From Pseudomonas sp. WN033 (GTDB lineage: Bacteria; Pseudomonadota; Gammaproteobacteria; Pseudomonadales; Pseudomonadaceae): 64,000 nucleotides of DNA. Positions 1-64,000 of this stretch are shown one piece after another. The stretch's first letter is position 1, and each line of letters opens with the position of its first letter. Under the pieces are notes generated by a model. It was not told where the DNA came from and ran no database searches. It saw only the letters and a list, made by a program, of their open reading frames with translations. Both the position numbers and the translations under genes were made by a program. The stretch is taken from assembly GCA_002287035.1 (NCBI GenBank), contig NSKG01000002.1, forward strand, positions 434,001 to 498,000, in the 5' to 3' direction.

Positions 1-272
1 CAGCCGGACGGTATTGTCCCGACCAAACAATAGTCACCATAAGCCCGGCTTGGGGAGCAGCATAGCCAACGCGAATCATTGAGCGTGGCCATCAGCTTGG
101 CATTACACTGACTAGCCCACAGAAAACCGACGCCAATTTGACATCATTTTTTTGTTCAAACGGGTTCAGGTTTACCTGAAAGTGCCGATACAGACGCTAG
201 GGGACCGCAGCCACTGGCATAGGGCGCGGCAATACAAGAACAAACACAAGTCGTTTGCGCGTGGAGGTTTTA
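1..272. other. non-coding start of window, upstream of chemoreceptor
   Basis: I see no convincing gene here. A perfect 16-base palindrome (TTCAGGTTTACCTGAA) lies at 165-180 and could be an operator or a small hairpin in the leader of the chemoreceptor gene. TTGACA at 138-143 matches a -35 hexamer, but no acceptable -10 hexamer sits at the right distance, so I do not call a promoter. The short open frame at 152-385 is a different frame of the chemoreceptor gene. Confidence 0.4.
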
Positions 273-1922
273 ATGAAGCTGTTGCGCAGCATCAAAATCA
301 GTCAGCGGATCTGGCTGATCCTTATCGTCGCTCTGGTCAGCATGACCCTTCTGTCAGTTACCGCGCTCGTCGGCCTCAAGAGTGAACTGCGTCAGGCAGA
401 AATCACCAAGGCCACCCATCTGGTGGAAGTGGCCCACGACCTCATGGCTCACTACCACGGCAAACAGATGCGCGGCGAGTTGAGCGAGGAGCAGGCTCGC
501 AAGCAGGCTCTGGACGCCTTGCGCGGGCTACGCTACGACGGCCAGGAATATTACTGGGTCAATGACATGAACAACATCATGATCATGCACCCGGTAGCGC
601 CCCAGACCGAAGGCATGGACCTGACCAACATCAACAGCTCAGATGGGCGCCGCAATGTCATCGTCGACATGGTCAACATGGCCCGTAGCCAGGGCACCGC
701 GCATATCGAGTACACCTGGACCCGCCCCGGCAAGAACCCTGGCGAAGACGAAGGCGTTGGCAAAATCGCCGCATTCAAGCACTTCAAGCCCTGGGACTAC
801 ATGGTCGGCACCGGCATTTTCATCGAAGACATGCAGTCCAAGTTCTGGACCGAGGCCATGCGCCTGCTGCTGGTGGTCAGCCTGATCAACCTGCTGATGA
901 TCGTTATTCTGTTCATCATCGGCCGCAGCATTTCCCAACCGCTGAACCGGGTGGTCGACGCCATGCATGATATTGCCAGTGGCGAAGCCGATCTGACCCG
1001 CCGGCTGGATGATGACGCCCGAGACGAACTGTCACTGATGGCCCGCTATTTCAACCAGTTCACCGGCAACCTGCGCGGCCTGATCCAGCAACTGGGCGAC
1101 AGTGCTCGGCAGATGATCAGCGCCAGCCAGCAGCTCGACCAGATCAGCGATAACAGCCTGCGCGACATGACCCGCCAATCGGAGCGCATGGAACTGATGG
1201 CCACCGCCATTAACGAAATCACCTACGGTGTTCAGGACGTAGCCCAGAATGCCAATGCTGCCGCCCATGAGGTAGAAAACGCCAACGAAGGTGCCAACCA
1301 CGGTCGCAGCCAGGTGGAAAAAACCATCGAGCAGATCAACCACCTCTCCAGCAGCGTCAAGACGGCTGTCGAGCACATGGAGACCCTGGCCACCGATGCC
1401 AATGAGATCACCTCGGTACTGGATGTGATCCGCAACATCGCCGAGCAGACCAACTTGCTGGCGCTCAATGCCGCCATTGAGGCCGCCCGTGCCGGCGAGA
1501 TGGGTCGCGGTTTTGCGGTGGTCGCCGATGAGGTGCGCAATCTGGCCCAGCGCACCCAGAAGTCCACCGAAGAAATCCATGAAATGATCACCAAGCTGCA
1601 GAACAATACCCAGACGGTGGTCAACGTCATCAACGAAAGCAGCCGCTACTCACAGCTCAGTGTCGAGCAGGTCAACGCTGCCGGTCAGGCGCTGGATCAG
1701 ATCGCCCAGTCCATGCAGCAGATGGTCGCCCTCAACGCTTCGATCGCCAGCGCCACAACCCAGCAATCGACCGTGGTCGAGGACGTCAACAAGAACGTAA
1801 CCGAAGCCGCCGAACTGGCCCGTGAAACCACCGACGGCGCCCAGCAGACCGCACAGGCCAGTCAACACCTGGCCCAGCTGGGACGACAGATAGATGGATT
1901 GGTAAGCCGGTTCAAAATCTGA
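273..1922 (+). CDS. methyl-accepting chemotaxis protein with single Cache sensor
   Basis: Inner-membrane chemoreceptor, 549 aa, that passes a ligand signal to CheA/CheW. Layout: TM1 at about 12-34; a periplasmic sensor at about 35-190 with the sCache_2-like stretch [11 protein letters not shown] (88-98); TM2 at about 196-218; a HAMP linker (ISQPL at 220-224 and on); then a long signalling helix with the highly conserved hairpin tip around 385-428 ([19 protein letters not shown]). The ATG at 273 is preferred over the in-frame TTG at 255 because GGAGG lies 5 bases before it. Single Cache sensors of this type often bind small carboxylates, but the ligand cannot be read from the sequence. The gene stands alone and ends at a shared terminator with the convergent antiporter gene. 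Confidence 0.93.
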
Positions 1923-1931
1923 GCAGAGAAG

Positions 1932-1958
1932 ATGGGAGCGCCACAGCGGCGCTCCCAT
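1932..1958. terminator. bidirectional terminator hairpin
   Basis: ATGGGAGCGCC / GGCGCTCCCAT form a perfect 11-bp stem with a 5-base loop, between the convergent chemoreceptor and antiporter genes. It can serve both strands. Confidence 0.75.
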
Positions 1959-1971
1959 TGACTGCCTATCT

Positions 1972-3291
1972 TCAGAGCACCATCACCGCCAGCCAGCCAA
2001 ACACCAGCAGAGGCAGGTTGTAATGCAGGAAAGTCGGCACCACGGTATCCCAGATGTGGTTGTGCTGACCATCAACGTTGAGACCAGACGTCGGCCCCAG
2101 GGTCGAGTCCGAGGCCGGCGAGCCGGCATCTCCCAGCGCCGCCGCCGTACCCACCAGCGCGACGATTGCCAACGGGCTGAAACCCAGCTGCAAGGCCAGC
2201 GGTACATAGATCGCGGCGATAATCGGAATGGTCGAGAATGACGAGCCAATCCCCATGGTGATCAACAGACCCACCAGCAGCATCAACAGTGCCGCCAGAG
2301 CCTTGTTATGGCCAATCAGCTCAGCCGAGCTGTCCACCAGCGTCTGAATCGAGCCGGTAGCTCGCATCACCTCGGCAAAGCCGGCAGCCGCGATCATGAT
2401 GAAGCCAATCATGGCCATCATCTTCATGCCCTCGGTGAACACGTCATCGGCTTCGCGCCAGCGCACCACACCCGACACCGAAAAAATCACGAAGCCGGTC
2501 AGCGCGCCGATGATCATCGAATCCAGCCAGAGCTGCACGACAAACGCCGCCGCCACAGCCACTAATGCGACCAGCAGCGACAGCGGGTTGTAGCTGGCGC
2601 CCACCCGCTCGGTCTGTTCAATACGCTCCAAATCATACTGACGCGGCTTGCGGTAACTGATGAATACCGCCACCGCCAGACCAATCAGCATGCCCAGCGC
2701 CGGCAGGGCCATAGCCCGCATCACATTGACGGCAGTCACGTCCGCGCCGCTCTCGGATACGTTGGCCAGCAGAATATTGTTGAGGAAGATCCCACCAAAA
2801 CCGACCGGCAGGAACATGTAGGGCGTGATCAGACCGAAGGTTAGCACGCAGGCCACCAGCCGGCGGTCCAGGTTAAGCTTGCCCATCACATACAGCAACG
2901 GCGGTACCAGCAGCGGAATAAAGGCAATGTGAATCGGCAGAATATTCTGCGATGAAATCGCCACCGCCAGCAGTACCAGCACCAGCATGCCCTTGAGTAG
3001 CCCGGTGCCACCGGACTGCTGACGATTGACCAAACCCAACGCCTTGTCGGCCAGTGCGTGAGCCAGTCCGGACTTGGCGATCGCCACCGCGAAGGCACCG
3101 AGCAGTGCATAGCTAAGAGCTACATTGGCGCCCTTGCCCAGCCCGCCCTGGAAAGCCTCCAGAGTGGCCTCTACGCCCAACCCACCCAACAGGCCGCCGA
3201 CTACCGCACCGATGATCAACGCGACCACCACATGCACCCGGCATAGACTCAGAATCAGCATTACCGCAACAGCGGCGACCACTGCATTCAT
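1972..3291 (-). CDS. Na+/H+ antiporter family (NhaC/YuiF-type) membrane carrier
   Basis: Polytopic inner-membrane protein of 439 aa with about a dozen hydrophobic segments. Its pattern fits the Na+/H+ antiporter family that includes HI1107 and Bacillus YuiF-type carriers: a short N-terminal pair of helices ([14 protein letters not shown]), glycine-rich repeats ([10 protein letters not shown]), and C-terminal loops with conserved small polar residues ([20 protein letters not shown], about 390-409). The substrate is uncertain; members have been tied to Na+/H+ exchange and to amino-acid uptake such as histidine. GGGAA lies upstream of the ATG at 3291. It is transcribed away from the flavin reductase gene across a 225-bp divergent intergenic region. 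Confidence 0.8.
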
Positions 3292-3516
3292 TGGTGTATT
3301 CCCATATCGATGAAAGAAGACCGGTGCAAGGCCACCCTGGCATACAAGGGCTCCCTGGGCCGGAGGCCGCGTACTCTGCCGGATAGCGCCCGACCTGTCA
3401 AAAGCAGGCTAGTGAACAATCGTGATTTTAGATAGAAGTTATCGTGTTTTTCCGCTATTTCCTGTTCAATTACCGTCCTAACATGGATTCAACGCCACCT
3501 TCCACAGGAGTCCTTC

Positions 3517-4113
3517 ATGCTCAATGTCGCGATTGTCGCTGGCAGCAGCCGCAGCAACAGCCAAACCGCCAAAGTCGCACGCTTCATCCGCCAGGCCCTG
3601 ATCGACCAGCATCAGCTTGATGCCGATGCGGTATCGGTGATCGACCTGGGCAGCAACCCTCTGCCCCTGTGGCCGGCCGAGGGCGCTGACGCCTGGGGAG
3701 TCTTCGAGAAACAGTTGAGCGCAGCCGATGCTGTGGTGATTCTGGCTCCGGAGTGGCATGGCATGGCCTGCCCGGCGATCAAGAACTTCTTCCTCTATGC
3801 CAGCAAGGCGCAACTAGCCCACAAACCAGCGATGCTCGGCGGCATTTCAGCCGGGGTCGGCGGCGCCTATCCGATCAGCGAGCTGCGCGCCTCCAGCTAC
3901 AAAAATTGCCGGCTATGCTATATCCCTGAGCACCTGATCGTGCGTGGGGTGGAAGCTGTAATGAATCAGGCCGAACCAGCCTCGGAAGACGACAGTCGCA
4001 TCCGTGCCCGGCTGAACTACAACCTGGACATCCTGCTGCGTTATGCCCAGGCCCTGAAGCCGGTCCGTGGACAAATCGATATGAGCAACCCGGCTTTCGC
4101 CAACGGCATGTAA
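3517..4113 (+). CDS. NADPH-dependent FMN reductase family protein
   Basis: Cytoplasmic flavodoxin-fold reductase of 198 aa. The N-terminal VAIVAGSSRSNSQT (residues 4-17) is the phosphate-binding loop for FMN, and PEWHGMACPAIKNFF (about 77-91) corresponds to the family's PEYN-x-S-x-P-x-LKN flavin motif. Such enzymes reduce free FMN, quinones, azo dyes or chromate with NAD(P)H; which one applies here is unknown. An AGGAG at 3506-3510 precedes the ATG. It is monocistronic, divergent from the antiporter gene and followed by a weak hairpin before the porin gene. Confidence 0.85.
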   Translation: MLNVAIVAGSSRSNSQTAKVARFIRQALIDQHQLDADAVSVIDLGSNPLPLWPAEGADAWGVFEKQLSAADAVVILAPEWHGMACPAIKNFFLYASKAQLAHKPAMLGGISAGVGGAYPISELRASSYKNCRLCYIPEHLIVRGVEAVMNQAEPASEDDSRIRARLNYNLDILLRYAQALKPVRGQIDMSNPAFANGM

Positions 4114-4144
4114 CCCCCCCCTACTAAAGTCTACCTCTCATTTC

Positions 4145-4166
4145 AGGGTGCCCACAGGCGCCCTGT
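4145..4166 (+). terminator. hairpin after flavin reductase gene
   Basis: CAGGGTGCC / GGCGCCCTG pair with one G-T step around a short loop. There is no good T run, so it may be a weak terminator. A second inverted repeat, CGTTCC...GGAACG at 4170-4192, follows and could be an operator for the porin gene. Confidence 0.4.
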
Positions 4167-4403
4167 CATCGTTCCGTAACCTGTCTGGAACGGGTGATTG
4201 CACCCTCCCCCTATCCGCTCCTCACGGCCCCGCCCTACCCCTGTTCGACCAAGGTCTTAACGCCGGACGGGGAACCCCCATGCTTTAGTTGCATCCGCAC
4301 CGGACATTTGCCCCTGTCAGGTTCATGCCGACGGCGTTCAGCGCCAGGCGCAGTTGTATCTGACGATACCGGTCAAGCCGTTTTGACACTATGGAGAACA
4401 ATA

Positions 4404-5639
4404 ATGAAGCATGTCAGACCCAAGGCGCTGGCCACTGCCGTGGCCCTTTCACTGATCGCCCCGATGGCCAGCCAGGCAACCGCCGCCGGCTTTGTCGAAG
4501 ATGCAAAAGCCTCGCTGCAGCTACGCAACTTTTATTTCAACCGGGACTTCCGTGACCCAGGCGCCCAGTCCAAGGCCGAAGAATGGGCCCAGGGCTTCAT
4601 TTTTCGCGCCCAGTCGGGCTATACCGAAGGTGCCGTAGGCTTCGGCGTCGATGCCTATGCCGCTCTGGGTCTCAAGCTCGACTCGGCGGACGACCGGGCC
4701 GGCACTGGCCTGCTGCCCAACTCCTTCGGCAATGAAGGCCCCGGCAATTACAGTCACGCTCTGCTGACCGGCAAGGCCAAGGTTTCCAAGACTGAACTGA
4801 AAGTTGGCGGCCTGTATCCGCAGATTCCGATTGCCCAGGCCAGTGACATTCGCCTGATTCCCCAGATGTATACCGGCGCCAACCTGTCCATGGGCGAGAT
4901 CGAAAACCTCGACGTCCAGGCTGGCCAATTGCGTGATGTGGTATTTCGCGCCAGTACCAACCGCGAAGATATCCGCGCCACCGTCGGCGGCTCCTCAGAT
5001 CGTTTCAACTACCTGGGCGGCAACTACAAGTTCAACCAGAACAACACCACCTTTGGTCTATGGCGCGGTGAGCTGAAGGACGTCTACGGCCAGACTTTGG
5101 TCAACCTGATCCACAACATGAACGCCGGCGACTGGAAACTGGGCGCCAACCTGGCTTATTTCGATACCCGTGATATCGGTAGCCAGCCCATGGACATCGA
5201 CCACAAGATGAAGTCTATGATGCTCTCGGCCGGCCTTGGTCACCATACCTTCCGGGTCGGTTACCAACACAGTGATGGTGACACCTCCTTCCCTTACCTG
5301 GCCGAGAACAACCCCTATATCGCCAACTACGTCCAGATTCTCGACTTTGCCCGGGCCGACGAAAAGTCCTGGCAGGCACGCTATGACCTGGATTTCGCCG
5401 CTGTTGGGCTACCCGGCCTGAGAGGGTTCGTTCGCTACATCCGCGGCACCAACATCGACATGGGTCCGGCTGGCCGGGGCAAGGAATGGGAGCGCGATAT
5501 CGACTTTACCTACACCCTGCAAAGCGGCCCGCTGAAGAATCTGGCAATCCAGTGGCGTAACGCAATGGTGCGCTCAGACGTGATTCGCGACATGGACGAA
5601 AACCGTCTGATTCTGTCCTACACCATCCCCCTGCTCTAA
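4404..5639 (+). CDS. OprD family outer membrane porin
   Basis: Outer-membrane beta-barrel of 411 aa that takes up small organic nutrients such as amino acids or aromatic acids. The ATG at 4404 is chosen because it gives a clear signal peptide (MKHVRPKALATAVALSLIAPMASQ-type, cleavage near ATA-AG) and follows GGAGAA; the open frame upstream to 4194 has no coding character. Mature-protein hallmarks of the OprD family are LRNFYFNRDF near the N-terminus, EEWAQGF, alternating amphipathic strands, and a C-terminus of the type NRLILSYTIPLL. It is shorter than typical OprD (about 420-440 aa) but looks complete. The substrate is not predictable. A strong hairpin follows. Confidence 0.88.
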   Translation: MKHVRPKALATAVALSLIAPMASQATAAGFVEDAKASLQLRNFYFNRDFRDPGAQSKAEEWAQGFIFRAQSGYTEGAVGFGVDAYAALGLKLDSADDRAGTGLLPNSFGNEGPGNYSHALLTGKAKVSKTELKVGGLYPQIPIAQASDIRLIPQMYTGANLSMGEIENLDVQAGQLRDVVFRASTNREDIRATVGGSSDRFNYLGGNYKFNQNNTTFGLWRGELKDVYGQTLVNLIHNMNAGDWKLGANLAYFDTRDIGSQPMDIDHKMKSMMLSAGLGHHTFRVGYQHSDGDTSFPYLAENNPYIANYVQILDFARADEKSWQARYDLDFAAVGLPGLRGFVRYIRGTNIDMGPAGRGKEWERDIDFTYTLQSGPLKNLAIQWRNAMVRSDVIRDMDENRLILSYTIPLL

Positions 5640-5646
5640 CCCTTCA

Positions 5647-5674
5647 GCGCCCGGGCTAACGGCCCGGGCGCCTT
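5647..5674 (+). terminator. terminator of the porin gene
   Basis: CGCCCGGGC / GCCCGGGCG (5648-5656 and 5662-5670) form a 9-bp all-GC stem with a 5-base loop, 8 bases after the porin stop codon. Confidence 0.7.
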
Positions 5675-5964
5675 CAGGCCAGGCGACACACGCCCCACCC
5701 CAGGGCGAAACCAGACTTCACAGCCAGCCTCAAGATGCTCAAAAAAATCATTATATTTCATAAAATTAAGCAGATATCATGAGGCTCAACACAAGATCGT
5801 TGCCCCGTTTCAGTGCACCATTCCAAGCACACTGAAAATCGGTGGTATCGAAACGGCCCATGGGCACACCCGCGACGATCAGCCGCAGCGTACTCAGTGC
5901 CGCGTCAATCCGGACTCCAGACAGGAGACCAGCGCCGCGAGTCAGCATCACGGAGCTGCTTGGC
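5675..5964. other. intergenic region with nested inverted repeats
   Basis: About 290 bp between the porin terminator and the EAL-gene promoter. I find no supported gene. Two inverted repeats compete for the same bases: TTTCAGTG (5808-5815) with CACTGAAA (5830-5837), and CCGTTTC (5805-5811) with GAAACGG (5850-5856). A 61-codon minus-strand frame covers part of the region but has no recognisable features. Confidence 0.35.
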
Positions 5965-5970
5965 TATAAT
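5965..5970 (+). promoter_or_regulatory. candidate -10 element of the EAL gene
   Basis: A perfect TATAAT about 45 bases before the GTG start of the EAL gene. No good -35 hexamer is visible at 16-18 bp, so activation by a regulator or a weak promoter is possible. Confidence 0.4.
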
Positions 5971-6014
5971 CTTGCATACGTTTGACGCCCATAAATACCT
6001 GCCTGGAGAACAAC

Positions 6015-7178
6015 GTGTTTAATGGCCACCCCCTGCCTTACTTCCAGCCACTGATCGATACCGCAACCGGTCGTATCGCCGGCTATGAAGCACTGGCCCG
6101 GTTACGCGACGAAGAGGGCAACGTCACCAGCGCCGGCCCCCTGTTCACCGACCCGAGCGTCAACCCCGCTGACCTGCTGGAGCTGGATCGCTGCGTTCGG
6201 CGCATGGCGCTCGAACGCTTTCGCGATAATCCAGAGGGATTTCTCAGTCTCAACATTTCACCGCTTTGGGTCAGCCAGCTCACTCCCGACTCGCCACTGC
6301 CAAGCCTGCAGTTGCTGGAGGAAGTGGGTCTGCCCCCCGAACAGGTGGTCTTTGAAATCACCGAACTGCAGGGCAACATTGAGCAGTTGCGCGACGTAGT
6401 CAAACGCTACCGCGAAGCCGGTATCCGCATCGCCATTGATGACTTCGGCGCCGGTTACTCGATGCTCGACCGGGTGCTGGCTCTGGAGCCCGACATTCTG
6501 AAACTGGATATCCAATTGTTCCGCAAGGCGGCCAGCGGCACAGGTAACAGTGGAGACTTTGTCCGGGCTCTGGCCCTGATGGCGGAGAAAAGCGGCTGCT
6601 GGATCATCGCCGAAGGCGTGGAAACCGAGCAGGAACTGCACTTCGCCCTGGAGTGCGGGGCACGTTATGTCCAGGGTTACCTGTTTGCCCGCCCAGAGGA
6701 AAACTTTCTACCCAACGACGCCGTGCAAGCGCAGTTCTCGCAACTGCGTGATCATTACGTCAAAGAGAAACTGGCTGAGCGCGCCCAGTTGGCCAAGCTA
6801 CGCCGTGAGCTGGCGGTGTTGTTCAGTGAGCTGCGCCAGTGGCTGAGCCGCGGCGGGCGACCAGCCGACCTGCCCTCACCCAAGGCCTATCCCTGGCTGC
6901 TACGCTGCTTTCTGTGCGACGCCCATGGCACCCAGATCTCACCCAACTACGAATGGACTGGCCAGGGCTGGCAGACCGACCCGCGCTATCTCGACCACAA
7001 CTGGTCCTGGCGCCCCTACTTCTACCAGATCCTGGCAGAGGCCGGTGAGGACAGCCGGGTAATCCTATCCAACCGCTATCGCGATGCGACCAGCAACCAG
7101 TATTGCCTGACCTCGGGATTGTTTATCGACGACAGCCGGCACCTGTTGCTGGTCGATATCGACCTGTCCAGACTGTAA
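6015..7178 (+). CDS. EAL-domain cyclic-di-GMP phosphodiesterase with C-terminal sensory domain
   Basis: Probably hydrolyses c-di-GMP to pGpG. 387 aa from the GTG at 6015, which has GGAG 6 bases upstream; an in-frame TTG at 5982 lacks such a site. The EAL domain covers about 1-235 and the expected catalytic residues are all present: E25 in YEAL, N80 in LNISP, E114 in FEITE, D142-D143 in DDFGAG, K163 in LKLD and E200 in AEGVE. A linker helix (about 240-275) leads to a C-terminal domain ending in LLLVDIDLSRL that resembles the YkuI C-terminal, PAS-like 'EAL-associated' domain. There is no membrane segment and no GGDEF domain, so it is a cytosolic enzyme with an unknown input signal. Confidence 0.88.
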   Translation: MFNGHPLPYFQPLIDTATGRIAGYEALARLRDEEGNVTSAGPLFTDPSVNPADLLELDRCVRRMALERFRDNPEGFLSLNISPLWVSQLTPDSPLPSLQLLEEVGLPPEQVVFEITELQGNIEQLRDVVKRYREAGIRIAIDDFGAGYSMLDRVLALEPDILKLDIQLFRKAASGTGNSGDFVRALALMAEKSGCWIIAEGVETEQELHFALECGARYVQGYLFARPEENFLPNDAVQAQFSQLRDHYVKEKLAERAQLAKLRRELAVLFSELRQWLSRGGRPADLPSPKAYPWLLRCFLCDAHGTQISPNYEWTGQGWQTDPRYLDHNWSWRPYFYQILAEAGEDSRVILSNRYRDATSNQYCLTSGLFIDDSRHLLLVDIDLSRL

Positions 7179-7180
7179 GT

Positions 7181-7248
7181 TTCGCGCCCGCAGGGCGCTC
7201 CTACCGAAGATGAGAGGTACATGGATAGGAGTGCCCTGCGGACGCGAA
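7181..7248. repeat. paired REP-type palindrome between convergent genes
   Basis: Arms 7181-7203 and 7226-7248 are inverted copies of about 23 bases matching at all but two positions (core TTCGCG-CCGCAGGGC-CTCCTA). The sequence is of the familiar Pseudomonas REP type. Its place between the convergent EAL and DUF2835 genes suggests it also works as a terminator or mRNA 3' end. Confidence 0.75.
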
Positions 7249-7255
7249 GAAGCAG

Positions 7256-7480
7256 CTAACCGTCCAGGCGCTCCAGCGACACTAGCTTGCCATCATCGGT
7301 AAAGCACATGAGGAAGCTGCCATACACTCCCTCATGGGTCAAAAAACGCCGCAGGTGATGGGCCGGCAAACTAACCCGCCGGCCATCACGACTACGCATC
7401 AGCACCCGTTCTGCCCGTCCCTGATACCAGGCCAGATAACGCTCGGCGGGCAGTGCCAGATCAACGATCAACTGCTGCAT
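7256..7480 (-). CDS. DUF2835 family protein
   Basis: Small 74-aa protein of unknown function. The sequence fits the DUF2835 family: MQQLIVDLALPAERYLAWYQ at the start, a central R-x-x-DGR-x-VSLPAHHLRRFLTHEG motif, and a C-terminal F-x-DDGKLVSLERL. It is compact and basic with no signal peptide or membrane segment. Its ATG lies inside the last codons of gdhB (13-bp overlap), so it is probably translated from the gdhB message. The same pairing with gdhB is known in other pseudomonads. Confidence 0.82.
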   Translation of the reverse strand: MQQLIVDLALPAERYLAWYQGRAERVLMRSRDGRRVSLPAHHLRRFLTHEGVYGSFLMCFTDDGKLVSLERLDG

Positions 7481-10400
7481 GCGTCCTCAACTGCCATTTG
7501 CCGTGCATTCTGAGCCAGATCAAGCAGCTCACGCATGGCTACAGCCACCATCGGATAATCACCGCTGCCTGCGCTCTTGAGATCAACCAGCATGGCACGC
7601 CAACGCTGTACCAGGGTCTGATTGCGCTCCACCCAGGTTTCGACCAGTTGAGCTACCGGCTGCTTGGCATCAGCTGATTGCAGAGCCGAAACGGTCATGG
7701 TCCGAATCTGCCAGTCCAGGTCATCCCGGTAGCTTTCACGCGCCAGCGCCTGCCAATGGTTGTCCACTGGCAAGCCGGTTACCTGCTGGGCGAACCACGG
7801 CAGTTGCAGCTCGCTGCCCAAGGAAAAGAACACCTGAGCCACCCGTTCGGTCGGCTGCCCTGTAGCATCAGCCGCCTCAATGATCCCCAGCATGGTATAG
7901 AAATGCCCGGTACCGGCCACCAGGCGGGCGATTTCATCCGGCACTCCAGCGTCCACATAGCTGCTGAACTTGGCCTCCCACAGAGCCCGCGCCGGGCCTT
8001 CGAACAGGCTGTCGAACTGCGCAGCCAGGGCGGCGATGCGCGGGGCAAAGTGCTCCACTTCACGGGCCGGGTCCAGTGCTCCACGACGATTGCGGATAAA
8101 CCAGCGAGTCGCCCGCCGCCCCAGCCGGGTCAGATCATCCATCAATTCCATCTGCACCTCGGCTGGCACCTGGTGATCCAGTGCTTCGATGGCGGCGAAG
8201 TGTTCCATCAGCCGGAACACATCACGGGCCACCACATAGGCCTTGGCGATATCGCTGGGCAAGGCCCCGGTCGACTGTTCCAGCCGACGCAGGAAGGTAA
8301 TGCCCATGTGATTGACCAGATTGTTGGCCAACTGGGTGGCAATGATCTCGCGACGCAAACGGTGGTTGCGCAGTGCCGAGGTGTATTTGTTGACCAGGGT
8401 AGCCGGGAACGCGGTATTCAGCTCACGGGCGACATAGCTGTCCTCTGGCACATCCGAGGCAATCAGCCGCTCCTTGAGGTCGGCCTTGGAATAGGAAATC
8501 AGTACCGACAACTCGGCCCGGGTCAGGCCCTTGCCCTGCGCCACGCGCTCGGCCAACTGTTCGTCATCGGGAATAAATTCAAGCGCCCGATTAAGCTTGC
8601 CGCTGTTTTCCATCTCGGCAATAAAGCGCCGGTATTCGATCATGGTCTGGCGAGCCTGGCACTGTGCCAGACTGATGGCCTGGGTCTGCTTGTAGTTGTT
8701 AGCCAACACCAGCTCGGCCACTGCGTCGGTCATGCTGGCCAGCAGCTTGTTGCGCTGCTTGCCGGTCATGTCCTGGGCGGCCACCACTTCGTTGAGCAAA
8801 ATCTTGATGTTGACCTCGTGGTCAGAGCAGTCGACCCCACCGGCATTGTCGATGAAGTCAGTGTTGGTCGCGCCGCCGTTGAGGCAGAATTCGACCCGGC
8901 CAAGCTGGGTCATACCCAGGTTGCCGCCCTCGCCCACCACCCGGCAGCGCAGCTCACGCCCATTGACCCGCAGCACATCGTTGGCCTTGTCGCCAACATC
9001 GGCGTGGGTTTCACTGGCTGCCTTGACGTAGGTACCGATCCCACCGTTCCAGATCAGGTCTACCGGCGCCTTGAGCAGATTGTGGATCAGCTCGGCCGGC
9101 GTCAGTTTGTCAGCCTGAATGTCGAACAGGCGTTTCATCTGCGGGGTCAGGCTGATCTGTTTGAGGCTACGGTCGAAAATCCCGCCACCCTCGGAAATCA
9201 GCTCGCGGTTGTAGTCAGCCCAACTCGAACGCGGCAGATCGAACAGGCGCTGGCGCTCATCGAAGCTGCGCTCGGCATCCGGGTCCGGATCGATGAAGAT
9301 ATGCTGGTGGTTGAAGGCCGCGACCAGCTTCAGGCTGCGCGACATCAGCATGCCATTACCAAACACATCGCCGCCCATGTCGCCAATACCGATGACAGTG
9401 AACGGATCCTGCTGCACATTGATGCCCCGTTCACGGAAATGCCGCTGCACCGAAACCCAGGCACCACGCGCGGTAATCCCCATTTTCTTGTGGTCATAGC
9501 CTGCTGAGCCACCGGAGGCGAACGCATCACCGAGCCAGAAGCCGTAGCCAGCGGCGATTTCATTGGCGATATCGGAGAAGGTCGCAGTACCCTTGTCCGC
9601 CGCCACCACCAGATAGGGGTCATCTTCGTCGTGGCGCACCACCTGGGCCGGCGGCACCACCTGGCCTTCAACCAGGTTATCGGTCAGGTCAAGCAGCCCC
9701 TGGATAAACAGCCGGTAACAGGTGATGGCCTCCTGCTGAACCTCATCGCGACTGCCACCTACCGGCAATCGTCGGGGGACAAAACCACCCTTGGCTCCCA
9801 CCGGCACGATCACCGCATTCTTGACCTGCTGAGCCTTGACCAGCCCAAGCACCTCTGTACGGTAATCCTCTTCACGATCCGACCAGCGCAAACCGCCCCG
9901 GGCGACCTTGCCGCCACGCAGGTGCACCCCTTCAAAGCGTGGCGAATAGACGAAGATCTCGTACATTGGCCGCGGCAACGGCAATTCCGGGATAGCCTGC
10001 GGATCGAACTTGAAACTGATGTAATCCTTGCTCTGGCCAGCGCTGTCGCTCTGGTAGAAATTGGTCCGCAGCGTCGCCTTGATCAGATCCAGATAGCGTC
10101 GCAGGATACGGTCCTCGTTGAGTACCGCCACCTCATCCAGCGCGCCCAGAATCGCCTGTTCCAGGCGTTGCTGCTTGTCTTCCAGCGCCTCACCAGTAAG
10201 TTTGCGGGCCAGATAGAAACGGGTCTTGAACAAGCGCACCAGTTCATGGGCAATGGTTGAGTGGCTGGCCAGTGTGTTGGCGATGTAAGGCAACTCGAAA
10301 CCCAGACGAATCTGCTTGAGGTAGCGAGCATAGGCACGCAGCAATGCAACATCCCGCCAGGGCATGCTGGCCAGCAGAACCAGGCGATTGAAGCCATCAT

Positions 10401-12339
10401 TCTCCGCCTGCCCGCTCCAGACACCGATGAAGGCCTCACGGAACAGTTCGTTGACTTCCTGAATATCCAGACCGCCTTCCTGGGCGTAGGTAAACTCAAA
10501 ATCGTGAATCCAGAAACGCCGGCCATCCTGACGCACGAAGCAGAACGGGAACTCGCCCAACACCCGCAAACCTAGATTTTCCAGAATCGGCATAACATCC
10601 GACAGCGGCAGCGGCTCGTCCAGATGGTAGAGCTTGCAGTGCAATACCCCGCTCTTTTGCGCCAATGGCTGGTAGAAGCTCATGCCCAGGCGCTGCTGAT
10701 CAGTCAAGGCCAGCAGGTGTTGCAGATCAACCACCCCGGTCGCCGGCGTGAAACGTTCGCTATAGCCAGCCGGAAACCCAGCGGAGAATTGACTCATTGC
10801 CTCGGTAGCCTTGGCCTCGCCGAGGCTTTCCAGCAGCCGGTCATTAAAATCATCCTGCCAACTGCGGCAGGCGTGAATCACATCCTGTTCGATTTTCACG
10901 GGGTCGATATCCAGGGGCTGTTTGGGGTCCACGCGCAAAATGAACTGAGTGCGCGCCAACACCGATTCGGAAAAATTGGTCCAGAACTCGCACTCGCTGG
11001 ACTGCAGGCGATCCATCAGTACCTGCTGGATCTTGATGCGAATGTCGGTGGAGTAGATCTCACGCGGGACGAATGCCAGGCAATACCAAAAACGCCCATA
11101 GTTACCCTGGCGCAGGAAAATCCGGATCTGATTGCGCTCCTGAATCTGCACGATCCCCAGGGCCGTGCTACGCAGTTCATCTTCGGACATCTGGAACAAG
11201 TCGTCACGCGGTAGCACCTGCAAGGTCTGATCCAGCTCCTTGCCCAGATGACCATGCGGGTCAAAGCCAGAAGCCCGTCGCACTGCATCGACCTTGCGTC
11301 GCAGGTAGGGAATCCGGTCGACGCTATCGGTGTAGACCCGCGAGGTAAACAGGCCCATGAAGCGGTGCTCAACCAATACCTGGCCATATTCGTCGACTTC
11401 ACGTACTGACACATAGTCCGGATAAGCCGGCCGGTGAACCCGGCTGAAACGCGACGCCTTGGCAAAAGACAGCAGCAACGGCGCTTGCAGGTAATCAAGC
11501 ACCGACTGCGGCAGGTTCTCGATATTGTCATCCAGCGGGCGTAGCCGCAGCACACCCAGACTACACTCGCTGCGCATGCCCAGACGACCTTCGGCCAGGC
11601 CTTCGTGCACAGCGAACTGCTCATAACCCAGGAAGGTGAAGTGGTTGTCCAGCAACCATTCGAGATAGGCTACCGCCTCATCGCGCTCAACCCGGCTGAA
11701 ATAATTGGCCTTACGCCCCTTGAGCAGCTTGATCAGGGCCTGAACTTGAGCCTTCATCGGCTCGAAATCGCTTACCGCTGCCCGCACATGGGCCAGCGAT
11801 TCCTTCAGGCCGGCCTGCACCGCCTTGAGCTCGGAAGCACTGGCGCAGCGATCGATCTCGATGTACATCACCGATTCGGGATGGCTGTCGGGGGTCGACT
11901 CGCCGGACGCGCAGACCGTCAGCAACTCACCCTTGGCATCACGCACCACCTGCATCACGCTGTTCTGCAGAGTATGAATTGAGTAGCCCTGGTGCTTGAG
12001 TTCCATGCGCACGGTATCAACCAGAAATGGCGAGTCCCGATGTACCAGCTCGACAATAGTATGAGTGGATTGCCAGCCATGCTGCTGGGTATCGGGATTG
12101 AACACCCGCAACTTTTCCGCCGCCCCCTTGACGCTCTGGAAAAACCGCCAGAACGACAGGGTACAACCAAGCAGATCGGTGTCATGCCGGAGCAGTAGTT
12201 CGTTCAGGGATACGATTCCGAAGAACTGCTCGTTGAAGCGGGCAATGGGTGCCTTGTCTTCCGCTTCTACCAGTGTCAGCAAGCGATCTCTGAGGATAGA
12301 CAGGAACTCGTCTTTGCTGCTGGCCAAAATGAATGCCAT
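7468..12339 (-). CDS. gdhB: NAD-specific glutamate dehydrogenase, large (about 180 kDa) type
   Basis: Oxidises L-glutamate to 2-oxoglutarate and ammonium with NAD+, mainly in glutamate and arginine catabolism. 1623 aa, the usual size of the proteobacterial large GDH (P. aeruginosa GdhB is about 1620). The N-terminal half carries ACT-like regulatory domains; the dehydrogenase core starts near residue 820 with GGLRWSDR and VKNAVIVPVGAKGGFV, followed by the NAD-binding GIGDMGGDVFGNGML region and GEGGNLGMTQLGR. The ATG at 12339 has GGAGG just upstream; an upstream extension to 12423 lacks a ribosome site. It diverges from the moxR operon and is coupled to DUF2835. Arginine (ArgR) control is known in P. 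aeruginosa, but I did not identify an ArgR site here. Confidence 0.95.
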   Translation of the reverse strand: MAFILASSKDEFLSILRDRLLTLVEAEDKAPIARFNEQFFGIVSLNELLLRHDTDLLGCTLSFWRFFQSVKGAAEKLRVFNPDTQQHGWQSTHTIVELVHRDSPFLVDTVRMELKHQGYSIHTLQNSVMQVVRDAKGELLTVCASGESTPDSHPESVMYIEIDRCASASELKAVQAGLKESLAHVRAAVSDFEPMKAQVQALIKLLKGRKANYFSRVERDEAVAYLEWLLDNHFTFLGYEQFAVHEGLAEGRLGMRSECSLGVLRLRPLDDNIENLPQSVLDYLQAPLLLSFAKASRFSRVHRPAYPDYVSVREVDEYGQVLVEHRFMGLFTSRVYTDSVDRIPYLRRKVDAVRRASGFDPHGHLGKELDQTLQVLPRDDLFQMSEDELRSTALGIVQIQERNQIRIFLRQGNYGRFWYCLAFVPREIYSTDIRIKIQQVLMDRLQSSECEFWTNFSESVLARTQFILRVDPKQPLDIDPVKIEQDVIHACRSWQDDFNDRLLESLGEAKATEAMSQFSAGFPAGYSERFTPATGVVDLQHLLALTDQQRLGMSFYQPLAQKSGVLHCKLYHLDEPLPLSDVMPILENLGLRVLGEFPFCFVRQDGRRFWIHDFEFTYAQEGGLDIQEVNELFREAFIGVWSGQAENDGFNRLVLLASMPWRDVALLRAYARYLKQIRLGFELPYIANTLASHSTIAHELVRLFKTRFYLARKLTGEALEDKQQRLEQAILGALDEVAVLNEDRILRRYLDLIKATLRTNFYQSDSAGQSKDYISFKFDPQAIPELPLPRPMYEIFVYSPRFEGVHLRGGKVARGGLRWSDREEDYRTEVLGLVKAQQVKNAVIVPVGAKGGFVPRRLPVGGSRDEVQQEAITCYRLFIQGLLDLTDNLVEGQVVPPAQVVRHDEDDPYLVVAADKGTATFSDIANEIAAGYGFWLGDAFASGGSAGYDHKKMGITARGAWVSVQRHFRERGINVQQDPFTVIGIGDMGGDVFGNGMLMSRSLKLVAAFNHQHIFIDPDPDAERSFDERQRLFDLPRSSWADYNRELISEGGGIFDRSLKQISLTPQMKRLFDIQADKLTPAELIHNLLKAPVDLIWNGGIGTYVKAASETHADVGDKANDVLRVNGRELRCRVVGEGGNLGMTQLGRVEFCLNGGATNTDFIDNAGGVDCSDHEVNIKILLNEVVAAQDMTGKQRNKLLASMTDAVAELVLANNYKQTQAISLAQCQARQTMIEYRRFIAEMENSGKLNRALEFIPDDEQLAERVAQGKGLTRAELSVLISYSKADLKERLIASDVPEDSYVARELNTAFPATLVNKYTSALRNHRLRREIIATQLANNLVNHMGITFLRRLEQSTGALPSDIAKAYVVARDVFRLMEHFAAIEALDHQVPAEVQMELMDDLTRLGRRATRWFIRNRRGALDPAREVEHFAPRIAALAAQFDSLFEGPARALWEAKFSSYVDAGVPDEIARLVAGTGHFYTMLGIIEAADATGQPTERVAQVFFSLGSELQLPWFAQQVTGLPVDNHWQALARESYRDDLDWQIRTMTVSALQSADAKQPVAQLVETWVERNQTLVQRWRAMLVDLKSAGSGDYPMVAVAMRELLDLAQNARQMAVEDACSS

Positions 12340-12515
12340 GATGCCTCCAGTTTTGTTATCGGCGGCCGTGTATCCGGCCTTGGCAGATATGAAGCACGAC
12401 TCAGGACAGAGAGTCACGCGCATGTCGCCTGGTTAACACTATTCGCCGCAAGCATTAGTCTAGACCAGAGTTTTTTCGTTAAAGTGACGTTCCCAATGAG
12501 CCAGGAAATCCGTTG

Positions 12516-13475
12516 ATGTCCCACCGCGAACAGTTGCTCCAGCTCAAGACGTTCATGGGCCAGCAGATCTTTGGCCAGGAAGCCCTGATCGATCGCATGC
12601 TGATTTGCTTATTGGCCGGCGGCCATGTGCTGGTCGAGGGTGCGCCCGGATTGGCCAAGACCAAGGCGATCAAGGCCCTGTCCGAAGGTATCGAAGCCGA
12701 TTTTCATCGCATCCAATTCACCCCTGACCTGCTCCCGGCAGACATCACCGGCACCGAAATCTATCGTCCGGAGACCGCCAGCTTCAGCTTCCAGCAGGGA
12801 CCGATCTTCCATCACCTGGTACTGGCCGATGAGATTAACCGGGCACCGGCCAAGGTTCAGTCGGCGCTGCTTGAGGCAATGGCCGAGCGCCAGGTCAGTA
12901 TCGGCAGGGAAACCTACCCGCTGCCCGAGCTGTTCATGGTTATGGCGACCCAGAACCCGATCGAGCAGGAAGGCACCTACCCGCTACCCGAAGCCCAGCT
13001 CGACCGCTTCCTTATGCATGTGCGTATCGGTTTCCCTGATGCCGCACTGGAGCGCCAGATCCTGCAACTGGCCCGGGGCGAAGCCCAGGGGATCGAACCG
13101 CAGATCACCCGCAAGATCAGTCAGGACAGCATTCTCGCCGCCCGACAGGAAGTACTGGCACTGTTCATGGCCGAGGCAGTCGAGGAGTATTTGATCCAAC
13201 TGGTCATGGCCACTCGGCGCCCCGAGCTCTACAACCCCCAACTGGCCGAATGGCTGCAGATGGGGGCAAGCCCACGCGGCACCATTGCCCTGGACCGCTG
13301 TGCCCGGGCCCACGCCTGGCTGGCCGGACGTGACTTCGTCAGCCCGGAAGATGTTCAGGCAGTCGTTCACGATGTATTGCGCCACCGCCTGATTCTTAGT
13401 TTCGAGGCAGAGGCTGCCGGCATTGACGCCGATCGCGCCATTGCCCTGCTGATGGAGTCTGTCGCCGTCGTATGA
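12516..13475 (+). CDS. moxR: MoxR-family AAA+ ATPase
   Basis: Cytoplasmic AAA+ ATPase, 319 aa, thought to act as a chaperone that helps mature or load VWA-domain partner proteins. Walker A is GAPGLAKT (42-49), the family's GLAKT form; Walker B is LVLADEINRA (101-110). Sensor-type MATQNPIEQEGTYPLPEAQLDRF lies near 152-172, and a helical lid follows. An AGGAA stands 8 bases before the ATG at 12516. It opens a six-gene operon whose neighbours overlap by 4-14 bases (moxR, DUF58, DUF4381, batA, batB, batD), the standard MoxR-Bat arrangement. Confidence 0.93.
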   Translation: MSHREQLLQLKTFMGQQIFGQEALIDRMLICLLAGGHVLVEGAPGLAKTKAIKALSEGIEADFHRIQFTPDLLPADITGTEIYRPETASFSFQQGPIFHHLVLADEINRAPAKVQSALLEAMAERQVSIGRETYPLPELFMVMATQNPIEQEGTYPLPEAQLDRFLMHVRIGFPDAALERQILQLARGEAQGIEPQITRKISQDSILAARQEVLALFMAEAVEEYLIQLVMATRRPELYNPQLAEWLQMGASPRGTIALDRCARAHAWLAGRDFVSPEDVQAVVHDVLRHRLILSFEAEAAGIDADRAIALLMESVAVV

Positions 13476-14440
13476 GCCGCCCCGATCCCGGCCCGCCGCC
13501 AGGTCTCTATGCCAGCCTGGACAGCCTGCTGGAAGCCCGTCAGCATTGCCAGGAACTGCCGCTGTTCAGTCGCCCGATGCGCAACAGCCGGCAGAGCGGC
13601 CGCCAGTACTCACGTTTGCGCGGCCGGGGCGTGGACTTCGATCAGGTCCGCGCCTACTTGCCCGGCGATGACATTCGCAACATCGACTGGCGGGTCACCG
13701 CCCGCACCCGCAAGGTCCACACCAAGGTTTTCAATGAAGAGCGAGAGCGGCCGATCTTCATTATCTGCGAACAGAGTGAGCGACTGTTTTTCGGTAGCCA
13801 GGAACGACTGAAGTCAGTGCTGGCCGCCGACGTCTGTGCGCTGATCGCCTGGACGGCGCTGTCGCACAACGACCGGGTCGGCGGCATGGTATTTGATGCC
13901 CGGCAGTGTCACGAGGTGCGGCCACGACGCAGCCGCCAGGCGGTCCTGGAGCTGTTTCGGCAATTGCTGAGCGCCAATCACGCCCTTGGCCAGCATGACC
14001 AGGACAGTCTGAATGATCAGGACGGTCGGAACGAGCCCTTGAACCTGGCTCTGCGCCACAGCCGCGAGGTTATTCGCCCAGGCAGTATTCTCTACCTGCT
14101 CTGCGATCATGCTGCGATTGAGCAGATGAACCAGGCATTGCTGGTCCCCCTGGCGGCCCACAACGATCTGGTTCTGCTGCCACTGGTCGATCCTTTGGAC
14201 AGCCAGTTGCCGACCCACGGCCCACTGGCTTTCAGCCAGGCCCAGCAGTGGCTGACCCTAAACACCAGCGATCCAGCCATCCAGGCCGCCTATAATGCGC
14301 AGTTCACCGCCCAGCAACAGGCCTGGCAGCATCTGGCCCGACGCCTGCATTGCAGCCTGCTGCCCATGGATACCCGGCTGCCGGCAGTCGAACAGCTGCA
14401 CAGTATGCTTGACCCCCGCCCACGCCGAGGTCGGCGGTGA
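13472..14440 (+). CDS. DUF58 domain-containing protein
   Basis: 322-aa protein with the DUF58 signature: RGRGVDFDQVRAYLPGDD, IRNIDWRVTARTRKVHTKVF and then E-x-E-RP, about residues 48-97. DUF58 proteins carry a VWA-like fold and are obligate companions of MoxR ATPases; their biochemical role is not settled. There is no signal peptide or membrane segment, so it is probably cytosolic, facing MoxR. It overlaps moxR by 4 bases (ATGA) and the next gene by 4 bases (GTGA), which indicates translational coupling. Confidence 0.88.
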   Translation: MSRPDPGPPPGLYASLDSLLEARQHCQELPLFSRPMRNSRQSGRQYSRLRGRGVDFDQVRAYLPGDDIRNIDWRVTARTRKVHTKVFNEERERPIFIICEQSERLFFGSQERLKSVLAADVCALIAWTALSHNDRVGGMVFDARQCHEVRPRRSRQAVLELFRQLLSANHALGQHDQDSLNDQDGRNEPLNLALRHSREVIRPGSILYLLCDHAAIEQMNQALLVPLAAHNDLVLLPLVDPLDSQLPTHGPLAFSQAQQWLTLNTSDPAIQAAYNAQFTAQQQAWQHLARRLHCSLLPMDTRLPAVEQLHSMLDPRPRRGRR

Positions 14441-14895
14441 GCGCGCCAATCTACAACGCCCTGGTCCATCCACAACCACCGCCCCCCGTTGGCTGGTGGC
14501 CGCCAGCGCCTGGCTGGTGGGTTATCGCTGGCCTGTTATTGCTGGTACTCGCCAGCCTGCCCTGGATGGTTATCATCTGGCGCCGCCAGCGTCAGCGCCG
14601 GCAACTGATTCAGCATCGCCTGGCCAGCCTGCCCCAGGGCCTCAACGACCGCGACTGGCTGGCCGCGATCAATACACTGCTCAAGCGCCTGCTCAAACAG
14701 CAGGGGTTCGATGCCGCCACTCGCCTCCATGGCCAGGCCTGGCTCGATTATTTGTGCCAGCACCCGGAAGTCGATCGCGATGCACTGACGCCACTGGGAG
14801 CCGGGCACTATCAACGCCAGCCAACGCTGAGCAGCGAGCAACGCCAACGCCTGCTCCGCGAACTGGCCCGCTGGATGCGCCGCCAGCATGTTTGA
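14437..14895 (+). CDS. DUF4381 domain-containing membrane protein
   Basis: 152-aa protein with one transmembrane segment (about 25-44, WWVIAGLLLLVLASLPWMVI) followed by a basic stretch (WRRQRQRRQ) and a cytosolic helical domain. Size, position and topology match the DUF4381 protein found in MoxR/Bat operons. GTG start overlapping the DUF58 stop. The function is unknown; it may anchor the MoxR/DUF58 module to the inner membrane next to the BatA/BatB VWA proteins. Confidence 0.8.
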   Translation: MSAPIYNALVHPQPPPPVGWWPPAPGWWVIAGLLLLVLASLPWMVIIWRRQRQRRQLIQHRLASLPQGLNDRDWLAAINTLLKRLLKQQGFDAATRLHGQAWLDYLCQHPEVDRDALTPLGAGHYQRQPTLSSEQRQRLLRELARWMRRQHV

Positions 14896-15883
14896 ACTGG
14901 CCTGGCCTGCCGCCCTGTTGCTGCTGCCTCTACCCTGGCTGGTACGCTGGCTGCTGCCGGCTGCCGAGCAACGCAGCGCCGCCTTGAAGGTCAGCTTCCT
15001 CAACCGCCTTCAGCGCCTGCCAAGCCAGCAACCGAACACCCGCAGCAACCGTCAACGCTGGCCATTTCTGCTGATCTGGAGTTTGCTGGTTCTGGCCGCT
15101 GCCAGACCGCAAATGCTCGGCGAACCTATTGCCCAGCCGGTCACCGGACGCGACATGGTGCTGGCGATCGACCTTTCGGGCAGCATGGAGTTTCGTGATA
15201 TGCAGCTGGGCGGCGAGGAAACTGATCGCCTGACGCTACTCAAGCACCTGCTCGAAGGTTTCATTGCCCAGCGCCACGGCGACCGCCTGGGCCTGATTCT
15301 GTTCGGCTCCCAGGCCTACGTGCAGGCTCCGCTGACCCTGGATCGCGACAGCGTACGCCACTGGCTACAGGAAAGCTTCATTGGCCTGGCCGGCCGGGAA
15401 ACAGCCATCGGCGACGCCATCGGCCTGGCGACCAAGCGGCTCAGCGCCGAGTCGGCACAAAGCCGGGTGCTGATCCTGCTGACGGACGGCGCTAATACCA
15501 GCGGCCGGGTTTCACCGATCCAGGCGGCTCGACTGGCGGCCAGTCAGGGCATACGCATTTTTACCATAGGTATAGGTTCGGACAGTCTGCAGCGCAGCGA
15601 CCTGCTCGGCCTGATCAGCCTGGAGTCCGACCCGTCTCTGGATCTGGACGAAGGCACACTGCGGGAAATTGCCCTGCTGACCGGCGGCGAATACTTTCGT
15701 GCCAGCGATGAACAGAGCATGCAGGCGATCTATCAACGCCTGAATCAACTCGAACCTGCGCTGCGCGACGGCCAGCCAATCCGCCAGCGCCAGCCGCTCT
15801 ACCCATGGCCGCTGGCCGTAGCCCTGCTCGCCAGCCTGCTGATCGCGCTGAGCTCGGTGCCCGGGAGGTCGCATGTGGCCTGA
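14888..15883 (+). CDS. batA: BatA-like VWA-domain membrane protein
   Basis: 331 aa with membrane helices at about 7-25, 58-73 and 305-323, and between them a von Willebrand factor A domain. The metal-ion-dependent adhesion site is intact: DLSGS (D95, S97, S99), a threonine in the second loop, and LTDGANTSG for the third. Bat (Bacteroides aerotolerance) proteins are linked to stress tolerance and envelope integrity. It overlaps the preceding gene by 8 bases and the next by 11, so it belongs to the moxR operon. Confidence 0.88.
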   Translation: MFELAWPAALLLLPLPWLVRWLLPAAEQRSAALKVSFLNRLQRLPSQQPNTRSNRQRWPFLLIWSLLVLAAARPQMLGEPIAQPVTGRDMVLAIDLSGSMEFRDMQLGGEETDRLTLLKHLLEGFIAQRHGDRLGLILFGSQAYVQAPLTLDRDSVRHWLQESFIGLAGRETAIGDAIGLATKRLSAESAQSRVLILLTDGANTSGRVSPIQAARLAASQGIRIFTIGIGSDSLQRSDLLGLISLESDPSLDLDEGTLREIALLTGGEYFRASDEQSMQAIYQRLNQLEPALRDGQPIRQRQPLYPWPLAVALLASLLIALSSVPGRSHVA

Positions 15884-17663
15884 CAGCCTGAGCCAGTTCG
15901 ATCTGCTGCGCCCCTGGTGGCTATTGCTGCTGCCGCTGGCCTACTGGCTGTGCTGGCGGTTGTACCGACACAAGGGCGGACGCTCGGGCTGGGAAACCCT
16001 GCTACCGCCGCACCTGCGCAGCGCCCTGTTACAGCGCCACCCAGGCGGTAGCCACGGCCGCCGCTACCTGTTGCTCGCCCTGGTCTGGACAGTCGCCATC
16101 CTGGCCCTGTCAGGCCCGGCGCGGGAGCGGGCGATTGAAGCGCCGGGCCCAGACCAGCAGGCCCTTGTTATCGTTCTCGATCTGTCGCGGCACATGCTCG
16201 CCACCGACCTGACGCCCAATCGCCTAACTCGCGCCCGGCATAAAATTCAGGACATCATGCGCCACAATCCCGAGCAGCAGATCGCCTTGATCGTTTACGC
16301 TGGCAGCAGCCACCTGGTAACCCCTCTGAGCCGAGACCGCAATACCCTGAACAACCTGCTGGCCTCGCTGCAGCCGAACATCATGCCCAGTGACGGCCGA
16401 CAGCCGGACCAGGCCCTGAATCTGGCCACCAGCATGCTCGCGGGCTTACCGCCACGCAGTACCCAGGTACTGCTGATGACCAGCGGGCTGGAGGGTGAAA
16501 CGCTGAAACAGCTGGAACAGCATGCCCGGGAGTTGGGTAGCCGCCTGGCAATACTCGGCATCGGCACCAGCACCGGCTCGCCTGTTCCGCTGTCCGGGGG
16601 AGGCTTTATGCGCGATGCCCAGGGCAGCATCCTGCTCCCGCGCCTTGATGCCCAAAGCCTGGCCAGCATAGCCCGACGCCACGGCGGCGGTTACCATGGC
16701 ATTACCCTGGATGACAGCGATCTGGACCACCTGTTGCGTACACTTTCCATCCGCTCAGCGAGCATCAATACAGAGCCCAGCCAGCACCTGAGCGACCTGG
16801 GCCACTGGCTGCTATTTCTGTTGCTGCCACTGGCCGCCCTGGGCGCTCGGCGTGGCTGGTTCGGCCTGCTGCTATGCGCCATGCTCCTGCCCCACCCCAG
16901 TGAAGCAGCCAGTTGGCGCGACCTTTGGTGGACCCCAGACCAGCAGGCAAGCAAACTGTTGGAAAGCGATGCGGCTCAGGCCGCCGAACTCTTCGACGAC
17001 CCGGCCTGGAAAGCCTGGGCCTGGTATCAGGCCGGCGACTACTCTCGCGCCGCAGCCCAGTATGCTGAACTGATCACACAGTGGCCCGACAACCCGGAGT
17101 ATCATTTCAACCATGGTACAGCTCTAGCAATGGCCGAACGCTATGAAGAGGCACTGGACGCCTACGAGCAGGTGCTGACCCGAGTGCCAGAGCATCAAGC
17201 TGCCAGGCACAACCGCAGCCGGATCGAAGCCTGGCTGGAAGCGCAACAGCAGGACGCAGAATCGAGTACCGAGCAAGATCAGACGCCGGCCAAAGCCGAA
17301 CCAGAGCCTGGCGAACCATCAGTTGGCCCCAGCCAAGGCAATGGCGCCGATCATGACACTGACAATGCGCTAGCCGAGACTGAAACATCGCCAGCCAGCG
17401 GCGTATCACCCGGCTCTGGCGGTAGCCCTGGCGAGCAAATCAGCGACGCCGGCTCAACCCCCGGCGATGCTGCCAGCCCGACAGCCGGCAACCAACAGCC
17501 GGCCAATGACATAGGCAGCACCGCACCGGGCTGGCGCGAAAGCGAGCAGGCTTTGCAGCTCTGGCTCAACGATCTTCCGGACGACCCAGGTGAACTGCTG
17601 CGCCGCAAGTTTCTTTATCAGCATTTGCAACAACAGGACGCAGGTTTCGATGACAGTCCCTGA
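15873..17663 (+). CDS. batB: BatB/BatC-type VWA protein fused to TPR region
   Basis: 596-aa inner-membrane protein. Helices at about 15-31 and 64-82 precede a VWA domain (about 95-290); a further helix (about 312-340) leads into tetratricopeptide repeats (about 365-450, AWYQAGDYSRAAAQYAELI and the next unit), then a low-complexity Gln/Ser/Pro/Gly tail with a final motif WLNDLPDDPGELLRRKF. The fusion unites functions split into BatB and BatC in Bacteroides. One metal-site position is altered: the DxSxS motif reads DLSRH (D103, S105, H107), so metal binding may differ from BatA. It overlaps its neighbours on both sides. Confidence 0.87.
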   Translation: MWPDSLSQFDLLRPWWLLLLPLAYWLCWRLYRHKGGRSGWETLLPPHLRSALLQRHPGGSHGRRYLLLALVWTVAILALSGPARERAIEAPGPDQQALVIVLDLSRHMLATDLTPNRLTRARHKIQDIMRHNPEQQIALIVYAGSSHLVTPLSRDRNTLNNLLASLQPNIMPSDGRQPDQALNLATSMLAGLPPRSTQVLLMTSGLEGETLKQLEQHARELGSRLAILGIGTSTGSPVPLSGGGFMRDAQGSILLPRLDAQSLASIARRHGGGYHGITLDDSDLDHLLRTLSIRSASINTEPSQHLSDLGHWLLFLLLPLAALGARRGWFGLLLCAMLLPHPSEAASWRDLWWTPDQQASKLLESDAAQAAELFDDPAWKAWAWYQAGDYSRAAAQYAELITQWPDNPEYHFNHGTALAMAERYEEALDAYEQVLTRVPEHQAARHNRSRIEAWLEAQQQDAESSTEQDQTPAKAEPEPGEPSVGPSQGNGADHDTDNALAETETSPASGVSPGSGGSPGEQISDAGSTPGDAASPTAGNQQPANDIGSTAPGWRESEQALQLWLNDLPDDPGELLRRKFLYQHLQQQDAGFDDSP

Positions 17664-19404
17664 GCAACCGCCGATTCAGCCCAACCAGGCAACCACAGGG
17701 CGGACCCGAGCCCGCCCTGCCCGACCGGGCGCACCCCGACAGCTTGCGCTGACGCTGGGATTGCTACTCCTGCAACCATTGACGCTTTTGGCTGCCAGCT
17801 TTGAGGCCAGTGTCGACAGGACCCGGCTGATCGAAGGGGAAACCCTGGAGCTGACCCTGGAAACCAGTGCCGGCAATCGCTTCAATCGCCCCGACCTGAC
17901 CCCGCTGGAGGAGCACTTCCAGATCCAGGGCACCCGTCAGCTCAGTCTGGTCAGCCAGATCAACGGCCGCAGCCAACCAGCGACCCGCTGGATCATTACC
18001 CTGCTGCCCAAGCACACTGGCTATCTGATCATTCCGGCCCTGGGGGTCGATGAGCAGGCCAGTGTGCCCATTGCTTTGCAGGTCCTCTCGACCGCCCAGG
18101 CCGCCGAAGACGACAGTGCTCAGCTTGCCCCCCTGTTCATCGACAGCGAAGTGGATATCGAGAACCCCTATGTCCAGGCTCAGGTACTGCTGACCCTGCG
18201 CATCTACCACTCGGTTTCCCTGTATGACGACTCAAGCCTGAGCGGCCTGGATATCCCTCAGGCTCGAGTCGAGAGTTTGGGGCCGCCGCGCCATTACGAG
18301 CGACTGATCAACGGCGTGCGACATGGTGTCATCGAAGTCCGCTATGCCCTGTTCCCTGAACACAGTGGCCCGCTGGAGATCCCCTCGCAGTTGTTCAGCG
18401 CCACCGTGCTACAGGCCCGAGACAGCAGCGAACGTTTTTCCCCCCGTACCGGACGGCTGATCCAGGTGCGCTCACCCAGCATCACCCTTGACGTACGACC
18501 AATCCCGGCAAGCTATCCGGACAACGCCCCCTGGCTTCCCGCCCGTAACCTCAACCTGGAACAGGGTTGGCAGCCGGAACCTGACCTGGACCTTCTGACT
18601 GGAGAACCTCTGACTCGCACGCTGACTATCAGCGCCGAAGGGGTCAACGCCAGCCAGTTACCCAGCCTCCAAAGCCTGAACCCAGCCCTGGAAAAGAGCC
18701 TGCGTCAGTATGCCGACCAACCCCGCCTGGAAAGCCGGATCACCGAAGCCGGGGTACAGTCCCAGCGCCAGGACAGTGCGGCACTGGTTGCCCAGCGTGA
18801 AGGGATCTACGCCCTGCCGGCGGTCGAGGTGCATTGGTGGGATACCCAGCAAGAGCGTCTGCGTACCAGCCGGTTGGAGGCTGTCAGCCTCAGTGTACTG
18901 AGCAGTGAAAGCTTCACCGGCTCCGCCTCACCAGTGGTCAGCGCCGGCAGCGAGCCTGCTGGCCCTCGTCTATGGCCATGGCAACTGGCGACCGCCCTGC
19001 TGGGCATGGGACTGCTTGCCTGCCTGAGCCTGCTGCACCGGACTCGCCGCACCTTACGCCAACTGGAGCAGGAAGAGCCCGAGGATATCGTCGACATCGA
19101 AGAACCCGGCAACCCGTTGATCGATTTGCAGGCCGCCTGCCGAGCCAACCAGCCAAGCGAAGCACGCAAGGCTCTGGAGGCCTGGGCCCGCCAGCAGCAC
19201 AGCGAAGGCCTGATCGGCCTGGCCCAGCAACACCCGGAACTGGCCGAAGCCCTCGACGAACTCAATGCCTGCCTGTTTGGCCAGAATGATGCCCCCTGGC
19301 GCAGCAAGCCGCTGTGGCGTGCAGTACGGATGATTGTCCAGATGCACAAGCGCCAGCAGCAGGAACCCAGCGACAACCTCGCCAGTCTCTACCCCGACGT
19401 CTGA
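17650..19404 (+). CDS. batD: BatD family protein
   Basis: 584 aa, the last gene of the moxR-Bat operon. The ATG at 17650 lies 14 bases inside the batB frame. An N-terminal signal segment (LALTLGLLLLQPLTLLA, about 28-44) is followed by a large periplasmic region built of beta-rich domains (SFEASVDRTRLIEGETLELTL at its start, a typical BatD opening), and a C-terminal membrane helix (about 438-460, WQLATALLGMGLLACLSLL) with a short cytosolic helical tail. BatD proteins probably act with BatA and BatB at the inner membrane; the exact role is unknown. A strong terminator follows. Confidence 0.88.
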   Translation: MTVPEQPPIQPNQATTGRTRARPARPGAPRQLALTLGLLLLQPLTLLAASFEASVDRTRLIEGETLELTLETSAGNRFNRPDLTPLEEHFQIQGTRQLSLVSQINGRSQPATRWIITLLPKHTGYLIIPALGVDEQASVPIALQVLSTAQAAEDDSAQLAPLFIDSEVDIENPYVQAQVLLTLRIYHSVSLYDDSSLSGLDIPQARVESLGPPRHYERLINGVRHGVIEVRYALFPEHSGPLEIPSQLFSATVLQARDSSERFSPRTGRLIQVRSPSITLDVRPIPASYPDNAPWLPARNLNLEQGWQPEPDLDLLTGEPLTRTLTISAEGVNASQLPSLQSLNPALEKSLRQYADQPRLESRITEAGVQSQRQDSAALVAQREGIYALPAVEVHWWDTQQERLRTSRLEAVSLSVLSSESFTGSASPVVSAGSEPAGPRLWPWQLATALLGMGLLACLSLLHRTRRTLRQLEQEEPEDIVDIEEPGNPLIDLQAACRANQPSEARKALEAWARQQHSEGLIGLAQQHPELAEALDELNACLFGQNDAPWRSKPLWRAVRMIVQMHKRQQQEPSDNLASLYPDV

Positions 19405-19418
19405 GCCTGCCCCGGCAA

Positions 19419-19441
19419 GGAGCGCCGCGCAGGCGCGAAAT
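19419..19441. repeat. single degenerate REP arm
   Basis: AAGGAGCGCCGCGCAGGCGCGAA resembles the inverted form of the REP arm seen at 7181-7203 with a few changes. No second arm is visible, so it looks like a decayed copy in the batD-RND spacer. Confidence 0.45.
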
Positions 19442-19475
19442 CGCAGCAAGCCCATTACTCAGTCACCAAACAAAC

Positions 19476-19515
19476 GCAAAAAGGCCACCCCCTCACAGGG
19501 GTGGCCTTTTCTGGT
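19476..19515. terminator. strong bidirectional terminator
   Basis: AAAAAGGCCACCCC / GGGGTGGCCTTTT make a long stem with an A run before and a T run after it, between the convergent batD and RND transporter genes. It should terminate both transcripts. Confidence 0.88.
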
Positions 19516-19532
19516 TCCAGCAAGCCTGGGGC

Positions 19533-21890
19533 TTATTCGCCGTTACGCAGTTTCTCCGGACGAATCAGGAAGCGTGCCAGAGCTGGCAGCAGCCACAGGG
19601 CACCGAACATGTTCCACAAGAACATGAAGGTCAGCAGGATGCCCATGTCAGCCTGGAACTTGATCGCCGAGAAAATCCAGGTCGCCACACCGATGGCCAG
19701 AGTGAAGCCGGTGAAGGTCACCGCCTTACCAGTGGTCTTCAGGGTCTCATAGTAGGCTTCCTGCAGCGGCAGGCCTTGACGCAGGTAGGTCTCCAGACGG
19801 CTGTAGATATAGATGCCGTAGTCGACACCGATCCCGACACCCAGAGCAATTACCGGCAAGGTCGCTACCTTCACGCCAATCCCCAGGAACGCCATCAGCG
19901 CATTGGCCAGGACCGAGGTCAGCGCCAGCGGGATGATGATACACAGTACCGCACGGATCGAACGGAAGGTGATCAGACACATGAAGATCACCACCGCGTA
20001 AACGGTCAGCAGCATCTTCAGCTGGGACTTCTCGATCACCACGTTGGTGGCAGCCTCGATACCGGCATTACCGGCAGCCAGCTTGAACTCCAGAGTCTCG
20101 GTGTTCTGCTCGGCAGCGAACGCCTCGACAGCAGCCGTGGCACGCTTGAGGGTATCGGCCTTGTGATCCTCCAGGAACACCATCACCGGTGCCAGCGAGC
20201 AATCGGAGTTGAACATGCCGGTCGGGGCACGGCTGATCGCGTTGTTCAGGTTGTCCTGGTTACGCGACAGCGCCTGCCACTTCAGGTTGCCCTCGTTGTT
20301 GCCCATGATCACCTGCTTGGCCACAGTCACCAGAGAAACGGTGGACTGAACGCCCGGCAGGTTGACCATCTTCCACTCCAACTGATCGATGGCATCCATG
20401 GTTTCGTAAGCCGAACACATTTCGGTCGGCGTACTGACCATGACCACCAGGATGTCGGAACTGGTCGAGTAGTTGCTGATGATGAAGTCGTTGTCGAGGT
20501 TGTAGCGTGAATCCGCCCGCAGTTCCGGAGCACCCGGGTCCAGGTCGCCGATCTCGACATTCTTGCCGTAATAGATACCGAAGCCAAAGGCCAGGATGGC
20601 CAGAACTACCGATACCGGGGCCACGGTCGGGTGAGCGAACTTGGCAACGGTCAGCCACATTTTCTGCGGACGTGCAGCCAGCTCACGCTTGCGCTTGACG
20701 GCGGCCTTGCTGATACCAATGTAGGACATCAGGATCGGCAACAGAATCAGGTTGGTGAGGATGATCACACCAACACCCACAGAGGCAGCGATACCCAGCT
20801 CGCGGATAACCTCGATCTCGATCAGCAGCAGGGTCACGAAACCTACGGCGTCGGACACCAGGGCCACGATACCCGGAATGTACAGAGCGCGGAATGCCCG
20901 ACGTGCGGCAGTGTTGGCGTCATCGGCGTGGGTATATTCGATCGCCATACCGTTGATGATCTGCACACCGTGGGAGATACCGATGGCAAAGACCAGGAAC
21001 GGCACCAGAATCGAGTACGGATCAAGCCCGAAGCCCATGCTGCGCAACAGACCCAACTGCCAGACAACAGCAATTACCGAGCAAACCAGGGTCGTCAGCG
21101 AGCTCTTGAGGCAGCGGGTAAACAGCAGCAGCAGGACAAAGGTGATCAGCAATGCGGCGCCGAAGAAACCAACGACCTTGATGATACCTTCGATCAGGTC
21201 ACCGACTTTCTTCGCGAAGCCGACGATGTGAACGCTGATGTTCGGGTTCTCACCCTGGAACTCGCTGCGAATTTTTTCTTCCAGCAGGCGCGAGAACTCG
21301 CCGTAATCCAGGCGGATCAGCTCGCTCTGGTTGTCCGGATTCGGATATGACTCCTGCAGCGGCACCTCGATGATGCTCGACTTGAAGTTGTTCGCTACCA
21401 GACGGCCAATTTCACCGGACTTGAGGATGTTCTCGCGCAGTTCCTCAAGATGCTCCTCGGTCAGATAGGCCGGCTGGTTGGCTACCGGACCACCGTCGAA
21501 ACCGTATTCGGTCACTGCGGTCCAGCGTACGTTCGGAGTCCACAGCGAACGCATGTTGGAACGGTCCACACCCGGCAGGAAGAACACCTCGTCGTTGATG
21601 CGCTTGAGGGTCTCCATGTACTCGGTAGAGAAGATATCGCCATCCTTGATCGCCACAGCGATCCGGATCGAGTTACCGAGACCGGACAGGTCATCCTGAT
21701 GCTCGATCATATTGACGATATAGGGGTGCTTGAGAGGAATCATCTTCTCGAAGCTGGTATCCGGCTTGACCTGGGCGGCCTGATAGCCGAAGAACAGGGT
21801 CAGCAGGGTAAACAACAACAACACGAAAATCCGGTTGTTGAAAATCAACCGCTCAATGAGTGGCGCGGTTTCCTGATGATGCTTGGACAT
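19533..21890 (-). CDS. RND superfamily (HAE3/MMPL-type) transporter
   Basis: 785-aa inner-membrane transporter, about three quarters the length of an AcrB-type pump, as expected for the HAE3/MMPL group. One helix at 25-40, a large periplasmic loop (DTSFEKMIPLKHPYI onward), five clustered helices, then the second half in the same order, with VIALGVGIGVDYGIYIYSR near residue 690 containing the charged residue of the proton path. AGGAG is well placed before the ATG. It is 27 bp downstream of a YCF48/BNR-repeat gene, a pairing often seen in pseudomonads near DUF1302 and DUF1329 genes, which are absent here. The cargo is unknown; hydrophobic lipid-like substrates are typical of relatives. Confidence 0.86.
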   Translation of the reverse strand: MSKHHQETAPLIERLIFNNRIFVLLLFTLLTLFFGYQAAQVKPDTSFEKMIPLKHPYIVNMIEHQDDLSGLGNSIRIAVAIKDGDIFSTEYMETLKRINDEVFFLPGVDRSNMRSLWTPNVRWTAVTEYGFDGGPVANQPAYLTEEHLEELRENILKSGEIGRLVANNFKSSIIEVPLQESYPNPDNQSELIRLDYGEFSRLLEEKIRSEFQGENPNISVHIVGFAKKVGDLIEGIIKVVGFFGAALLITFVLLLLFTRCLKSSLTTLVCSVIAVVWQLGLLRSMGFGLDPYSILVPFLVFAIGISHGVQIINGMAIEYTHADDANTAARRAFRALYIPGIVALVSDAVGFVTLLLIEIEVIRELGIAASVGVGVIILTNLILLPILMSYIGISKAAVKRKRELAARPQKMWLTVAKFAHPTVAPVSVVLAILAFGFGIYYGKNVEIGDLDPGAPELRADSRYNLDNDFIISNYSTSSDILVVMVSTPTEMCSAYETMDAIDQLEWKMVNLPGVQSTVSLVTVAKQVIMGNNEGNLKWQALSRNQDNLNNAISRAPTGMFNSDCSLAPVMVFLEDHKADTLKRATAAVEAFAAEQNTETLEFKLAAGNAGIEAATNVVIEKSQLKMLLTVYAVVIFMCLITFRSIRAVLCIIIPLALTSVLANALMAFLGIGVKVATLPVIALGVGIGVDYGIYIYSRLETYLRQGLPLQEAYYETLKTTGKAVTFTGFTLAIGVATWIFSAIKFQADMGILLTFMFLWNMFGALWLLPALARFLIRPEKLRNGE

Positions 21891-21917
21891 CCAGTATCTC
21901 CTGGCGCTTAATTATTA

Positions 21918-23042
21918 TCAGTTGCCTGGGTTCAGACCGTTGGCAGCGGCTTTCATGGCGCCGCGCTGACCGAGCAGCAACACACTGCCATCTGGCAGCG
22001 GCTTGGCCGAGGCCAGAGCCATGCGATCGGGACGGGTCATAACCTCGAAGCTACGACCATTATCGTTGCTGGACACCACAGTCCCGCCCAGACCGACCAC
22101 CACCAGGCGACCGTCATCGGAGAAGTGACCACCGGACAGAGTCGCTTCCAGCGGACCGTTGTTCGGCGTATTCAGCTCAACTTGCTCCCAGGTGTCACCA
22201 AAATCATCGGAGCGGTACATGTTGCCACGCAGGCCCCAGGTCAGGACAACTTCGGGCTCGGTGGTGCCGGACACGCCGAACCAGGAACCGTCATAGGGCA
22301 AGTCTTCGAGGGTTTCCCAGGTATCGCCGAAATCAAAGGAGCGGTACATGGTGCCCATTTCACCAACCAAGAACAGGCCGGTGTCGGGAATGGCAGAGAT
22401 GGCGTTGTAGTGGAAGCCGTCTTCGTTGTCGATATCGAAAGACACATCATCCCAGTTCTGGCCACCATCGTCGGTACGCAGGAAGATGCCATAGGCGCCG
22501 ACTGCAAAACCGGTCTGGGCGTCACGGAACCAGACATCCATCAACGGCCGCTCAAGCAAGGAGTCCACTTCGTCCGGGTCGGACAACGCCGGATCCCGGT
22601 ACTGCAGCTCCCAGCTTTCGCCACCGTCGCTGCTGTGCAGGATCAGAGCATCGTGCCCCACGGCCCAGCCGTGTTGCTCATCGGCGAAATATACCGCCGT
22701 GAGCACCTGGCGCACCGGCGACGGGGCCTGGGTCCAGGTCTGACCGTTGTCATCGGAATAGACGATGTGACCGCGGGTGCCTACGGCAACCAGACGATCA
22801 CCGGCACGCGCGACATCCAGCAGCAGAGTGCGATGGGCAATGGCAGACATCACAGCGGGTTGAACATCATCGAGAGTGGGCTGAGCATGAGCCACGGCGA
22901 CGGGCAGACAGGTCAAGGCGGTCGAGAGGCCCAGAGCCGTCAGGATCTGACGAGATAACGATAGTTTACGCCCGCTGCCAGGTTGGCCGCCGTGGCGGGC
23001 CTGAGCATAGGACGGAGCGTGCCGCTCGATGGGCTCACGCAT
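21918..23042 (-). CDS. YCF48/BNR-repeat beta-propeller protein
   Basis: Exported 374-aa protein from the ATG at 23042, which follows GGGGGAA; a GTG 10 codons earlier (23072) is also possible. After a basic N-terminal region and a signal segment (ILTALGLSTALTCLPVAVAHA) come repeated BNR/Asp-box units such as SDDNGQTW, SSDGGESWE, TDDGGQNWD, SFDFGDTWE, SDDFGDTWE and SNDNGRSFE. These build a propeller like the photosystem II assembly factor YCF48. Linked to the RND transporter downstream; it probably supports that transporter in the periplasm. Two hairpins lie in the upstream leader. Confidence 0.85.
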   Translation of the reverse strand: MREPIERHAPSYAQARHGGQPGSGRKLSLSRQILTALGLSTALTCLPVAVAHAQPTLDDVQPAVMSAIAHRTLLLDVARAGDRLVAVGTRGHIVYSDDNGQTWTQAPSPVRQVLTAVYFADEQHGWAVGHDALILHSSDGGESWELQYRDPALSDPDEVDSLLERPLMDVWFRDAQTGFAVGAYGIFLRTDDGGQNWDDVSFDIDNEDGFHYNAISAIPDTGLFLVGEMGTMYRSFDFGDTWETLEDLPYDGSWFGVSGTTEPEVVLTWGLRGNMYRSDDFGDTWEQVELNTPNNGPLEATLSGGHFSDDGRLVVVGLGGTVVSSNDNGRSFEVMTRPDRMALASAKPLPDGSVLLLGQRGAMKAAANGLNPGN

Positions 23043-23072
23043 ACACCATTCCCCCTTATTCTTATAGGACAC

Positions 23073-23152
23073 CCTGCCTCGGGGCAGGACATATTATGAA
23101 CCTCGTACGCGGGATACCGGCCATACACAGCTGGCCAGCGGCTATCCCGAGG
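23073..23152 (-). promoter_or_regulatory. structured leader upstream of the YCF48-type gene
   Basis: Two hairpins: CCTGCC/GGCAGG around a 4-base loop at 23073-23088, and a longer structure at 23101-23152 in which CGGGATA pairs with TATCCCG and encloses GGCCA/TGGCC with an 8-base loop. Being inverted repeats they can form on either strand; the minus-strand transcript of the YCF48-RND operon would carry them just before its start codon. The role is unknown. Confidence 0.4.
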
Positions 23153-23267
23153 CTCACTAATACTAACGGGGTTGGGCAACCCCTGCCAACGGCGCTTGGT
23201 TATCTTTTGTTAATCACGTCAATGATGGGGAGTGTCTCAGGACGGTGCAAACCCGGTGTTTTGCCGA

Positions 23268-23296
23268 CGCCAGCCCCTGGCTATTCAAGCCAGGGA
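23268..23296 (-). terminator. terminator overlapping the end of pepN
   Basis: On the minus strand, CCCTGGCT / AGCCAGGGG pair around TGAAT, so the last codons and stop of pepN form part of the stem. Confidence 0.6.
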
Positions 23297-25936
23297 CTTG
23301 CTGACCACCTCATAAACGTCTGGCGACAGCCCCTCAAGCGCCATAATGCGCTCCAGCTCGGCGCGCATCAGGCCTTGCCGGGCACTGTCGAACTTGCGCC
23401 AGCGGGTCAACGGCGTGGTCAGGCGCGAGGCAATCTGCGGGTTCAGCGCGTTCAGCTCGATGATTCGCTCGGCCAGGAAGCGGTAACCTGCCCCATCGGC
23501 GCGATGAAAACCGATCAGGTTCTGGTTGGCGAAGGCGCCAATCAGCGCCCGGACCTTGTTCGGGTTGCGCAGATTGAAGGCCGGATGCTGCATCAGCGCT
23601 TCGACCCGCTCCAGCGCGCCCGACAACCCGCAGATGGCCTGCACGCTGAACCACTGGTCCATGACCAGAGGATAGCCCTGCCAGCGCTCGGCAAACTGGG
23701 CCAGCGCCGCCTGCTTGGCCTCCTCGAACGGTGAGTTGACCAGCGCCACCAGCGCTGCCTGGCGATCGGTCATGTTATTGGCCTCGACAAACTGGCGCAC
23801 ACAGGCCGCCAGCATGTCGTCGCCGGCCTCGATCATCAGGTAACCGAGCAAGGTATTCTTCAGACTGCGCCGCGCCATGGCGGTCGCCTCGGCACTGTAG
23901 GGCTCAGCGACATTCAGTTGCCGCCAGCGCGCCAGCATCTCGCTGCGTAGCGCCAGGGCCAGCTCACGCCGCAGCGTCTCGCGCACCAGATGGATCGCCT
24001 CGACATCTGCCACCTCGGCCAGTTCGACCAGATAGGCTTCAGACGGCAGACGCAGCATCTCTGCCACCATCGCCGGATCCAGTGCGTTATCGGCCAGCAG
24101 AGTGCGGTAAACCTCGATCAACCGCTGATCCGCCAGCAACGGGCGGCCAGCCCGATGAATATCGACCAAGCCTTGCATCACATCCACCGCCAGGGCCTGA
24201 CAGGCTTCCCAGCGGTTGAAGCCATCGGGGTCATGCTTGGCGAGGAACACCCGGTCATCGCGACTGTAGGGATAGTTCAGCTTCACCGGCGCGGAGAAGC
24301 CGCGCAACAGTGATGGCAGCGGCTCTTCGGCAAGTCCCTCGAAAGTGAACACCTGCTCGGCCTCGGTCAGCGCCAGTACCGTTTCGTTACCACGTGCGGC
24401 AGACTCACCCACCAGCTTCAGTGGCATTTCCTGGCCTTCGCTGTCCAGCAGTGCCATGCGCAGAGGAATCACGAAGGGCAGTTTCTCGCTTTGACCGGGG
24501 GTCGGCGGGCAGCTTTGCTTGCACAGCAGGCTAAACTGACCAGTGGCGGCATCCCAGTGACTGTGAACCTCCAGCCGCGGTGTGCCGGCCTGACTGTACC
24601 AGCGTTTGAACTGGCTGAAATCCAGGCCGTTGGCATCTTCCAGCGCCTTGACGAAGTCATCGCAGGTCACTGCCTGGCCGTCATGACGCTCAAAATACAG
24701 GTCAGTGCCCTTGCGAAAGCCCTCGGCCCCGCACAGGGTGTGCAGCATGCGCACCACTTCGGCACCCTTCTCGTAGACCGTCAGGGTGTAGAAGTTGGAA
24801 ATCTCGATAAAGGAATCCGGGCGCACCGGATGGGCCATCGGGCCGGCATCCTCGGCGAACTGGTTGGCGCGCAGGAAGGTTACGTCCTCAATACGTTTGA
24901 CCGTGCGCGAGTTCATGTCGGCGCTGAACTCGGCATCGCGGAACACGGTGAAGCCTTCCTTGAGAGATAGCTGGAACCAGTCGCGGCAGGTGACGCGGTT
25001 ACCCGACCAGTTGTGGAAGTATTCATGCGCGACTACTGCCTCGACCCGCTGGAACGCCAGATCGGTGGCGGTATCGGGGTGGGCCAGTACGCAACTGGAG
25101 TTGAAGATGTTCAACCCCTTGTTTTCCATCGCCCCCATGTTGAAGTCGTTGACCGCGACGATCATGAAGATGTCCAGGTCATACTCGCGGCCATAGACTT
25201 CCTCATCCCAGCGCATCGAGCGCTTCAGGCTGTCCATTGCATGCCCGCACTGCTCGCGATTTTCCGGCTCGACATAGATGCGCAGGTCGATTTCCCGCCC
25301 GTTCATGGTGGCGAAGCTGTCCTGGATCAGCACCAGGTCACCAGCCACCAGGGCAAACAGATAGGCCGGTTTGGGGAACGGATCTTCCCAGGTCGCCCAG
25401 TGACGACCACCCTCATGCTCACCAGAGGCAATCGGGTTACCGTTGGATAACAGCACCGGATAGTCGCCCTTGTCCGCAACCACCGTAGTGGTAAAGCGGC
25501 TCATCACATCCGGGCGATCCAGATAATAGGTAATCTTGCGAAAGCCCTCGGCTTCGCACTGGGTGCAGAACATGCCACCGGACTTGTACAGGCCCTCCAG
25601 CGCAGTGTTGTTCTGCGGCTCGATACGCGTGGTCATCGCCAGCTCGAACTGCGCGCTGGTCGGCTGCAGGCTCAGACTGTGGGCATCCACCCGATAGTCA
25701 CCTTCGGCCAGCGGCTGGTCATCCAGCGCAGCGCTCAACAACTGCAACTGCTGACCGTCCAGCACCAGTGGCGGCAAGGTTTTCTGCGGTTTGTCGGCAT
25801 TCAGGCGCAGCGCCAGCCGACTATGCACCAGGGCATGATCCTCGAACAACTCGAAGGTTAAGTGGGTCTCGTCGATCCAGTAGTCAGGCTGCTGGTAATC
25901 CTTGAGGTAGATGGTCTTCGGTTGTTCGGTACGCAT
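23285..25936 (-). CDS. pepN: aminopeptidase N (M1 family)
   Basis: Cytoplasmic zinc aminopeptidase, 883 aa, that removes N-terminal residues from peptides. Substrate-anchoring GAMEN is at 268-272, the zinc motif HEYFH at 304-308, and the third ligand E327 in LSLKEG, all at the expected spacing. Length matches the gammaproteobacterial enzyme (about 870-885 aa) and the C-terminal helical domain is complete. GAGGAA precedes the ATG at 25936. It is the third gene of a minus-strand operon after the YeaC-like and DUF2797 genes, with a 9-bp gap to the latter. Confidence 0.95.
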   Translation of the reverse strand: MRTEQPKTIYLKDYQQPDYWIDETHLTFELFEDHALVHSRLALRLNADKPQKTLPPLVLDGQQLQLLSAALDDQPLAEGDYRVDAHSLSLQPTSAQFELAMTTRIEPQNNTALEGLYKSGGMFCTQCEAEGFRKITYYLDRPDVMSRFTTTVVADKGDYPVLLSNGNPIASGEHEGGRHWATWEDPFPKPAYLFALVAGDLVLIQDSFATMNGREIDLRIYVEPENREQCGHAMDSLKRSMRWDEEVYGREYDLDIFMIVAVNDFNMGAMENKGLNIFNSSCVLAHPDTATDLAFQRVEAVVAHEYFHNWSGNRVTCRDWFQLSLKEGFTVFRDAEFSADMNSRTVKRIEDVTFLRANQFAEDAGPMAHPVRPDSFIEISNFYTLTVYEKGAEVVRMLHTLCGAEGFRKGTDLYFERHDGQAVTCDDFVKALEDANGLDFSQFKRWYSQAGTPRLEVHSHWDAATGQFSLLCKQSCPPTPGQSEKLPFVIPLRMALLDSEGQEMPLKLVGESAARGNETVLALTEAEQVFTFEGLAEEPLPSLLRGFSAPVKLNYPYSRDDRVFLAKHDPDGFNRWEACQALAVDVMQGLVDIHRAGRPLLADQRLIEVYRTLLADNALDPAMVAEMLRLPSEAYLVELAEVADVEAIHLVRETLRRELALALRSEMLARWRQLNVAEPYSAEATAMARRSLKNTLLGYLMIEAGDDMLAACVRQFVEANNMTDRQAALVALVNSPFEEAKQAALAQFAERWQGYPLVMDQWFSVQAICGLSGALERVEALMQHPAFNLRNPNKVRALIGAFANQNLIGFHRADGAGYRFLAERIIELNALNPQIASRLTTPLTRWRKFDSARQGLMRAELERIMALEGLSPDVYEVVSKSLA

Positions 25937-25945
25937 GGTGGTTCC

Positions 25946-26779
25946 TCAACTGACACTGACCGACAAACTGTAGGCCGTGTACTTGCGAATATTGATGACA
26001 GCGGTGTCGAGCAGCAGATACTGACCCTTGATGCCGAGCAGCGTGCCTTCAAGCAGCGGCTCCTTGTCGAGATTGGCCGACTGCGGTTTGGCGGCATACT
26101 CCAGCACCGGATAACGGATCTCCAGGGGCTCGGCATCACTCAGCAACTGAATGGCCTGCAGACCGAAGCGCTGCTGCAACTCGCTGATGCCAGCCTGGGC
26201 GTTGTCCAGCAGGCGATCACGCTCGGCCAACAGATCCAGCGGCTCAGGCTCACCCTTGAGCAACGCTCGCCAGTTGGTCTTGTCCGCCACCTGCTGACGC
26301 AGCAGGTCCTCGACCAGCCCGGATTGCTGGCGCGTGGCTACGCGCAGAATCGGCAGCGCTTGGCTGGCACCCTGATCGATCCAGCGCGTTGGTACTTGGG
26401 TCGCCCGGGTGATGCCGACCTTGAGCCCGGAAGAGTTGGCCAGGTAGACGATATGATCAGTCATGCAGAACTGCTCACCCCAGGCCGGCTCGCGGCAGGT
26501 GCCCTGGTCGTAATGACATTTCTCCGGGCTCATGATGCAGCTATCGCACTGCGCCAGCTTGGTAAAACAGGGGTAGCAATAGCCCTGACTAAAGCTTTTT
26601 TTGGTCTTGCGCCCACAATGAGTGCAGTGGATTGCGCCCAGCGCTTGCAGGCGCAGGGTCTTGCCCAGGCATTCGTTGAGAGGCAAGCGCTGATCGCCGA
26701 TCGGCAGGCTGTAGCGTACTGGCGCCTCAAGCTCACCAACCAGCTTGCTGACACTGCCTTCACCACTGAGAAACGCCAT
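25946..26779 (-). CDS. DUF2797 domain-containing protein with cysteine cluster
   Basis: 277-aa protein of unknown function matching DUF2797. A cysteine-rich centre (about residues 58-110) contains CTHCGRK, CYPC, CDSC and further Cys residues at MSPEKC and GTC, which probably bind zinc. Downstream is HIVYLANSSGLKVGITR, resembling a GIY-YIG-like core (VYLA...KVGIT). The ATG at 26779 overlaps the stop of the upstream gene as TGATG, so the two are translationally coupled. Homologues usually sit beside pepN in pseudomonads; no function has been assigned, and a nucleic-acid role is only a guess. Confidence 0.82.
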   Translation of the reverse strand: MAFLSGEGSVSKLVGELEAPVRYSLPIGDQRLPLNECLGKTLRLQALGAIHCTHCGRKTKKSFSQGYCYPCFTKLAQCDSCIMSPEKCHYDQGTCREPAWGEQFCMTDHIVYLANSSGLKVGITRATQVPTRWIDQGASQALPILRVATRQQSGLVEDLLRQQVADKTNWRALLKGEPEPLDLLAERDRLLDNAQAGISELQQRFGLQAIQLLSDAEPLEIRYPVLEYAAKPQSANLDKEPLLEGTLLGIKGQYLLLDTAVINIRKYTAYSLSVSVS

Positions 26780-27045
26780 CAGTGCAGGGTGCTCGAGCCG
26801 GTGGAAAACAGGATATTGGGAATTTCCTTGTCCTGCGACTTGCAGCCCTGCGGCCCCATATAGCCAGTACGCTCTTCTTCGGGCAGGTTGTCGGTTTCCC
26901 AGGCGATCATTGCCTGTAGACACAGTTCCTTCTGCTCCTGGGTCAGCTTGCGCCCATCCGGCCACTTGCCGATTTCCACTGCCGTCTTGAGACTCGCATA
27001 GACGTCGGGAGTGATGCTGCGCAACATGTCGAGGAAGGTGGTCAT
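26779..27045 (-). CDS. YeaC family (DUF1315) protein
   Basis: Small 88-aa protein. MTTFLDMLRSITPDVYASLK at the start and GKWPDGRKLTQEQKELCLQA, WE-x6-EERTGYM-GPQ-C later are features of the YeaC/DUF1315 family. The ATG at 27045 follows GGAG and is preferred over a start 10 codons upstream. First gene of the operon with DUF2797 and pepN. Function unknown. Confidence 0.82.
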   Translation of the reverse strand: MTTFLDMLRSITPDVYASLKTAVEIGKWPDGRKLTQEQKELCLQAMIAWETDNLPEEERTGYMGPQGCKSQDKEIPNILFSTGSSTLH

Positions 27046-27175
27046 GGAAGACTCCGGGGGAATGGCGAAAAACAAGGAGGTATTCTAGGGAATGGTGGAG
27101 CGACAAGCTACAAGCACACACCGATGACCGGTGAACATTGGCAGCTACAAGCTCTGCCTCGCGGGTTTAACCTGA

Positions 27176-27204
27176 TTGAAACAATTATATACAAGTGCTA
27201 GATT
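27176..27204 (+). promoter_or_regulatory. sigma-70-type promoter of the DUF3015 gene
   Basis: TTGAAA (27176-27181), a 17-base spacer and TAGATT (27199-27204) are well placed to give a leader of about 26 bases before the ATG at 27237. Confidence 0.4.
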
Positions 27205-27236
27205 CCATCGTTCGTTCACATCAATGGAAAGTAAAC

Positions 27237-27725
27237 ATGAAACGGATCTTGCTCGGTTCTCTCCTCGCTGCTGCCTCCCTCAATGCTTTTGCCACCGCTC
27301 CTGGCGGTCCTGGTTGTGGCTGGGGCAACATGCTGTTTGAAGGACAAAGCGGCCTGCCCTCGCACCTGGTAGCCTCAATTACCAACGGTACTTCGGGTAA
27401 CGCCACCTTTGGCATGACCTCCGGCACCAACGGTTGCGATACCAGTGGCAAGCTGGCCTATAACGGCAAGTCGATGCTGGTTCTCGGCAGCATCATGAAC
27501 GAGCTGTCAGAAGATATGGCTCGCGGTGAAGGCGAAGCACTGACAACCTATGCCGTCATCCTTGGCGTTCAGCCAGAAGACCGCGCCCACTTCGCAGCAG
27601 TTACCAGCCAGCACTTCAACGAGATTTTCTCTGCGGCCGACATCACTGCCGAGCAAGTGCATCAGGCCACCCTGAATGTGCTGAGCAATGACGCCATTCT
27701 GGCCAAGTACGCCGAGCAAGCCTAA
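27237..27725 (+). CDS. DUF3015 family exported protein
   Basis: 162-aa periplasmic protein of unknown function. A clean signal peptide (MKRILLGSLLAAASLNAFA) is followed by the DUF3015 pattern APGGPGCGWGNMLFEGQSG, then NGTSGNATFGMTSGTNGCD, with paired cysteines, and a helical C-terminal half (LSEDMARGEGEAL...). The ATG at 27237 is chosen because it begins the signal peptide. It lies upstream of the Lnb/DUF4105 gene, separated by a terminator. The family is common in pseudomonads. Confidence 0.85.
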   Translation: MKRILLGSLLAAASLNAFATAPGGPGCGWGNMLFEGQSGLPSHLVASITNGTSGNATFGMTSGTNGCDTSGKLAYNGKSMLVLGSIMNELSEDMARGEGEALTTYAVILGVQPEDRAHFAAVTSQHFNEIFSAADITAEQVHQATLNVLSNDAILAKYAEQA

Positions 27726-27738
27726 GCGTTCTGACCCA

Positions 27739-27785
27739 CACAAGGCCTGAGCACCTGCTCGGGCCTTGTGCGTCCACCTTTTTCC
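27739..27785 (+). terminator. terminator of the DUF3015 gene
   Basis: CACAAGGCC / GGCCTTGTG with an extended inner stem (GAGC/GCTC), followed by a T-rich stretch at 27778-27783. It separates DUF3015 from the DUF4105 gene. Confidence 0.75.
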
Positions 27786-27807
27786 GCCCTCTTCATTGCA
27801 ATCTTAT

Positions 27808-29667
27808 ATGCCTATACGCCTGCTAGCGTTGCTGATTGGCAGCCTGTGCATTACAACCAGTTTCGCAGCCCCGAATATCCCGACAGAACACCAACATCAG
27901 TTAGCCTCGCAACGCTTCTGGTTGTCTCTTGGCCATTATGCACCCGGCAAACTGGGAGGCTGGCGCAGCTACGTAAACGACGCCGAGTTCTTTCTGGCTG
28001 ACAACGGCGACAAATCACCTCTGGCCGAGCTGAAAGCAACCCTGAGCGGGCTGTATGCGGACCCAGCGCTGGGCAATGACCACCCGCAATGCCGCTACCC
28101 GGCACGCACTCGCTGGCTGCGCGAGCAACTCACACTTGAGAATCTGCCCGAACCAGCCTGTAGCGAATACCAGACCTGGTATAACGATATAGACCCCCAC
28201 TCGACCGTACTGGTCTTTCCTGATGCCTATCTGAACAGCCCCTCTTCGATGTTCGGCCACACCCTGCTGCGGATCGACACACCGGACACCAAAGACAACG
28301 GCACCACCCTGCTCAGCTACGCACTGAACTTTGGGGCCATGGTCGACAGCATGGACAACGGCATCCTGTACGCCTGGCGAGGCCTGGCCGGCGGCTACCC
28401 GGGCCAGTTCTCGCTGCTGCCCTACCGGGACAAGATCAGTGAGTACAGCCACCTGGAAAACCGGGATCTCTGGGAGTACCACCTGAACCTGACGCCAGCA
28501 GAAACCCAGCGCATGATTGAACATGTCTGGGAACTGCGGCAAATCCGCTTCGACTACTACTTCTTTGACGAAAACTGCTCCTTCCGGCTGCTGGAACTGC
28601 TGGAAATTGCCCGCCCCACACTGCGCCTGACCGAACAGTTCCCGCTCACGGCCATTCCTGTTGACACGGTGCGTGCCGTCAGGGAAGCAGGCCTGATCAC
28701 AGAAGTGCAATACCGCCCCTCGCGTGAACGCGAGCTCCTTGAGCGTTTAGAGCTGTTATCCGGCCCCGAGCTGAACTGGGTGCAGCTTTTGGCCGAAGAC
28801 AGCAATCACCTGGACGCCGAGACCTTCCTCAACCAGCCCACAGAACGCCAGGCCCTCATTCAGGAGGCAGCCTACCGCTGGACCCGTTACCAGGCCAGCG
28901 GCCTTGAGCGCGATCCAGCCAATGCGCAACGCAGTCTGACATTGTTGCAGGCGATAAACCGCAACCCGGCTCCAGCCCAGCCAGCCCAGGTCCCAACACT
29001 GCCCGAACAGGGCCATGATTCACGCACCTGGCACCTAGGGCTGGGTAGCCACGCGCACCAGCACTTTGCCGAGTACGGTCTGCGCATGGCGTATCACGAT
29101 CTGATAGACAACCAGGCGGGCTTTCCGTTGGGCGCCCAGATCGAACTGGGCAAGTTGAGGGTACGCCAATACCAAGGCAACCACTGGCAACTGGAGGAGT
29201 TGGGGCTGATCAACATCCGCTCGCTGACTCCGCGCAACCAACTGCTCAAGCCCTGGTCATGGCAAGTTGCCGCGGGGATGGAACGGATACCAACAGATAA
29301 CGATCGACGCCGCCTGGCGGGCTATCTCAGCGGCGGTGGTGGCTTTACCTGGCAGCCCTTCAGCAATATGTCCAGCTACCTGCTGGCTACACTGCGAACC
29401 GAGCACAACCCGGATACAGCTGCAGCTCTGAACCTTGCCAGCGGTTTTGATGCCGGCGTGCTCTGGCGTAACCCGCTCGGCAACCTGCACCTCAATGCCA
29501 CCACCGATTACTTCCACCATGGTGAAGTCAGACGCCGCCTGGCGCTCGGCCAACAATGGGAGCTGGGTCGCAATCTGGGGCTGCGCCTGAGCGCCGAACG
29601 CGAGTTCAGCCACTTCAGCACCCCGCAAAACAGCCTGATCCTGCAGTTGCGCTGGTACCATTACTGA
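27808..29667 (+). CDS. Lnb N-terminal periplasmic domain (DUF4105) protein
   Basis: 619-aa exported protein. A signal peptide (MPIRLLALLIGSLCITTSFA) precedes a DUF4105 domain (about 95-330) with NSPSSMFGHTLLRID and YYFFDENCSFRLLELLE, whose His and Cys are the likely active-site pair of this thiol-protease-like fold. Lnb proteins of this family transfer acyl chains to lipoproteins in Bacteroides; whether the pseudomonad version does is unknown. The C-terminal 200 residues have alternating patterns typical of an outer-membrane barrel (WHLGLGSHAHQHF, then repeated strands, ending LILQLRWYHY), a different architecture from the membrane-bound Lnb. It follows DUF3015 but has its own transcript start after the terminator. 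Confidence 0.82.
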   Translation: MPIRLLALLIGSLCITTSFAAPNIPTEHQHQLASQRFWLSLGHYAPGKLGGWRSYVNDAEFFLADNGDKSPLAELKATLSGLYADPALGNDHPQCRYPARTRWLREQLTLENLPEPACSEYQTWYNDIDPHSTVLVFPDAYLNSPSSMFGHTLLRIDTPDTKDNGTTLLSYALNFGAMVDSMDNGILYAWRGLAGGYPGQFSLLPYRDKISEYSHLENRDLWEYHLNLTPAETQRMIEHVWELRQIRFDYYFFDENCSFRLLELLEIARPTLRLTEQFPLTAIPVDTVRAVREAGLITEVQYRPSRERELLERLELLSGPELNWVQLLAEDSNHLDAETFLNQPTERQALIQEAAYRWTRYQASGLERDPANAQRSLTLLQAINRNPAPAQPAQVPTLPEQGHDSRTWHLGLGSHAHQHFAEYGLRMAYHDLIDNQAGFPLGAQIELGKLRVRQYQGNHWQLEELGLINIRSLTPRNQLLKPWSWQVAAGMERIPTDNDRRRLAGYLSGGGGFTWQPFSNMSSYLLATLRTEHNPDTAAALNLASGFDAGVLWRNPLGNLHLNATTDYFHHGEVRRRLALGQQWELGRNLGLRLSAEREFSHFSTPQNSLILQLRWYHY

Positions 29668-29669
29668 CA

Positions 29670-29699
29670 AAGCCAGCACCTGCAGACAGGAACTGGCTT
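29670..29699. terminator. hairpin between convergent DUF4105 and globin genes
   Basis: AAGCCAG / CTGGCTT, 7 bp with a 16-base loop, directly after the DUF4105 stop. Confidence 0.4.
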
Positions 29700-29734
29700 C
29701 AGAACACCATGGTATTGACCACCCTGCGCTACGC

Positions 29735-30127
29735 TCAGTAGCCCGTTTTTATCACCTCGATCCCCTTGCGCAGTACCTGCTCCCAGGCCTGCAGGACCGT
29801 GCGGTCACTATCGCGGTCGTGCGCATCGATAGTCTTGAGCAGCGCATCCAGCCACAACTCATATAAATGCGGCTCGATATTCAGCCGGTGACGCGAGTGA
29901 GACTCGGCCAAGGCCTTGAGCTTGGTCGGCGGCAGGCCGCGGGCATAGAGCACCAGATTCAGAATGCCCTGACGCAGCAACTGCTTCTGGGCCGGCATAT
30001 CGGTATTCTGGAATTTGTCACGGATTTCGGCGGAACTGGCGAGAAAAGTCCGATAGAAGTCATCAAAAAAGCTGGTCGACGCGCAGCAGCGCCCATAGCT
30101 CTGCATTACCACATCATTGACAGACAT
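29735..30127 (-). CDS. single-domain globin
   Basis: 130-aa haem protein of the globin superfamily. An all-helical pattern with F39 at the CD1 position (RDKFQNTD), and the proximal histidine most likely H77 in LAESHSRHRLNIEPHLY, which aligns with the LGxxHxxYGVxPEHY motif of bacterial globins. The family binds O2 or NO or senses oxygen; with no fused domain it may be a ligand carrier or sensor. The ATG at 30127 is used because the upstream extension is non-globin. A 214-bp gap separates it from the rhomboid gene, so it is probably transcribed alone. No Anr/FNR box (TTGAT-N4-ATCAA) was seen upstream. Confidence 0.82.
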   Translation of the reverse strand: MSVNDVVMQSYGRCCASTSFFDDFYRTFLASSAEIRDKFQNTDMPAQKQLLRQGILNLVLYARGLPPTKLKALAESHSRHRLNIEPHLYELWLDALLKTIDAHDRDSDRTVLQAWEQVLRKGIEVIKTGY

Positions 30128-30341
30128 AAAGATCCCTTTTACTTGGCTGGGCACAAGGCAGACCGAAACCACGCCATGGGTTTCAGCGTATGGGTATAAC
30201 GTTGGGGTATTTTCCGAATACTTGCGAAGTGCGTACTGAACAGTCGCACTCTCTTATAAGTCGCTGATTATAAAGGGCGTAGGTGAAAGCTGTAAATCGA
30301 CGTCCGGATTTTCAGCGCCGGACGCCAAGGCCATCAACCAC

Positions 30342-31178
30342 TCACTGAGCGTCTCTCTGCCTGGACAACGCTCCCGCCAGCGCGCCGGTGACACAGCCAA
30401 TCAGCAAGCCACTGACATGCGCGGTATTGGCAATCGCGCCAAACCCCAGCAAAGTCACCAAGCCGGTCAGACATAGCACCAGCCAGACCAGCATCAGAAT
30501 CACCACGCCCTTGGGCAGGTCGAAGTGCACGTTTGGCGCAATCCACTGGTACAGCCAGCAATAGCCCAGCACCCCGTACAGCACGCCGGACAAGCCACCA
30601 AACAGCACCGAGCCGCCGATCAACCACTGACTGACGTTCGATACCAGGGCAAACAACAGTGTCAGACCCAGCAGCCAGAGACTACCTGAACGCATCTCAA
30701 TGCGTCGCCCCAGCTCCCAGTACCAGAGCGCATTGAACGCCAGGTGCAACACACCGAAATGCAAAAAGATCGGCGTAATCAGCCGCCACCATTGGCTCAT
30801 ATCCGGCTGTTCGAGCAGGTAGCCATCGGCGCCCAGAGGCACCAGGGTAAACAGCACCACGGTCGTGGGGTCACTACCCAACCGGGTAATGGCGGCGACC
30901 ACTGCGGTGACCAGCAGCACCGTCATGGTTAGGGGGATATGCCTGAGCGAGCGTTGCCAGGGAGTGGTCTCCGGTTGCACGGGCCGCTCAGGCTCATCAA
31001 TCGCCGGCACACCAGAGGCATACAGCGTCTGTACGATCTGGGCGTCTGCCTCGTCCACCGTCCATACCACCTGACGCCCACCCTCCTCGCTGATCCGATG
31101 CACTACGCCGCGGCTGCGCAGAAAGCGCGCCAACTGGCTCAGGTCTTCATCGAGAGAGCATTGCAAAGCACGGATCAT
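30342..31178 (-). CDS. rhomboid family intramembrane serine protease (GlpG-like)
   Basis: 278-aa inner-membrane protease that cleaves transmembrane substrates. An N-terminal cytosolic domain (1-75) like that of GlpG is followed by about six helices. The catalytic dyad is S197 in GLSGVLYG and H254 in AHVSGL; the oxyanion-supporting H-x-x-x-N motif (HLAFN, 145-149) is present too. Third gene of the nadK-phosphatase-rhomboid operon, 17 bp downstream of the phosphatase gene. Confidence 0.9.
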   Translation of the reverse strand: MIRALQCSLDEDLSQLARFLRSRGVVHRISEEGGRQVVWTVDEADAQIVQTLYASGVPAIDEPERPVQPETTPWQRSLRHIPLTMTVLLVTAVVAAITRLGSDPTTVVLFTLVPLGADGYLLEQPDMSQWWRLITPIFLHFGVLHLAFNALWYWELGRRIEMRSGSLWLLGLTLLFALVSNVSQWLIGGSVLFGGLSGVLYGVLGYCWLYQWIAPNVHFDLPKGVVILMLVWLVLCLTGLVTLLGFGAIANTAHVSGLLIGCVTGALAGALSRQRDAQ

Positions 31179-31195
31179 GCAGGCATTCCTTGGCG

Positions 31196-32164
31196 TCAGG
31201 CCAGTCGGGGCACATCGACCCAGACGAAGTGATTACGATCAAGATGGCGTTCGCCATCCCAGCGATAAGCGACCAGCTTGCCATATTTGACCGCACTGTA
31301 GTCCAGGCAGGCCAGATTGGGACGGATCGGATGCGGTTTGCCCTGCTGCCAGTAATGCCCGACGAACAGAATCGGCTCATCGCGGCCATACACCAGCAAC
31401 TCAGCCTTCTGATCATCACTCAAGGGCCGTGCAGCAACCTCCTCAGGCAAGCCATCGGGCTGAAACACGATATCGCCATAGGTCTGCGGATCCTCTTCCC
31501 AGAACTTGGTCCGGAAAAAAGCGCGGGTCAAACCATCCTTGCCGGTCATGGTCTGACCATGCGGCAGACGCATATCAGTGCCGCGCAGCAGCCGGTCAAG
31601 CACCTGAACGGCAAAACTGTCACGTTCAACCGAAGCCCGCACAAACTCGTCATCGATGCAGGCGTCCGGGTACTGGGCCGCAAATGGCCGTATCAGGCTG
31701 TCATCCCAGCAGGCATGTACCAGGCGCAGCGGCCCCAGATCAAGGAACAACGGCAACTGGTAAAACCAGTCGAGAAACGCCGCCCACTCCTGGGGCCAGG
31801 CGGCGAACTGCTCCAGGGTTTCGCGAATCTGCCGGTGATGGCGCTCGGTATGCTCACGGACAAACTGTCGCCCGCTGCCAGCCGGTGCCGGAGTCTCCCA
31901 CCCCAGCGCATTGAACTCATGATTGCCCATAATGCAACGTGCTTCACCGGCATCGACCATATCGCGAACCAGATGCAAAGCCTCGCGAATACGTGGCCCA
32001 CGATCGACGATATCGCCAAGAAACAATGCCTGACGCCCCTTCGGGTGACGCCAGACACCAGCCTGCTGACGGTAGCCGAGCAACTCAAGCAAGCGCACCA
32101 GGGTCTGGGCGCACCCGTGCACGTCGCCAATGATGTCGTAGCCTGGGTGTTCAACCTCTGCCAT
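31196..32164 (-). CDS. PPP-type metallophosphoesterase
   Basis: 322-aa cytosolic phosphatase. Metal-site motifs are in order: GDVHG (near residue 12), GDIVDRGP (near 50), GNHE (near 80), and later histidines in LVHACWDD and FVGHYW. The layout resembles PrpE and symmetrical Ap4A hydrolase-like phosphatases, but the substrate is unknown. The ATG at 32164 has GGAG upstream and leaves a 5-bp gap after nadK; the longer frame to 32212 would overlap nadK. It is often adjacent to nadK in pseudomonads. Confidence 0.87.
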   Translation of the reverse strand: MAEVEHPGYDIIGDVHGCAQTLVRLLELLGYRQQAGVWRHPKGRQALFLGDIVDRGPRIREALHLVRDMVDAGEARCIMGNHEFNALGWETPAPAGSGRQFVREHTERHHRQIRETLEQFAAWPQEWAAFLDWFYQLPLFLDLGPLRLVHACWDDSLIRPFAAQYPDACIDDEFVRASVERDSFAVQVLDRLLRGTDMRLPHGQTMTGKDGLTRAFFRTKFWEEDPQTYGDIVFQPDGLPEEVAARPLSDDQKAELLVYGRDEPILFVGHYWQQGKPHPIRPNLACLDYSAVKYGKLVAYRWDGERHLDRNHFVWVDVPRLA

Positions 32165-32169
32165 GACAG

Positions 32170-33051
32170 TCACTCCGTCAAACGACTGGACCAGCCCAGC
32201 TTGTTGCGGCAAATTTCGTAGAAATTATGATCGACTGGATGCAGCAGCCGGAGCTTTTGTGGTTTTTTGCGGATCGTCAGGCTGTCACCGGGGGCACAGG
32301 TAATATGTACCTGCCCGTCACAACTGACCTGGGGATAAATGCCGCTCTGTTTGGAAATCAGAATTTTCAGCTCGCTGTTGCCGTCAACCACGATCGGCCG
32401 ACTGGACAGGGTGTGCGGGAACATCGGCACCAGCACGATGGCATCCAGCTTCGGGTGCATGATCGGCCCACCAGCTGACAATGAATAGGCTGTCGAACCG
32501 GTTGGCGTGGCGACGATCAGGCCGTCGGATTTCTGGCTGTAGACGAACTGGCCATCGACATGCAACTCGAACTCAATCATCCGCGCCGATTTGCCAGGGT
32601 GCAGCACCACATCGTTGAGTGCCTCGCTGCTGCCCAATTGTTCCTCGTCGCGACGGACAAAGGCATCCAGTAAAAAGCGTGTTTCGACCAAATAACGTCC
32701 AGCCAGCACCTCGCCAACCCGGCGCTCCAGATCATCTGGCGAAATGTCGGTGAGAAAACCCAGCCCACCTCGGTTCACTCCCAGTACCGGGACGTTGTAA
32801 CGGCACAGCGCCCGCGCCGCACCCAGCAAACTGCCGTCACCACCGACCACGATCACCAGATCGCAGATCTCGCCCATCATCTTGCGCGAACAGACCTGCA
32901 ACTGATGACCTGGCAGCAGATCGGCCACGGCGTCTTCAAGAATCACGCCATGGCCGTGATCGAGCAGAAACCGCTTCAGACGCTTGAGAGTATCGACCAC
33001 CTTGCCGCTGCCCAAACGGCCGATTAACCCGACATTGCGGAACTGCTCCAT
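32170..33051 (-). CDS. nadK: NAD kinase
   Basis: Phosphorylates NAD+ to NADP+ with ATP or polyphosphate. 293 aa, the normal length. The diagnostic GGDGS motif is at 70-74 (LVIVVGGDGSLL), followed by NRGGLGFLTDI near 105 and the conserved TPTGSTAYSLSAGGPI (about 180) that binds the substrate. The start at 33051 gives the usual MEQFRNVGLIGR N-terminus. It opens the operon with the phosphatase and rhomboid genes and diverges from the DUF1853 gene. Confidence 0.95.
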   Translation of the reverse strand: MEQFRNVGLIGRLGSGKVVDTLKRLKRFLLDHGHGVILEDAVADLLPGHQLQVCSRKMMGEICDLVIVVGGDGSLLGAARALCRYNVPVLGVNRGGLGFLTDISPDDLERRVGEVLAGRYLVETRFLLDAFVRRDEEQLGSSEALNDVVLHPGKSARMIEFELHVDGQFVYSQKSDGLIVATPTGSTAYSLSAGGPIMHPKLDAIVLVPMFPHTLSSRPIVVDGNSELKILISKQSGIYPQVSCDGQVHITCAPGDSLTIRKKPQKLRLLHPVDHNFYEICRNKLGWSSRLTE

Positions 33052-33198
33052 ACCACCTCGCAAATTGACGACTTGAGGGTTGCCCGTACATGCATGAGAC
33101 TGAACAGACAACCATGCAACATGGGAGGCCGTCACCCGACGGCATTTCAGAGGATTATCCGTGGCCAACCGGCAGCTGGCAAATCAACGAGGGCGATC

Positions 33199-34119
33199 AT
33201 GATTGAGCAACTGCGCCACCCTGTTGTCAGGGACCTCGCCAGGGTGGCTCTGTCAGCACCGTTGCTAGGGCCTGGCGCCCTGCCCCTGCGCGACCCACTG
33301 GACGGATCAATCTGGCGCAGCGATCCCATGCGCTTGCAGCATGCCCTGCTACAGCTTGAACGCCATCCCCAGCGCCTGGACGATGTCTTTGCCAATGCCC
33401 GCGACCGACGCCTGGGCAGTTACTATGAGCGACTCTGGCATATGCTGCTGGAGCTGGCTCCTGACGTGCGCCTGCTGGGCCACAACATCACTCTGCATCA
33501 CCAGGGACGCACCCTGGGCGAGCTTGACCTGTTGCTCGAGACCCCGAACGGAGCAGTGCTGCACCTGGAGTTGGCGATCAAGTTCTTTCTGGGCTACCCG
33601 CAAGGCGTAGATACCAGCTTGAGCAGCAGTCCGGCTTCGGCCTGGTGGGGGCCAGACCCACAGGACCGGCTCGACCGCAAGCTCAACCACATGCTCACAC
33701 ATCAGCTCCCGCTCGGTGCGCAACTCGATCTGAGCGACAACGCCTGGCCACGCGTTGAGTGCTCCTGTGCCTGGCTACAGGGTTGTCTGTTTTATCCAGC
33801 GGCTCAGCCCATGCCACGGATGATCCATGCAACTGATACCCCTCAGGCGCATCTTTGGTGTCATGTTCACCAGGCCAGCGAGCGACTCCCGGCTGACAGC
33901 CGCTGGAGCACACTAGCCCACAAAGCCTGGCTGATGCCACCCTCAAGCCCGTCTGCGGTGCTGAGCCCGGATCAGATCGCAGCGCAACTCGGCGGACTAC
34001 TCGACAGCAGCCCGGGCGGCGTCATGCTGTGGCGCATTGATGATGCCTGCACCGACCCGCTTCAGGCTCAGCGCCTGTTTCTGGTCAGCCAGCACTGGCC
34101 AAATCAGGGAAGACTCTGA
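33199..34119 (+). CDS. DUF1853 family protein
   Basis: 306-aa cytosolic protein of unknown function matching DUF1853. It opens MIEQLRHPVVRDLARVALSAP, has LGSYYERLWHMLLE (about 72-85) and a GELDLLLE-x8-HLELAIKFFLGY stretch (108-132) with D110, E124 and K128 in a beta-strand context. That arrangement recalls PD-(D/E)xK nuclease-like folds, but the E-K spacing is not canonical, so a nuclease role is a weak inference. The ATG at 33199 follows GAGGG. It converges with the coiled-coil gene with a 7-bp gap and diverges from nadK. Confidence 0.8.
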   Translation: MIEQLRHPVVRDLARVALSAPLLGPGALPLRDPLDGSIWRSDPMRLQHALLQLERHPQRLDDVFANARDRRLGSYYERLWHMLLELAPDVRLLGHNITLHHQGRTLGELDLLLETPNGAVLHLELAIKFFLGYPQGVDTSLSSSPASAWWGPDPQDRLDRKLNHMLTHQLPLGAQLDLSDNAWPRVECSCAWLQGCLFYPAAQPMPRMIHATDTPQAHLWCHVHQASERLPADSRWSTLAHKAWLMPPSSPSAVLSPDQIAAQLGGLLDSSPGGVMLWRIDDACTDPLQAQRLFLVSQHWPNQGRL

Positions 34120-34126
34120 ACGCCGC

Positions 34127-34972
34127 TCAACCCGGATCGCCGGTATTGCGACTCTGAAAGCGTGCCAGATCGCGCTTGAGCGACAGGTTGAGCTTCTGCT
34201 GTTGCTCCAGCTCTTTCTTGACGTCCAGCAACTCACCCTGGACCACGCCCAGATGCTCGGCATGACGCGCCTGCATCGCAGCCAATGCCCGCTGCTGGTT
34301 TTCCTCCTGTTCGCGAAGCTGGGCCTGCAACTCGGCCACTTGCAGAGCAAAGGCCTTAAGTTGCTGCTTCAATTTGGGTGTTTCATCATCCACTGGCGGG
34401 GATGGGGGTGGTGCCGGCTCTGGCTCAGGGCGCTCGATCAGCGGGTCAGTATTTTTGCCGTACCAACCTTCCTCGGCAGCGATTTGCAGCCGCTCAGTCG
34501 CAATCACCGCCAGGGCTTCTTCGTCTTCACCGAGGATACCCAGGGTATTACGAGTCACCGCTTCCTTGACATGCATCAGATCGGAGCGCCCGCCACGCTG
34601 TCCCGGCTTCCAAAACAGCGGCCGGTATTCGGGACTCTGATTGAAACCCAGGCAAACCAGACGGATAGGCCCGCCGCCCATGTCCGGGCCGCGCCCGGCC
34701 TTCTCTGCCAGCGAGCGCAGCGGCAGGTTCCAGAGCCGATTGATGTAACCGTTCTGGTCAAAATCGATGGTAAAAAACACGGCTGCCCTGACATGCAGCC
34801 GGGCATTGATTTGGAGAAAGACCGCTTCGACGGTTTCATCAATGTACTCGGGATGACTGACCATGCCGTCGAGCAAAGCCTCGAACTCGGGATACAGCAT
34901 CTCGCTGCAGATTCCGCGTTCGGAAAAGAACATTACCGCTTCGATCAGCGCAGGCTTGCGTGTCGTACTCAT
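34127..34972 (-). CDS. conserved protein of unknown function with C-terminal coiled coil
   Basis: 281 aa. I do not recognise the family with certainty. An N-terminal globular domain (about 1-170: MFFSERGICSEMLYPEFEAL, LDGMVSHPEYIDETVEAVFL, VCLGFNQSPEYRPLFW) is followed by a proline/glutamate linker (ERPEPEPAPPPSPPVDD) and a long heptad-rich coiled coil (about 205-270, LKQQLKAFALQVAELQAQL and on). There is no signal peptide or membrane segment. Relatives in pseudomonads are sometimes labelled chromosome segregation ATPase, but I see no ATPase motif. It is divergent from pyrC. Confidence 0.7.
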   Translation of the reverse strand: MSTTRKPALIEAVMFFSERGICSEMLYPEFEALLDGMVSHPEYIDETVEAVFLQINARLHVRAAVFFTIDFDQNGYINRLWNLPLRSLAEKAGRGPDMGGGPIRLVCLGFNQSPEYRPLFWKPGQRGGRSDLMHVKEAVTRNTLGILGEDEEALAVIATERLQIAAEEGWYGKNTDPLIERPEPEPAPPPSPPVDDETPKLKQQLKAFALQVAELQAQLREQEENQQRALAAMQARHAEHLGVVQGELLDVKKELEQQQKLNLSLKRDLARFQSRNTGDPG

Positions 34973-35172
34973 TCATCGGCTCCCGCCATGATTCTTTCTA
35001 ATACTCTGCGCCCTTGCGTGGAGGCTTACACCCGCCGCCAGTGTAGGCCAAAGCCCGCCAATGGTGTGTGATGCACTTGGCAGACAGCCCAACCCATTCA
35101 CCGCCGCACGAGTGTCAAAAAGGCAGCGTTTCCGGTAGCATGGCGGCATCGCCACTGCCCGGAAACCTCTCA

Positions 35173-36207
35173 ATGACTGACCGCCTGACCCTGATCCGGC
35201 CCGATGACTGGCACATTCACCTGCGCGACGGTGATGTGCTCAAACACAGCGTAGCTGATGCTGGCCGGGTTTTCTCTCGCGCCATCATCATGCCCAATCT
35301 GGTACCCCCGGTCCGTGATGGCCAAGAGGCCGACGCCTACAAAGCCCGGATTCTGGCCGCCCGCCCGGCAGCCAGCCAGTTCGAGCCGCTAATGGTACTG
35401 TACCTGACCGATCAGACCACCCCCGAGATGGTCCGTGCAGCAAAGCTGCAAGGTCAGGCCGTGGCCGCCAAGCTCTATCCGGCCGGCGCCACCACCAATT
35501 CGCAATCAGGCGTGACCGCCCTGGAAAATATTTACCCAGCGCTCGAAGCCATGGCCGAAGTCGGTATGCTGCTGCTGGTCCATGGTGAGGTTACCCATGC
35601 CGAGGTCGACATCTTCGACCGTGAAAAGGCCTTTATCGATCAGCAACTGGTCAAGGTGGTCGAGCGCTTCCCTTCGCTTAAGGTGGTCTTCGAGCACATC
35701 ACTACCGGCGACGCCGTTGACTTCGTGCGCAGCGCCTCGGACCAGGTCGGTGCCACCATCACCGCCCACCACTTGCTTTACAACCGCAATCACATGCTGG
35801 TTGGCGGCATTCGTCCGCATTTCTACTGCCTGCCGATTCTCAAGCGTCAGCGCCACCAGCAGGCGTTAAGTGATGCCGTGGTATCCGGCTCGAACAAATT
35901 TTTCCTGGGGACCGACTCGGCTCCCCATGCCCGCCATGCCAAGGAAGCCGCCTGCGGCTGTGCTGGCTGCTACACTGCCCATGCGGCCATCGAACTGTAT
36001 GCCGAGGCTTTCGATGAACTCGGCGCCCTGGACAAGCTCGAAGGCTTTGCCAGCCTGCACGGCCCAGACTTCTACGGCCTGCCGCGCAACACCGATCAGA
36101 TTACCCTGGTACGTGAAGACTGGCAGGTCCCCAACAGCCTGCCGCTGGGTGATCATGAGGTGGTGCCGCTGCGCGCCGGTGAAACCATTCATTGGCGGGT
36201 CATTTGA
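35173..36207 (+). CDS. pyrC: dihydroorotase, PyrC type
   Basis: Closes carbamoyl-aspartate to dihydroorotate in pyrimidine synthesis. 344 aa. The metal-binding HIHLRDG (residues 14-20) is the short type II form, with MPNLVPPV near 44, the carbamylated lysine region [13 protein letters not shown] (about 97-109), HGEVTH, and GTDSAPH carrying the catalytic Asp. The ATG at 35173 gives the standard [18 protein letters not shown]-terminus; the upstream extension to 35068 is not coding. Followed 28 bp later by rnt, as in other pseudomonads. Confidence 0.95.
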
Positions 36208-36235
36208 CCCGTCAAAACAGCATTAAGGACCGCGT

Positions 36236-36907
36236 GTGAGCGAGTTTGAGTTCGATCCCGACCTGCACGAAGAGCAATTGAACAAGGGCCCAAAGCCTCC
36301 CATGGCCTACCGGTTCCGGGGATTCCTGCCAGTAGTTGTGGACGTTGAGACCGGCGGTTTCAACGCTGCTACCGACGCCCTGCTGGAAATTGCCGCGACC
36401 ACCATCAGCATGGACGATGAAGGCCTGGTCTACCCAGACCAAACCCATTTTTTCCGGGTTGAACCCTTTGCAGGCGCCAACATCGAAGCCTCAGCCCTGG
36501 AGTTCACCGGCATCAAGCTGGATCATCCGCTGCGCATGGCGGTCTCCGAGCAGCATGCGCTGGGCGAGATTTTCAAGCACGTACGCAAGGCGGTTAAGTC
36601 CGCCGGCTGCAAACGGGCGGTTCTGGTCGGGCACAACGCCTTCTTTGACCTGGGCTTTCTCAATGCCGCAGTCGAGCGCTGCGAGATCAAGCGCAACCCG
36701 TTCCACCCGTTCTCCTGCTTTGACACCGCCACTCTGGGCGGCCTGGCCTACGGTCAAACAGTGCTGGCCAAGGCCTGCTCGGCTGGCGGCATCGATTTCG
36801 ACGGCCGCGAAGCCCATTCGGCTCGTTACGACACCGAAAAAACCGCCGAACTGTTCTGCGCCATCGTCAACCGCTGGCGTGAAATGGGCGGCTGGCCGCC
36901 AGTCTAG
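36236..36907 (+). CDS. rnt: ribonuclease T
   Basis: 3'-5' exoribonuclease of the DEDDh family, 223 aa, which trims the 3' ends of tRNA and other stable RNAs. All acidic motifs are visible: [10 protein letters not shown] (D and E of motif I), [10 protein letters not shown] (motif II) and [15 protein letters not shown] (His and Asp of motif III). A GTG start with AAGGAC upstream. Probably co-transcribed with pyrC. A perfect palindrome (CGGGCTCGCATGCGAGCCCG, 36920-36939) follows and may end the transcript. Confidence 0.93.
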
Positions 36908-36919
36908 TCTCTACGGCTC

Positions 36920-36939
36920 CGGGCTCGCATGCGAGCCCG
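36920..36939 (+). terminator. palindrome after rnt
   Basis: CGGGCTCGCATGCGAGCCCG is self-complementary along its whole length. There is no T run; it is a terminator or mRNA 3' stabiliser for pyrC-rnt. Confidence 0.5.
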
Positions 36940-37141
36940 CTCGAGCAAGCAATAACACTCATATTGGGCAACACTACGTTCGACGACTTGCTCGAATCGG
37001 GTTAGCCAGTTATTGTCAAAAAAGAGTTCCCAGGCCGGCGTACAACGGAATGAACCTTGCTTAATCCCTCAGCGGGAACTTCCGCATATCTCCGTTTCCG
37101 GCTTCCAGCTCTGCTGGCGGCATCATCCGCTACACTTATTA

Positions 37142-37231
37142 GTCTGTGATCCAGACGTTGGCCCTGAATGGGCCTGACTGTTAACTACAGTCATTAGCAA
37201 GTGACGTCGGCACCGTACCTAAGGTGTCGAT
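37142..37231 (+). promoter_or_regulatory. tandem-hairpin leader of the TAXI-TRAP operon
   Basis: Four perfect or near-perfect stem-loops stand side by side: GTCTG/CAGAC (37142-37156), GGCCC/GGGCC (37160-37174), TGACTG/CAGTCA (37175-37193) and TCGGCACC/GGTGTCGA (37207-37230, one G-T pair). An AAAAAGGAG ribosome site follows at 37242-37250. The rest of the 353-bp gap after rnt holds a TCGAGCAAG/CTTGCTCGA inverted repeat and a possible -10 (TACACT, 37131-37136) without a clear -35. Not a riboswitch class that I recognise. Confidence 0.4.
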
Positions 37232-37260
37232 CCAAAATCAGAAAAAGGAGTCACCCTCTC

Positions 37261-38235
37261 ATGAAACGTCAATCCCTCGCCACGCTGTTTTGCGCAGCCA
37301 TCGGTTATGCGACCCTGGCGGCTACCCCGGCTGTAGCCCAGCAGAACTTCGTCACCATCGGCACTGGCGGCCAGACCGGCGTGTATTACGTAGTCGGCCA
37401 GTCAGTCTGTCGACTGCTGAATCGCAACAGCAGCGAGCACGGCATCCGTTGCAACGCCCCTTCAAGTGGCGGCTCGGTCGCCAACATCAACGCCATTCGC
37501 GGCGGTGAAATGGACATGGGCGTAGTGCAGTCCGACATCCAGTACAAAGCCTATGCCGGAGTCGAAAACTTCGAAGCCACCGGCCCCTATGAGGGTATGC
37601 GTGCCATGTTCGCCCTGCATGGCGAGCCGCTGACCGTTGTGGCCCGTCGCGATGCCGGCATCACCACTGTCTACGACCTCAAGGGCAAGCGGGTCAATAT
37701 CGGCAACCCCGGCTCCGGTCAGCGCGACACCATGGACGTGGTGATGGCGTCACTGGGCTGGACAACCCGCGACTTCTCGCTGGCCTCCGAACTGAGCGCT
37801 GCCGAGCAGGCTGCGGCCCTGGGTGACAACAACGTCGATGCCATGGTCTATGTCGCCGGCCACCCCAACGGCTCGATTCAGGAAGCCACCACCACCGTCG
37901 ACTCAGTCATGGTTGAGGTTGCAGGGGAAGAAATCGACAAACTGATCGAAGAACGCCCTTACTACGCCAAGGCCATCATTCCCGGTGGCATGTACCGCGG
38001 TAACGACAACGACGTAGCTACCTTCGGGGTTCGCGCCACGCTGGTAACCTCTACCGCCACCTCTGACGAAGTCGTGTACCAGACAGTCAAGGCGGTGTTC
38101 GAGAACTTCGACCGCTTCAAGCGTCTGCACCCGGCCTTCGCTACCCTGACCGAAGAGCAGATGATCAAGGAAGGTCTCTCGGTACCTCTGCATGACGGCG
38201 CCATCCGCTACTACAAGGAACGCGGCTGGATGTAA
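37261..38235 (+). CDS. TAXI-type TRAP transporter substrate-binding protein
   Basis: 324-aa periplasmic binding protein that captures the solute for a tripartite ATP-independent transporter. Signal peptide MKRQSLATLFCAAIGYATLAATPAVAQ; the mature protein opens NFVTIGTGGQTGVYYVVGQS, the hallmark of the TAXI family, followed by SSGGSVANINAIRGGEMDMG and IGNPGSGQRDTMDVVM. TAXI proteins bind diverse organic acids such as glutamate or 2-oxoglutarate; this substrate is unknown. First gene of an operon with the fused permease and a universal stress protein. A strong hairpin sits between it and the permease gene. Confidence 0.92.
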   Translation: MKRQSLATLFCAAIGYATLAATPAVAQQNFVTIGTGGQTGVYYVVGQSVCRLLNRNSSEHGIRCNAPSSGGSVANINAIRGGEMDMGVVQSDIQYKAYAGVENFEATGPYEGMRAMFALHGEPLTVVARRDAGITTVYDLKGKRVNIGNPGSGQRDTMDVVMASLGWTTRDFSLASELSAAEQAAALGDNNVDAMVYVAGHPNGSIQEATTTVDSVMVEVAGEEIDKLIEERPYYAKAIIPGGMYRGNDNDVATFGVRATLVTSTATSDEVVYQTVKAVFENFDRFKRLHPAFATLTEEQMIKEGLSVPLHDGAIRYYKERGWM

Positions 38236-38245
38236 GCCAGACCCA

Positions 38246-38275
38246 CGGACCGCCCCACCGGGCGGTCCGTTCGTT
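38246..38275 (+). terminator. intercistronic hairpin between TRAP binding-protein and permease genes
   Basis: CGGACCGCCC / GGGCGGTCCG, a perfect 10-bp stem with a 4-base loop, then TTCGTTT. It probably stabilises or partly terminates the upstream message, so that more binding protein than permease is made. Confidence 0.7.
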
Positions 38276-38310
38276 TGAACCGTTCAAAAATCAGAAGAAA
38301 AGTGCCTGTC

Positions 38311-40902
38311 ATGAGCGAACCTAGTACCAAACGGGAAGACCTCAACACTGAACTGGAAGACCTGGTCGCCACCAGCGACACGGGTGCACGCAAGCCCCGG
38401 GGGATCCCCGGCAAATTGCTTGTCAGCATTGCGGCCGCCTGGTCGCTTTTTCAATTATGGATTTCCTCGCCGCTGCCATTCATGGTCGGCTTCGGCGTGT
38501 TCAACAGCACCGAAGCCCGTTCCATTCACCTGGCTTTCGCGGTGTTCCTGGGCTTCATGGCCTTCCCCGCCTTCAAGCGCTCCCCCCGGGACCGGGTACC
38601 GCTGCTGGATTGGATTCTGGCGCTGCTGGCCGCATTCTGCGCTGCCTATCTGTTTCTGTTCTACACCGATCTGGCCCGCCGCCCGGGCAGCCCGACCCAG
38701 GTCGATGTAATAGTCGCCGTCACTGGTCTGGTGCTGCTGCTGGAGGCCACCCGCCGGGCGCTGGGGCCGCCGTTGATGATCGTCGCCCTGGTGTTCATCG
38801 TCTATTCGCTGGCCGGCCCGCACATGCCGGGGATTCTGGCGCACCGGGGCGTGAGCCTGGAGGCGCTGACCAACCATCAATGGCTCACCACCCAAGGGGT
38901 GTTCGGGATTGCCCTGGGGGTGTCGACCAGTTTCGTGTTTCTGTTTGTGCTGTTCGGCTCACTGCTGGATAAGGCCGGTGCCGGCAACTACTTCATCAAG
39001 GTCGCCTTCTCGCTGCTTGGTCACTACCGGGGCGGACCGGCCAAAGCAGCCGTAGTGGCCTCGGGCATGACCGGGCTGATCTCCGGCTCCTCAATCGCCA
39101 ATACCGTGACCACCGGCACCTTCACCATTCCGATGATGAAGCGGGTTGGCTTCCCGGCGGAAAAGGCCGGCGCAGTCGAGGTGGCGTCATCGGTCAATGG
39201 CCAGATCATGCCGCCGGTCATGGGCGCCGCAGCCTTTCTGATGGTCGAGTATGTCGGCATTTCCTATGTAGAAGTGATCAAACATGCCTTCCTGCCGGCG
39301 CTTATTTCCTATATCGCCCTGGTCTACATCGTCCACCTGGAAGCGATGAAGGCCGGTATGCAGGGGCTGCAGAGCAGCAATCCGCAGCGCCCGCTGGTGC
39401 GCAAGCTGATCGGTTTTCTCACTGGCCTGCTGTTGCTCATGGGGCTGTCGTTTGCGGTCTATTACGGCCTGGGCTGGCTCAAGCCACTGCTCGGCGATGC
39501 CGCCAGCTGGGTAATTGCCGGTGGTTTGGCAGTGGTTTATGTCGGTCTGCTGAAACTCGGCGCACGCTATCCGGAACTGGAGCTGGACGACCCCAACTCG
39601 CCAGTGGTCAAACTGCCGCAGACCAAGCCTACGGTAATGTCCGGGCTGCACTACATCCTGCCGGTCATCGTGCTGATCTGGTGCTTGATGGTCGAACGCC
39701 TGTCACCGGGCCTGTCGGCCTTCTGGGCCACGGTGTTCATGATCGCCATCATCCTTACCCAGCGCCCGCTGATGGCTCTGTTCAGAGGACGCAGCAAGGT
39801 GGTCAACGACCTGCTGCACGGCCTGGATGATCTTTGGCAGGGCCTGGTGTCAGGCGCGCGCAACATGATCGGCATCGGTATTGCCACCGCTACCGCCGGG
39901 ATCATCGTCGGTGCAGTATCGCAGACCGGGGTCGGTCTGGTACTGGCCGATCTGGTGGAAATCCTGTCGATGGGCAACCTGATGCTGATGCTGGTACTGA
40001 CGGCTGTGCTCAGTCTGATTCTCGGCATGGGCCTGCCAACCACCGCCAACTACATCGTGGTATCGGCCCTGCTGGCACCGGTGATCGTCACTCTAGGTCA
40101 GCAGAACGGCCTGATCGTGCCGCTGATCGCCGTGCATCTGTTCGTGTTCTATTTCGGCATCATGGCTGACGTTACCCCGCCCGTAGGGCTGGCCTCATTC
40201 GCGGCAGCGGCAGTGTCTGGCGGCGACCCGATCCGCACCGGTTTCCAGGCCTTCTACTACAGCCTGCGCACCGCGGCGCTACCATTCCTGTTCATCTTCA
40301 ACACTGACCTGCTGCTGATCAACGTTGACTTCTGGCACGGAATACTGATCTTTATCGTCGCGACCATCGCCATGCTGATCTTCGCCGCTGCGACCCAAGG
40401 CTGGCTATTGGTACGCAGCCGCTGGTACGAAAGTCTGCTATTGCTGCTGGTGGCCTTCACCCTGTTCCGCCCGGGGTTCTGGATGGACATCATCCATGAC
40501 CCCTACGAGTCGGTGCCGCCCGCGCAACTGGCCGAAGTACTTGATCGGGTTGATGACGGCAGTTACCTGCGCATGCAAATCGACGGCGAGGATGATATCG
40601 GCAACCCCCGAACCTTCTTCCTGCTGGTCCCGGTACCCGACGGCACCGACGGCCAGGAACGGCTGGACAACCTGGGCCTGGGGCTGATTCAGGAAGGTGA
40701 GCGCACTCTGGTCGATATGGTCAATTTCGGCAGTCTGGCGGCGGATCTGGGCTTCCAGTTCGATCAGGAAATCACCCAGGTCATGGCCCCAGTTGATCGC
40801 TGGGCCAAGGAATGGATGTGGATACCAGGCTTCCTGCTGTTCGGGCTGATTGTCGGCCTGCAATGGCTGCGCCAGCGTGCCCACTCCCCGGTCTTGTCCT
40901 AA
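38311..40902 (+). CDS. TRAP transporter fused permease (DctQM-type)
   Basis: 863-aa inner-membrane protein in which the small (4-helix) and large (about 12-helix) TRAP subunits are fused, as usual for TAXI systems. It uses a sodium or proton gradient. The large-subunit core has GSSIANTVTTGTFTIPMMKR (near 265) and the second-half equivalent LGMGLPTTANYIVVSALLAP (near 575). The C-terminus carries an extra DUF3394-like periplasmic segment (VPPAQLAEVLDRVDDGSYLR onward) and a last helix. The ATG at 38311 is 75 bp after the binding-protein gene. Confidence 0.92.
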   Translation: MSEPSTKREDLNTELEDLVATSDTGARKPRGIPGKLLVSIAAAWSLFQLWISSPLPFMVGFGVFNSTEARSIHLAFAVFLGFMAFPAFKRSPRDRVPLLDWILALLAAFCAAYLFLFYTDLARRPGSPTQVDVIVAVTGLVLLLEATRRALGPPLMIVALVFIVYSLAGPHMPGILAHRGVSLEALTNHQWLTTQGVFGIALGVSTSFVFLFVLFGSLLDKAGAGNYFIKVAFSLLGHYRGGPAKAAVVASGMTGLISGSSIANTVTTGTFTIPMMKRVGFPAEKAGAVEVASSVNGQIMPPVMGAAAFLMVEYVGISYVEVIKHAFLPALISYIALVYIVHLEAMKAGMQGLQSSNPQRPLVRKLIGFLTGLLLLMGLSFAVYYGLGWLKPLLGDAASWVIAGGLAVVYVGLLKLGARYPELELDDPNSPVVKLPQTKPTVMSGLHYILPVIVLIWCLMVERLSPGLSAFWATVFMIAIILTQRPLMALFRGRSKVVNDLLHGLDDLWQGLVSGARNMIGIGIATATAGIIVGAVSQTGVGLVLADLVEILSMGNLMLMLVLTAVLSLILGMGLPTTANYIVVSALLAPVIVTLGQQNGLIVPLIAVHLFVFYFGIMADVTPPVGLASFAAAAVSGGDPIRTGFQAFYYSLRTAALPFLFIFNTDLLLINVDFWHGILIFIVATIAMLIFAAATQGWLLVRSRWYESLLLLLVAFTLFRPGFWMDIIHDPYESVPPAQLAEVLDRVDDGSYLRMQIDGEDDIGNPRTFFLLVPVPDGTDGQERLDNLGLGLIQEGERTLVDMVNFGSLAADLGFQFDQEITQVMAPVDRWAKEWMWIPGFLLFGLIVGLQWLRQRAHSPVLS

Positions 40903-40911
40903 GGAGCTCCC

Positions 40912-41340
40912 ATGTACAACAAGATCCTGTTACCCATCGATCTTAACCACAAGGCCTCCTGGGACCGTGCCCTGCCAACCGCACTGGTGCTGTGCAAGAC
41001 CTATGACGCTTCGCTTCACGTAGTCACGGTGATGCCTGATTTCGGCCTGCCACTGGTAGGCGGCTTCTTTCCCAAGGAGTTTACCGATCAGGCAAAGAAA
41101 GCCCTGACCGACCGGTTCAAGGAGTTCGTCAAGGAACACGTACCCAAGGACGTCAAGGTCCAGCGCATTGTGGTTGATGGCAAGCCCTATGAGGCCATCC
41201 TGCGAGTTTCAAAAAAGCTCAACGTCGACCTGATCGTCATGGCCTCGCACAAACGCAAGCGCCTGGAAGAGTACCTGCTTGGCACTAACGCCATGCGAGT
41301 GGTTCAGCAGTCGAAGAAGTCGGTGATGATCGTGCGTTAG
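40912..41340 (+). CDS. universal stress protein (UspA family), TeaD-like
   Basis: 142-aa cytosolic nucleotide-binding protein. It begins MYNKILLPIDLNHKASWDRA and ends with LIVMASHKRKRLEEYLLGTNAMRVVQQSKKSVMIVR-type residues; the ATP-binding G-2x-G-9x-G(S/T) motif is altered here (ASHKRKRLEEYLLGTNA). It is 9 bp after the permease gene. This mirrors Halomonas teaABCD, where the UspA-like TeaD down-regulates the TRAP transporter; a similar regulatory role is inferred. The altered glycine loop raises the question of whether ATP is bound. Confidence 0.88.
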   Translation: MYNKILLPIDLNHKASWDRALPTALVLCKTYDASLHVVTVMPDFGLPLVGGFFPKEFTDQAKKALTDRFKEFVKEHVPKDVKVQRIVVDGKPYEAILRVSKKLNVDLIVMASHKRKRLEEYLLGTNAMRVVQQSKKSVMIVR

Positions 41341-41353
41341 GGAAACGCTGGGT

Positions 41354-41390
41354 AATTGCACACAAGTCCAGCAGCCCGGTTGTCGCTGAC
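41354..41390 (+). repeat. left copy of a 37-bp direct repeat flanking the nitrate cluster
   Basis: Begins AATTGCACACAAG and contains CAGCCCGGTTG. It matches 30 of 37 bases, ungapped and in the same orientation, with 53456-53492 just after cobA. Confidence 0.5.
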
Positions 41391-41405
41391 CTGTTCTGGA
41401 CCGTT

Positions 41406-41425
41406 AGATGCCAGGGATGGCATCT
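41406..41425 (+). other. perfect inverted repeat upstream of the nasS promoter
   Basis: AGATGCCA-GGGA-TGGCATCT, 8-bp arms, about 22 bases before the sigma-54 element. It is either an operator or the 3' hairpin of the TRAP/usp transcript. Confidence 0.5.
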
Positions 41426-41447
41426 ACGATGCCTATATGGCAGAACC

Positions 41448-41464
41448 CGGCACGTACCTTGCTT
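41448..41464 (+). promoter_or_regulatory. sigma-54 promoter of nasST
   Basis: CGGCACGTACCTTGCTT has GG (41449-41450) and GC (41461-41462) exactly 10 bases apart and matches TGGCACG-N4-TTGC except for its first base. The predicted start is near 41474, one base before the first ANTAR hairpin. Confidence 0.7.
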
Positions 41465-41474
41465 GCTGCTCGAT

Positions 41475-41558
41475 AGGGCATCAATGGCGATGCCCTTCAA
41501 CGACAACGGCGTCGTGCTGACAGATCGGTAATACCGAGGCTGCGGCACGGCGTTTTTT
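41475..41558 (+). ncRNA. ANTAR-target leader with terminator, upstream of nasS
   Basis: Hairpin P1 (41475-41496): AGGGCATC / GATGCCCT with hexaloop AATGGC. Hairpin P2 (41500-41515): ACGAC / GTCGT with hexaloop AACGGC. Both loops have A at position 1 and G at position 4, the rule for RNAs bound by ANTAR proteins. The terminator pairs CGTCGTGC (41510-41517) with GCACGGCG (41545-41552), followed by six Ts (41553-41558). The 3' arm of P2 lies wholly inside the terminator's 5' arm, so P2 and the terminator exclude each other. NasT binding should therefore allow read-through into nasS-nasT. Confidence 0.8.
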
Positions 41559-41577
41559 ATTGCCTGTGGAACATGAC

Positions 41578-42795
41578 ATGCAAACGGATACCCCAAAGCA
41601 GTCCGACCCTCTGGCCTGGGTTGCGGGCAACGACGCCCCGGAAAAACCGGTACTCAATATCGGTTTTATGCCCTTGACCGACTCAGCCTCGCTGATTGTT
41701 GCCGCCACCCAGGGATTTGCCCAGCAATACGGTCTGAGCATCAACCTCAAACGACAGAATTCCTGGGCAGGCTTGCGTGACCGACTGCTCAGCGGTGAAC
41801 TGGATGCCGCCCAAGGCCTGTATGGCCTGGCCTATGGCATTCACCTGGGCCTGGGTTGCCCGGCCACCCACATGGCGGTGCTCATGGGGCTGAACCAGAA
41901 CGGCCAGAGCATCAATCTGTCACGCGCGATGCTTGAGGCTGGCGTGACCAGCGGCGAGGCACTGGCGCGCAAAGCGCACCATGATGGGGCAAAATTGCGT
42001 CTGGCACAGACCTTCCCCACCGGCACCCATGCCATGTGGCTGTATTACTGGCTGGCCGCCCACGGCGTCCACCCGCTGCGCGATGTCGAGACCCTGGTGG
42101 TGCCTCCTTCGCAAATGGTCGAGCACCTGCGAGCTGGACGTATCGACGGCTTCTGTGCCGGCGAGCCCTGGGGTGCCTGCGCGATTGCCGAGGGCATGGG
42201 CTTCACGCTGGCGACCAGCCAGTCAATCTGGCCGGATCATCCGGAGAAAGTGCTATGCACCACCGCAGCCTTCGCCGAACAGTATCCCAATACCGCTCGG
42301 GCGCTGATCATGGCCCTGCTCGATGCCAGTCGGTTCATTGATGAAAACGCTGCCAATCGCGCCGGCACCGCGCAACTAATCAGCGCCAGCGAATATGTCG
42401 ACGCCCCACTGGGTGCCCTGCTCCCACGTTTTCAAGGAGAGTATGATGACGGTAACGGGCGAGTCTGGCAGGATAGCCACCCGCTGCGCTTCCATGCTGG
42501 CGGTGCAGTGAACCAGCCTTACCTGTCCGATGGCATCTGGTTCATGACCCAGTTCCGGCGCTGGGGCCTGTTGCGCCACGACCCTGACTATCTGGCCGTG
42601 GCTCATCAGGTTCAGCAGACCGGTCTGTATCGTGAGGCAGCCTCGGCGCTGGGCATTGCAACAGCCCCAGGCGACATGCGCAGCGCCTGCTTGATGGACG
42701 GCATAGACTGGAACGGTAGCAACCCCCATGACTATGCCCATGGTTTCAAGCTTCATGCCCTGAGTGATGACAAGACGTTATGCGAATCCTGCTGA
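41578..42795 (+). CDS. nasS: NasS, nitrate/nitrite-responsive regulator (NrtA/CmpA-like)
   Basis: 405-aa cytosolic sensor related to the periplasmic nitrate-binding protein NrtA but without a signal peptide. Without nitrate it holds NasT inactive; nitrate or nitrite releases NasT. Motifs typical of the family: LNIGFMPLTDSASLIVAATQGFA-type opening, NSWAGLRDRLLSGELDAAQGLYG, then THAMWLYYWLAAHGVHP and GEPWGACAIAEGMG. The ATG at 41578 is used; a TTG at 41560 lies right at the T run of the leader terminator. It overlaps nasT by 16 bases, which fits co-translation of the two partners. Confidence 0.92.
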   Translation: MQTDTPKQSDPLAWVAGNDAPEKPVLNIGFMPLTDSASLIVAATQGFAQQYGLSINLKRQNSWAGLRDRLLSGELDAAQGLYGLAYGIHLGLGCPATHMAVLMGLNQNGQSINLSRAMLEAGVTSGEALARKAHHDGAKLRLAQTFPTGTHAMWLYYWLAAHGVHPLRDVETLVVPPSQMVEHLRAGRIDGFCAGEPWGACAIAEGMGFTLATSQSIWPDHPEKVLCTTAAFAEQYPNTARALIMALLDASRFIDENAANRAGTAQLISASEYVDAPLGALLPRFQGEYDDGNGRVWQDSHPLRFHAGGAVNQPYLSDGIWFMTQFRRWGLLRHDPDYLAVAHQVQQTGLYREAASALGIATAPGDMRSACLMDGIDWNGSNPHDYAHGFKLHALSDDKTLCESC

Positions 42796-43355
42796 TCAAC
42801 GATACCGCCCGCAAGGTCGGTCGCCTGAGCGAGGCACTGCGAGACGCTGGGTTCGAGGTGTTCGACGAATCCGGCCTGTCAATCGACCTGCCGGCCCGGG
42901 TGCAGAGCTGTAAGCCGGATGTCATTCTGATCGACAGTGACTCTCCCGGACGCGACGTACTGGAACAACTGTGTCTGGTCAGCCGCGACCAGCCCAAGCC
43001 GATCGTCATGTTCACCGATGAACAGGACCCAGTCATCATGCGCCAGGCCATTCAGGCCGGGGTCAGTGCCTATATCGTCGAGGGCATCAACAGTACCCGG
43101 CTCAAGGCCATTCTCGACGTGGCCCAGGCCCGTTTCGAGACTGACCAGCAGTTGCGCGCCGAACTGCAGGCCCGCGAGCAGCAACTCAACGAGCGCAAGC
43201 GGATCGAAAAGGCCAAGGGGCTGTTGATGACCATGAAACAGTGCAGCGAACCCGAGGCCTATACCCTGATGCGCCGCCAGGCCATGGCCCGCCAGCAGAA
43301 GCTGATCCAGGTTGCCGAGCAGATCATCGCCATGCACGAGATGCTCAACGATTAG
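42780..43355 (+). CDS. nasT: NasT, ANTAR-domain transcription antiterminator
   Basis: 191-aa RNA-binding regulator. A receiver-like domain (1-120) has the possible phospho-acceptor D52 in ILIDSDSPG, but the acidic pocket reads N7-D8 rather than DD, and the conserved lysine is replaced by E101 (YIVEG). This fits control by binding to NasS rather than by phosphorylation. A coiled linker (120-138) leads to the ANTAR domain (138-190, ERKRIEKAKGLLM, YTLMRRQAMAR). It recognises paired hexaloop hairpins, of which three sets occur in this window. Four-gene neighbourhood as in other pseudomonads. Confidence 0.93.
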   Translation: MRILLINDTARKVGRLSEALRDAGFEVFDESGLSIDLPARVQSCKPDVILIDSDSPGRDVLEQLCLVSRDQPKPIVMFTDEQDPVIMRQAIQAGVSAYIVEGINSTRLKAILDVAQARFETDQQLRAELQAREQQLNERKRIEKAKGLLMTMKQCSEPEAYTLMRRQAMARQQKLIQVAEQIIAMHEMLND

Positions 43356-43395
43356 TGCAACGGCACTGCACACCACCTCAACACCTCCCCATACC

Positions 43396-43471
43396 GTCAT
43401 CGCGAAACGCGTAGCGTCGTGGCGATCCAGGCTGAGTGCCGACTGGATTGCCGCGCTACGCTCGCAATGAC
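43396..43471. repeat. interspersed inverted repeat (GTCATCGCGA...CGCAATGAC type)
   Basis: GTCATCGCGA-x-CGTAGCG and a GGCGATCCAG segment are mirrored by CTGGATTGCCGCG and CTACGCTCGCAATGAC around a short centre. The type is a widespread bacterial intergenic repeat. A fragment (CGTCATCGCAAGCGC) recurs at about 43517-43531. It lies between nasT and the nitrate transporter promoter. Confidence 0.65.
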
Positions 43472-43540
43472 AAGGCTTATGGTGGTGCCCAGCACCTGCA
43501 ACCCAACTCACCCACCGTCATCGCAAGCGCACTACCTCAC

Positions 43541-43556
43541 TGGCACACTTACTGCA
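43541..43556 (+). promoter_or_regulatory. sigma-54 promoter of the nitrate transporter operon
   Basis: TGGCACACTTACTGCA has GG (43542-43543) and GC (43554-43555) exactly 10 bases apart, and a full TGGCAC -24 box. The predicted start near 43567 falls one base before hairpin P1. Confidence 0.72.
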
Positions 43557-43567
43557 TACATCACCTG

Positions 43568-43654
43568 CAGGTAACCAACGGCGGTTACCTGAACAGACAA
43601 CGACGTCATCCCCGACCCGGACCCAGTCCGGGGTCGGGGGTGGCGTTTTTTTTT
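43568..43654 (+). ncRNA. ANTAR-target leader with terminator, upstream of the nitrate transporter gene
   Basis: P1 (43568-43591): CAGGTAACC / GGTTACCTG, 9 bp, hexaloop AACGGC. P2 (43596-43607): GAC / GTC, only 3 bp, hexaloop AACGAC. The terminator pairs CCCCGACCCGGAC (43610-43622) with GTCCGGG-TCGGGG (43626-43639, one bulged G) and ends in nine Ts (43646-43654). Both loops follow the A1/G4 rule. The weak P2 would form mainly when NasT is bound. No direct P2-terminator overlap is seen here. Confidence 0.75.
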
Positions 43655-43715
43655 GCCGCAATGCTGCAGGCAAAAGCCCCCAAAGCCTGATTTTGCCTAC
43701 GTTGAGGGATTGCAC

Positions 43716-44927
43716 ATGAATACAAGCTTCTGGAAAGCCGGCCACGCACCCACGCTGTTCGCCGCTTTTCTCTACTTCGATCTGAGCTTCATGGTCTGGT
43801 ACGTGCTCGGCCCCCTTGCGGTGCAGATCGCCACCGACCTGGGCCTGACTGCACAGGAACGGGGCATGATGGTAGCCACACCGATCCTGGCTGGTGCAAT
43901 TCTGCGACTGCTGCTGGGCTTTCTGGCTGATCGCACCTCCCCCAAGACTGCCGGCATCTTCGGCCAGGTAGTGGTGATTCTCGCCCTGCTCGCCGCCTGG
44001 ACGCTGGGTATCAACAGCTATGAGCAGGCGCTGCTGCTTGGCCTGGGCCTGGGCTTTGCCGGTGCCGCCTTCGCCGTGGCCCTGCCGCTGGCCTCGCAAT
44101 GGTATCCACCGGAGCATCAGGGCAAAGCCATGGGCATTGCCGGTGCCGGCAACTCCGGTACCGTGCTGGCGGCATTGTTCGCCCCAGGCCTGGCCTATCT
44201 GTTCGGCTGGCAGAACGTATTCGGCCTGGCCCTGATCCCGCTGGTGGCGACCCTGATCATCTTCATCCTGGTGGCCCGCAACGCTCCACAACGTCCCAAG
44301 CCCAAGGCTGCCCGTGACTATCTGATGGCGTTGAATGATCGTGACAGCTGGTGGTTCATGTTCTTCTACAGCGTTACCTTCGGCGGCTTTATCGGCCTGG
44401 CCAGCGCCCTGCCCGGCTACTTCAATGACCAATACGGGCTGGATCCGGTGGTCGCCGGCTACTACACCGCCGCCTGCGTCATGGCTGGCAGTCTGATGCG
44501 CCCGCTCGGTGGCGCTCTGGCAGATCGCATCGGCGGCATTCGTTCCCTGTTGTTCATGTACTCGGTCGCCGCCATCTGCATAGCTCTGGTGGGCTTCAAC
44601 CTGTCCAGCTCCTTCGCCGCGCTGGCCCTGTTCGTCGCCGCCATGCTCGGCCTGGGAGCTGGCAACGGCGCGGTTTTCCAGTTAGTACCCCAGCGTTTTC
44701 ACCGTGAAATCGGTGTCATGACCGGACTGATCGGCATGGCTGGCGGGGTCGGCGGCTTCGTATTGGCGGCCGGTCTGGGCACTATCAAACAGCATACCGG
44801 TGACTACCAGCTTGGCCTGTGGTTGTTCGCGGCACTCGGCGTACTGGCCCTGATCGGCCTGAGCGGAGTCAAGCGCCGCTGGCGGACCACCTGGGGCTCT
44901 TCGGCTGTCACCACGGCCAGGGTCTGA
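43716..44927 (+). CDS. nasA: nitrate/nitrite transporter, MFS (NarK/NasA family)
   Basis: Inner-membrane importer for nitrate, 403 aa, 12 predicted helices. It opens with FWKAGHAPTLFAAFLYFDLS, a NarK/NasA signature, and carries the glycine-rich nitrate signature motifs GAGNSGTVLAALFAP (about 145-159) and GMAGGVGGFVLAAGLG (about 347-362). The conserved arginine of the first signature lies in APILAGAILRLLLG. The ATG at 43716 follows GAGGGAT. The kinase/phosphatase gene begins 2 bp after its stop. Confidence 0.92.
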   Translation: MNTSFWKAGHAPTLFAAFLYFDLSFMVWYVLGPLAVQIATDLGLTAQERGMMVATPILAGAILRLLLGFLADRTSPKTAGIFGQVVVILALLAAWTLGINSYEQALLLGLGLGFAGAAFAVALPLASQWYPPEHQGKAMGIAGAGNSGTVLAALFAPGLAYLFGWQNVFGLALIPLVATLIIFILVARNAPQRPKPKAARDYLMALNDRDSWWFMFFYSVTFGGFIGLASALPGYFNDQYGLDPVVAGYYTAACVMAGSLMRPLGGALADRIGGIRSLLFMYSVAAICIALVGFNLSSSFAALALFVAAMLGLGAGNGAVFQLVPQRFHREIGVMTGLIGMAGGVGGFVLAAGLGTIKQHTGDYQLGLWLFAALGVLALIGLSGVKRRWRTTWGSSAVTTARV

Positions 44928-44929
44928 GC

Positions 44930-46588
44930 ATGAGCCTGCAACTGCGCATTGACGAGGCCAGCGCCGCTGGCCCACGCAAGGAAAATCAGGATGCTGTGCG
45001 GGTAGTCACACCAGCACCGCAACTGGCTGCCAGCAAGGGTCACCTGCTGGCCCTGGCCGATGGCGTGAGCCAATGCAGCGATGGCGGTCTGGCTGCCCGG
45101 GCCACCCTGCAGGCTCTGGCACTGGACTACTACTCCACGCCGGAAACCTGGTCGGTCACCCAGGCGCTGGAACGTCTGCTGACCGCCCACAACCGCTGGT
45201 TACGGGCCAATGGCGGCGGCCTGCCGCTGCTGACCACCCTGACCGCTCTGGTGCTGCGCGGGCGCCGCTACACCCTGGCCCATATCGGCGACTGCCGGGC
45301 CTATCTGCTACGCGATGGCCGGCTGCGCAAGCTGACCAGCGAGCATGTCTGGGAACAACCAGGCATGGAACACGTGCTCAAACGGGCGATGGGACTGGAT
45401 GAGCACCCGCTGATCGATTATCTGGATGGCGAACTCGACGAAGGCGATCAGCTCTTGCTGGTCAGTGATGGGGTCTGGGCCTATCTCAACGATCAGGCGA
45501 TCCATGACACCCTGGCTGCCAATGACGCCCCCGGTCGCTGTCAGCGGCTGATCGATCTGGCCCTGGCCAATGGCGGGCAGGACAATGCCAGCGCGCTGCT
45601 GGTCGGTATCGACACACTGCCTGACAGCAGCCTCGACGACGCGCTGCAACCAGCTGACGAGCGCGCCCTGCCGCCGCGCCTGAAACCCGACCAGCAGTTC
45701 GAGGGCTGGCATATCCAGCGCGAACTGGGCGAAACCCGCCAGTCGCTGCTGTATCGGGTCAAGGATGGCCTCGGCCAACCCTGGCTGCTCAAGACCCTGC
45801 CACCCCAGCGTCAGGATGAGCCACAGGCCTGCCGCGAACTGCTGCAGGAGGAGTGGTTCCTGCGCCGGGTGGCCGGGCAATCAGTCCCTGAACTGCATCC
45901 GCTGCCCGAACGTCAGCACCATTACTACGTGATGCGCGAGTACGCCGGACAGACCCTGGAGCAGCACAAGCGCGAGCATGGGCTCTGGAGCCTGGCGCTA
46001 TTCCAGCAACTGGCGCCGCAACTGATCAAGGCCGTCGGTCTGCTTCACCGGCGCAACCTGCTGCACCGCGACATCAAGCCGGACAATCTGCACCTGGGCG
46101 ATGACGGTGTGCTACGCCTGCTCGACTTCGGCCTGGCTTTCTGCCCCGGATTGTCCCAGTGGCAGACCGGCATCCCGCCCGGCACTCCCAGTTTCATTGC
46201 ACCGGAAGCCTTTGCCGGGGCCGAACCCAGCCCACAACAAGATCTGTATGCGACCGGCGTCAGCCTCTACTACCTGCTGACCGGGCATTATCCCTACGGC
46301 GAGATCGAGGCCTTCCAGCGCCCTCGCTTTGGCCGCCCCGCCCCACCCAGTCGCTATCGCCATGACTTGCCGGGCTGGGTCGACGAATGCCTGCTCAAGG
46401 CTCTGGAACCCGATCCTGACAAGCGCTACGAGACCGCCGAGGAGTGGTTATTGGCTCTGGAACAGGCCGAGCGCCTGCCCCAGCCCAGCCGCCCCTTGAT
46501 CGAACGCGAACCGCTGGTGGTCTGGCGCGCCGTGGCCCTGACCTCGCTCGCGCTCAACCTGGTGCTGTTGATGCTATTGCTTCGCTGA
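44930..46588 (+). CDS. bifunctional PP2C phosphatase / Ser-Thr protein kinase
   Basis: 552-aa fusion. The N-terminal PP2C domain (1-235) has KENQDAV, ALADGVS (D44), HIGDCRAYLL, LLLVSDGVW (D180) and GGQDNAS (D218). The C-terminal kinase domain (about 258-515) has the ATP lysine K288 (WLLKTL), LLHRDIKPDN (HRD at 379-381), LLDFGLAF (DFG at 399-401) and FIAPEAF (APE). The glycine loop is degenerate (RELGETRQSLLYRV). A single C-terminal helix (about 529-551) anchors it to the membrane. The gene is conserved at this place in pseudomonad nitrate clusters; its substrate is unknown, though the adjacent transporter or NasST are natural candidates. Confidence 0.92.
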   Translation: MSLQLRIDEASAAGPRKENQDAVRVVTPAPQLAASKGHLLALADGVSQCSDGGLAARATLQALALDYYSTPETWSVTQALERLLTAHNRWLRANGGGLPLLTTLTALVLRGRRYTLAHIGDCRAYLLRDGRLRKLTSEHVWEQPGMEHVLKRAMGLDEHPLIDYLDGELDEGDQLLLVSDGVWAYLNDQAIHDTLAANDAPGRCQRLIDLALANGGQDNASALLVGIDTLPDSSLDDALQPADERALPPRLKPDQQFEGWHIQRELGETRQSLLYRVKDGLGQPWLLKTLPPQRQDEPQACRELLQEEWFLRRVAGQSVPELHPLPERQHHYYVMREYAGQTLEQHKREHGLWSLALFQQLAPQLIKAVGLLHRRNLLHRDIKPDNLHLGDDGVLRLLDFGLAFCPGLSQWQTGIPPGTPSFIAPEAFAGAEPSPQQDLYATGVSLYYLLTGHYPYGEIEAFQRPRFGRPAPPSRYRHDLPGWVDECLLKALEPDPDKRYETAEEWLLALEQAERLPQPSRPLIEREPLVVWRAVALTSLALNLVLLMLLLR

Positions 46589-46676
46589 GTTCCCTGGGGG
46601 TGTCGTCCCTCACTCGACGGCATGCCTGGTACCCCCCCATGTTGGGTCGAGGTACGACATCCCCAGGAACCTTTTT
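46589..46676 (+). terminator. large hairpin terminator after the kinase gene
   Basis: GTTCCCTGGGGGTGTCG-CCTC... (from 46589) pairs imperfectly with ...GAGGTACGACATCCCCAGGAAC (ending 46670), followed by C and five Ts. It closes the transporter-kinase transcript. Confidence 0.65.
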
Positions 46677-46705
46677 CACCCAACCGGGCCACAAGCCCAA
46701 CAAAC

Positions 46706-46740
46706 GCACCATTGCAGTGCAAAACGCCACAATAAGGTGC
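46706..46740 (+). promoter_or_regulatory. tandem NtrC-type sites upstream of nirB
   Basis: GCACC-ATTGC-AGTGC (46706-46720) and GCCAC-AATAA-GGTGC (46726-46740) resemble the NtrC dyad GCACC-N5-GGTGC. Their centres are 20 bp apart, about two helix turns, and they lie roughly 80-115 bp before the predicted start, typical for a sigma-54 enhancer. Confidence 0.55.
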
Positions 46741-46795
46741 ACAAGAAGAGCCCAACAAGTGGCTCAAGCCATTGAAAATCAATAAAAATATAAAT

Positions 46796-46811
46796 TGGCA
46801 CACTGTGTGCA
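46796..46811 (+). promoter_or_regulatory. sigma-54 promoter of the nirBD-nitrate reductase operon
   Basis: TGGCACACTGTGTGCA with GG (46797-46798) and GC (46809-46810) exactly 10 bases apart and a full TGGCAC -24 box. Predicted start near 46822. Confidence 0.75.
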
Positions 46812-46842
46812 TTGCTATTACCAGCAATTCACATACAACGGT

Positions 46843-46927
46843 CCTGTCAACGGCGACAGGTCGTTTCCTGACCGATCAGGACCTGGACAAAGGCGTCCTA
46901 CCGCGCGAGCGGTGGGACGCCTTTTTT
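46843..46927 (+). ncRNA. ANTAR-target leader with terminator, upstream of nirB
   Basis: P1 (46843-46860): CCTGTC / GACAGG with hexaloop AACGGC. P2 (46866-46881): TCCTG / CAGGA with hexaloop ACCGAT. Both loops have A1 and G4. The terminator pairs GGCGTCCTACCGC (46892-46904) with GCGGTGGGACGCC (46909-46921), 13 bp around GCGA, followed by six Ts (46922-46927). Same design as the leaders of nasS and the transporter gene. NasT should bind P1-P2 and allow transcription into nirB. Confidence 0.85.
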
Positions 46928-46959
46928 GTTTTACGCTCATTACAACGGAGCACAACAGG

Positions 46960-49416
46960 ATGCAAAAGCTCAAGCTGGTGATGGTTGGTAACGGCATGGC
47001 CGGGGTACGAACCCTGGAAGAACTGCTGAAACTGACGCCCGACCTCTACGAGATCACCGTGTTCGGCGCCGAGCCGCACCCCAACTACAACCGGATCCTG
47101 CTGTCGCCGGTCCTGGCCGGGGAACAGACCTTCGAGGAAATCATCCTCAACCCGCTGTCCTGGTACGAGGAAAACGGCATTACCCTGCACACCGGCCGCA
47201 AGGTGGTGAAGATCGACCGACGCAACCGCAAGGTAATCGCCGACGACGGCACCGAGGCTGAATACGACCGCCTGCTGCTGGCCACCGGCTCCAACCCGTT
47301 CATCCTGCCGATTCCAGGCAACGATCTGGACGGTGTGATCGGCTACCGCGATATCGCCGATACCGAAACCATGATGGAGACCGCCAAGACTCACAAGCAT
47401 GCGGTGGTGATTGGCGGCGGTCTGCTCGGCCTGGAAGCGGCCAATGGGCTGAAACTGCGTGGCATGGATGTGACCGTGGTGCATATCGGTGACTGGCTGC
47501 TGGAGCGCCAGCTCGACCGCACCGCTGGCGAGCTGTTGCAGAAGTCGCTGGAAGATCGCGGCCTCAAATTCCTGCTGCCGCAGTTCACCAGCGAGCTGCT
47601 GGACGATGGCGACGGCCGCGTCTGCGGCGTCAAATTCAAGGACGGCAGCGTGATTCCGGCCGATCTGGTAGTGATGGCAGCCGGCATTCGGCCCAACACC
47701 GAACTGGCGGAAAGCGCGGGCCTGGCCTGCAACCGCGGGATTCTGGTCAGCGACACGCTGCAAACCTACGATCCGCGCATCTATGCCATCGGCGAGTGCG
47801 CCAACCATCGCGGCATTGCCTACGGCCTGGTAGCCCCGCTGTTCGAGCAGGCCAAGGTCTGTGCCAACCATCTGGCGATGCTCGGCTATGGCCGCTACGA
47901 GGGTTCGATCACCTCGACCAAGCTCAAGGTTACTGGCATTGATCTGTTCTCTGCTGGCGAGTTCATGGGCGATGACAGCACTGAGCAGATCACTCTGTCC
48001 GATCCGATTGGCGGGGTCTACAAGAAGCTGGTGATCAAGGATGACATTCTGGTCGGCGCCTGCATGTACGGCGACACTGCCGATGGTGGCTGGTATTTCC
48101 GGATGGTCAAGGAGCGCCACAACATCCGCGAGATTCGTGATCATCTGATGTTCGGTGAGAACGCTATCGGCGACACCGGTCACCAGGGCCAGAACAAGGC
48201 CGCCAACATGCCTGACGATATGGAGGTATGTGGTTGCAACGGGGTGTGCAAGGGCACCATCGTCAAGGCGATTCAGGAACACGGGCTGTTCAGTGTCGAT
48301 GATGTGAAGAAACACACCAAGGCCGGCGGTTCCTGTGGTTCCTGCGTGGGTCTGGTTGAGCAGATCGTGATCAATACCGTCGGCGGTGCTGCCGATGTGA
48401 AGCCCAAGAGCGAAAAGGCCGTCTGCGGTTGTACCGACCTGAATCACGGCCAGGTACGCAAGGCGATTCGCGAGCATCACCTGACCAGCATTCCGGAGGC
48501 GATGGCCTTTATGGAGTGGCGCACGCCGAACGGCTGTGCGACCTGCCGCCCGGCTATCAATTACTACCTCATTTCGACCTGGCCAGGCGAAGCCAAGGAT
48601 GATCCGCAGTCGCGCTTCATCAACGAGCGGGCCCACGCCAACATCCAGAAGGATGGCACCTATTCGGTAGTGCCGCGGATGTGGGGCGGTGTGACCAATG
48701 CCTCGGAGCTGCGCCGGATTGCCGATGTGGCGGACAAGTACAACGTACCGATGGTCAAGGTAACCGGTGGTCAGCGGATCGATCTGCTGGGGATCAAGAA
48801 AGAGGATCTGCCCAATGTCTGGAAGGACCTGGATATGCCCTCGGGGCATGCCTACGGTAAGTCCATTCGTACGGTGAAGACCTGTGTGGGCAGTGAGTTC
48901 TGCCGTTTCGGCACGCAAAACTCGACCCAGATGGGAATCGATCTGGAGCATGCGCTGTTCAACATGTGGTCGCCGCACAAGGTCAAGCTGGCGGTTTCGG
49001 GTTGCCCGCGCAACTGTGCTGAGTCGGGCATCAAGGATGTGGGGATCATCGGGGTGGATTCCGGTTGGGAGCTGTATATCGGCGGCAACGGCGGGATCAA
49101 GACCGAGGCCGGTGAATTCTTTGTGAAGGTGAAGACCGAAGATGAGGTGATGGAATACTCGCTGGCGTTCCTGCAGCTCTACCGTGAGGAGGCGTTCTAT
49201 CTGGAGCGTACGGTGCACTATATGCAGCGGGTCGGTATGGAGCACATCAAGCAGGCGGTGCTGGAGGATGCTGAGCGGCGCAAGGCGCTGCATGAGCGGC
49301 TGCTGTTCTCGCTGTCGTTCGAGCAGGATCCGTGGAAGGAGCGGATCGAGAAGGAAGAGCTGAAGCAGGAATTCCGCCGCATCGCGGTCAAGCAGATTGA
49401 AGGGGTGAACGCATGA
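46960..49416 (+). CDS. nirB: assimilatory nitrite reductase [NAD(P)H] large subunit
   Basis: Reduces nitrite to ammonium in the cytoplasm with six electrons from NAD(P)H. 818 aa from the ATG at 46960. Order: FAD/NAD(P)H oxidoreductase domain (GNGMAG at 10-15; VVIGGGLLGLEAANGL near 150), two BFD-like [2Fe-2S] segments (CGCNGVCKG from C424 with CGSC later; CGCTDLNHG with CATC), then the sulfite/nitrite reductase core with C642, C648, C682 and C686 in CVGSEFC and GCPRNC, which hold the 4Fe-4S cluster and siroheme. The upstream open frame to 46795 is the leader RNA. It overlaps nirD by 4 bases. Confidence 0.96.
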   Translation: MQKLKLVMVGNGMAGVRTLEELLKLTPDLYEITVFGAEPHPNYNRILLSPVLAGEQTFEEIILNPLSWYEENGITLHTGRKVVKIDRRNRKVIADDGTEAEYDRLLLATGSNPFILPIPGNDLDGVIGYRDIADTETMMETAKTHKHAVVIGGGLLGLEAANGLKLRGMDVTVVHIGDWLLERQLDRTAGELLQKSLEDRGLKFLLPQFTSELLDDGDGRVCGVKFKDGSVIPADLVVMAAGIRPNTELAESAGLACNRGILVSDTLQTYDPRIYAIGECANHRGIAYGLVAPLFEQAKVCANHLAMLGYGRYEGSITSTKLKVTGIDLFSAGEFMGDDSTEQITLSDPIGGVYKKLVIKDDILVGACMYGDTADGGWYFRMVKERHNIREIRDHLMFGENAIGDTGHQGQNKAANMPDDMEVCGCNGVCKGTIVKAIQEHGLFSVDDVKKHTKAGGSCGSCVGLVEQIVINTVGGAADVKPKSEKAVCGCTDLNHGQVRKAIREHHLTSIPEAMAFMEWRTPNGCATCRPAINYYLISTWPGEAKDDPQSRFINERAHANIQKDGTYSVVPRMWGGVTNASELRRIADVADKYNVPMVKVTGGQRIDLLGIKKEDLPNVWKDLDMPSGHAYGKSIRTVKTCVGSEFCRFGTQNSTQMGIDLEHALFNMWSPHKVKLAVSGCPRNCAESGIKDVGIIGVDSGWELYIGGNGGIKTEAGEFFVKVKTEDEVMEYSLAFLQLYREEAFYLERTVHYMQRVGMEHIKQAVLEDAERRKALHERLLFSLSFEQDPWKERIEKEELKQEFRRIAVKQIEGVNA

Positions 49417-49739
49417 ACTGGCTGGATATCTGTGCTCTGGAAGAGATTCCGCGTTTGGGTTCGCGGGTGATCGATGGTCCCAAGGGTGATATTGCGTTGT
49501 TTCGCACCAGTGAGGATGAGGTGTTTGCGCTGGATGACCGTTGCCCGCACAAGGGTGGGCCGCTGTCGCAGGGGATTATCTATGGCAAGCAGGTGGCCTG
49601 TCCGCTGCACAACTGGCAGATCCAGTTGGAGAGTGGCGAGGCGATAGCGCCGGATGTGGGATGCACCCATCGCTATCCGACCCGGGTTGAGGGTGGTCGG
49701 GTGCAGGTGGTTTTGGAAAAGGCCCGGGAGTCTGCTTGA
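49413..49739 (+). CDS. nirD: nitrite reductase small subunit (Rieske-type)
   Basis: 108-aa partner of NirB. Rieske [2Fe-2S] ligands are visible as CPHKGG (C-x-H) and CPLHNW (C-x-x-H), joined by the usual loop (LSQGIIYGKQVA). It begins MNWLDICALEEIPRLGSRVI, as expected for bacterial NirD. The ATG overlaps the nirB stop by 4 bases, so the subunits are translated together. Confidence 0.94.
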   Translation: MNWLDICALEEIPRLGSRVIDGPKGDIALFRTSEDEVFALDDRCPHKGGPLSQGIIYGKQVACPLHNWQIQLESGEAIAPDVGCTHRYPTRVEGGRVQVVLEKARESA

Positions 49740-49743
49740 TGCC

Positions 49744-49928
49744 TGGCTGGGAAGCACTGATTGATTCGGGCTTTGGCGCTGGCGCCATTGCCGGCGGGCG
49801 GGACTGGACACGCTGTAAATACATCCATGTACGCTCGGCGATGCCCGTCCATGGGCATCGACGGTCCAGTCCCGCCCGCCGGCAACAGCGCTGCCAAGTT
49901 CGGTGCAGTCAATCAATGCTCCCGGATA
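49744..49928. repeat. long inverted-repeat element (MITE- or REP-like) between nirD and nitrate reductase gene
   Basis: A perfect 20-bp inverted repeat (49790-49809 and 49864-49883, GCCGGCGGGCGGG-ACTGGAC) encloses a 54-base centre with a smaller dyad (GATGCCCGTCCATGGGCATC, 49840-49859). The symmetry continues outward imperfectly: GAAGCACTGATTGATTCGG on the left mirrors a CAGTCAATCAATGCTCCC stretch on the right. The whole fills the nirD-reductase gap and has no coding frame. Confidence 0.65.
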
Positions 49929-49962
49929 GTTTCTTCCAACGACCAGAAGCGGATATGTACAC

Positions 49963-52668
49963 ATGACCCAGACTACAGCTTCCACCTGTTGCTACTGCGG
50001 CGTCGGCTGCGGGGTGCTGATCGAGCATGACAACGAGCGCATTCTCGGGGTCAGCGGTGATCCGCAGCATCCGGCCAACCTCGGGCGGCTGTGCAGCAAG
50101 GGTTCGACCCTGCATCAGACCGGGGATCTGGCGGCGCGTGCGTTGTTTCCCGAGCTGCGCCTGGGCAAGGGTCTGGCCCGCAGTCGTACCGATTGGGAAA
50201 CCGCGATGGGTCATGCGGCCCAGGTATTCGGTCAGGCGATTGCCGAGCATGGCCCGGACAGTGTGGCGTTCTACATTTCCGGGCAGTTGTTGACCGAGGA
50301 TTACTATGCCTTCAACAAGTTGGCGCGGGCCCTGGTCAGTACCAACAATATCGACAGCAATTCGCGCTTGTGCATGTCCAGTGCGGTGGTCGGTTACAAG
50401 CGCAGCCTGGGGGCGGATGCGCCGCCCTGCTCTTACGAGGATATCGAGACCAGTGATTGTCTGTTGATCGCTGGCAGCAATATGGCCTTTGCCCATCCGG
50501 TGTTGTTCCGTCGTCTGGAAGCGGCCAAGGCAGCCAGTCCGGACAAGCGCATTATTGTGGTTGATCCCCGGCGTACCGATACCTGCGAGATTGCCGATCT
50601 GCACCTGGCGGTTCAACCAGGGACAGATGTAGCGCTGTTTCACGGCATTTTGCATATTCTGCTGTGGGAAGGCTGGATCGATCGGCGCTTTATCGATGCG
50701 CATACCGAGGGTTTTGATCAGCTGAAGTCGCTGGTGCGTGATTACACGCCGGCGCTGGTCAGTGAGTTGTGTGGTATTCGCGTGCAGGATCTGATGGAAG
50801 CGGCACGGATGATCGGCAGTGCGCCGAGTTTTCTGTCGCTGTGGTGCATGGGGCTGAATCAGTCAACGGCGGGCAGCGCCAAGAACAGTGCGTTGATTAA
50901 TCTGCATCTGGCCACCGGACAGATCGGCAAGCCGGGTAGCGGGCCGTTCTCGCTGACCGGCCAACCGAATGCCATGGGTGGACGTGAGACCGGTAGTCTG
51001 GCCAATCTGTTGCCGGGCCACCGCGATGCCGCCAATGCTGAGCATCAGGGTGAGGTGGCGGCCTATTGGGGAGTTGAGCGGATGCCGCTGAACCCGGGGC
51101 TGTCGGCCATCGAGCTGTTCGAGGCGGTGCGTGCTGGCAAGATCAAGGCGCTGTGGATTGCCTGTACCAATCCGGCGCAGTCGTTGCCGAATCAGGCGCT
51201 GGTACATGAGGCTCTGGCCAGTTGTCCGTTTGTAGTGGTGCAGGAAGCCTTCGCCACTACCGAGACCTGCGCCTATGCCGATCTACTGCTTCCGGCGGCC
51301 AGTTGGGGCGAAAAGGAAGGCACGGTGACCAATTCCGAGCGGCGCGTCAGTCATGTGCGCCCGGCAGTATCAGCGCCGGGTGAGGCGCGGCCGGACTGGG
51401 CGATTGTCTGTGATCTCGCCCAGCGACTGGAAAAGCAGTTGCGTCCGGGCCAGCCGAGCCTGTTCGCGTTTGCCAGCCCGGCCGAGCTGTTCGATGAATA
51501 CAAGGGGCTGACGGCAGGCCGCGATCTGGATTACAGCGGTCTGAGTCATGCCTTGATTGACGAACTGGGCCCGCAGCAGTGGCCGTTTCCCTCTGGCGCT
51601 GAGCGCGGCACCAAGCGTTTGTATGCCGATGGCCGCTTCCCTACTCCCGATGGCCGGGCGCGCTTTATCGCCGAGCAGTTCCAGCCGCCCAAGGAGAAGC
51701 GTGAGGCTCGTTTTCCGCTGCTGCTCAATACCGGTCGCCTGCGCGATCAGTGGCATGGCATGAGCCGCACCGGTACGGCGGCGCAGTTGTTCGGCCATGT
51801 CGAGCAGGCGCTGATCAGCCTGCATCCCGATGAGCTGCGCAGCCGCAAGCTGAGCGAGGGGCAACTTGTACGGGTCAAGAGCCGGCGCGGTAGTCTGGTG
51901 CTGCCGGTTCAGGCCGATGAACAGGTGCGTCCGGGCCAGGCCTTCATGCCGATGCATTGGGGTAACCGTTTTCTCAAGGGGCTGGGCATCAATGTGCTGA
52001 CCCAGCCGGAATTCGACCCGCTGTCCAAGCAGCCGGAACTCAAGCAGGCGGCGATCAATCTGCAGCCGGTGGAGCTGCCCTGGGAGCTGTTCATTCTGGT
52101 CGAGGATCAGGTGCAGCAACGCTTCGCCGCTTTGCGTCCGCTCTGCGAAGACTTCGAATACGCCAGCTTTGCCCTGACCGGGCGCGAACGCTCGGCCTTG
52201 CTGGTGCGGGTAGCACATACCGAGGCGGCCGATGCGACCTGGCTGGCCAAGGTAGATGCGCTGCTCGGGCTGGATGATGGCCCTGTGCTGGTCTATGACG
52301 ACCCGCGCCGGGCGGTGGGCAAACGAGTGCGGATCGAGGACGGACGCATCACGGCGATTCGTCTGACCGGCGAAACCGCGGCCCGCGACTGGCTGCGCAA
52401 TGTCTGGACCAGTGGCGAGGCCGATGCCGACCTGCGTCGCTGGTTCCTCGCCCCGCTCAGCAGCCCGCCCGGTGGCGCTGCGGTCAGTAGCGACAAAACC
52501 CTGTGTAACTGCATGAACGTCAGCCAGAGCCAGATCGAAGCCGGCATTGCCCGCGGCCTGGATCTGGACGGACTCAAGGCCGAGCTGGGTTGCGGTACCC
52601 AGTGCGGCTCCTGCGTGCCGGAAGTCAAGCGACTGATCGGTCGGCGAGCGAATTTTGTGGAGGCTTGA
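49963..52668 (+). CDS. nasC: assimilatory nitrate reductase, molybdopterin catalytic subunit
   Basis: Cytoplasmic enzyme that reduces nitrate to nitrite. 901 aa. N-terminal [4Fe-4S] ligands C9, C12, C16 and C44 (CYCGVGC and GRLCSKG); molybdenum-bis-MGD domains with NSRLCMSSAV near 129-138, GSNMAFAHPVLF, WCMGLNQSTAGS and GQPNAMGGRETG; and a C-terminal BFD-like [2Fe-2S] domain (about 845-900, CNCMNVSQSQIEAG and GCGTQCGSC) through which NADH-derived electrons probably enter. P. aeruginosa literature uses nasC for this gene; other species call it nasA or nasB. It lies after the repeat element following nirD. Confidence 0.94.
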   Translation: MTQTTASTCCYCGVGCGVLIEHDNERILGVSGDPQHPANLGRLCSKGSTLHQTGDLAARALFPELRLGKGLARSRTDWETAMGHAAQVFGQAIAEHGPDSVAFYISGQLLTEDYYAFNKLARALVSTNNIDSNSRLCMSSAVVGYKRSLGADAPPCSYEDIETSDCLLIAGSNMAFAHPVLFRRLEAAKAASPDKRIIVVDPRRTDTCEIADLHLAVQPGTDVALFHGILHILLWEGWIDRRFIDAHTEGFDQLKSLVRDYTPALVSELCGIRVQDLMEAARMIGSAPSFLSLWCMGLNQSTAGSAKNSALINLHLATGQIGKPGSGPFSLTGQPNAMGGRETGSLANLLPGHRDAANAEHQGEVAAYWGVERMPLNPGLSAIELFEAVRAGKIKALWIACTNPAQSLPNQALVHEALASCPFVVVQEAFATTETCAYADLLLPAASWGEKEGTVTNSERRVSHVRPAVSAPGEARPDWAIVCDLAQRLEKQLRPGQPSLFAFASPAELFDEYKGLTAGRDLDYSGLSHALIDELGPQQWPFPSGAERGTKRLYADGRFPTPDGRARFIAEQFQPPKEKREARFPLLLNTGRLRDQWHGMSRTGTAAQLFGHVEQALISLHPDELRSRKLSEGQLVRVKSRRGSLVLPVQADEQVRPGQAFMPMHWGNRFLKGLGINVLTQPEFDPLSKQPELKQAAINLQPVELPWELFILVEDQVQQRFAALRPLCEDFEYASFALTGRERSALLVRVAHTEAADATWLAKVDALLGLDDGPVLVYDDPRRAVGKRVRIEDGRITAIRLTGETAARDWLRNVWTSGEADADLRRWFLAPLSSPPGGAAVSSDKTLCNCMNVSQSQIEAGIARGLDLDGLKAELGCGTQCGSCVPEVKRLIGRRANFVEA

Positions 52669-52671
52669 ACA

Positions 52672-53448
52672 ATGCACGCATTAACCCCGAGTAATCCCAC
52701 CACTGCGAATATCTGGCTGGTCGGCGCCGGTCCCGGCGACCCGGAGCTGATTACCCTCAAGGCAGTACGGGTTCTGGCCCAGGCCGAGGTGGTGATGGTC
52801 GATGATCTGGTCAACCCGGCGATTCTCGAACACTGCCCGCAGGCGCGGATCATTCGGGTCGGCAAGCGTGGTGGCTGTCGTTCGACGCCGCAGGCGTTCA
52901 TCAATCGGCTGATGCTGCGCTATGGTCGCCAGGGCAAGCGTCTGGTGCGGCTCAAGGGCGGTGATCCGTGCATCTTCGGCCGCGCCGGCGAAGAAGCCCA
53001 GTGGCTGGCCGAGCGCGGGCTCAAGGCCGAGATCATCAACGGCATTACCGCCGGGCTGGCCGGAGCCACCCAGTGCGGCATTCCACTGACACTGCGCGGT
53101 GTCAGCCGGGGTGTGACGCTGGTGACAGCCCACACTCAGGATGACAGCGAGCTGAACTGGCAGGGTCTGGCTCAGGGTGGCACCACTCTGGTGGTGTACA
53201 TGGGCGTGGCCCGCTTGCAGCAGATCCAGCAAGGCTTGCTGGAAGGCGGCCTGTCTGCCAGCACTCCGGTGGCGATGATCGAACGTGCCAGCCACACCGA
53301 CCAGCGCCAGCATCAGTGCCGCCTGGATCAACTGTGCGAGCAGGCCGCCGCCTTCAGGCTGCAAAGCCCGGCCGTACTGGTGATTGGCGAGGTGGTGGCC
53401 GAGGCCAAGGCGCTGTTGCCGCAACTGGCTGAACAGGTCAGTGCCTGA
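52672..53448 (+). CDS. cobA: uroporphyrinogen-III C-methyltransferase
   Basis: 258 aa. Transfers two methyl groups from S-adenosylmethionine to uroporphyrinogen III, giving precorrin-2, the precursor of siroheme for NirB. SAM-binding VGAGPGDPELITLKAVRVL (about 16-34) and VGKRGGCRSTPQ (about 63-74), RLKGGDPCIFGRAGEEA (about 89-105) and TLVVYMGVARL (about 175-185) are all family signatures. It lacks the CysG dehydrogenase/chelatase domain, so that step is encoded elsewhere. Begins 3 bp after the nitrate reductase stop, which places siroheme supply in the same operon. Confidence 0.95.
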   Translation: MHALTPSNPTTANIWLVGAGPGDPELITLKAVRVLAQAEVVMVDDLVNPAILEHCPQARIIRVGKRGGCRSTPQAFINRLMLRYGRQGKRLVRLKGGDPCIFGRAGEEAQWLAERGLKAEIINGITAGLAGATQCGIPLTLRGVSRGVTLVTAHTQDDSELNWQGLAQGGTTLVVYMGVARLQQIQQGLLEGGLSASTPVAMIERASHTDQRQHQCRLDQLCEQAAAFRLQSPAVLVIGEVVAEAKALLPQLAEQVSA

Positions 53449-53455
53449 ACTGATT

Positions 53456-53492
53456 AATTGCACAAAAGCTCGACAGCCCGGTTGGCGCCGAC
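53456..53492 (+). repeat. right copy of the 37-bp direct repeat flanking the nitrate cluster
   Basis: Begins AATTGCACAAAAG and contains CAGCCCGGTTGG. 30 of 37 bases match 41354-41390. It lies 7 bases after the cobA stop. Confidence 0.5.
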
Positions 53493-53525
53493 ACTGAACT
53501 CAATCAACCCGTGTTTCTTAACACC

Positions 53526-55310
53526 TTATTCCAAACGCTCACGCTGCTGGTCGGCCCATAGCCGGGCGTAGGCGCCGCCGGTTGCCAGCAGCTCAGTGTG
53601 GGTCCCCTGCTCCACCACACGGCCCTGATCCAGCACCAGAATCCGTTCGGCATGAACGATGGTCGACAGCCTGTGGGCAATCGCCAGGGTCGTGCGCTTG
53701 CGGGCCACAGCATTGAGCGCATCGAGAATCAGCCGTTCGGCATGGGTGTCCAGTGACGAGGTGGCTTCATCAAGGATCAGGATCGGCGGATCCTTGAGCA
53801 GCACCCGGGCAATGGCGATCCGTTGCTTCTCACCCCCGGATAATTTCAACCCACGCTCACCGACCTGGGTGTTCAGCCCATCGGGCAGGCGCTTGACGAA
53901 GTCTTCCAACTGGGCCGCACGCAGCACCCGCCAGATATCGTCCTCACTGGCCCCAGGGCAACCGTAGGCGACGTTATAGCCAATGCTGTCGTTGAACAGC
54001 ACGGTATCCTGCGGTACTACGCCAATGGCCCGGCGCAGACTGTCCTGGGTGACCTCGCGCAGATCCTGGCCATCGATGCGGATGGCTCCAGAACTGACAT
54101 CGTAGAAACGAAACAGCAGCCGGGCCAGGGTGGACTTGCCCGCACCACTGGGGCCAACAATCGCCAGGGTATGTCCGGCCGGAATTTCAAGGCTGACGCC
54201 CTTGAGGATAGGCCGCTGCGGCTCATAGGCATAGCCGACCGCCTCGAAGCTCACCGCCCCGCCCTGCACCTTCAAGGCCGGCGCGCCGGGCTTGTCAGCG
54301 ACCTTGACCGGCTGTTCGAGCAGGCCGAACAGACGTTCGATATTGGTCAGCGCCTCGCGAATTTCGCGGTAGATGAAGCCGAGAAAATTCAGCGGAATGA
54401 ACAACTGGATCATGTAGGCGTTGATCATTACCAGCTCGCCAAGGCTCATGCTGCCAGCTGCCACCTGGTTGGCGGCCAATACCATCATCAGGGTCACCGA
54501 GCCGGCGATGATCAGCGCCTGACCGGAGTTCAAGGCCGCCAGCGACAGGCGGTTTTTCATCCGCGCCGCTTCCCAGCCAGCCAGATGGCGATCGTACTCC
54601 TGGGCCTCAAATCGCTCATTGCCGAAATACTTGACCGTCTCGTAATTGAGCAGGCTGTCGACCGCACGGGTATTGGAGCGGTTGTCCATCTTGTTGCTTT
54701 CACGCACGAAGCGGTTGCGCCACTCGGTGCACCAGATTGAAAACGTCCCGTACAGAATCACCGAGCCCAGCACAGTCAACGCATACACCGGGCTAAAGTT
54801 GACCAGCAGGATCACCGCAATCAAACCAATTTCCAGCAGGGTTGGCAGGATGTTGAAGACCATGAAGCGCAGCAGAAAACTGATGCCACTGGTGCCCCGT
54901 TCAATATCACGGGCCAGGCCACCGGTACGCCGGGCCAGGTGAAAGCCCAGATCCAGCCGGTGCAGATGCTCGAAAACCCTGAGTGAGATACGCCGCATGG
55001 CCCGCTCGGCAACCCGGGCGAATACCGCATCACGCAATTCGGAGAAAAATACCGAGGAAAACCGCAGCAGGCCGTAGGCTGCCAGCAAGGCCACAGGCAC
55101 CAGGATCAGGGCCTCGGTGACCGATTCGAAATGCTCGACGATCAGCTTGAGCACCCAGGGCACCGCTACCCCAGCGAGCTTGGCCACGAACAGAAAAGCC
55201 ATGGCCAGCAATACTCGACCACGAAATTCGTTGAGATAGGGAATCAGGCTGGTGATGATTCGCCAGTTGACCGGAGCGCTGGCGTATTGATTATCGGAAT
55301 GAGGACGCAT
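53526..55310 (-). CDS. Atm1/HMT1-type ABC exporter (fused permease-ATPase)
   Basis: 594-aa half-transporter that works as a homodimer in the inner membrane. Six helices over about 20-310, then an ATPase domain: Walker A GPSGAGKST, Q-loop VVPQDT, signature LSGGEKQR, Walker B ILILDEATSSLD and H-loop IAHRLS. TRAVDSLLNYETVKYFGNE in the coupling region is typical of the Atm1/ABCB7/HMT1 group, which exports glutathione-linked metal or sulfur compounds. The ATG at 55310 is preferred to one 17 codons upstream. It converges with cobA and is downstream of the permease gene. Confidence 0.9.
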   Translation of the reverse strand: MRPHSDNQYASAPVNWRIITSLIPYLNEFRGRVLLAMAFLFVAKLAGVAVPWVLKLIVEHFESVTEALILVPVALLAAYGLLRFSSVFFSELRDAVFARVAERAMRRISLRVFEHLHRLDLGFHLARRTGGLARDIERGTSGISFLLRFMVFNILPTLLEIGLIAVILLVNFSPVYALTVLGSVILYGTFSIWCTEWRNRFVRESNKMDNRSNTRAVDSLLNYETVKYFGNERFEAQEYDRHLAGWEAARMKNRLSLAALNSGQALIIAGSVTLMMVLAANQVAAGSMSLGELVMINAYMIQLFIPLNFLGFIYREIREALTNIERLFGLLEQPVKVADKPGAPALKVQGGAVSFEAVGYAYEPQRPILKGVSLEIPAGHTLAIVGPSGAGKSTLARLLFRFYDVSSGAIRIDGQDLREVTQDSLRRAIGVVPQDTVLFNDSIGYNVAYGCPGASEDDIWRVLRAAQLEDFVKRLPDGLNTQVGERGLKLSGGEKQRIAIARVLLKDPPILILDEATSSLDTHAERLILDALNAVARKRTTLAIAHRLSTIVHAERILVLDQGRVVEQGTHTELLATGGAYARLWADQQRERLE

Positions 55311-55348
55311 GTTGGGCTGAAGGCCAAGGCTGAAGAAGCCGACAGAGT

Positions 55349-55380
55349 GTGGGCTTGCCATCGATGATGGTCAAGCCCAC
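55349..55380 (-). terminator. hairpin after the permease gene
   Basis: GTGGGCTTG / CAAGCCCAC with a partly paired centre (CCATC/GATGG), just after the permease stop on the minus strand. It may end that transcript before the ABC exporter gene. Confidence 0.55.
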
Positions 55381-55387
55381 GATTGTC

Positions 55388-56743
55388 TCAGTCCTCGTGC
55401 GGAATCGGGTCCGGGTTGCGGTCCCAGCCGACCATCAGCAGCGTGGCCAGTACCCCCAGCCCCAGGCCGGTCCAGGGGTCGAAAAACGCCAGCCCGGCGC
55501 CAATCACCAGAACCGTACCCCGTGCAGTGTTGTTGCGCGGAATCGACATGGCCACATAGGCACAGGCGAAAGCGGTCAGCATCAGGGTCAGCGCCAGCGC
55601 CACATACAGCAGTGGTTGCAGCCCGGTAAGCAACGGTTTGAGGAAGAACAGCAGCGGAATCCCCATCAGGTAATAGGAAATCAATCCGCTGTGCAGGCTG
55701 TTCATGGCCTCTTTACCCTGCGCCCAGCGCTGCACGATGATCACCTGCACCCCGGTCCACATCGCGCCCTGGGTCGGGAAGAACGGCGCGAACACCCCCA
55801 GCAATGCGTTGCGGATACCGACCGACAGGTGGGTCCGGGTCGGATTGATGTCGACATGCTCGTCGTGACGCTTGCTCAGGCCGTCGCGGATCACTTCGTT
55901 GCCGGTGACGATATCGCCGAACAGGATCACGTAGGTAATGATCGCCAGCGGTATGGCCTTGATATACATATCCCAGCTCGGCCAGCCAATAGCGAAGGGC
56001 GACATCTTGGCGAAGGCGTCACCCACCGGCGGAATCAGGATGCCCCACTGGATGTTGTAGCTGATCTCGCCGACCATCGGCCCAACCACCGCAGCGATGA
56101 AGAAGCCCGGCAGCAAGCCCAATGCAGCAACCAGCGCGATCAGCTTGTGCCGTTCCTTGAGCTTCTGCATCGGCAGCGAGAAGGAGAAGATCAGGCACAC
56201 CGCACAAGCCAGCATAATGCTGACCGGTTGATGCGAGAGCAGCGCCGGCTGCGATCCGTCACCGACGAACACCCGCTGCACTGCAGCAATCGCGGCACCA
56301 AGGATGATCCCGGCTTTGAGCGTATCCGGCAGCCAGAGCACCAGTTTCTTGCCCAGCCCGGTTATCCCCAACAGCACCAGTAGCACGGCGAAGTTGAGTG
56401 ATAGCGCGGTCATCACCTGGAACCGCGAGGCCGGGTCTTCGTAACCGGTCAATACGAAGGTCAGTACCAGCGGCAACGCTGGAGTGATCCAACCAGGAGC
56501 ATAGGGCTCACCGAAGAAGATCAGCGCGGAGCCAATCAAAATGGAATGCAGCATGGACACGGCCACCGCTTCTTCGAAGCTCAGACCGAAGGCACCGGTC
56601 ATGATCGGAATCAGAGCCAGGCCGGTAGCCGCGGCCACGAAGAACCCCTGCAGGGCCTCCTGCCAGTAAAACCGCGTGTGGTAGAACGGTAAACGGAAAG
56701 TGAACGGCCCCCAGCGCCATCCAGGCAATTCGGGTTGAGACAT
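55388..56743 (-). CDS. multi-spanning permease, NCS2/SulP-like, substrate unknown
   Basis: 451-aa inner-membrane protein with about 12-14 hydrophobic helices. Order and motifs recall the xanthine/uracil (NCS2, AzgA) and SulP carriers: GFFVAAATGLALIPIMTGAF near the N-terminus, a tandem TM arrangement, and FGDIVTGNEVIRDGLSKRHD followed by GVFAPFFPTQGAMWTG in the second half, where NCS2 carriers keep acidic transport residues. I cannot assign a substrate. The start at 56743 (MSQPELPGWRWGPF) is chosen over an earlier ATG at 56791. The upstream region (56744-56997) has no gene. Confidence 0.72.
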   Translation of the reverse strand: MSQPELPGWRWGPFTFRLPFYHTRFYWQEALQGFFVAAATGLALIPIMTGAFGLSFEEAVAVSMLHSILIGSALIFFGEPYAPGWITPALPLVLTFVLTGYEDPASRFQVMTALSLNFAVLLVLLGITGLGKKLVLWLPDTLKAGIILGAAIAAVQRVFVGDGSQPALLSHQPVSIMLACAVCLIFSFSLPMQKLKERHKLIALVAALGLLPGFFIAAVVGPMVGEISYNIQWGILIPPVGDAFAKMSPFAIGWPSWDMYIKAIPLAIITYVILFGDIVTGNEVIRDGLSKRHDEHVDINPTRTHLSVGIRNALLGVFAPFFPTQGAMWTGVQVIIVQRWAQGKEAMNSLHSGLISYYLMGIPLLFFLKPLLTGLQPLLYVALALTLMLTAFACAYVAMSIPRNNTARGTVLVIGAGLAFFDPWTGLGLGVLATLLMVGWDRNPDPIPHED

Positions 56744-56928
56744 AGCTGACTCCGTGGTTCTTATTGGACTTATTGTGTGGCCCGACCGCAACGCAACTCA
56801 GGCAGCAGTCATTATGCCCAGCGCGGCAAAAAAGTACATGCACCCCGTCAACCATGCGGGTTACGCCTTATGGACCCCAACCAGCAGTCGGGAGCGCCCA
56901 GTGACGCGGGCTGGAGCCGGGTCGGCGG

Positions 56929-56953
56929 GCCTGGCAGCGCCCACGCCCAGGCC
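56929..56953 (-). terminator. candidate terminator of the RND efflux operon
   Basis: GGCCTGG / CCAGGCC around a 10-11 base GC-rich loop, about 45 bp past the stop of the pump gene on the minus strand. Confidence 0.4.
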
Positions 56954-56997
56954 GCACCCGAATTATCACGCTGATGAATAGATCGTTTCCGACTGTT

Positions 56998-59900
56998 TCA
57001 GGCGCCGGTTTGCTCTTCGCTTTGCAGGCGATGGCGCACCTCATCTGGTGAACCTGTGCCTCGGGCCATCAGGCTATACAGCACCGGGATCACAAACAGA
57101 GTCAGGAACATCGACACGCTGACGCCGGACACCACCACGATGCCAATGACCTGGCGGGTTTCCGCACCCGGACCAAACGCCAGTACCAAGGGAATCGAAC
57201 CTGCCACCGTGGTTACCCCGGTCATCAGGATCGGCCGTAGGCGCAGGGTGCTGGCCTCGATCAAAGCCTGCTCGAAGGGTTTGCCGGCATCACGCAACTG
57301 GTTGGCAAACTCGACGATCAGGATACCGTTTTTGGCCGCCAGGCCAATCAACATCACCAGGCCAATCTGGCTGTAGAGGTTCAGGGTATTGCCGGTCAAC
57401 CACAGCCCGACCAGGGCGCCACCCACCGCCAGGGGGACACCGAACATGATCACCAATGGGTGAATGAAACTTTCGAACTGGGCCGCCAGCACCAGAAACA
57501 CCACGATCAGGCCCAGCACAAACACGAACAGCAGCGAGCCACTGGCGTTACGCAGGTCCAGTGATTGCCCCTTGTAGTCGATCACCAGGGTCTCCGGCAG
57601 ATGCTCACGAGCCAGGCGCTCAACATGATCCAGCGCTGTACCCAGAGCCACGCCATCGGCCAGCGAGGCATCAATGGTGATGGCCCGATTGCGGTTGTAA
57701 CGGTTCAGGGTGGTCGAGCCGGCATATTCTTCCAGGCTGACCAGGTTCGACAATGGAATCAGTTGCCCGCTACTGGCTGAGCGCACATAGATATTTTCCA
57801 TGCTGGCCGCCCGGCGCTGGGTCTCGCGCTCACCTTCGAGGATGACGTCGTATTCCTCGCCTTCATCTATGTAGGTAGTCACCCGCCGCGAACCCAGCAT
57901 GGTTTCCAGAGTCCGGCCAATGGTACTGATATTGACTCCCAGATCGGCAGCCCGGTCATAATCGATCCGTACCTCAAGCTGCGGCTGGGTTTCCTTATAG
58001 TCGGAATCGATATTGGTCAGCCCTGGATTGTCCTCGGCGATCTTGCTCAGCAGGATGTCGCGCCACTCGGCCAGTTCGTCATAGCTACCCGCCCCACCAA
58101 TCACCAGCCGGAATGGCTGCTGCTGGCCCGAGGCAAAGCCCTGACGCATGACCGGAAAGGCTCGGACTCCGGGCAGATCATTTAACCGGCCCTGGATATC
58201 GGCCATGATTTCCCAGCCACTGCGGCGTTGGCCCCAGTCCTCCAGCACCACAACGGCAATCCCTGTGTTGAAGGTGGTTACTGCGCCAAAGGCACGAGGC
58301 GCACGTACCAGCAAACGGCTGACTTCACCAGCCTCAACCAGGTCCATCAAACGGCTTTCTATTTCGTCCATGTACTCCAGCATGTAGTCATAGGAAGCGC
58401 CCTCCGGCCCGTTAACTATGACAAACAGCGAGCCGCGATCCTCACGCGGGGTGTACTCACTGGGCAGCTTGTTGAACAGCCAGCCCGTGCCGGCAAACAT
58501 CAACAGGAACACCAGCAACGCCGCCCAACGAAAACGCAAGACGAAACGCAGGGCCTTGGCGTAGACTCCCCGGGACAGCAACAGTACCCGCTCAACCAAG
58601 CGGCTCAGCCAGTTATCTTCGTCATGCGCCTTGAGTACCTTGGATGCCAGCATTGCCGACAAGGTCAGCGCCACGAAACTGGAGAAGGCCACGGCCGCAG
58701 CCATGGTCAGGGCGAACTCTGAGAACAGCCGGCCGACATCACCCTGCAAAAAAGCGATGGGGACGAACACCGCCACCAGCACCAGAGTTGTCGAAACCAC
58801 CGCAAAGGCCACCTGCCGGGCACCGTAGAAAGCCGCCACCAGAGGTGTCTCTCCCTCTTCGTCGATACGCCGGCGAATATTCTCCAGAACAATGATGGCA
58901 TCATCCACCACCAGACCAATCGCCAGCACCAACGCCAGCAGGGTCAGCAGGTTGACGGTAAAGCCGAACAGCAACAGGCCGATGAAGGTTGCAGTAATCG
59001 AAACCGGCAGCGTCACCGCCGGCACCAGAATCGCTCGCGGGCTGCCAAGGAACAGGAAAATCGCCAGCACCACCAGCACCAGAGCAATCAGCAGAGTACT
59101 GTAGACCTCACTGATCGCCCCTTCGATAAATACCGAGCTGTCGAAACTGGGGTGGATCTGCATGCCTTCGGGCAGGGTCGGGTTCAATACCTCGACCAGT
59201 TCACGCGCCGCTCTGGCCACTTCCAGAGTGTTGGCTGTCGATTGGCGCTCCAGGCCGATACCAACCATGGGCACGCCATTGCCACGGAACAGGTTGCGCT
59301 CTTCCTCGGTGCCCCGCTCAACCCTGGCCACATCGCCCAGACGCACCAGGTAGTTGTCATCGCCCCGGGCAATCACCAGCCGGGCGAACTCTTCAGGCAA
59401 GGTGAAACTGCGTGCCACCCGCACCGTAAACAAACGGTTCAGCGACTCGATACTGCCGGCCGGCAGTTCAACGTTCTCGGCCCGCAGTGCATTCTCGACA
59501 TCAGCTACGGTCAGATTGCGCGCCGCCAGCGCCTCACGGTCGAGCCAGACCCGCATGGCATAACGCTGGGCGCCACCAACACGTACCTGGCCTACCCCGT
59601 CGAGAGTGGAAAACCGGTCAACCAGATAGCGCTCGGCGTAATCGGTCAGCTCCGGCAGGGTCATCCGGTCACTGGCCAGATTCCACCAGACGATCACGTC
59701 CTGGTTGGCATCCAGCTTGCGGACCTGGGGCGGGTCGGCCTCATCGGGCAGTGAACGCAACAGTCCGGAAACCCGGTCACGGATATCGTTGGCCGCCTCG
59801 TTGACGTCCTTGTTGATCGAAAAACGCACGGTAATGATCGAACGGCTATCCTCGCTGCGCGACTCGATATATTCGATACCCTCAACCCCGGCGATCCGCT

Positions 59901-60105
59901 CCTCGATCACCTGAGTGATTTGCGAGTCGATGACGCTGGCGGCGGCGCCGACATAGGTGGTGTCGATATTAACTACCGGCGGGTCGATGTCGGGGTATTC
60001 GCGCAAAGGCAGCATGCTGAAGGCAACCAGGCCAAAGATCACCAGCAGCAAAGCCAGTACCGTGGCGAAGACCGGCCGAACGACTGCCGTATCCGAAAGA
60101 ATCAT
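56998..60105 (-). CDS. RND (HAE1/AcrB-type) efflux pump, inner-membrane subunit
   Basis: 1035-aa proton-driven pump, full AcrB length, with 12 helices and two large periplasmic loops. N-terminal VVRPVFATVLALLLVIFGL and PLREYPDIDPP are typical; the proton-relay pair lies in LVLAIGLVVDDAIIVLENI (near 400), and a matching GLAAKNGILIVEFANQLRD segment is in the second half. GLERQSTANTLEVA and the DIRDRVSGLLRSLP stretch are common to HAE1 pumps for drugs. The paired adaptor gene is 10 bp upstream; no outer-membrane factor gene is nearby, so a shared TolC/OprM-like channel is probable. The substrates are not predictable. Confidence 0.92.
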   Translation of the reverse strand: MILSDTAVVRPVFATVLALLLVIFGLVAFSMLPLREYPDIDPPVVNIDTTYVGAAASVIDSQITQVIEERIAGVEGIEYIESRSEDSRSIITVRFSINKDVNEAANDIRDRVSGLLRSLPDEADPPQVRKLDANQDVIVWWNLASDRMTLPELTDYAERYLVDRFSTLDGVGQVRVGGAQRYAMRVWLDREALAARNLTVADVENALRAENVELPAGSIESLNRLFTVRVARSFTLPEEFARLVIARGDDNYLVRLGDVARVERGTEEERNLFRGNGVPMVGIGLERQSTANTLEVARAARELVEVLNPTLPEGMQIHPSFDSSVFIEGAISEVYSTLLIALVLVVLAIFLFLGSPRAILVPAVTLPVSITATFIGLLLFGFTVNLLTLLALVLAIGLVVDDAIIVLENIRRRIDEEGETPLVAAFYGARQVAFAVVSTTLVLVAVFVPIAFLQGDVGRLFSEFALTMAAAVAFSSFVALTLSAMLASKVLKAHDEDNWLSRLVERVLLLSRGVYAKALRFVLRFRWAALLVFLLMFAGTGWLFNKLPSEYTPREDRGSLFVIVNGPEGASYDYMLEYMDEIESRLMDLVEAGEVSRLLVRAPRAFGAVTTFNTGIAVVVLEDWGQRRSGWEIMADIQGRLNDLPGVRAFPVMRQGFASGQQQPFRLVIGGAGSYDELAEWRDILLSKIAEDNPGLTNIDSDYKETQPQLEVRIDYDRAADLGVNISTIGRTLETMLGSRRVTTYIDEGEEYDVILEGERETQRRAASMENIYVRSASSGQLIPLSNLVSLEEYAGSTTLNRYNRNRAITIDASLADGVALGTALDHVERLAREHLPETLVIDYKGQSLDLRNASGSLLFVFVLGLIVVFLVLAAQFESFIHPLVIMFGVPLAVGGALVGLWLTGNTLNLYSQIGLVMLIGLAAKNGILIVEFANQLRDAGKPFEQALIEASTLRLRPILMTGVTTVAGSIPLVLAFGPGAETRQVIGIVVVSGVSVSMFLTLFVIPVLYSLMARGTGSPDEVRHRLQSEEQTGA

Positions 60106-60115
60106 CGGCGCGCCC

Positions 60116-61201
60116 TCAGTTGACTACAGGGTTGTTGGACAGCGCCTCAGCCAAGGGTGCGCCCGGCTCCAGAACCGCCTTGATCACGACCTTCTGCCCT
60201 GGCTGGACCCGGAAGCCGCCGTGACTGATCACCTGTTCGCCCAACTGCAGCCCAGAGGTCACTTCGACCAGACCGGGATAACGCTCGCCAATGTTGATCT
60301 GGCGCCGTTCGGCTACCCAGCCCCCTTCACGCTCGCTCAGCAGCATGACGAACTGACGCCGCCCGACCGGCACCAAAGCTTCCTCGGGAATCACCAGGGC
60401 CTCACGCGGAGCACTGGCAATCCGCACCGTCATCAGCATCCCCGGACGCAGCAGGCCGTCGGGGTTGGGAATCAACGCCCGCACCCGGATTGAGCGGGTC
60501 ACCGGGTCGACTTCATTGTCCACGCCACTGATCTCGCCCTCGAACAGCCGACCAGCAAAGGCTGCACTGCTGGCAGTGATCGCCAGTCCCGGGCGGATCG
60601 AAGCCAGGCGGGTTTCCGGCACACTGAAATCGAGCTTCATGACACTGTCGTCATGCAAAGTTGCCACTGGCGTCCCCGGGGTCAGAAGACTGCCGACACT
60701 GACCTGACGCAGCCCCACCACGCTGTCGAACGGAGCCCGGATCAGGCGATCAGCCAAGCGTGCTTCAACGGCCCGGAGACGAGCCTGAGCCAGTTCGCTC
60801 TCACGACGCCGGTCATCCAGTTCCTGATCGGAGACAAACCGCCGCTCGACCAGTTGCTGGGCCCGTTGCAGTTGCCGTTCGGCATCATTGAGCGCCACCC
60901 GGGCTTCTTCGAGCTGGGCCAGTTGTTCGCGGTTGGTCAACTCGACCAGAACATCGCCGGCCTTGACCCGCTGGCCGTCGGTAAAGTGAATGCGGGAGAT
61001 GGTTTCGGTCATGTTGGCGGTGACTACTGCAGTTTCGTTGGCCTGCAGCGTGCCCAACGCCTCGATCTCATTGGCGATATCACGTTGCTCGACTGCTGCG
61101 ACGATGACCTGCATCGGTTGTTGCGCTAAAGCCGGCACAGCCATACAACATCCCAAGAGCCAACCGGCGGCCCAGCGCCCGACTCGTACCATCCTAAACA
61201 T
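60116..61201 (-). CDS. RND efflux periplasmic adaptor (membrane fusion protein)
   Basis: 361-aa adaptor that links the pump to an outer-membrane channel. The N-terminal export signal ends with either a lipobox-like LLGC (14-17 region) or a signal peptidase I site at ALA-QQ, so lipidation is possible but unsure. Then come barrel-sandwich motifs (GTLQANETAVVTANMTETIS; DGQRVKAGDVLVELTNREQ), a short helical hairpin (ARVALNDAERQLQRAQQLVE), and beta-barrel and proximal domains (VPETRLASIRPGLAI, GEISGVDNEVDPVTRSIRV). First gene of the pump operon; no local regulator gene is seen. Confidence 0.9.
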   Translation of the reverse strand: MFRMVRVGRWAAGWLLGCCMAVPALAQQPMQVIVAAVEQRDIANEIEALGTLQANETAVVTANMTETISRIHFTDGQRVKAGDVLVELTNREQLAQLEEARVALNDAERQLQRAQQLVERRFVSDQELDDRRRESELAQARLRAVEARLADRLIRAPFDSVVGLRQVSVGSLLTPGTPVATLHDDSVMKLDFSVPETRLASIRPGLAITASSAAFAGRLFEGEISGVDNEVDPVTRSIRVRALIPNPDGLLRPGMLMTVRIASAPREALVIPEEALVPVGRRQFVMLLSEREGGWVAERRQINIGERYPGLVEVTSGLQLGEQVISHGGFRVQPGQKVVIKAVLEPGAPLAEALSNNPVVN

Positions 61202-61397
61202 GCTTGATTCCTACTTACGCTTTGGCAGAAAGCCGCGAATTATACGTGACCCGAGAGTCGCTCAATGATGACGCTGCAGTCGGCTTTTGCATACGACTAA
61301 TTCCTACAGGATGTGACAGCCTGTCTGAACAGCGCGTTCAGCGTAATGGAACCCTGCGCCCACCTGTACCAGCGAGACAACCGGTGGGCGCAGCCAG

Positions 61398-62180
61398 TCA
61401 GTTGCCCAGGGCCTCGGCAAAGAACTGGTGCATGGCATTAAACGCTCTGGCGGCCACCTTTTCATGGTATTGCGCCTGCCCTGGCACATTGGCGGTCGGA
61501 TCGGTAAACGAGTGAACTGCGCCGCCATAGCTGACCAGTTGCCAGTCCACACCGGCCTCGCGCATCTCGGCTTCGAAGGCCAGCACCTGCTCGGTCGGTA
61601 CATAGGGATCATCGGCGCCGTGCAACACTAGCACGGGTGCCTTGATCGCCTTGGCATCGGCCACATTGGGCGTGTCGAGATTGCCGTGGAAGGACACTAC
61701 GGCGCCAATCGAGGCACCCGAGCGAGCCAGCTCCAGCACCGTCCCACCGCCGAAACAGAAGCCAATGGCTGCCAGCCGTTCGGCATCCAGCCCAACCTCA
61801 TCGGCCTTGCCCTTGAACACCTCCAGCGCGGCATTGGCCCGCTGGCGCATCAGCGCCCGGTCCGAACGCACAAAGCCGGCGGCCTTGCCCGCCTCGTCGG
61901 TGTTCTGCGGGCGAATATCCTTGCCGTACATGTCCGCCACGAACACCACATACTCAGAGCCGCCGGCACGATAGGCCTTCTTTGCCGCATTCTCGGTCAC
62001 GCCCATCCAGTTGGGTACCATCAGGATCCCTGGCCGCCGCTCACTGACCGCGTCGTCATACACCAACATGCCCTGATAGGCCTCGCCGTCAATCTCATAG
62101 TCGACCCGCTCAACAACCATTGCAGCCTGCGTCATTCCAGTTACTCCCGCCATCAGCAAGGTGGTCAATATCCTTTTCAT
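61398..62180 (-). CDS. dienelactone hydrolase family protein, exported
   Basis: 260-aa alpha/beta hydrolase. Catalytic triad: Cys in GFCFGG (about residue 140), Asp in GADDPYVP (about 192) and His in GAVHSFTDP (about 223). A signal peptide (MKRILTTLLMAGVTGMTQA) points to the periplasm, unlike classical cytosolic dienelactone hydrolase in chloroaromatic degradation; no ring-cleavage genes are nearby, so the natural ester substrate is unknown. The ATG at 62180 is used because it begins the signal peptide. Located between the RND operon and the FAD monooxygenase, same strand. Confidence 0.87.
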   Translation of the reverse strand: MKRILTTLLMAGVTGMTQAAMVVERVDYEIDGEAYQGMLVYDDAVSERRPGILMVPNWMGVTENAAKKAYRAGGSEYVVFVADMYGKDIRPQNTDEAGKAAGFVRSDRALMRQRANAALEVFKGKADEVGLDAERLAAIGFCFGGGTVLELARSGASIGAVVSFHGNLDTPNVADAKAIKAPVLVLHGADDPYVPTEQVLAFEAEMREAGVDWQLVSYGGAVHSFTDPTANVPGQAQYHEKVAARAFNAMHQFFAEALGN

Positions 62181-62258
62181 GCTTTTCCCCTTTATCCATC
62201 TGTTCATTTACAGTGCATCAAGCTTAGCAGCAGCACCACACCGGCATGGGCGCTCGGC

Positions 62259-63518
62259 TCATGCCGTTTGCACTCCCGTAGCGGCCAGCTCCGGGTCGTT
62301 CAGCGTCAGGCTGCTCAGGGCCAATTGGCGGTCAAACAGCAAGCCGGTCTTGAGCCCGGCAACGGTACGCAATGCTTCACGCCGGGAGAGAGGCAACTGA
62401 TTGGCCAGACGGAAACAGGCGTCACGCCATGCCGCATAACCAGCCCGGTCCGACTGAAACAACGGGGTCAACATGCGGCTGGCCAGTTGGTAGAAACGCA
62501 AGTGACGTCGGCGCACTGCACTGTAACTGGCGAAAGCCTCGGCCAGCCCGGACTCACGCTGAACCGCAGCGGCCAGTTCCCAGCCATCGACCAGAGCCAG
62601 ATTGGCACCCTGCCCCAGTTGCGGGCTCATGCCGTGCGCGGCGTCACCAATCACCACCACCCGCCCCTGATGCCATTGGCGCATGCGCACATCGGCATAC
62701 ACCGCTATCGGCAACTGCTCGTGGGTTTCGATATGCGCCAGCGCAGTCCCGGTATCCGGCCAGCAATCAATCACCTGCTGCTTCCAGGCCCCCAGATCAG
62801 TGGCCTGCCAGGCCGGATAATCGGCCACCTTGAGGCTCCAGAAAAAACTGCGGCAGGGCAGCTCAGTCCCTGGTTGCAGCCCACTGGGCATCAGCCCGAC
62901 CATGATCCTGGCAGCGTCATAGCGCTGCAACAAAGCGGCAGGCTGGTCGAGCGGCGATGGGCTGATGTGCCAAAGAGCACCCCAGGGGTATGGCCGTATC
63001 TGCTGCTTCACCGCCAGTTGGGCACGCAGGCGCGACTGAGTGCCGTTGGCAATGATCAGACCATCGAAACCGCCAAGACGACGGCCGTCGGCCAGTTCAA
63101 GCTGCAGATGGCGCGCCCCTGGATCACCAAAGCTCTCGACTTCAGCTTCCAATTCAATCTCCACGCCGACTGCCAGGGCTTCTGCATGCAGTACCGCCAA
63201 CAGGTTGCCACGATGCACGCCCAGACCGTGGGCGCTACTGCCCAGATCGCTGTAGCGAACATCCATTACCCGTAGCCCGTCGCGACGACGGCCATCCAGC
63301 GCCTCGATCCGGGTAGCCCGGCTGGCCACCGCCGGCAACATCTGCATGCGCTCCAGCACCTCGATGCCCGATGGCTGAATCAGCAGCCCGGCCCCGCGGG
63401 CCTGCGGCTGGGCGAAACGTTCAAATAGCGTTACCCGGTGCCCTAACCGGGCCAGCATGATCCCTGTACTCAAACCTGCGGTGCCACAACCGACAATGGC
63501 GAAATGGTGATGCGACAT
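62259..63518 (-). CDS. FAD-dependent monooxygenase (PHBH/UbiH-like fold)
   Basis: 419-aa flavoprotein. An N-terminal Rossmann motif (FAIVGCGTAGLSTGIMLARLG, GxGxxG at 9-14), a DG-type strand in the middle (FDGLIIANGTQSRLRAQL), and the second FAD motif VVIGDAAHGMSPQLGQGAN (about 285-303) are characteristic of class A hydroxylases. They use NAD(P)H and O2 to oxidise aromatic or other substrates. The substrate is unknown. The ATG at 63518 gives MSHHHFAIVG. A LysR-type regulator gene lies 148 bp upstream on the same strand, which may control it. Confidence 0.87.
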   Translation of the reverse strand: MSHHHFAIVGCGTAGLSTGIMLARLGHRVTLFERFAQPQARGAGLLIQPSGIEVLERMQMLPAVASRATRIEALDGRRRDGLRVMDVRYSDLGSSAHGLGVHRGNLLAVLHAEALAVGVEIELEAEVESFGDPGARHLQLELADGRRLGGFDGLIIANGTQSRLRAQLAVKQQIRPYPWGALWHISPSPLDQPAALLQRYDAARIMVGLMPSGLQPGTELPCRSFFWSLKVADYPAWQATDLGAWKQQVIDCWPDTGTALAHIETHEQLPIAVYADVRMRQWHQGRVVVIGDAAHGMSPQLGQGANLALVDGWELAAAVQRESGLAEAFASYSAVRRRHLRFYQLASRMLTPLFQSDRAGYAAWRDACFRLANQLPLSRREALRTVAGLKTGLLFDRQLALSSLTLNDPELAATGVQTA

Positions 63519-63666
63519 CCTGCCCTCCCTTGCATTTGATCGTTGCGAGCATACCCCTTCGCGGATTGCTGTAGCCAGTCTCTCGCTTGCCCTGACCACA
63601 GCCCAATGCGCTCACAAGAGCTGCAAATTCGGCGGATAAAGAATGCGATGAACAATCAACGGGTAT

Positions 63667-64000
63667 TTACGGCAGTACGAGCCCTTTGCGTTGCTCGAGC
63701 GGAAGATCGTTGCAGATGTCCAGATGCGGCTGTATCAACACCTCGAACCACTCATGGAAGACAGCCAAACGCCGCGAACGCTGACGGCGGTGTGGGTAGA
63801 GCAAGGACACTGGCATCGAAGCCGCCCGGTAGGTCGGCATGACCTCTACCAATTGGCCTGAATCCAGCAGGTGCTGGATATCGAAGCGTGGGATCTGGAT
63901 CAAACCAACCCTGCCAGGCAGCAGGCAATGTAGCTTTCAGCATTGTTCACGACTACCCGACTGGGTACGTCGAGCAGTTGCTCGCTACCATCATCGGACT
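63667..64000 (-). CDS. LysR-type transcriptional regulator, 3' part (cut by window end)
   Basis: Only the C-terminal 110 or so codons are inside the window; the frame is open through base 64000. Reading from the end of the window it gives SDDGSEQLLDVPSRVVVNNA, then ESYIACCLAGLGLIQIPRF, DIQHLLDSGQLVEVMP, PVSLLYPHRRQRSRRLAVF and HEWFEVLI. This is the typical last third of a LysR effector-binding domain (the GLGI-x-x-P-x-F motif, L-x-x-GxLV-x-VL, and P..LLYP..R..S.R...F). The DNA-binding domain lies outside. It may control the adjacent FAD monooxygenase. Confidence 0.82.

Follow-up and report, generated by a model that had tools for sequence, protein, structure and literature searches.

Does the antiterminator NasT act only on the genes of nitrate use, or also on its own operon? 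We analysed a 64-kb stretch of DNA (hereafter the window, meaning the whole of it) from a Halopseudomonas-like host in which three nitrate-use operons adjoin: nasS-nasT, narK-kinase and nirB-nirD-nasA-cobA (Table 1). A sequence-only reading had proposed all three units, that of the sensor and regulator included, as NasT targets, and this proposal is upheld by conservation of the leader loops, by competition between terminator and hairpin folds, and by co-occurrence of the leaders with NasT. We consider it very probable that NasT antiterminates three sigma-54 units and that nasST is thereby positively autoregulated.

Results

The name nasS follows from the gene's position before nasT and from relatives, and the start of nasT overlaps the end of nasS. 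The narK-type transporter scores 308.5 bits against TIGR00886, slightly under the curated cut-off of 311.7, and the second gene of its unit encodes a fused PP2C phosphatase and kinase. The long inverted repeat behind that gene is likely, by its predicted fold, to be the terminator of the narK-kinase unit, so that nirB is probably a separate transcription unit. The nitrate reductase matches Fdh-alpha, NasA and NasC models, each under its cut-off.

Table 1. Genes, promoter elements and leader structures of the nitrate cluster, in window coordinates
Feature	Position	Strand	Details
Sigma-54 -24/-12 element of nasST	41448..41463	+	CGGCACGTACCTTGCT; predicted +1 41474; kept before nasS in relatives
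nasS leader P1 hairpin	41475..41496	+	hexaloop AATGGC at 41483-41488
nasS leader P2 hairpin core	41502..41513	+	GAC-AACGGC-GTC; stem extends to 41500-41515
nasS leader intrinsic terminator	41508..41558	+	stem 41508-41554, Ts 41553-41558; P2 3' arm in common
nasS, NMT1-like nitrate sensor	41578..42795	+	Pfam NMT1_2 6.5e-90; start codon assumed
nasT, receiver and ANTAR domains	42780..43355	+	Pfam ANTAR 5.9e-18, Response_reg 3.8e-08
Sigma-54 element of narK operon	43541..43556	+	TGGCACACTTACTGCA; predicted +1 43567; kept in relatives
narK leader P1 hairpin	43568..43591	+	hexaloop AACGGC at 43577-43582
narK leader P2 hairpin	43596..43607	+	GAC-AACGAC-GTC, 3-bp core
narK leader intrinsic terminator	43602..43654	+	stem 43602-43647, Ts 43646-43654; P2 3' arm in common
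narK-type nitrate/nitrite MFS transporter	43716..44927	+	NCBIfam TIGR00886 6.1e-92; Pfam MFS_1
PP2C phosphatase and Ser/Thr kinase fusion	44930..46588	+	Pfam Pkinase 3.4e-27, PP2C_2 2.2e-11
Long inverted repeat and T-run	46589..46676	+	fold -46.3 kcal/mol, z -4.3
NtrC-like dyad	46706..46720	+	GCACCATTGCAGTGC; exact GCAC-N7-GTGC, upstream of nirB promoter
Sigma-54 element of nirB	46796..46811	+	TGGCACACTGTGTGCA; predicted +1 46822
nirB leader H1 hairpin	46843..46860	+	hexaloop AACGGC at 46849-46854
nirB leader H2 hairpin	46866..46881	+	loop ACCGAT at 46871-46876; G:C closing pair
nirB leader H3 hairpin	46885..46898	+	GGAC-AAAGGC-GTCC; probable true P2; overlooked in earlier reading
nirB leader intrinsic terminator	46889..46927	+	stem 46889-46924, Ts 46922-46927; H3 3' arm in common
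nirB, nitrite reductase large subunit	46960..49416	+	TIGR02374 2e-285
nirD-like small subunit	49413..49739	+	ORF; named from position alone
Assimilatory-type nitrate reductase	49963..52668	+	molybdopterin oxidoreductase and BFD-like [2Fe-2S] domains
cobA-type uroporphyrinogen-III C-methyltransferase	52672..53448	+	NF004790 1.8e-99

Sigma-54 (RpoN) promoters follow the consensus TGGCACG-N4-TTGCW, and NtrC sites the consensus GCAC-N7-GTGC. The GG-N10-GC elements claimed for the three units are present, near consensus and conserved upstream of their genes, and the first hairpins start 1, 1 and 21 bases past the predicted +1 of nasS, narK and nirB, within the gap of 1-22 bases that had been described. 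At up to one mismatch the sigma-54 pattern alone is no more frequent in the 64-kb window than chance allows (17 matches, 17.3 expected); we therefore rejected the pattern by itself as evidence for a promoter and count conservation alone. Of the NtrC/RpoN control that had been suggested, the RpoN part stands at all three units, while nirB alone shows an NtrC site. Among relatives (for the leader counts here and below, the best 80 of 364 confirmed Pseudomonadaceae loci, plus the window), NtrC-type sites occur at nirB in 26/50 leaders against 68/250 random windows from the same loci, and fall below chance at nasS (6/75; control 73/375) and narK (4/60; control 65/300). For the latter two promoters neither scanning for the consensus nor counting dyads without bias gave a convincing enhancer, and activation by NtrC is not supported by their sequences.

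The hairpins, hexaloops and T-runs ascribed to the three leaders were all recovered. Their P2 core, GACAANGRCGTC, a pattern derived from these same leaders, has three exact matches in the 64 kb, one per leader (41502, 43596 and 46886), and at up to one mismatch 13 matches against 2.1 expected, a number reached by 0 of 100 shuffles. Two Rfam families cover the leaders: narK RNA (RF03032; gathering cut-off 43.2 bits) matches those of nasS (41449-41515, 51.4 bits) and narK (43542-43609, 50.2 bits), and P11 (RF00625; cut-off 70 bits) matches that of nirB (46784-46921, 100.7 bits), the nasS leader scoring only 19.3 bits against P11. The nasS, narK and nirB leaders fold better than 200/200 dinucleotide shuffles (z -5.1, -6.7 and -7.3). 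A C:G pair closes both hairpins of nasS and narK in the window, as well as H1 and H3 of nirB, but not H2; in relatives it closes P1 in 51/51 selected nasS and narK leaders, the same pair in P2 and H3 being imposed there by the search pattern.

The sequence-only reading depended in part on related genomes retaining hexaloops with A at position 1 and G at position 4 (A1/G4), and they do. A sigma-54 element and a GAC-N6-GYC P2 are kept at nasS in 77 of 81 loci (the window and 80 Pseudomonadaceae; T-run in 73/81) and at narK in 65 of 66 (window and relatives). For nirB, P2, T-run and promoter recur in 55/56, with only L089 missing, under a loosened promoter pattern, the stricter one having missed even the window's own nirB leader. 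Although these patterns do not demand A1/G4, the P2 loop has it in 71/75 distinct nasS leaders, 60/60 of narK and 50/50 of nirB (H3). P1, picked blind to its loop letters, is A1/G4 in all 60 distinct narK leaders (5.8% of shuffles) and in 59 of 75 from nasS (6.6% of shuffles), where six of the remaining 16 show CCAAYGNCGG by eye. For nirB the figure for P1 (H1) is 39/44, and the five other picks include the window's, in which a longer unrelated hairpin was chosen.

Covariation supports P1: both partners have changed in 98 cells, compared with 39.9 ± 4.7 after shuffling. P2 is nearly invariant, so covariation does not prove its pairing. Our alignments hold 51 nasS/narK leaders, admitted only with an A1/G4 P1 and a GAC-N6-GYC P2, and 39 nirB leaders, admitted only with GAC-AAAGGY-GTC; statements drawn from them about A1/G4 and P2 letters are thus true by construction, a property that the leader model below inherits. 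In the distinct leaders that combine a promoter, P2 and T-run, the terminator takes the 3' arm of P2 (in nirB, of H3) in 170/176 predicted folds. This arm pairs wholly downstream in 66/70 nasS, 60/60 narK and 44/46 nirB leaders, as against 64/210, 28/180 and 21/138 with shuffled tails. By these folds P2, or H3 in nirB, and the terminator are predicted to be mutually exclusive in all three leaders.

Which hairpins of nirB would NasT hold? The second had been assigned to the loop ACCGAT, but AAAGGC (46885-46898) is the better candidate by closing pair, by sequence and by overlap with the terminator, and we rejected H2 as the terminator-excluding P2 for its G:C closing pair and its lack of terminator overlap. 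From the sequence, NasT would most likely hold H1 and H3, and H2 is probably a spacer hairpin: with H2 folded out, the H1 and H3 loops lie 17-20 nt apart, near the usual 16-19. At minimum energy, the window's own leader folds with another pairing in place of the first two hairpins, both of which are present in the centroid.

Alternatively, all three nirB hexaloops may be NasT sites, occupied by two or more dimers or an oligomer, so that H2 is no spacer. Picked blind to its letters, the H2 loop carries A1 and G4 in 43/44 distinct leaders, and in the nirB alignment A1 (38/39) and G4 (39/39) persist while positions 2 and 3 vary; the H1-H2 spacing of 16-18 nt is moreover the usual P1-P2 spacing. 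An extra upstream A1/G4 hexaloop also occurs in 9 of 21 leaders of other gammaproteobacteria (three of the nine from one genus) against 0.69 expected by shuffling, and free NasT of Paracoccus is oligomeric according to the accessible text on it. Yet H2 closes with G:C in 39/39 leaders, as against C:G in H1 (39/39) and in nasS and narK P1 (51/51), and C:G is the closing pair selected by NasR SELEX in the accessible part of PMC7496416; H2 also lacks overlap with the terminator, and folding it out is what brings H1 and H3 near the usual distance. We regard a three-site leader as somewhat unlikely.

Returning to H1 and H3 as the nirB pair, we asked how far such leaders extend, using a model trained on the 51 nasS and narK leaders of relatives with the window excluded. 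The model ranks the window's nasS and narK leaders first and second (39.6 and 38.3 bits), whether window or genome is searched; the next best reach 16.2 bits in the window and 21.4 in the genome, which yielded no stronger candidate for a further target, and the nirB leader scores weakly (10.6 and 12.6 bits). Relatives gave 13 weak matches. Six of these resemble genuine leaders by eye, standing before a nitrate-reductase-like gene (L186, L187, L190), a cobA-like gene (L189, L198) or a gene for a Tat-signal nitrate-binding protein (L196), and the other seven, which look like coding sequence, were set aside. Across the class it found matches in 38 of 369 genomes, 44 in all, counting two from the window; 28 loci were inspected, of which 21 were judged real and seven chance (L145, L147, L152-L156).

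By inspection, none of these 21 real leaders, from other gammaproteobacterial families, precedes a nasST operon, which could mean that the nasS leader is a mere remnant or a plain attenuator through which nasST does not depend on NasT. Four nasS leaders miss the promoter and P2 pattern (L034, L036, L043 and L054), and in a few loci, P. aeruginosa PA7 (L043) among them, the leader seems degenerate, although that of PA7 still scores 17.9 bits with the trained model; self-dependence of nasST would, besides, require a basal leak for start-up. However, the retention of promoter and P2, of the T-run and of competing folds at the frequencies given above makes neutral decay unlikely, and we find this explanation improbable.

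The distribution of the ANTAR proteins points to NasT as the partner of the leaders. Over 59 genomes, leaders and NasT are both present in 33, both absent in 24 and discordant in one case each way (Fisher p 2.8e-14, in a test that ignores shared ancestry), and the leaders track NasT better than they track the second ANTAR protein, the one-component nitrate sensor NasR. That NasR, alone or together with NasT, recognises the leaders is highly improbable, even though the genome encodes a NasR-like protein (NIT and ANTAR, 429 aa; G000:C12:405648-406934, ~27 kb before the window), NasR binds a like motif of two C:G-closed A1/G4 hairpins (accessible text of PMC7496416), and two window-like leaders with weak model scores (L189, L198) lie ~3.5 kb from NasR genes in two relatives: NasR occurs in 11/59 family genomes and leaders in 34/59, with an overlap of only eight; three genomes with NasR and without NasT (G614, G619, G640) have no leader match and a fourth (G646) a single weak one that is coding sequence by eye; and the surroundings of the host's own NasR gene give only a partial 5.9-bit model match, at a P2-like hairpin. 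Tracking of NasR rather than NasT was not found among these genomes.

Discussion

By analogy with published work on NasT, NasR and EutV, from which we take RNA binding, nitrate dependence and read-through, each operon would start at its sigma-54 promoter with a short leader RNA whose default fold comprises P1 and the intrinsic terminator. Binding of nitrate or nitrite to NasS would free NasT, whose ANTAR domains would hold the two hexaloops of P1 and P2; with P2 held, the terminator would lose its 5' arm, allowing read-through into nasS-nasT, narK-kinase and nirB-nirD-nasA-cobA. At nirB, H2 would be folded out, bringing H1 and H3 to about the usual distance. As nasST itself lies behind such a leader, free NasT would raise synthesis of both NasT and NasS and open the transporter and reductase operons as well; this positive autoregulation would be damped by NasS, the inhibitor made alongside. 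The operon layout thus predicts a feed-forward and autoregulatory loop. In the accessible text of earlier reports, deletion of nasT abolishes growth of P. putida on nitrate, and Bradyrhizobium narK, which has predicted NasT hairpins, rises in a nasT mutant during denitrification but was reported by other workers to fall in aerobic assimilation (PMC6759348). Judging from that case, prediction of hairpins does not guarantee activation.

The sequence-only reading had cited nitrate reductase leaders of Azotobacter and Klebsiella-type systems; leader targets of NasT are indeed known, and the precedent is closer than stated, since the nirBD leader itself is described in Pseudomonas as a target of NasT antitermination (PMC12830290 and PMC12080996, as far as accessible). 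That leader, NalA or P11 (RF00625), resembles the window's nirB leader in downstream gene and sigma-54 promoter, and in the NasT antitermination predicted for the window, and the accessible accounts of it give no essential difference, the assignment of H1, H2 and H3 being ours. Name, gene and place lead us to equate Rfam P11 with NalA and with the P11 of P. aeruginosa PA14. The RF03032 model, whose cut-off the nasS and narK leaders exceed, begins with an apparent -24/-12 promoter (GGCaCAgcucUUGCU) and gives the P2 hairpin no stem; we read this region in the window as promoter and ANTAR leader, and of the model's two matches there, one lies before nasS, not narK.

Two A1/G4 hexaloops, C:G closing pairs and P2-terminator overlap are likewise described for the EutV eut, NasR nasF and AmiR amiE antiterminators (accessible parts of PMC3369931 and PMC7496416), from which the window differs in having three units in one cluster with matching sigma-54 promoters; multi-operon ANTAR regulons have already been published (PMC3369931, likewise in part). 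For autoregulation, the available text of PMC3795266 provides a precedent in amiEBCRS, where sensor and ANTAR regulator (AmiC-AmiR) lie inside a self-regulated operon; there the regulator genes come after the target enzyme gene, to judge from the order as named, whereas nasST in the window has a dedicated leader. Paracoccus denitrificans shares with the window a NasS-NasT pair and a hairpin leader. In what is accessible on that system, NasT binds RNA of the nasA leader, growth on nitrate depends on hairpin HI of that leader, mutation of the second hairpin has little effect with nitrate (PMC5424462), and the nasT promoter region carries an NtrC site; the leader sits between nasTS and nasA, unlike the window's, and those accounts describe none before nasT.

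The switch at nirB is therefore known in relatives, and that on the regulator's own operon looks new. As far as the literature could be searched, and in the parts of it accessible, no description of a dedicated nasST leader was found; new to the same extent are the single code shared by two Rfam families and the probable spacer hairpin of nirB. Tentatively, and as a possibility short of probable, Pseudomonadaceae that keep nasST behind its own NasT antiterminator may possess a nitrate switch that reinforces itself and is perhaps hysteretic; one RNA code would serve sensor, transporter and reductase alike, P11 and narK RNA would be two accounts of it, and the spacer or third hexaloop of nirB would tune the threshold. 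Two loosely described Rfam families, together with the nasS leader, would then come under a single mechanism with a common sequence code. P11, a small RNA of broad interest, is the one studied in learned avoidance by C. elegans, and on this reading it would arise by termination of a leader under NasT control. In P. aeruginosa PA7 any self-control by NasT is predicted not to run through the nasS leader; in most Pseudomonadaceae loci examined, NasT is predicted to govern its own synthesis.

Three leaders in a nitrate cluster

Among the best 80 of at least 364 relatives of the window's NasT, the closest from named genomes share 84 and 81% identity with it in two Halopseudomonas and 80% in Pseudomonas neustonica, and we therefore regard the window as Halopseudomonas-like. 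Its nitrate cluster (table) was described in the sequence-only reading as carrying a sigma-54 promoter, an ANTAR leader and a terminator in front of three units, nasS-nasT, narK-kinase and nirB-nirD-nasA-cobA. Sequence, Rfam and conservation all bear this out: the GG-N10-GC elements, the A1/G4 hexaloop hairpins (A at loop position 1, G at position 4) and the intrinsic terminators lie where that reading placed them, 5' of nasS, narK and nirB. Taken by itself, the promoter pattern is at chance in the window (17 matches with at most one mismatch, 17.3 expected). The core of the second ANTAR hairpin, P2 (GACAANGRCGTC, a pattern derived from these same leaders), has exact matches within the 64 kb in the three leaders only, and the leaders are far more stable than shuffled sequence (z −5.1 for nasS, −6.7 for narK and −7.3 for nirB). 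Rfam assigns the nasS and narK leaders to narK RNA and the nirB leader to P11, all above cut-off. In the model alignments, RF03032 and RF00625 both take in the apparent −24/−12 promoter as RNA; RF00625 assigns base pairs to it, and RF03032 leaves P2 unpaired.

Features of the window and of other nitrate loci
Feature	Sequence	Position	Strand	Description
Nitrate cluster	Window	40.9-53.4 kb	+	Universal stress protein gene, nasS-nasT, NarK-type transporter and PP2C-kinase fusion, nirB, nirD-like, nitrate reductase, cobA-type
nasT to narK promoter interval	Window	43394-43530		Recurring CGTCATCGC-type motifs; REP-like element in appearance, by eye
PP2C phosphatase-Ser/Thr kinase fusion	Window	44930-46588		Adjoins narK, likewise in 11 of 12 relatives' loci inspected
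NtrC-type dyad	Window	46706-46720		Exact; 5' of nirB
Leader-like element	L205 (NasR region of the WN033 genome)	1150-1460	−	Sigma-54-like element, AACGGC hexaloop hairpin, terminator-like stem with Ts; before nrtA-like gene near G000:C12:405400
ANTAR-type leader	L039 (Stutzerimonas)	13219-13350		With sigma-54-like element; 5' of nitrate-binding-protein-like gene
Covariance-model match	L075	near 13019		Like the match at the L039 leader

Conservation among relatives

Conservation was scored with flanking sequence in those best 80 confirmed and named NasT relatives, which are mostly Pseudomonas, so that the loci are not independent. Across 81 loci with nasS and at least 200 nt upstream, the window included, a sigma-54 element and P2 precede nasS in 77, with a T-run as well in 73; the corresponding figures for narK are 65 and 63 of 66, and the nirB leader is conserved at 55 of 56 loci under a looser promoter pattern. 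The A1/G4 loops, on whose persistence in related genomes the sequence-only reading depended, are kept: with loop letters left free in the pattern, P2 has both bases in 71/75 nasS, 60/60 narK and 50/50 nirB distinct leaders, and the first hairpin (P1), picked blind to its loop sequence, has them in 59/75 nasS and 60/60 narK leaders, against 6.6 and 5.8% of shuffled segments. In 47 distinct nasS and narK leaders P1 covaries strongly; P2 is near-invariant, so its stem is backed by conservation alone. Within the 81 nasS loci the leader pattern is absent from L034, L036, L054 and L043 (P. aeruginosa PA7). By eye, PA7 retains the promoter and a hairpin resembling P1, with no P2 or T-run seen; despite the pattern miss, its leader scores 17.9 bits with a covariance model trained on 51 leaders, all from the nasS and narK units of relatives and none from the window.

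A predicted switch between P2 and the terminator

Minimum-energy folds were computed for the distinct leaders that show a promoter, a P2 and a T-run: the P2 3' arm is paired entirely with sequence further downstream in 66/70 nasS, 60/60 narK and 44/46 nirB cases, compared with only 64/210, 28/180 and 21/138 when the downstream part is shuffled. Forcing P2 to form costs a median of 9.0 (nasS), 11.1 (narK) and 12.6 (nirB) kcal/mol, so that in the predicted folds some holder, for example a bound protein, would be needed. The layout is the published ANTAR arrangement (PMC3369931, PMC7496416), and NasT antitermination is the most likely mechanism predicted for the three leaders.

The nirB leader contains three A1/G4 hexaloops, H1 (AACGGC), H2 (ACCGAT in the window) and H3 (AAAGGC). 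H1 closes with C:G in all 39 aligned nirB leaders, as does H3, where the search pattern imposes that pair; in sequence H3 also matches P2 of the nasS and narK leaders, and part of it lies within the terminator. Without the 16-nt H2 hairpin, the H1-H3 loop distance is 17-20 nt, near the P1-P2 distance of 16-19 nt found in 54/59 nasS (16-18 nt) and 59/60 narK leaders. Because of these features, the NasT site of nirB is probably H1 plus H3, with H2 a folded-out spacer. A three-site leader, in which all the hexaloops bind NasT, is the less probable arrangement, though it would account for an H2 loop that keeps A1 (38/39), G4 (39/39) and A5 (38/39) while positions 2 and 3 vary, for an H1-H2 spacing that is also 16-18 nt, and for an extra upstream A1/G4 hexaloop in 9 of 21 leaders from other gammaproteobacterial families (against 0.69 expected, with one genus supplying three of the nine); against it, H2 closes with G:C (39/39), lacks the P2 sequence and does not overlap the terminator. 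In the window's nirB leader, H1 and H2 are displaced by other pairing in the minimum-energy fold, and both are present in the centroid.

NasT, NasR and NtrC

Besides NasT, the WN033 genome encodes one other ANTAR protein, which is NasR-like (NIT and ANTAR domains) and whose gene adjoins that of a Tat-signal nitrate-binding protein; by homology, both would be nitrate-responsive antiterminators. The genome's best matches to the covariance model are the window's nasS and narK leaders, with the nirB leader weak (10.6 and 12.6 bits). In 59 family genomes, counted irrespective of shared ancestry, leader matches and NasT occur together in 33 and are both missing in 24, the two discordant genomes having a weak leader match without NasT (G646) and NasT without a match (G629); NasR is present in 11, and three genomes with NasR but not NasT have no leader match. 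NasT is therefore the better candidate for leader recognition, and cross-talk is possible. The leader-like element of L205, between the NasR-like gene and the Tat-signal nitrate-binding protein and ABC genes, matches the model only partially.

Of the proposed NtrC/RpoN control, the RpoN part is supported at all three promoters, whose sigma-54 elements are conserved in relatives' loci; an exact NtrC-type dyad lies before nirB. Before nasS and narK no NtrC-type dyad (GCAC-N7-GTGC) was found above chance, and in relatives it is rarer there than in control windows. NtrC may act through sites missed by the consensus used, since a transcriptome study of a P. stutzeri ntrC mutant reports nasS and nasT down (PMC8443478).

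Precedents and the nitrate regulon

The nirB third of this arrangement is already known: in a review (PMC12830290) the nirBD leader goes by the name NalA, needs sigma-54 and NtrC and is opened by NasT, and PMC12080996 describes P11 as regulating the nirB-nirD-nasC operon; we infer that NalA and P11 are one RNA. NasT-type hairpins were predicted 5' of narK in Bradyrhizobium, where, however, mutating nasT raised narK during denitrification (PMC6759348). A 2012 study (PMC3369931) predicted multi-operon ANTAR regulons, with matches upstream of nitrate-transporter and nitrite-reductase genes. The amiEBCRS system is an autoregulated ANTAR pair and so a precedent for nasST autoregulation; we found no report of a leader 5' of nasST in the part of the literature searched.

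By eye, ANTAR-type leaders also precede nitrate-reductase-like or cobA-like genes in other Pseudomonadaceae (L186, L187, L189, L190, L198), and one in another gammaproteobacterial family (L149) lies 5' of a gene resembling an outer-membrane porin by its start.

To the known nirB leader our analysis adds a dedicated nasST leader and its spread across the Pseudomonadaceae loci examined, the reading of narK RNA and P11 as a single code, and a probable spacer hairpin in nirB. From the operon layout follow a putative positive feedback and a feed-forward loop.
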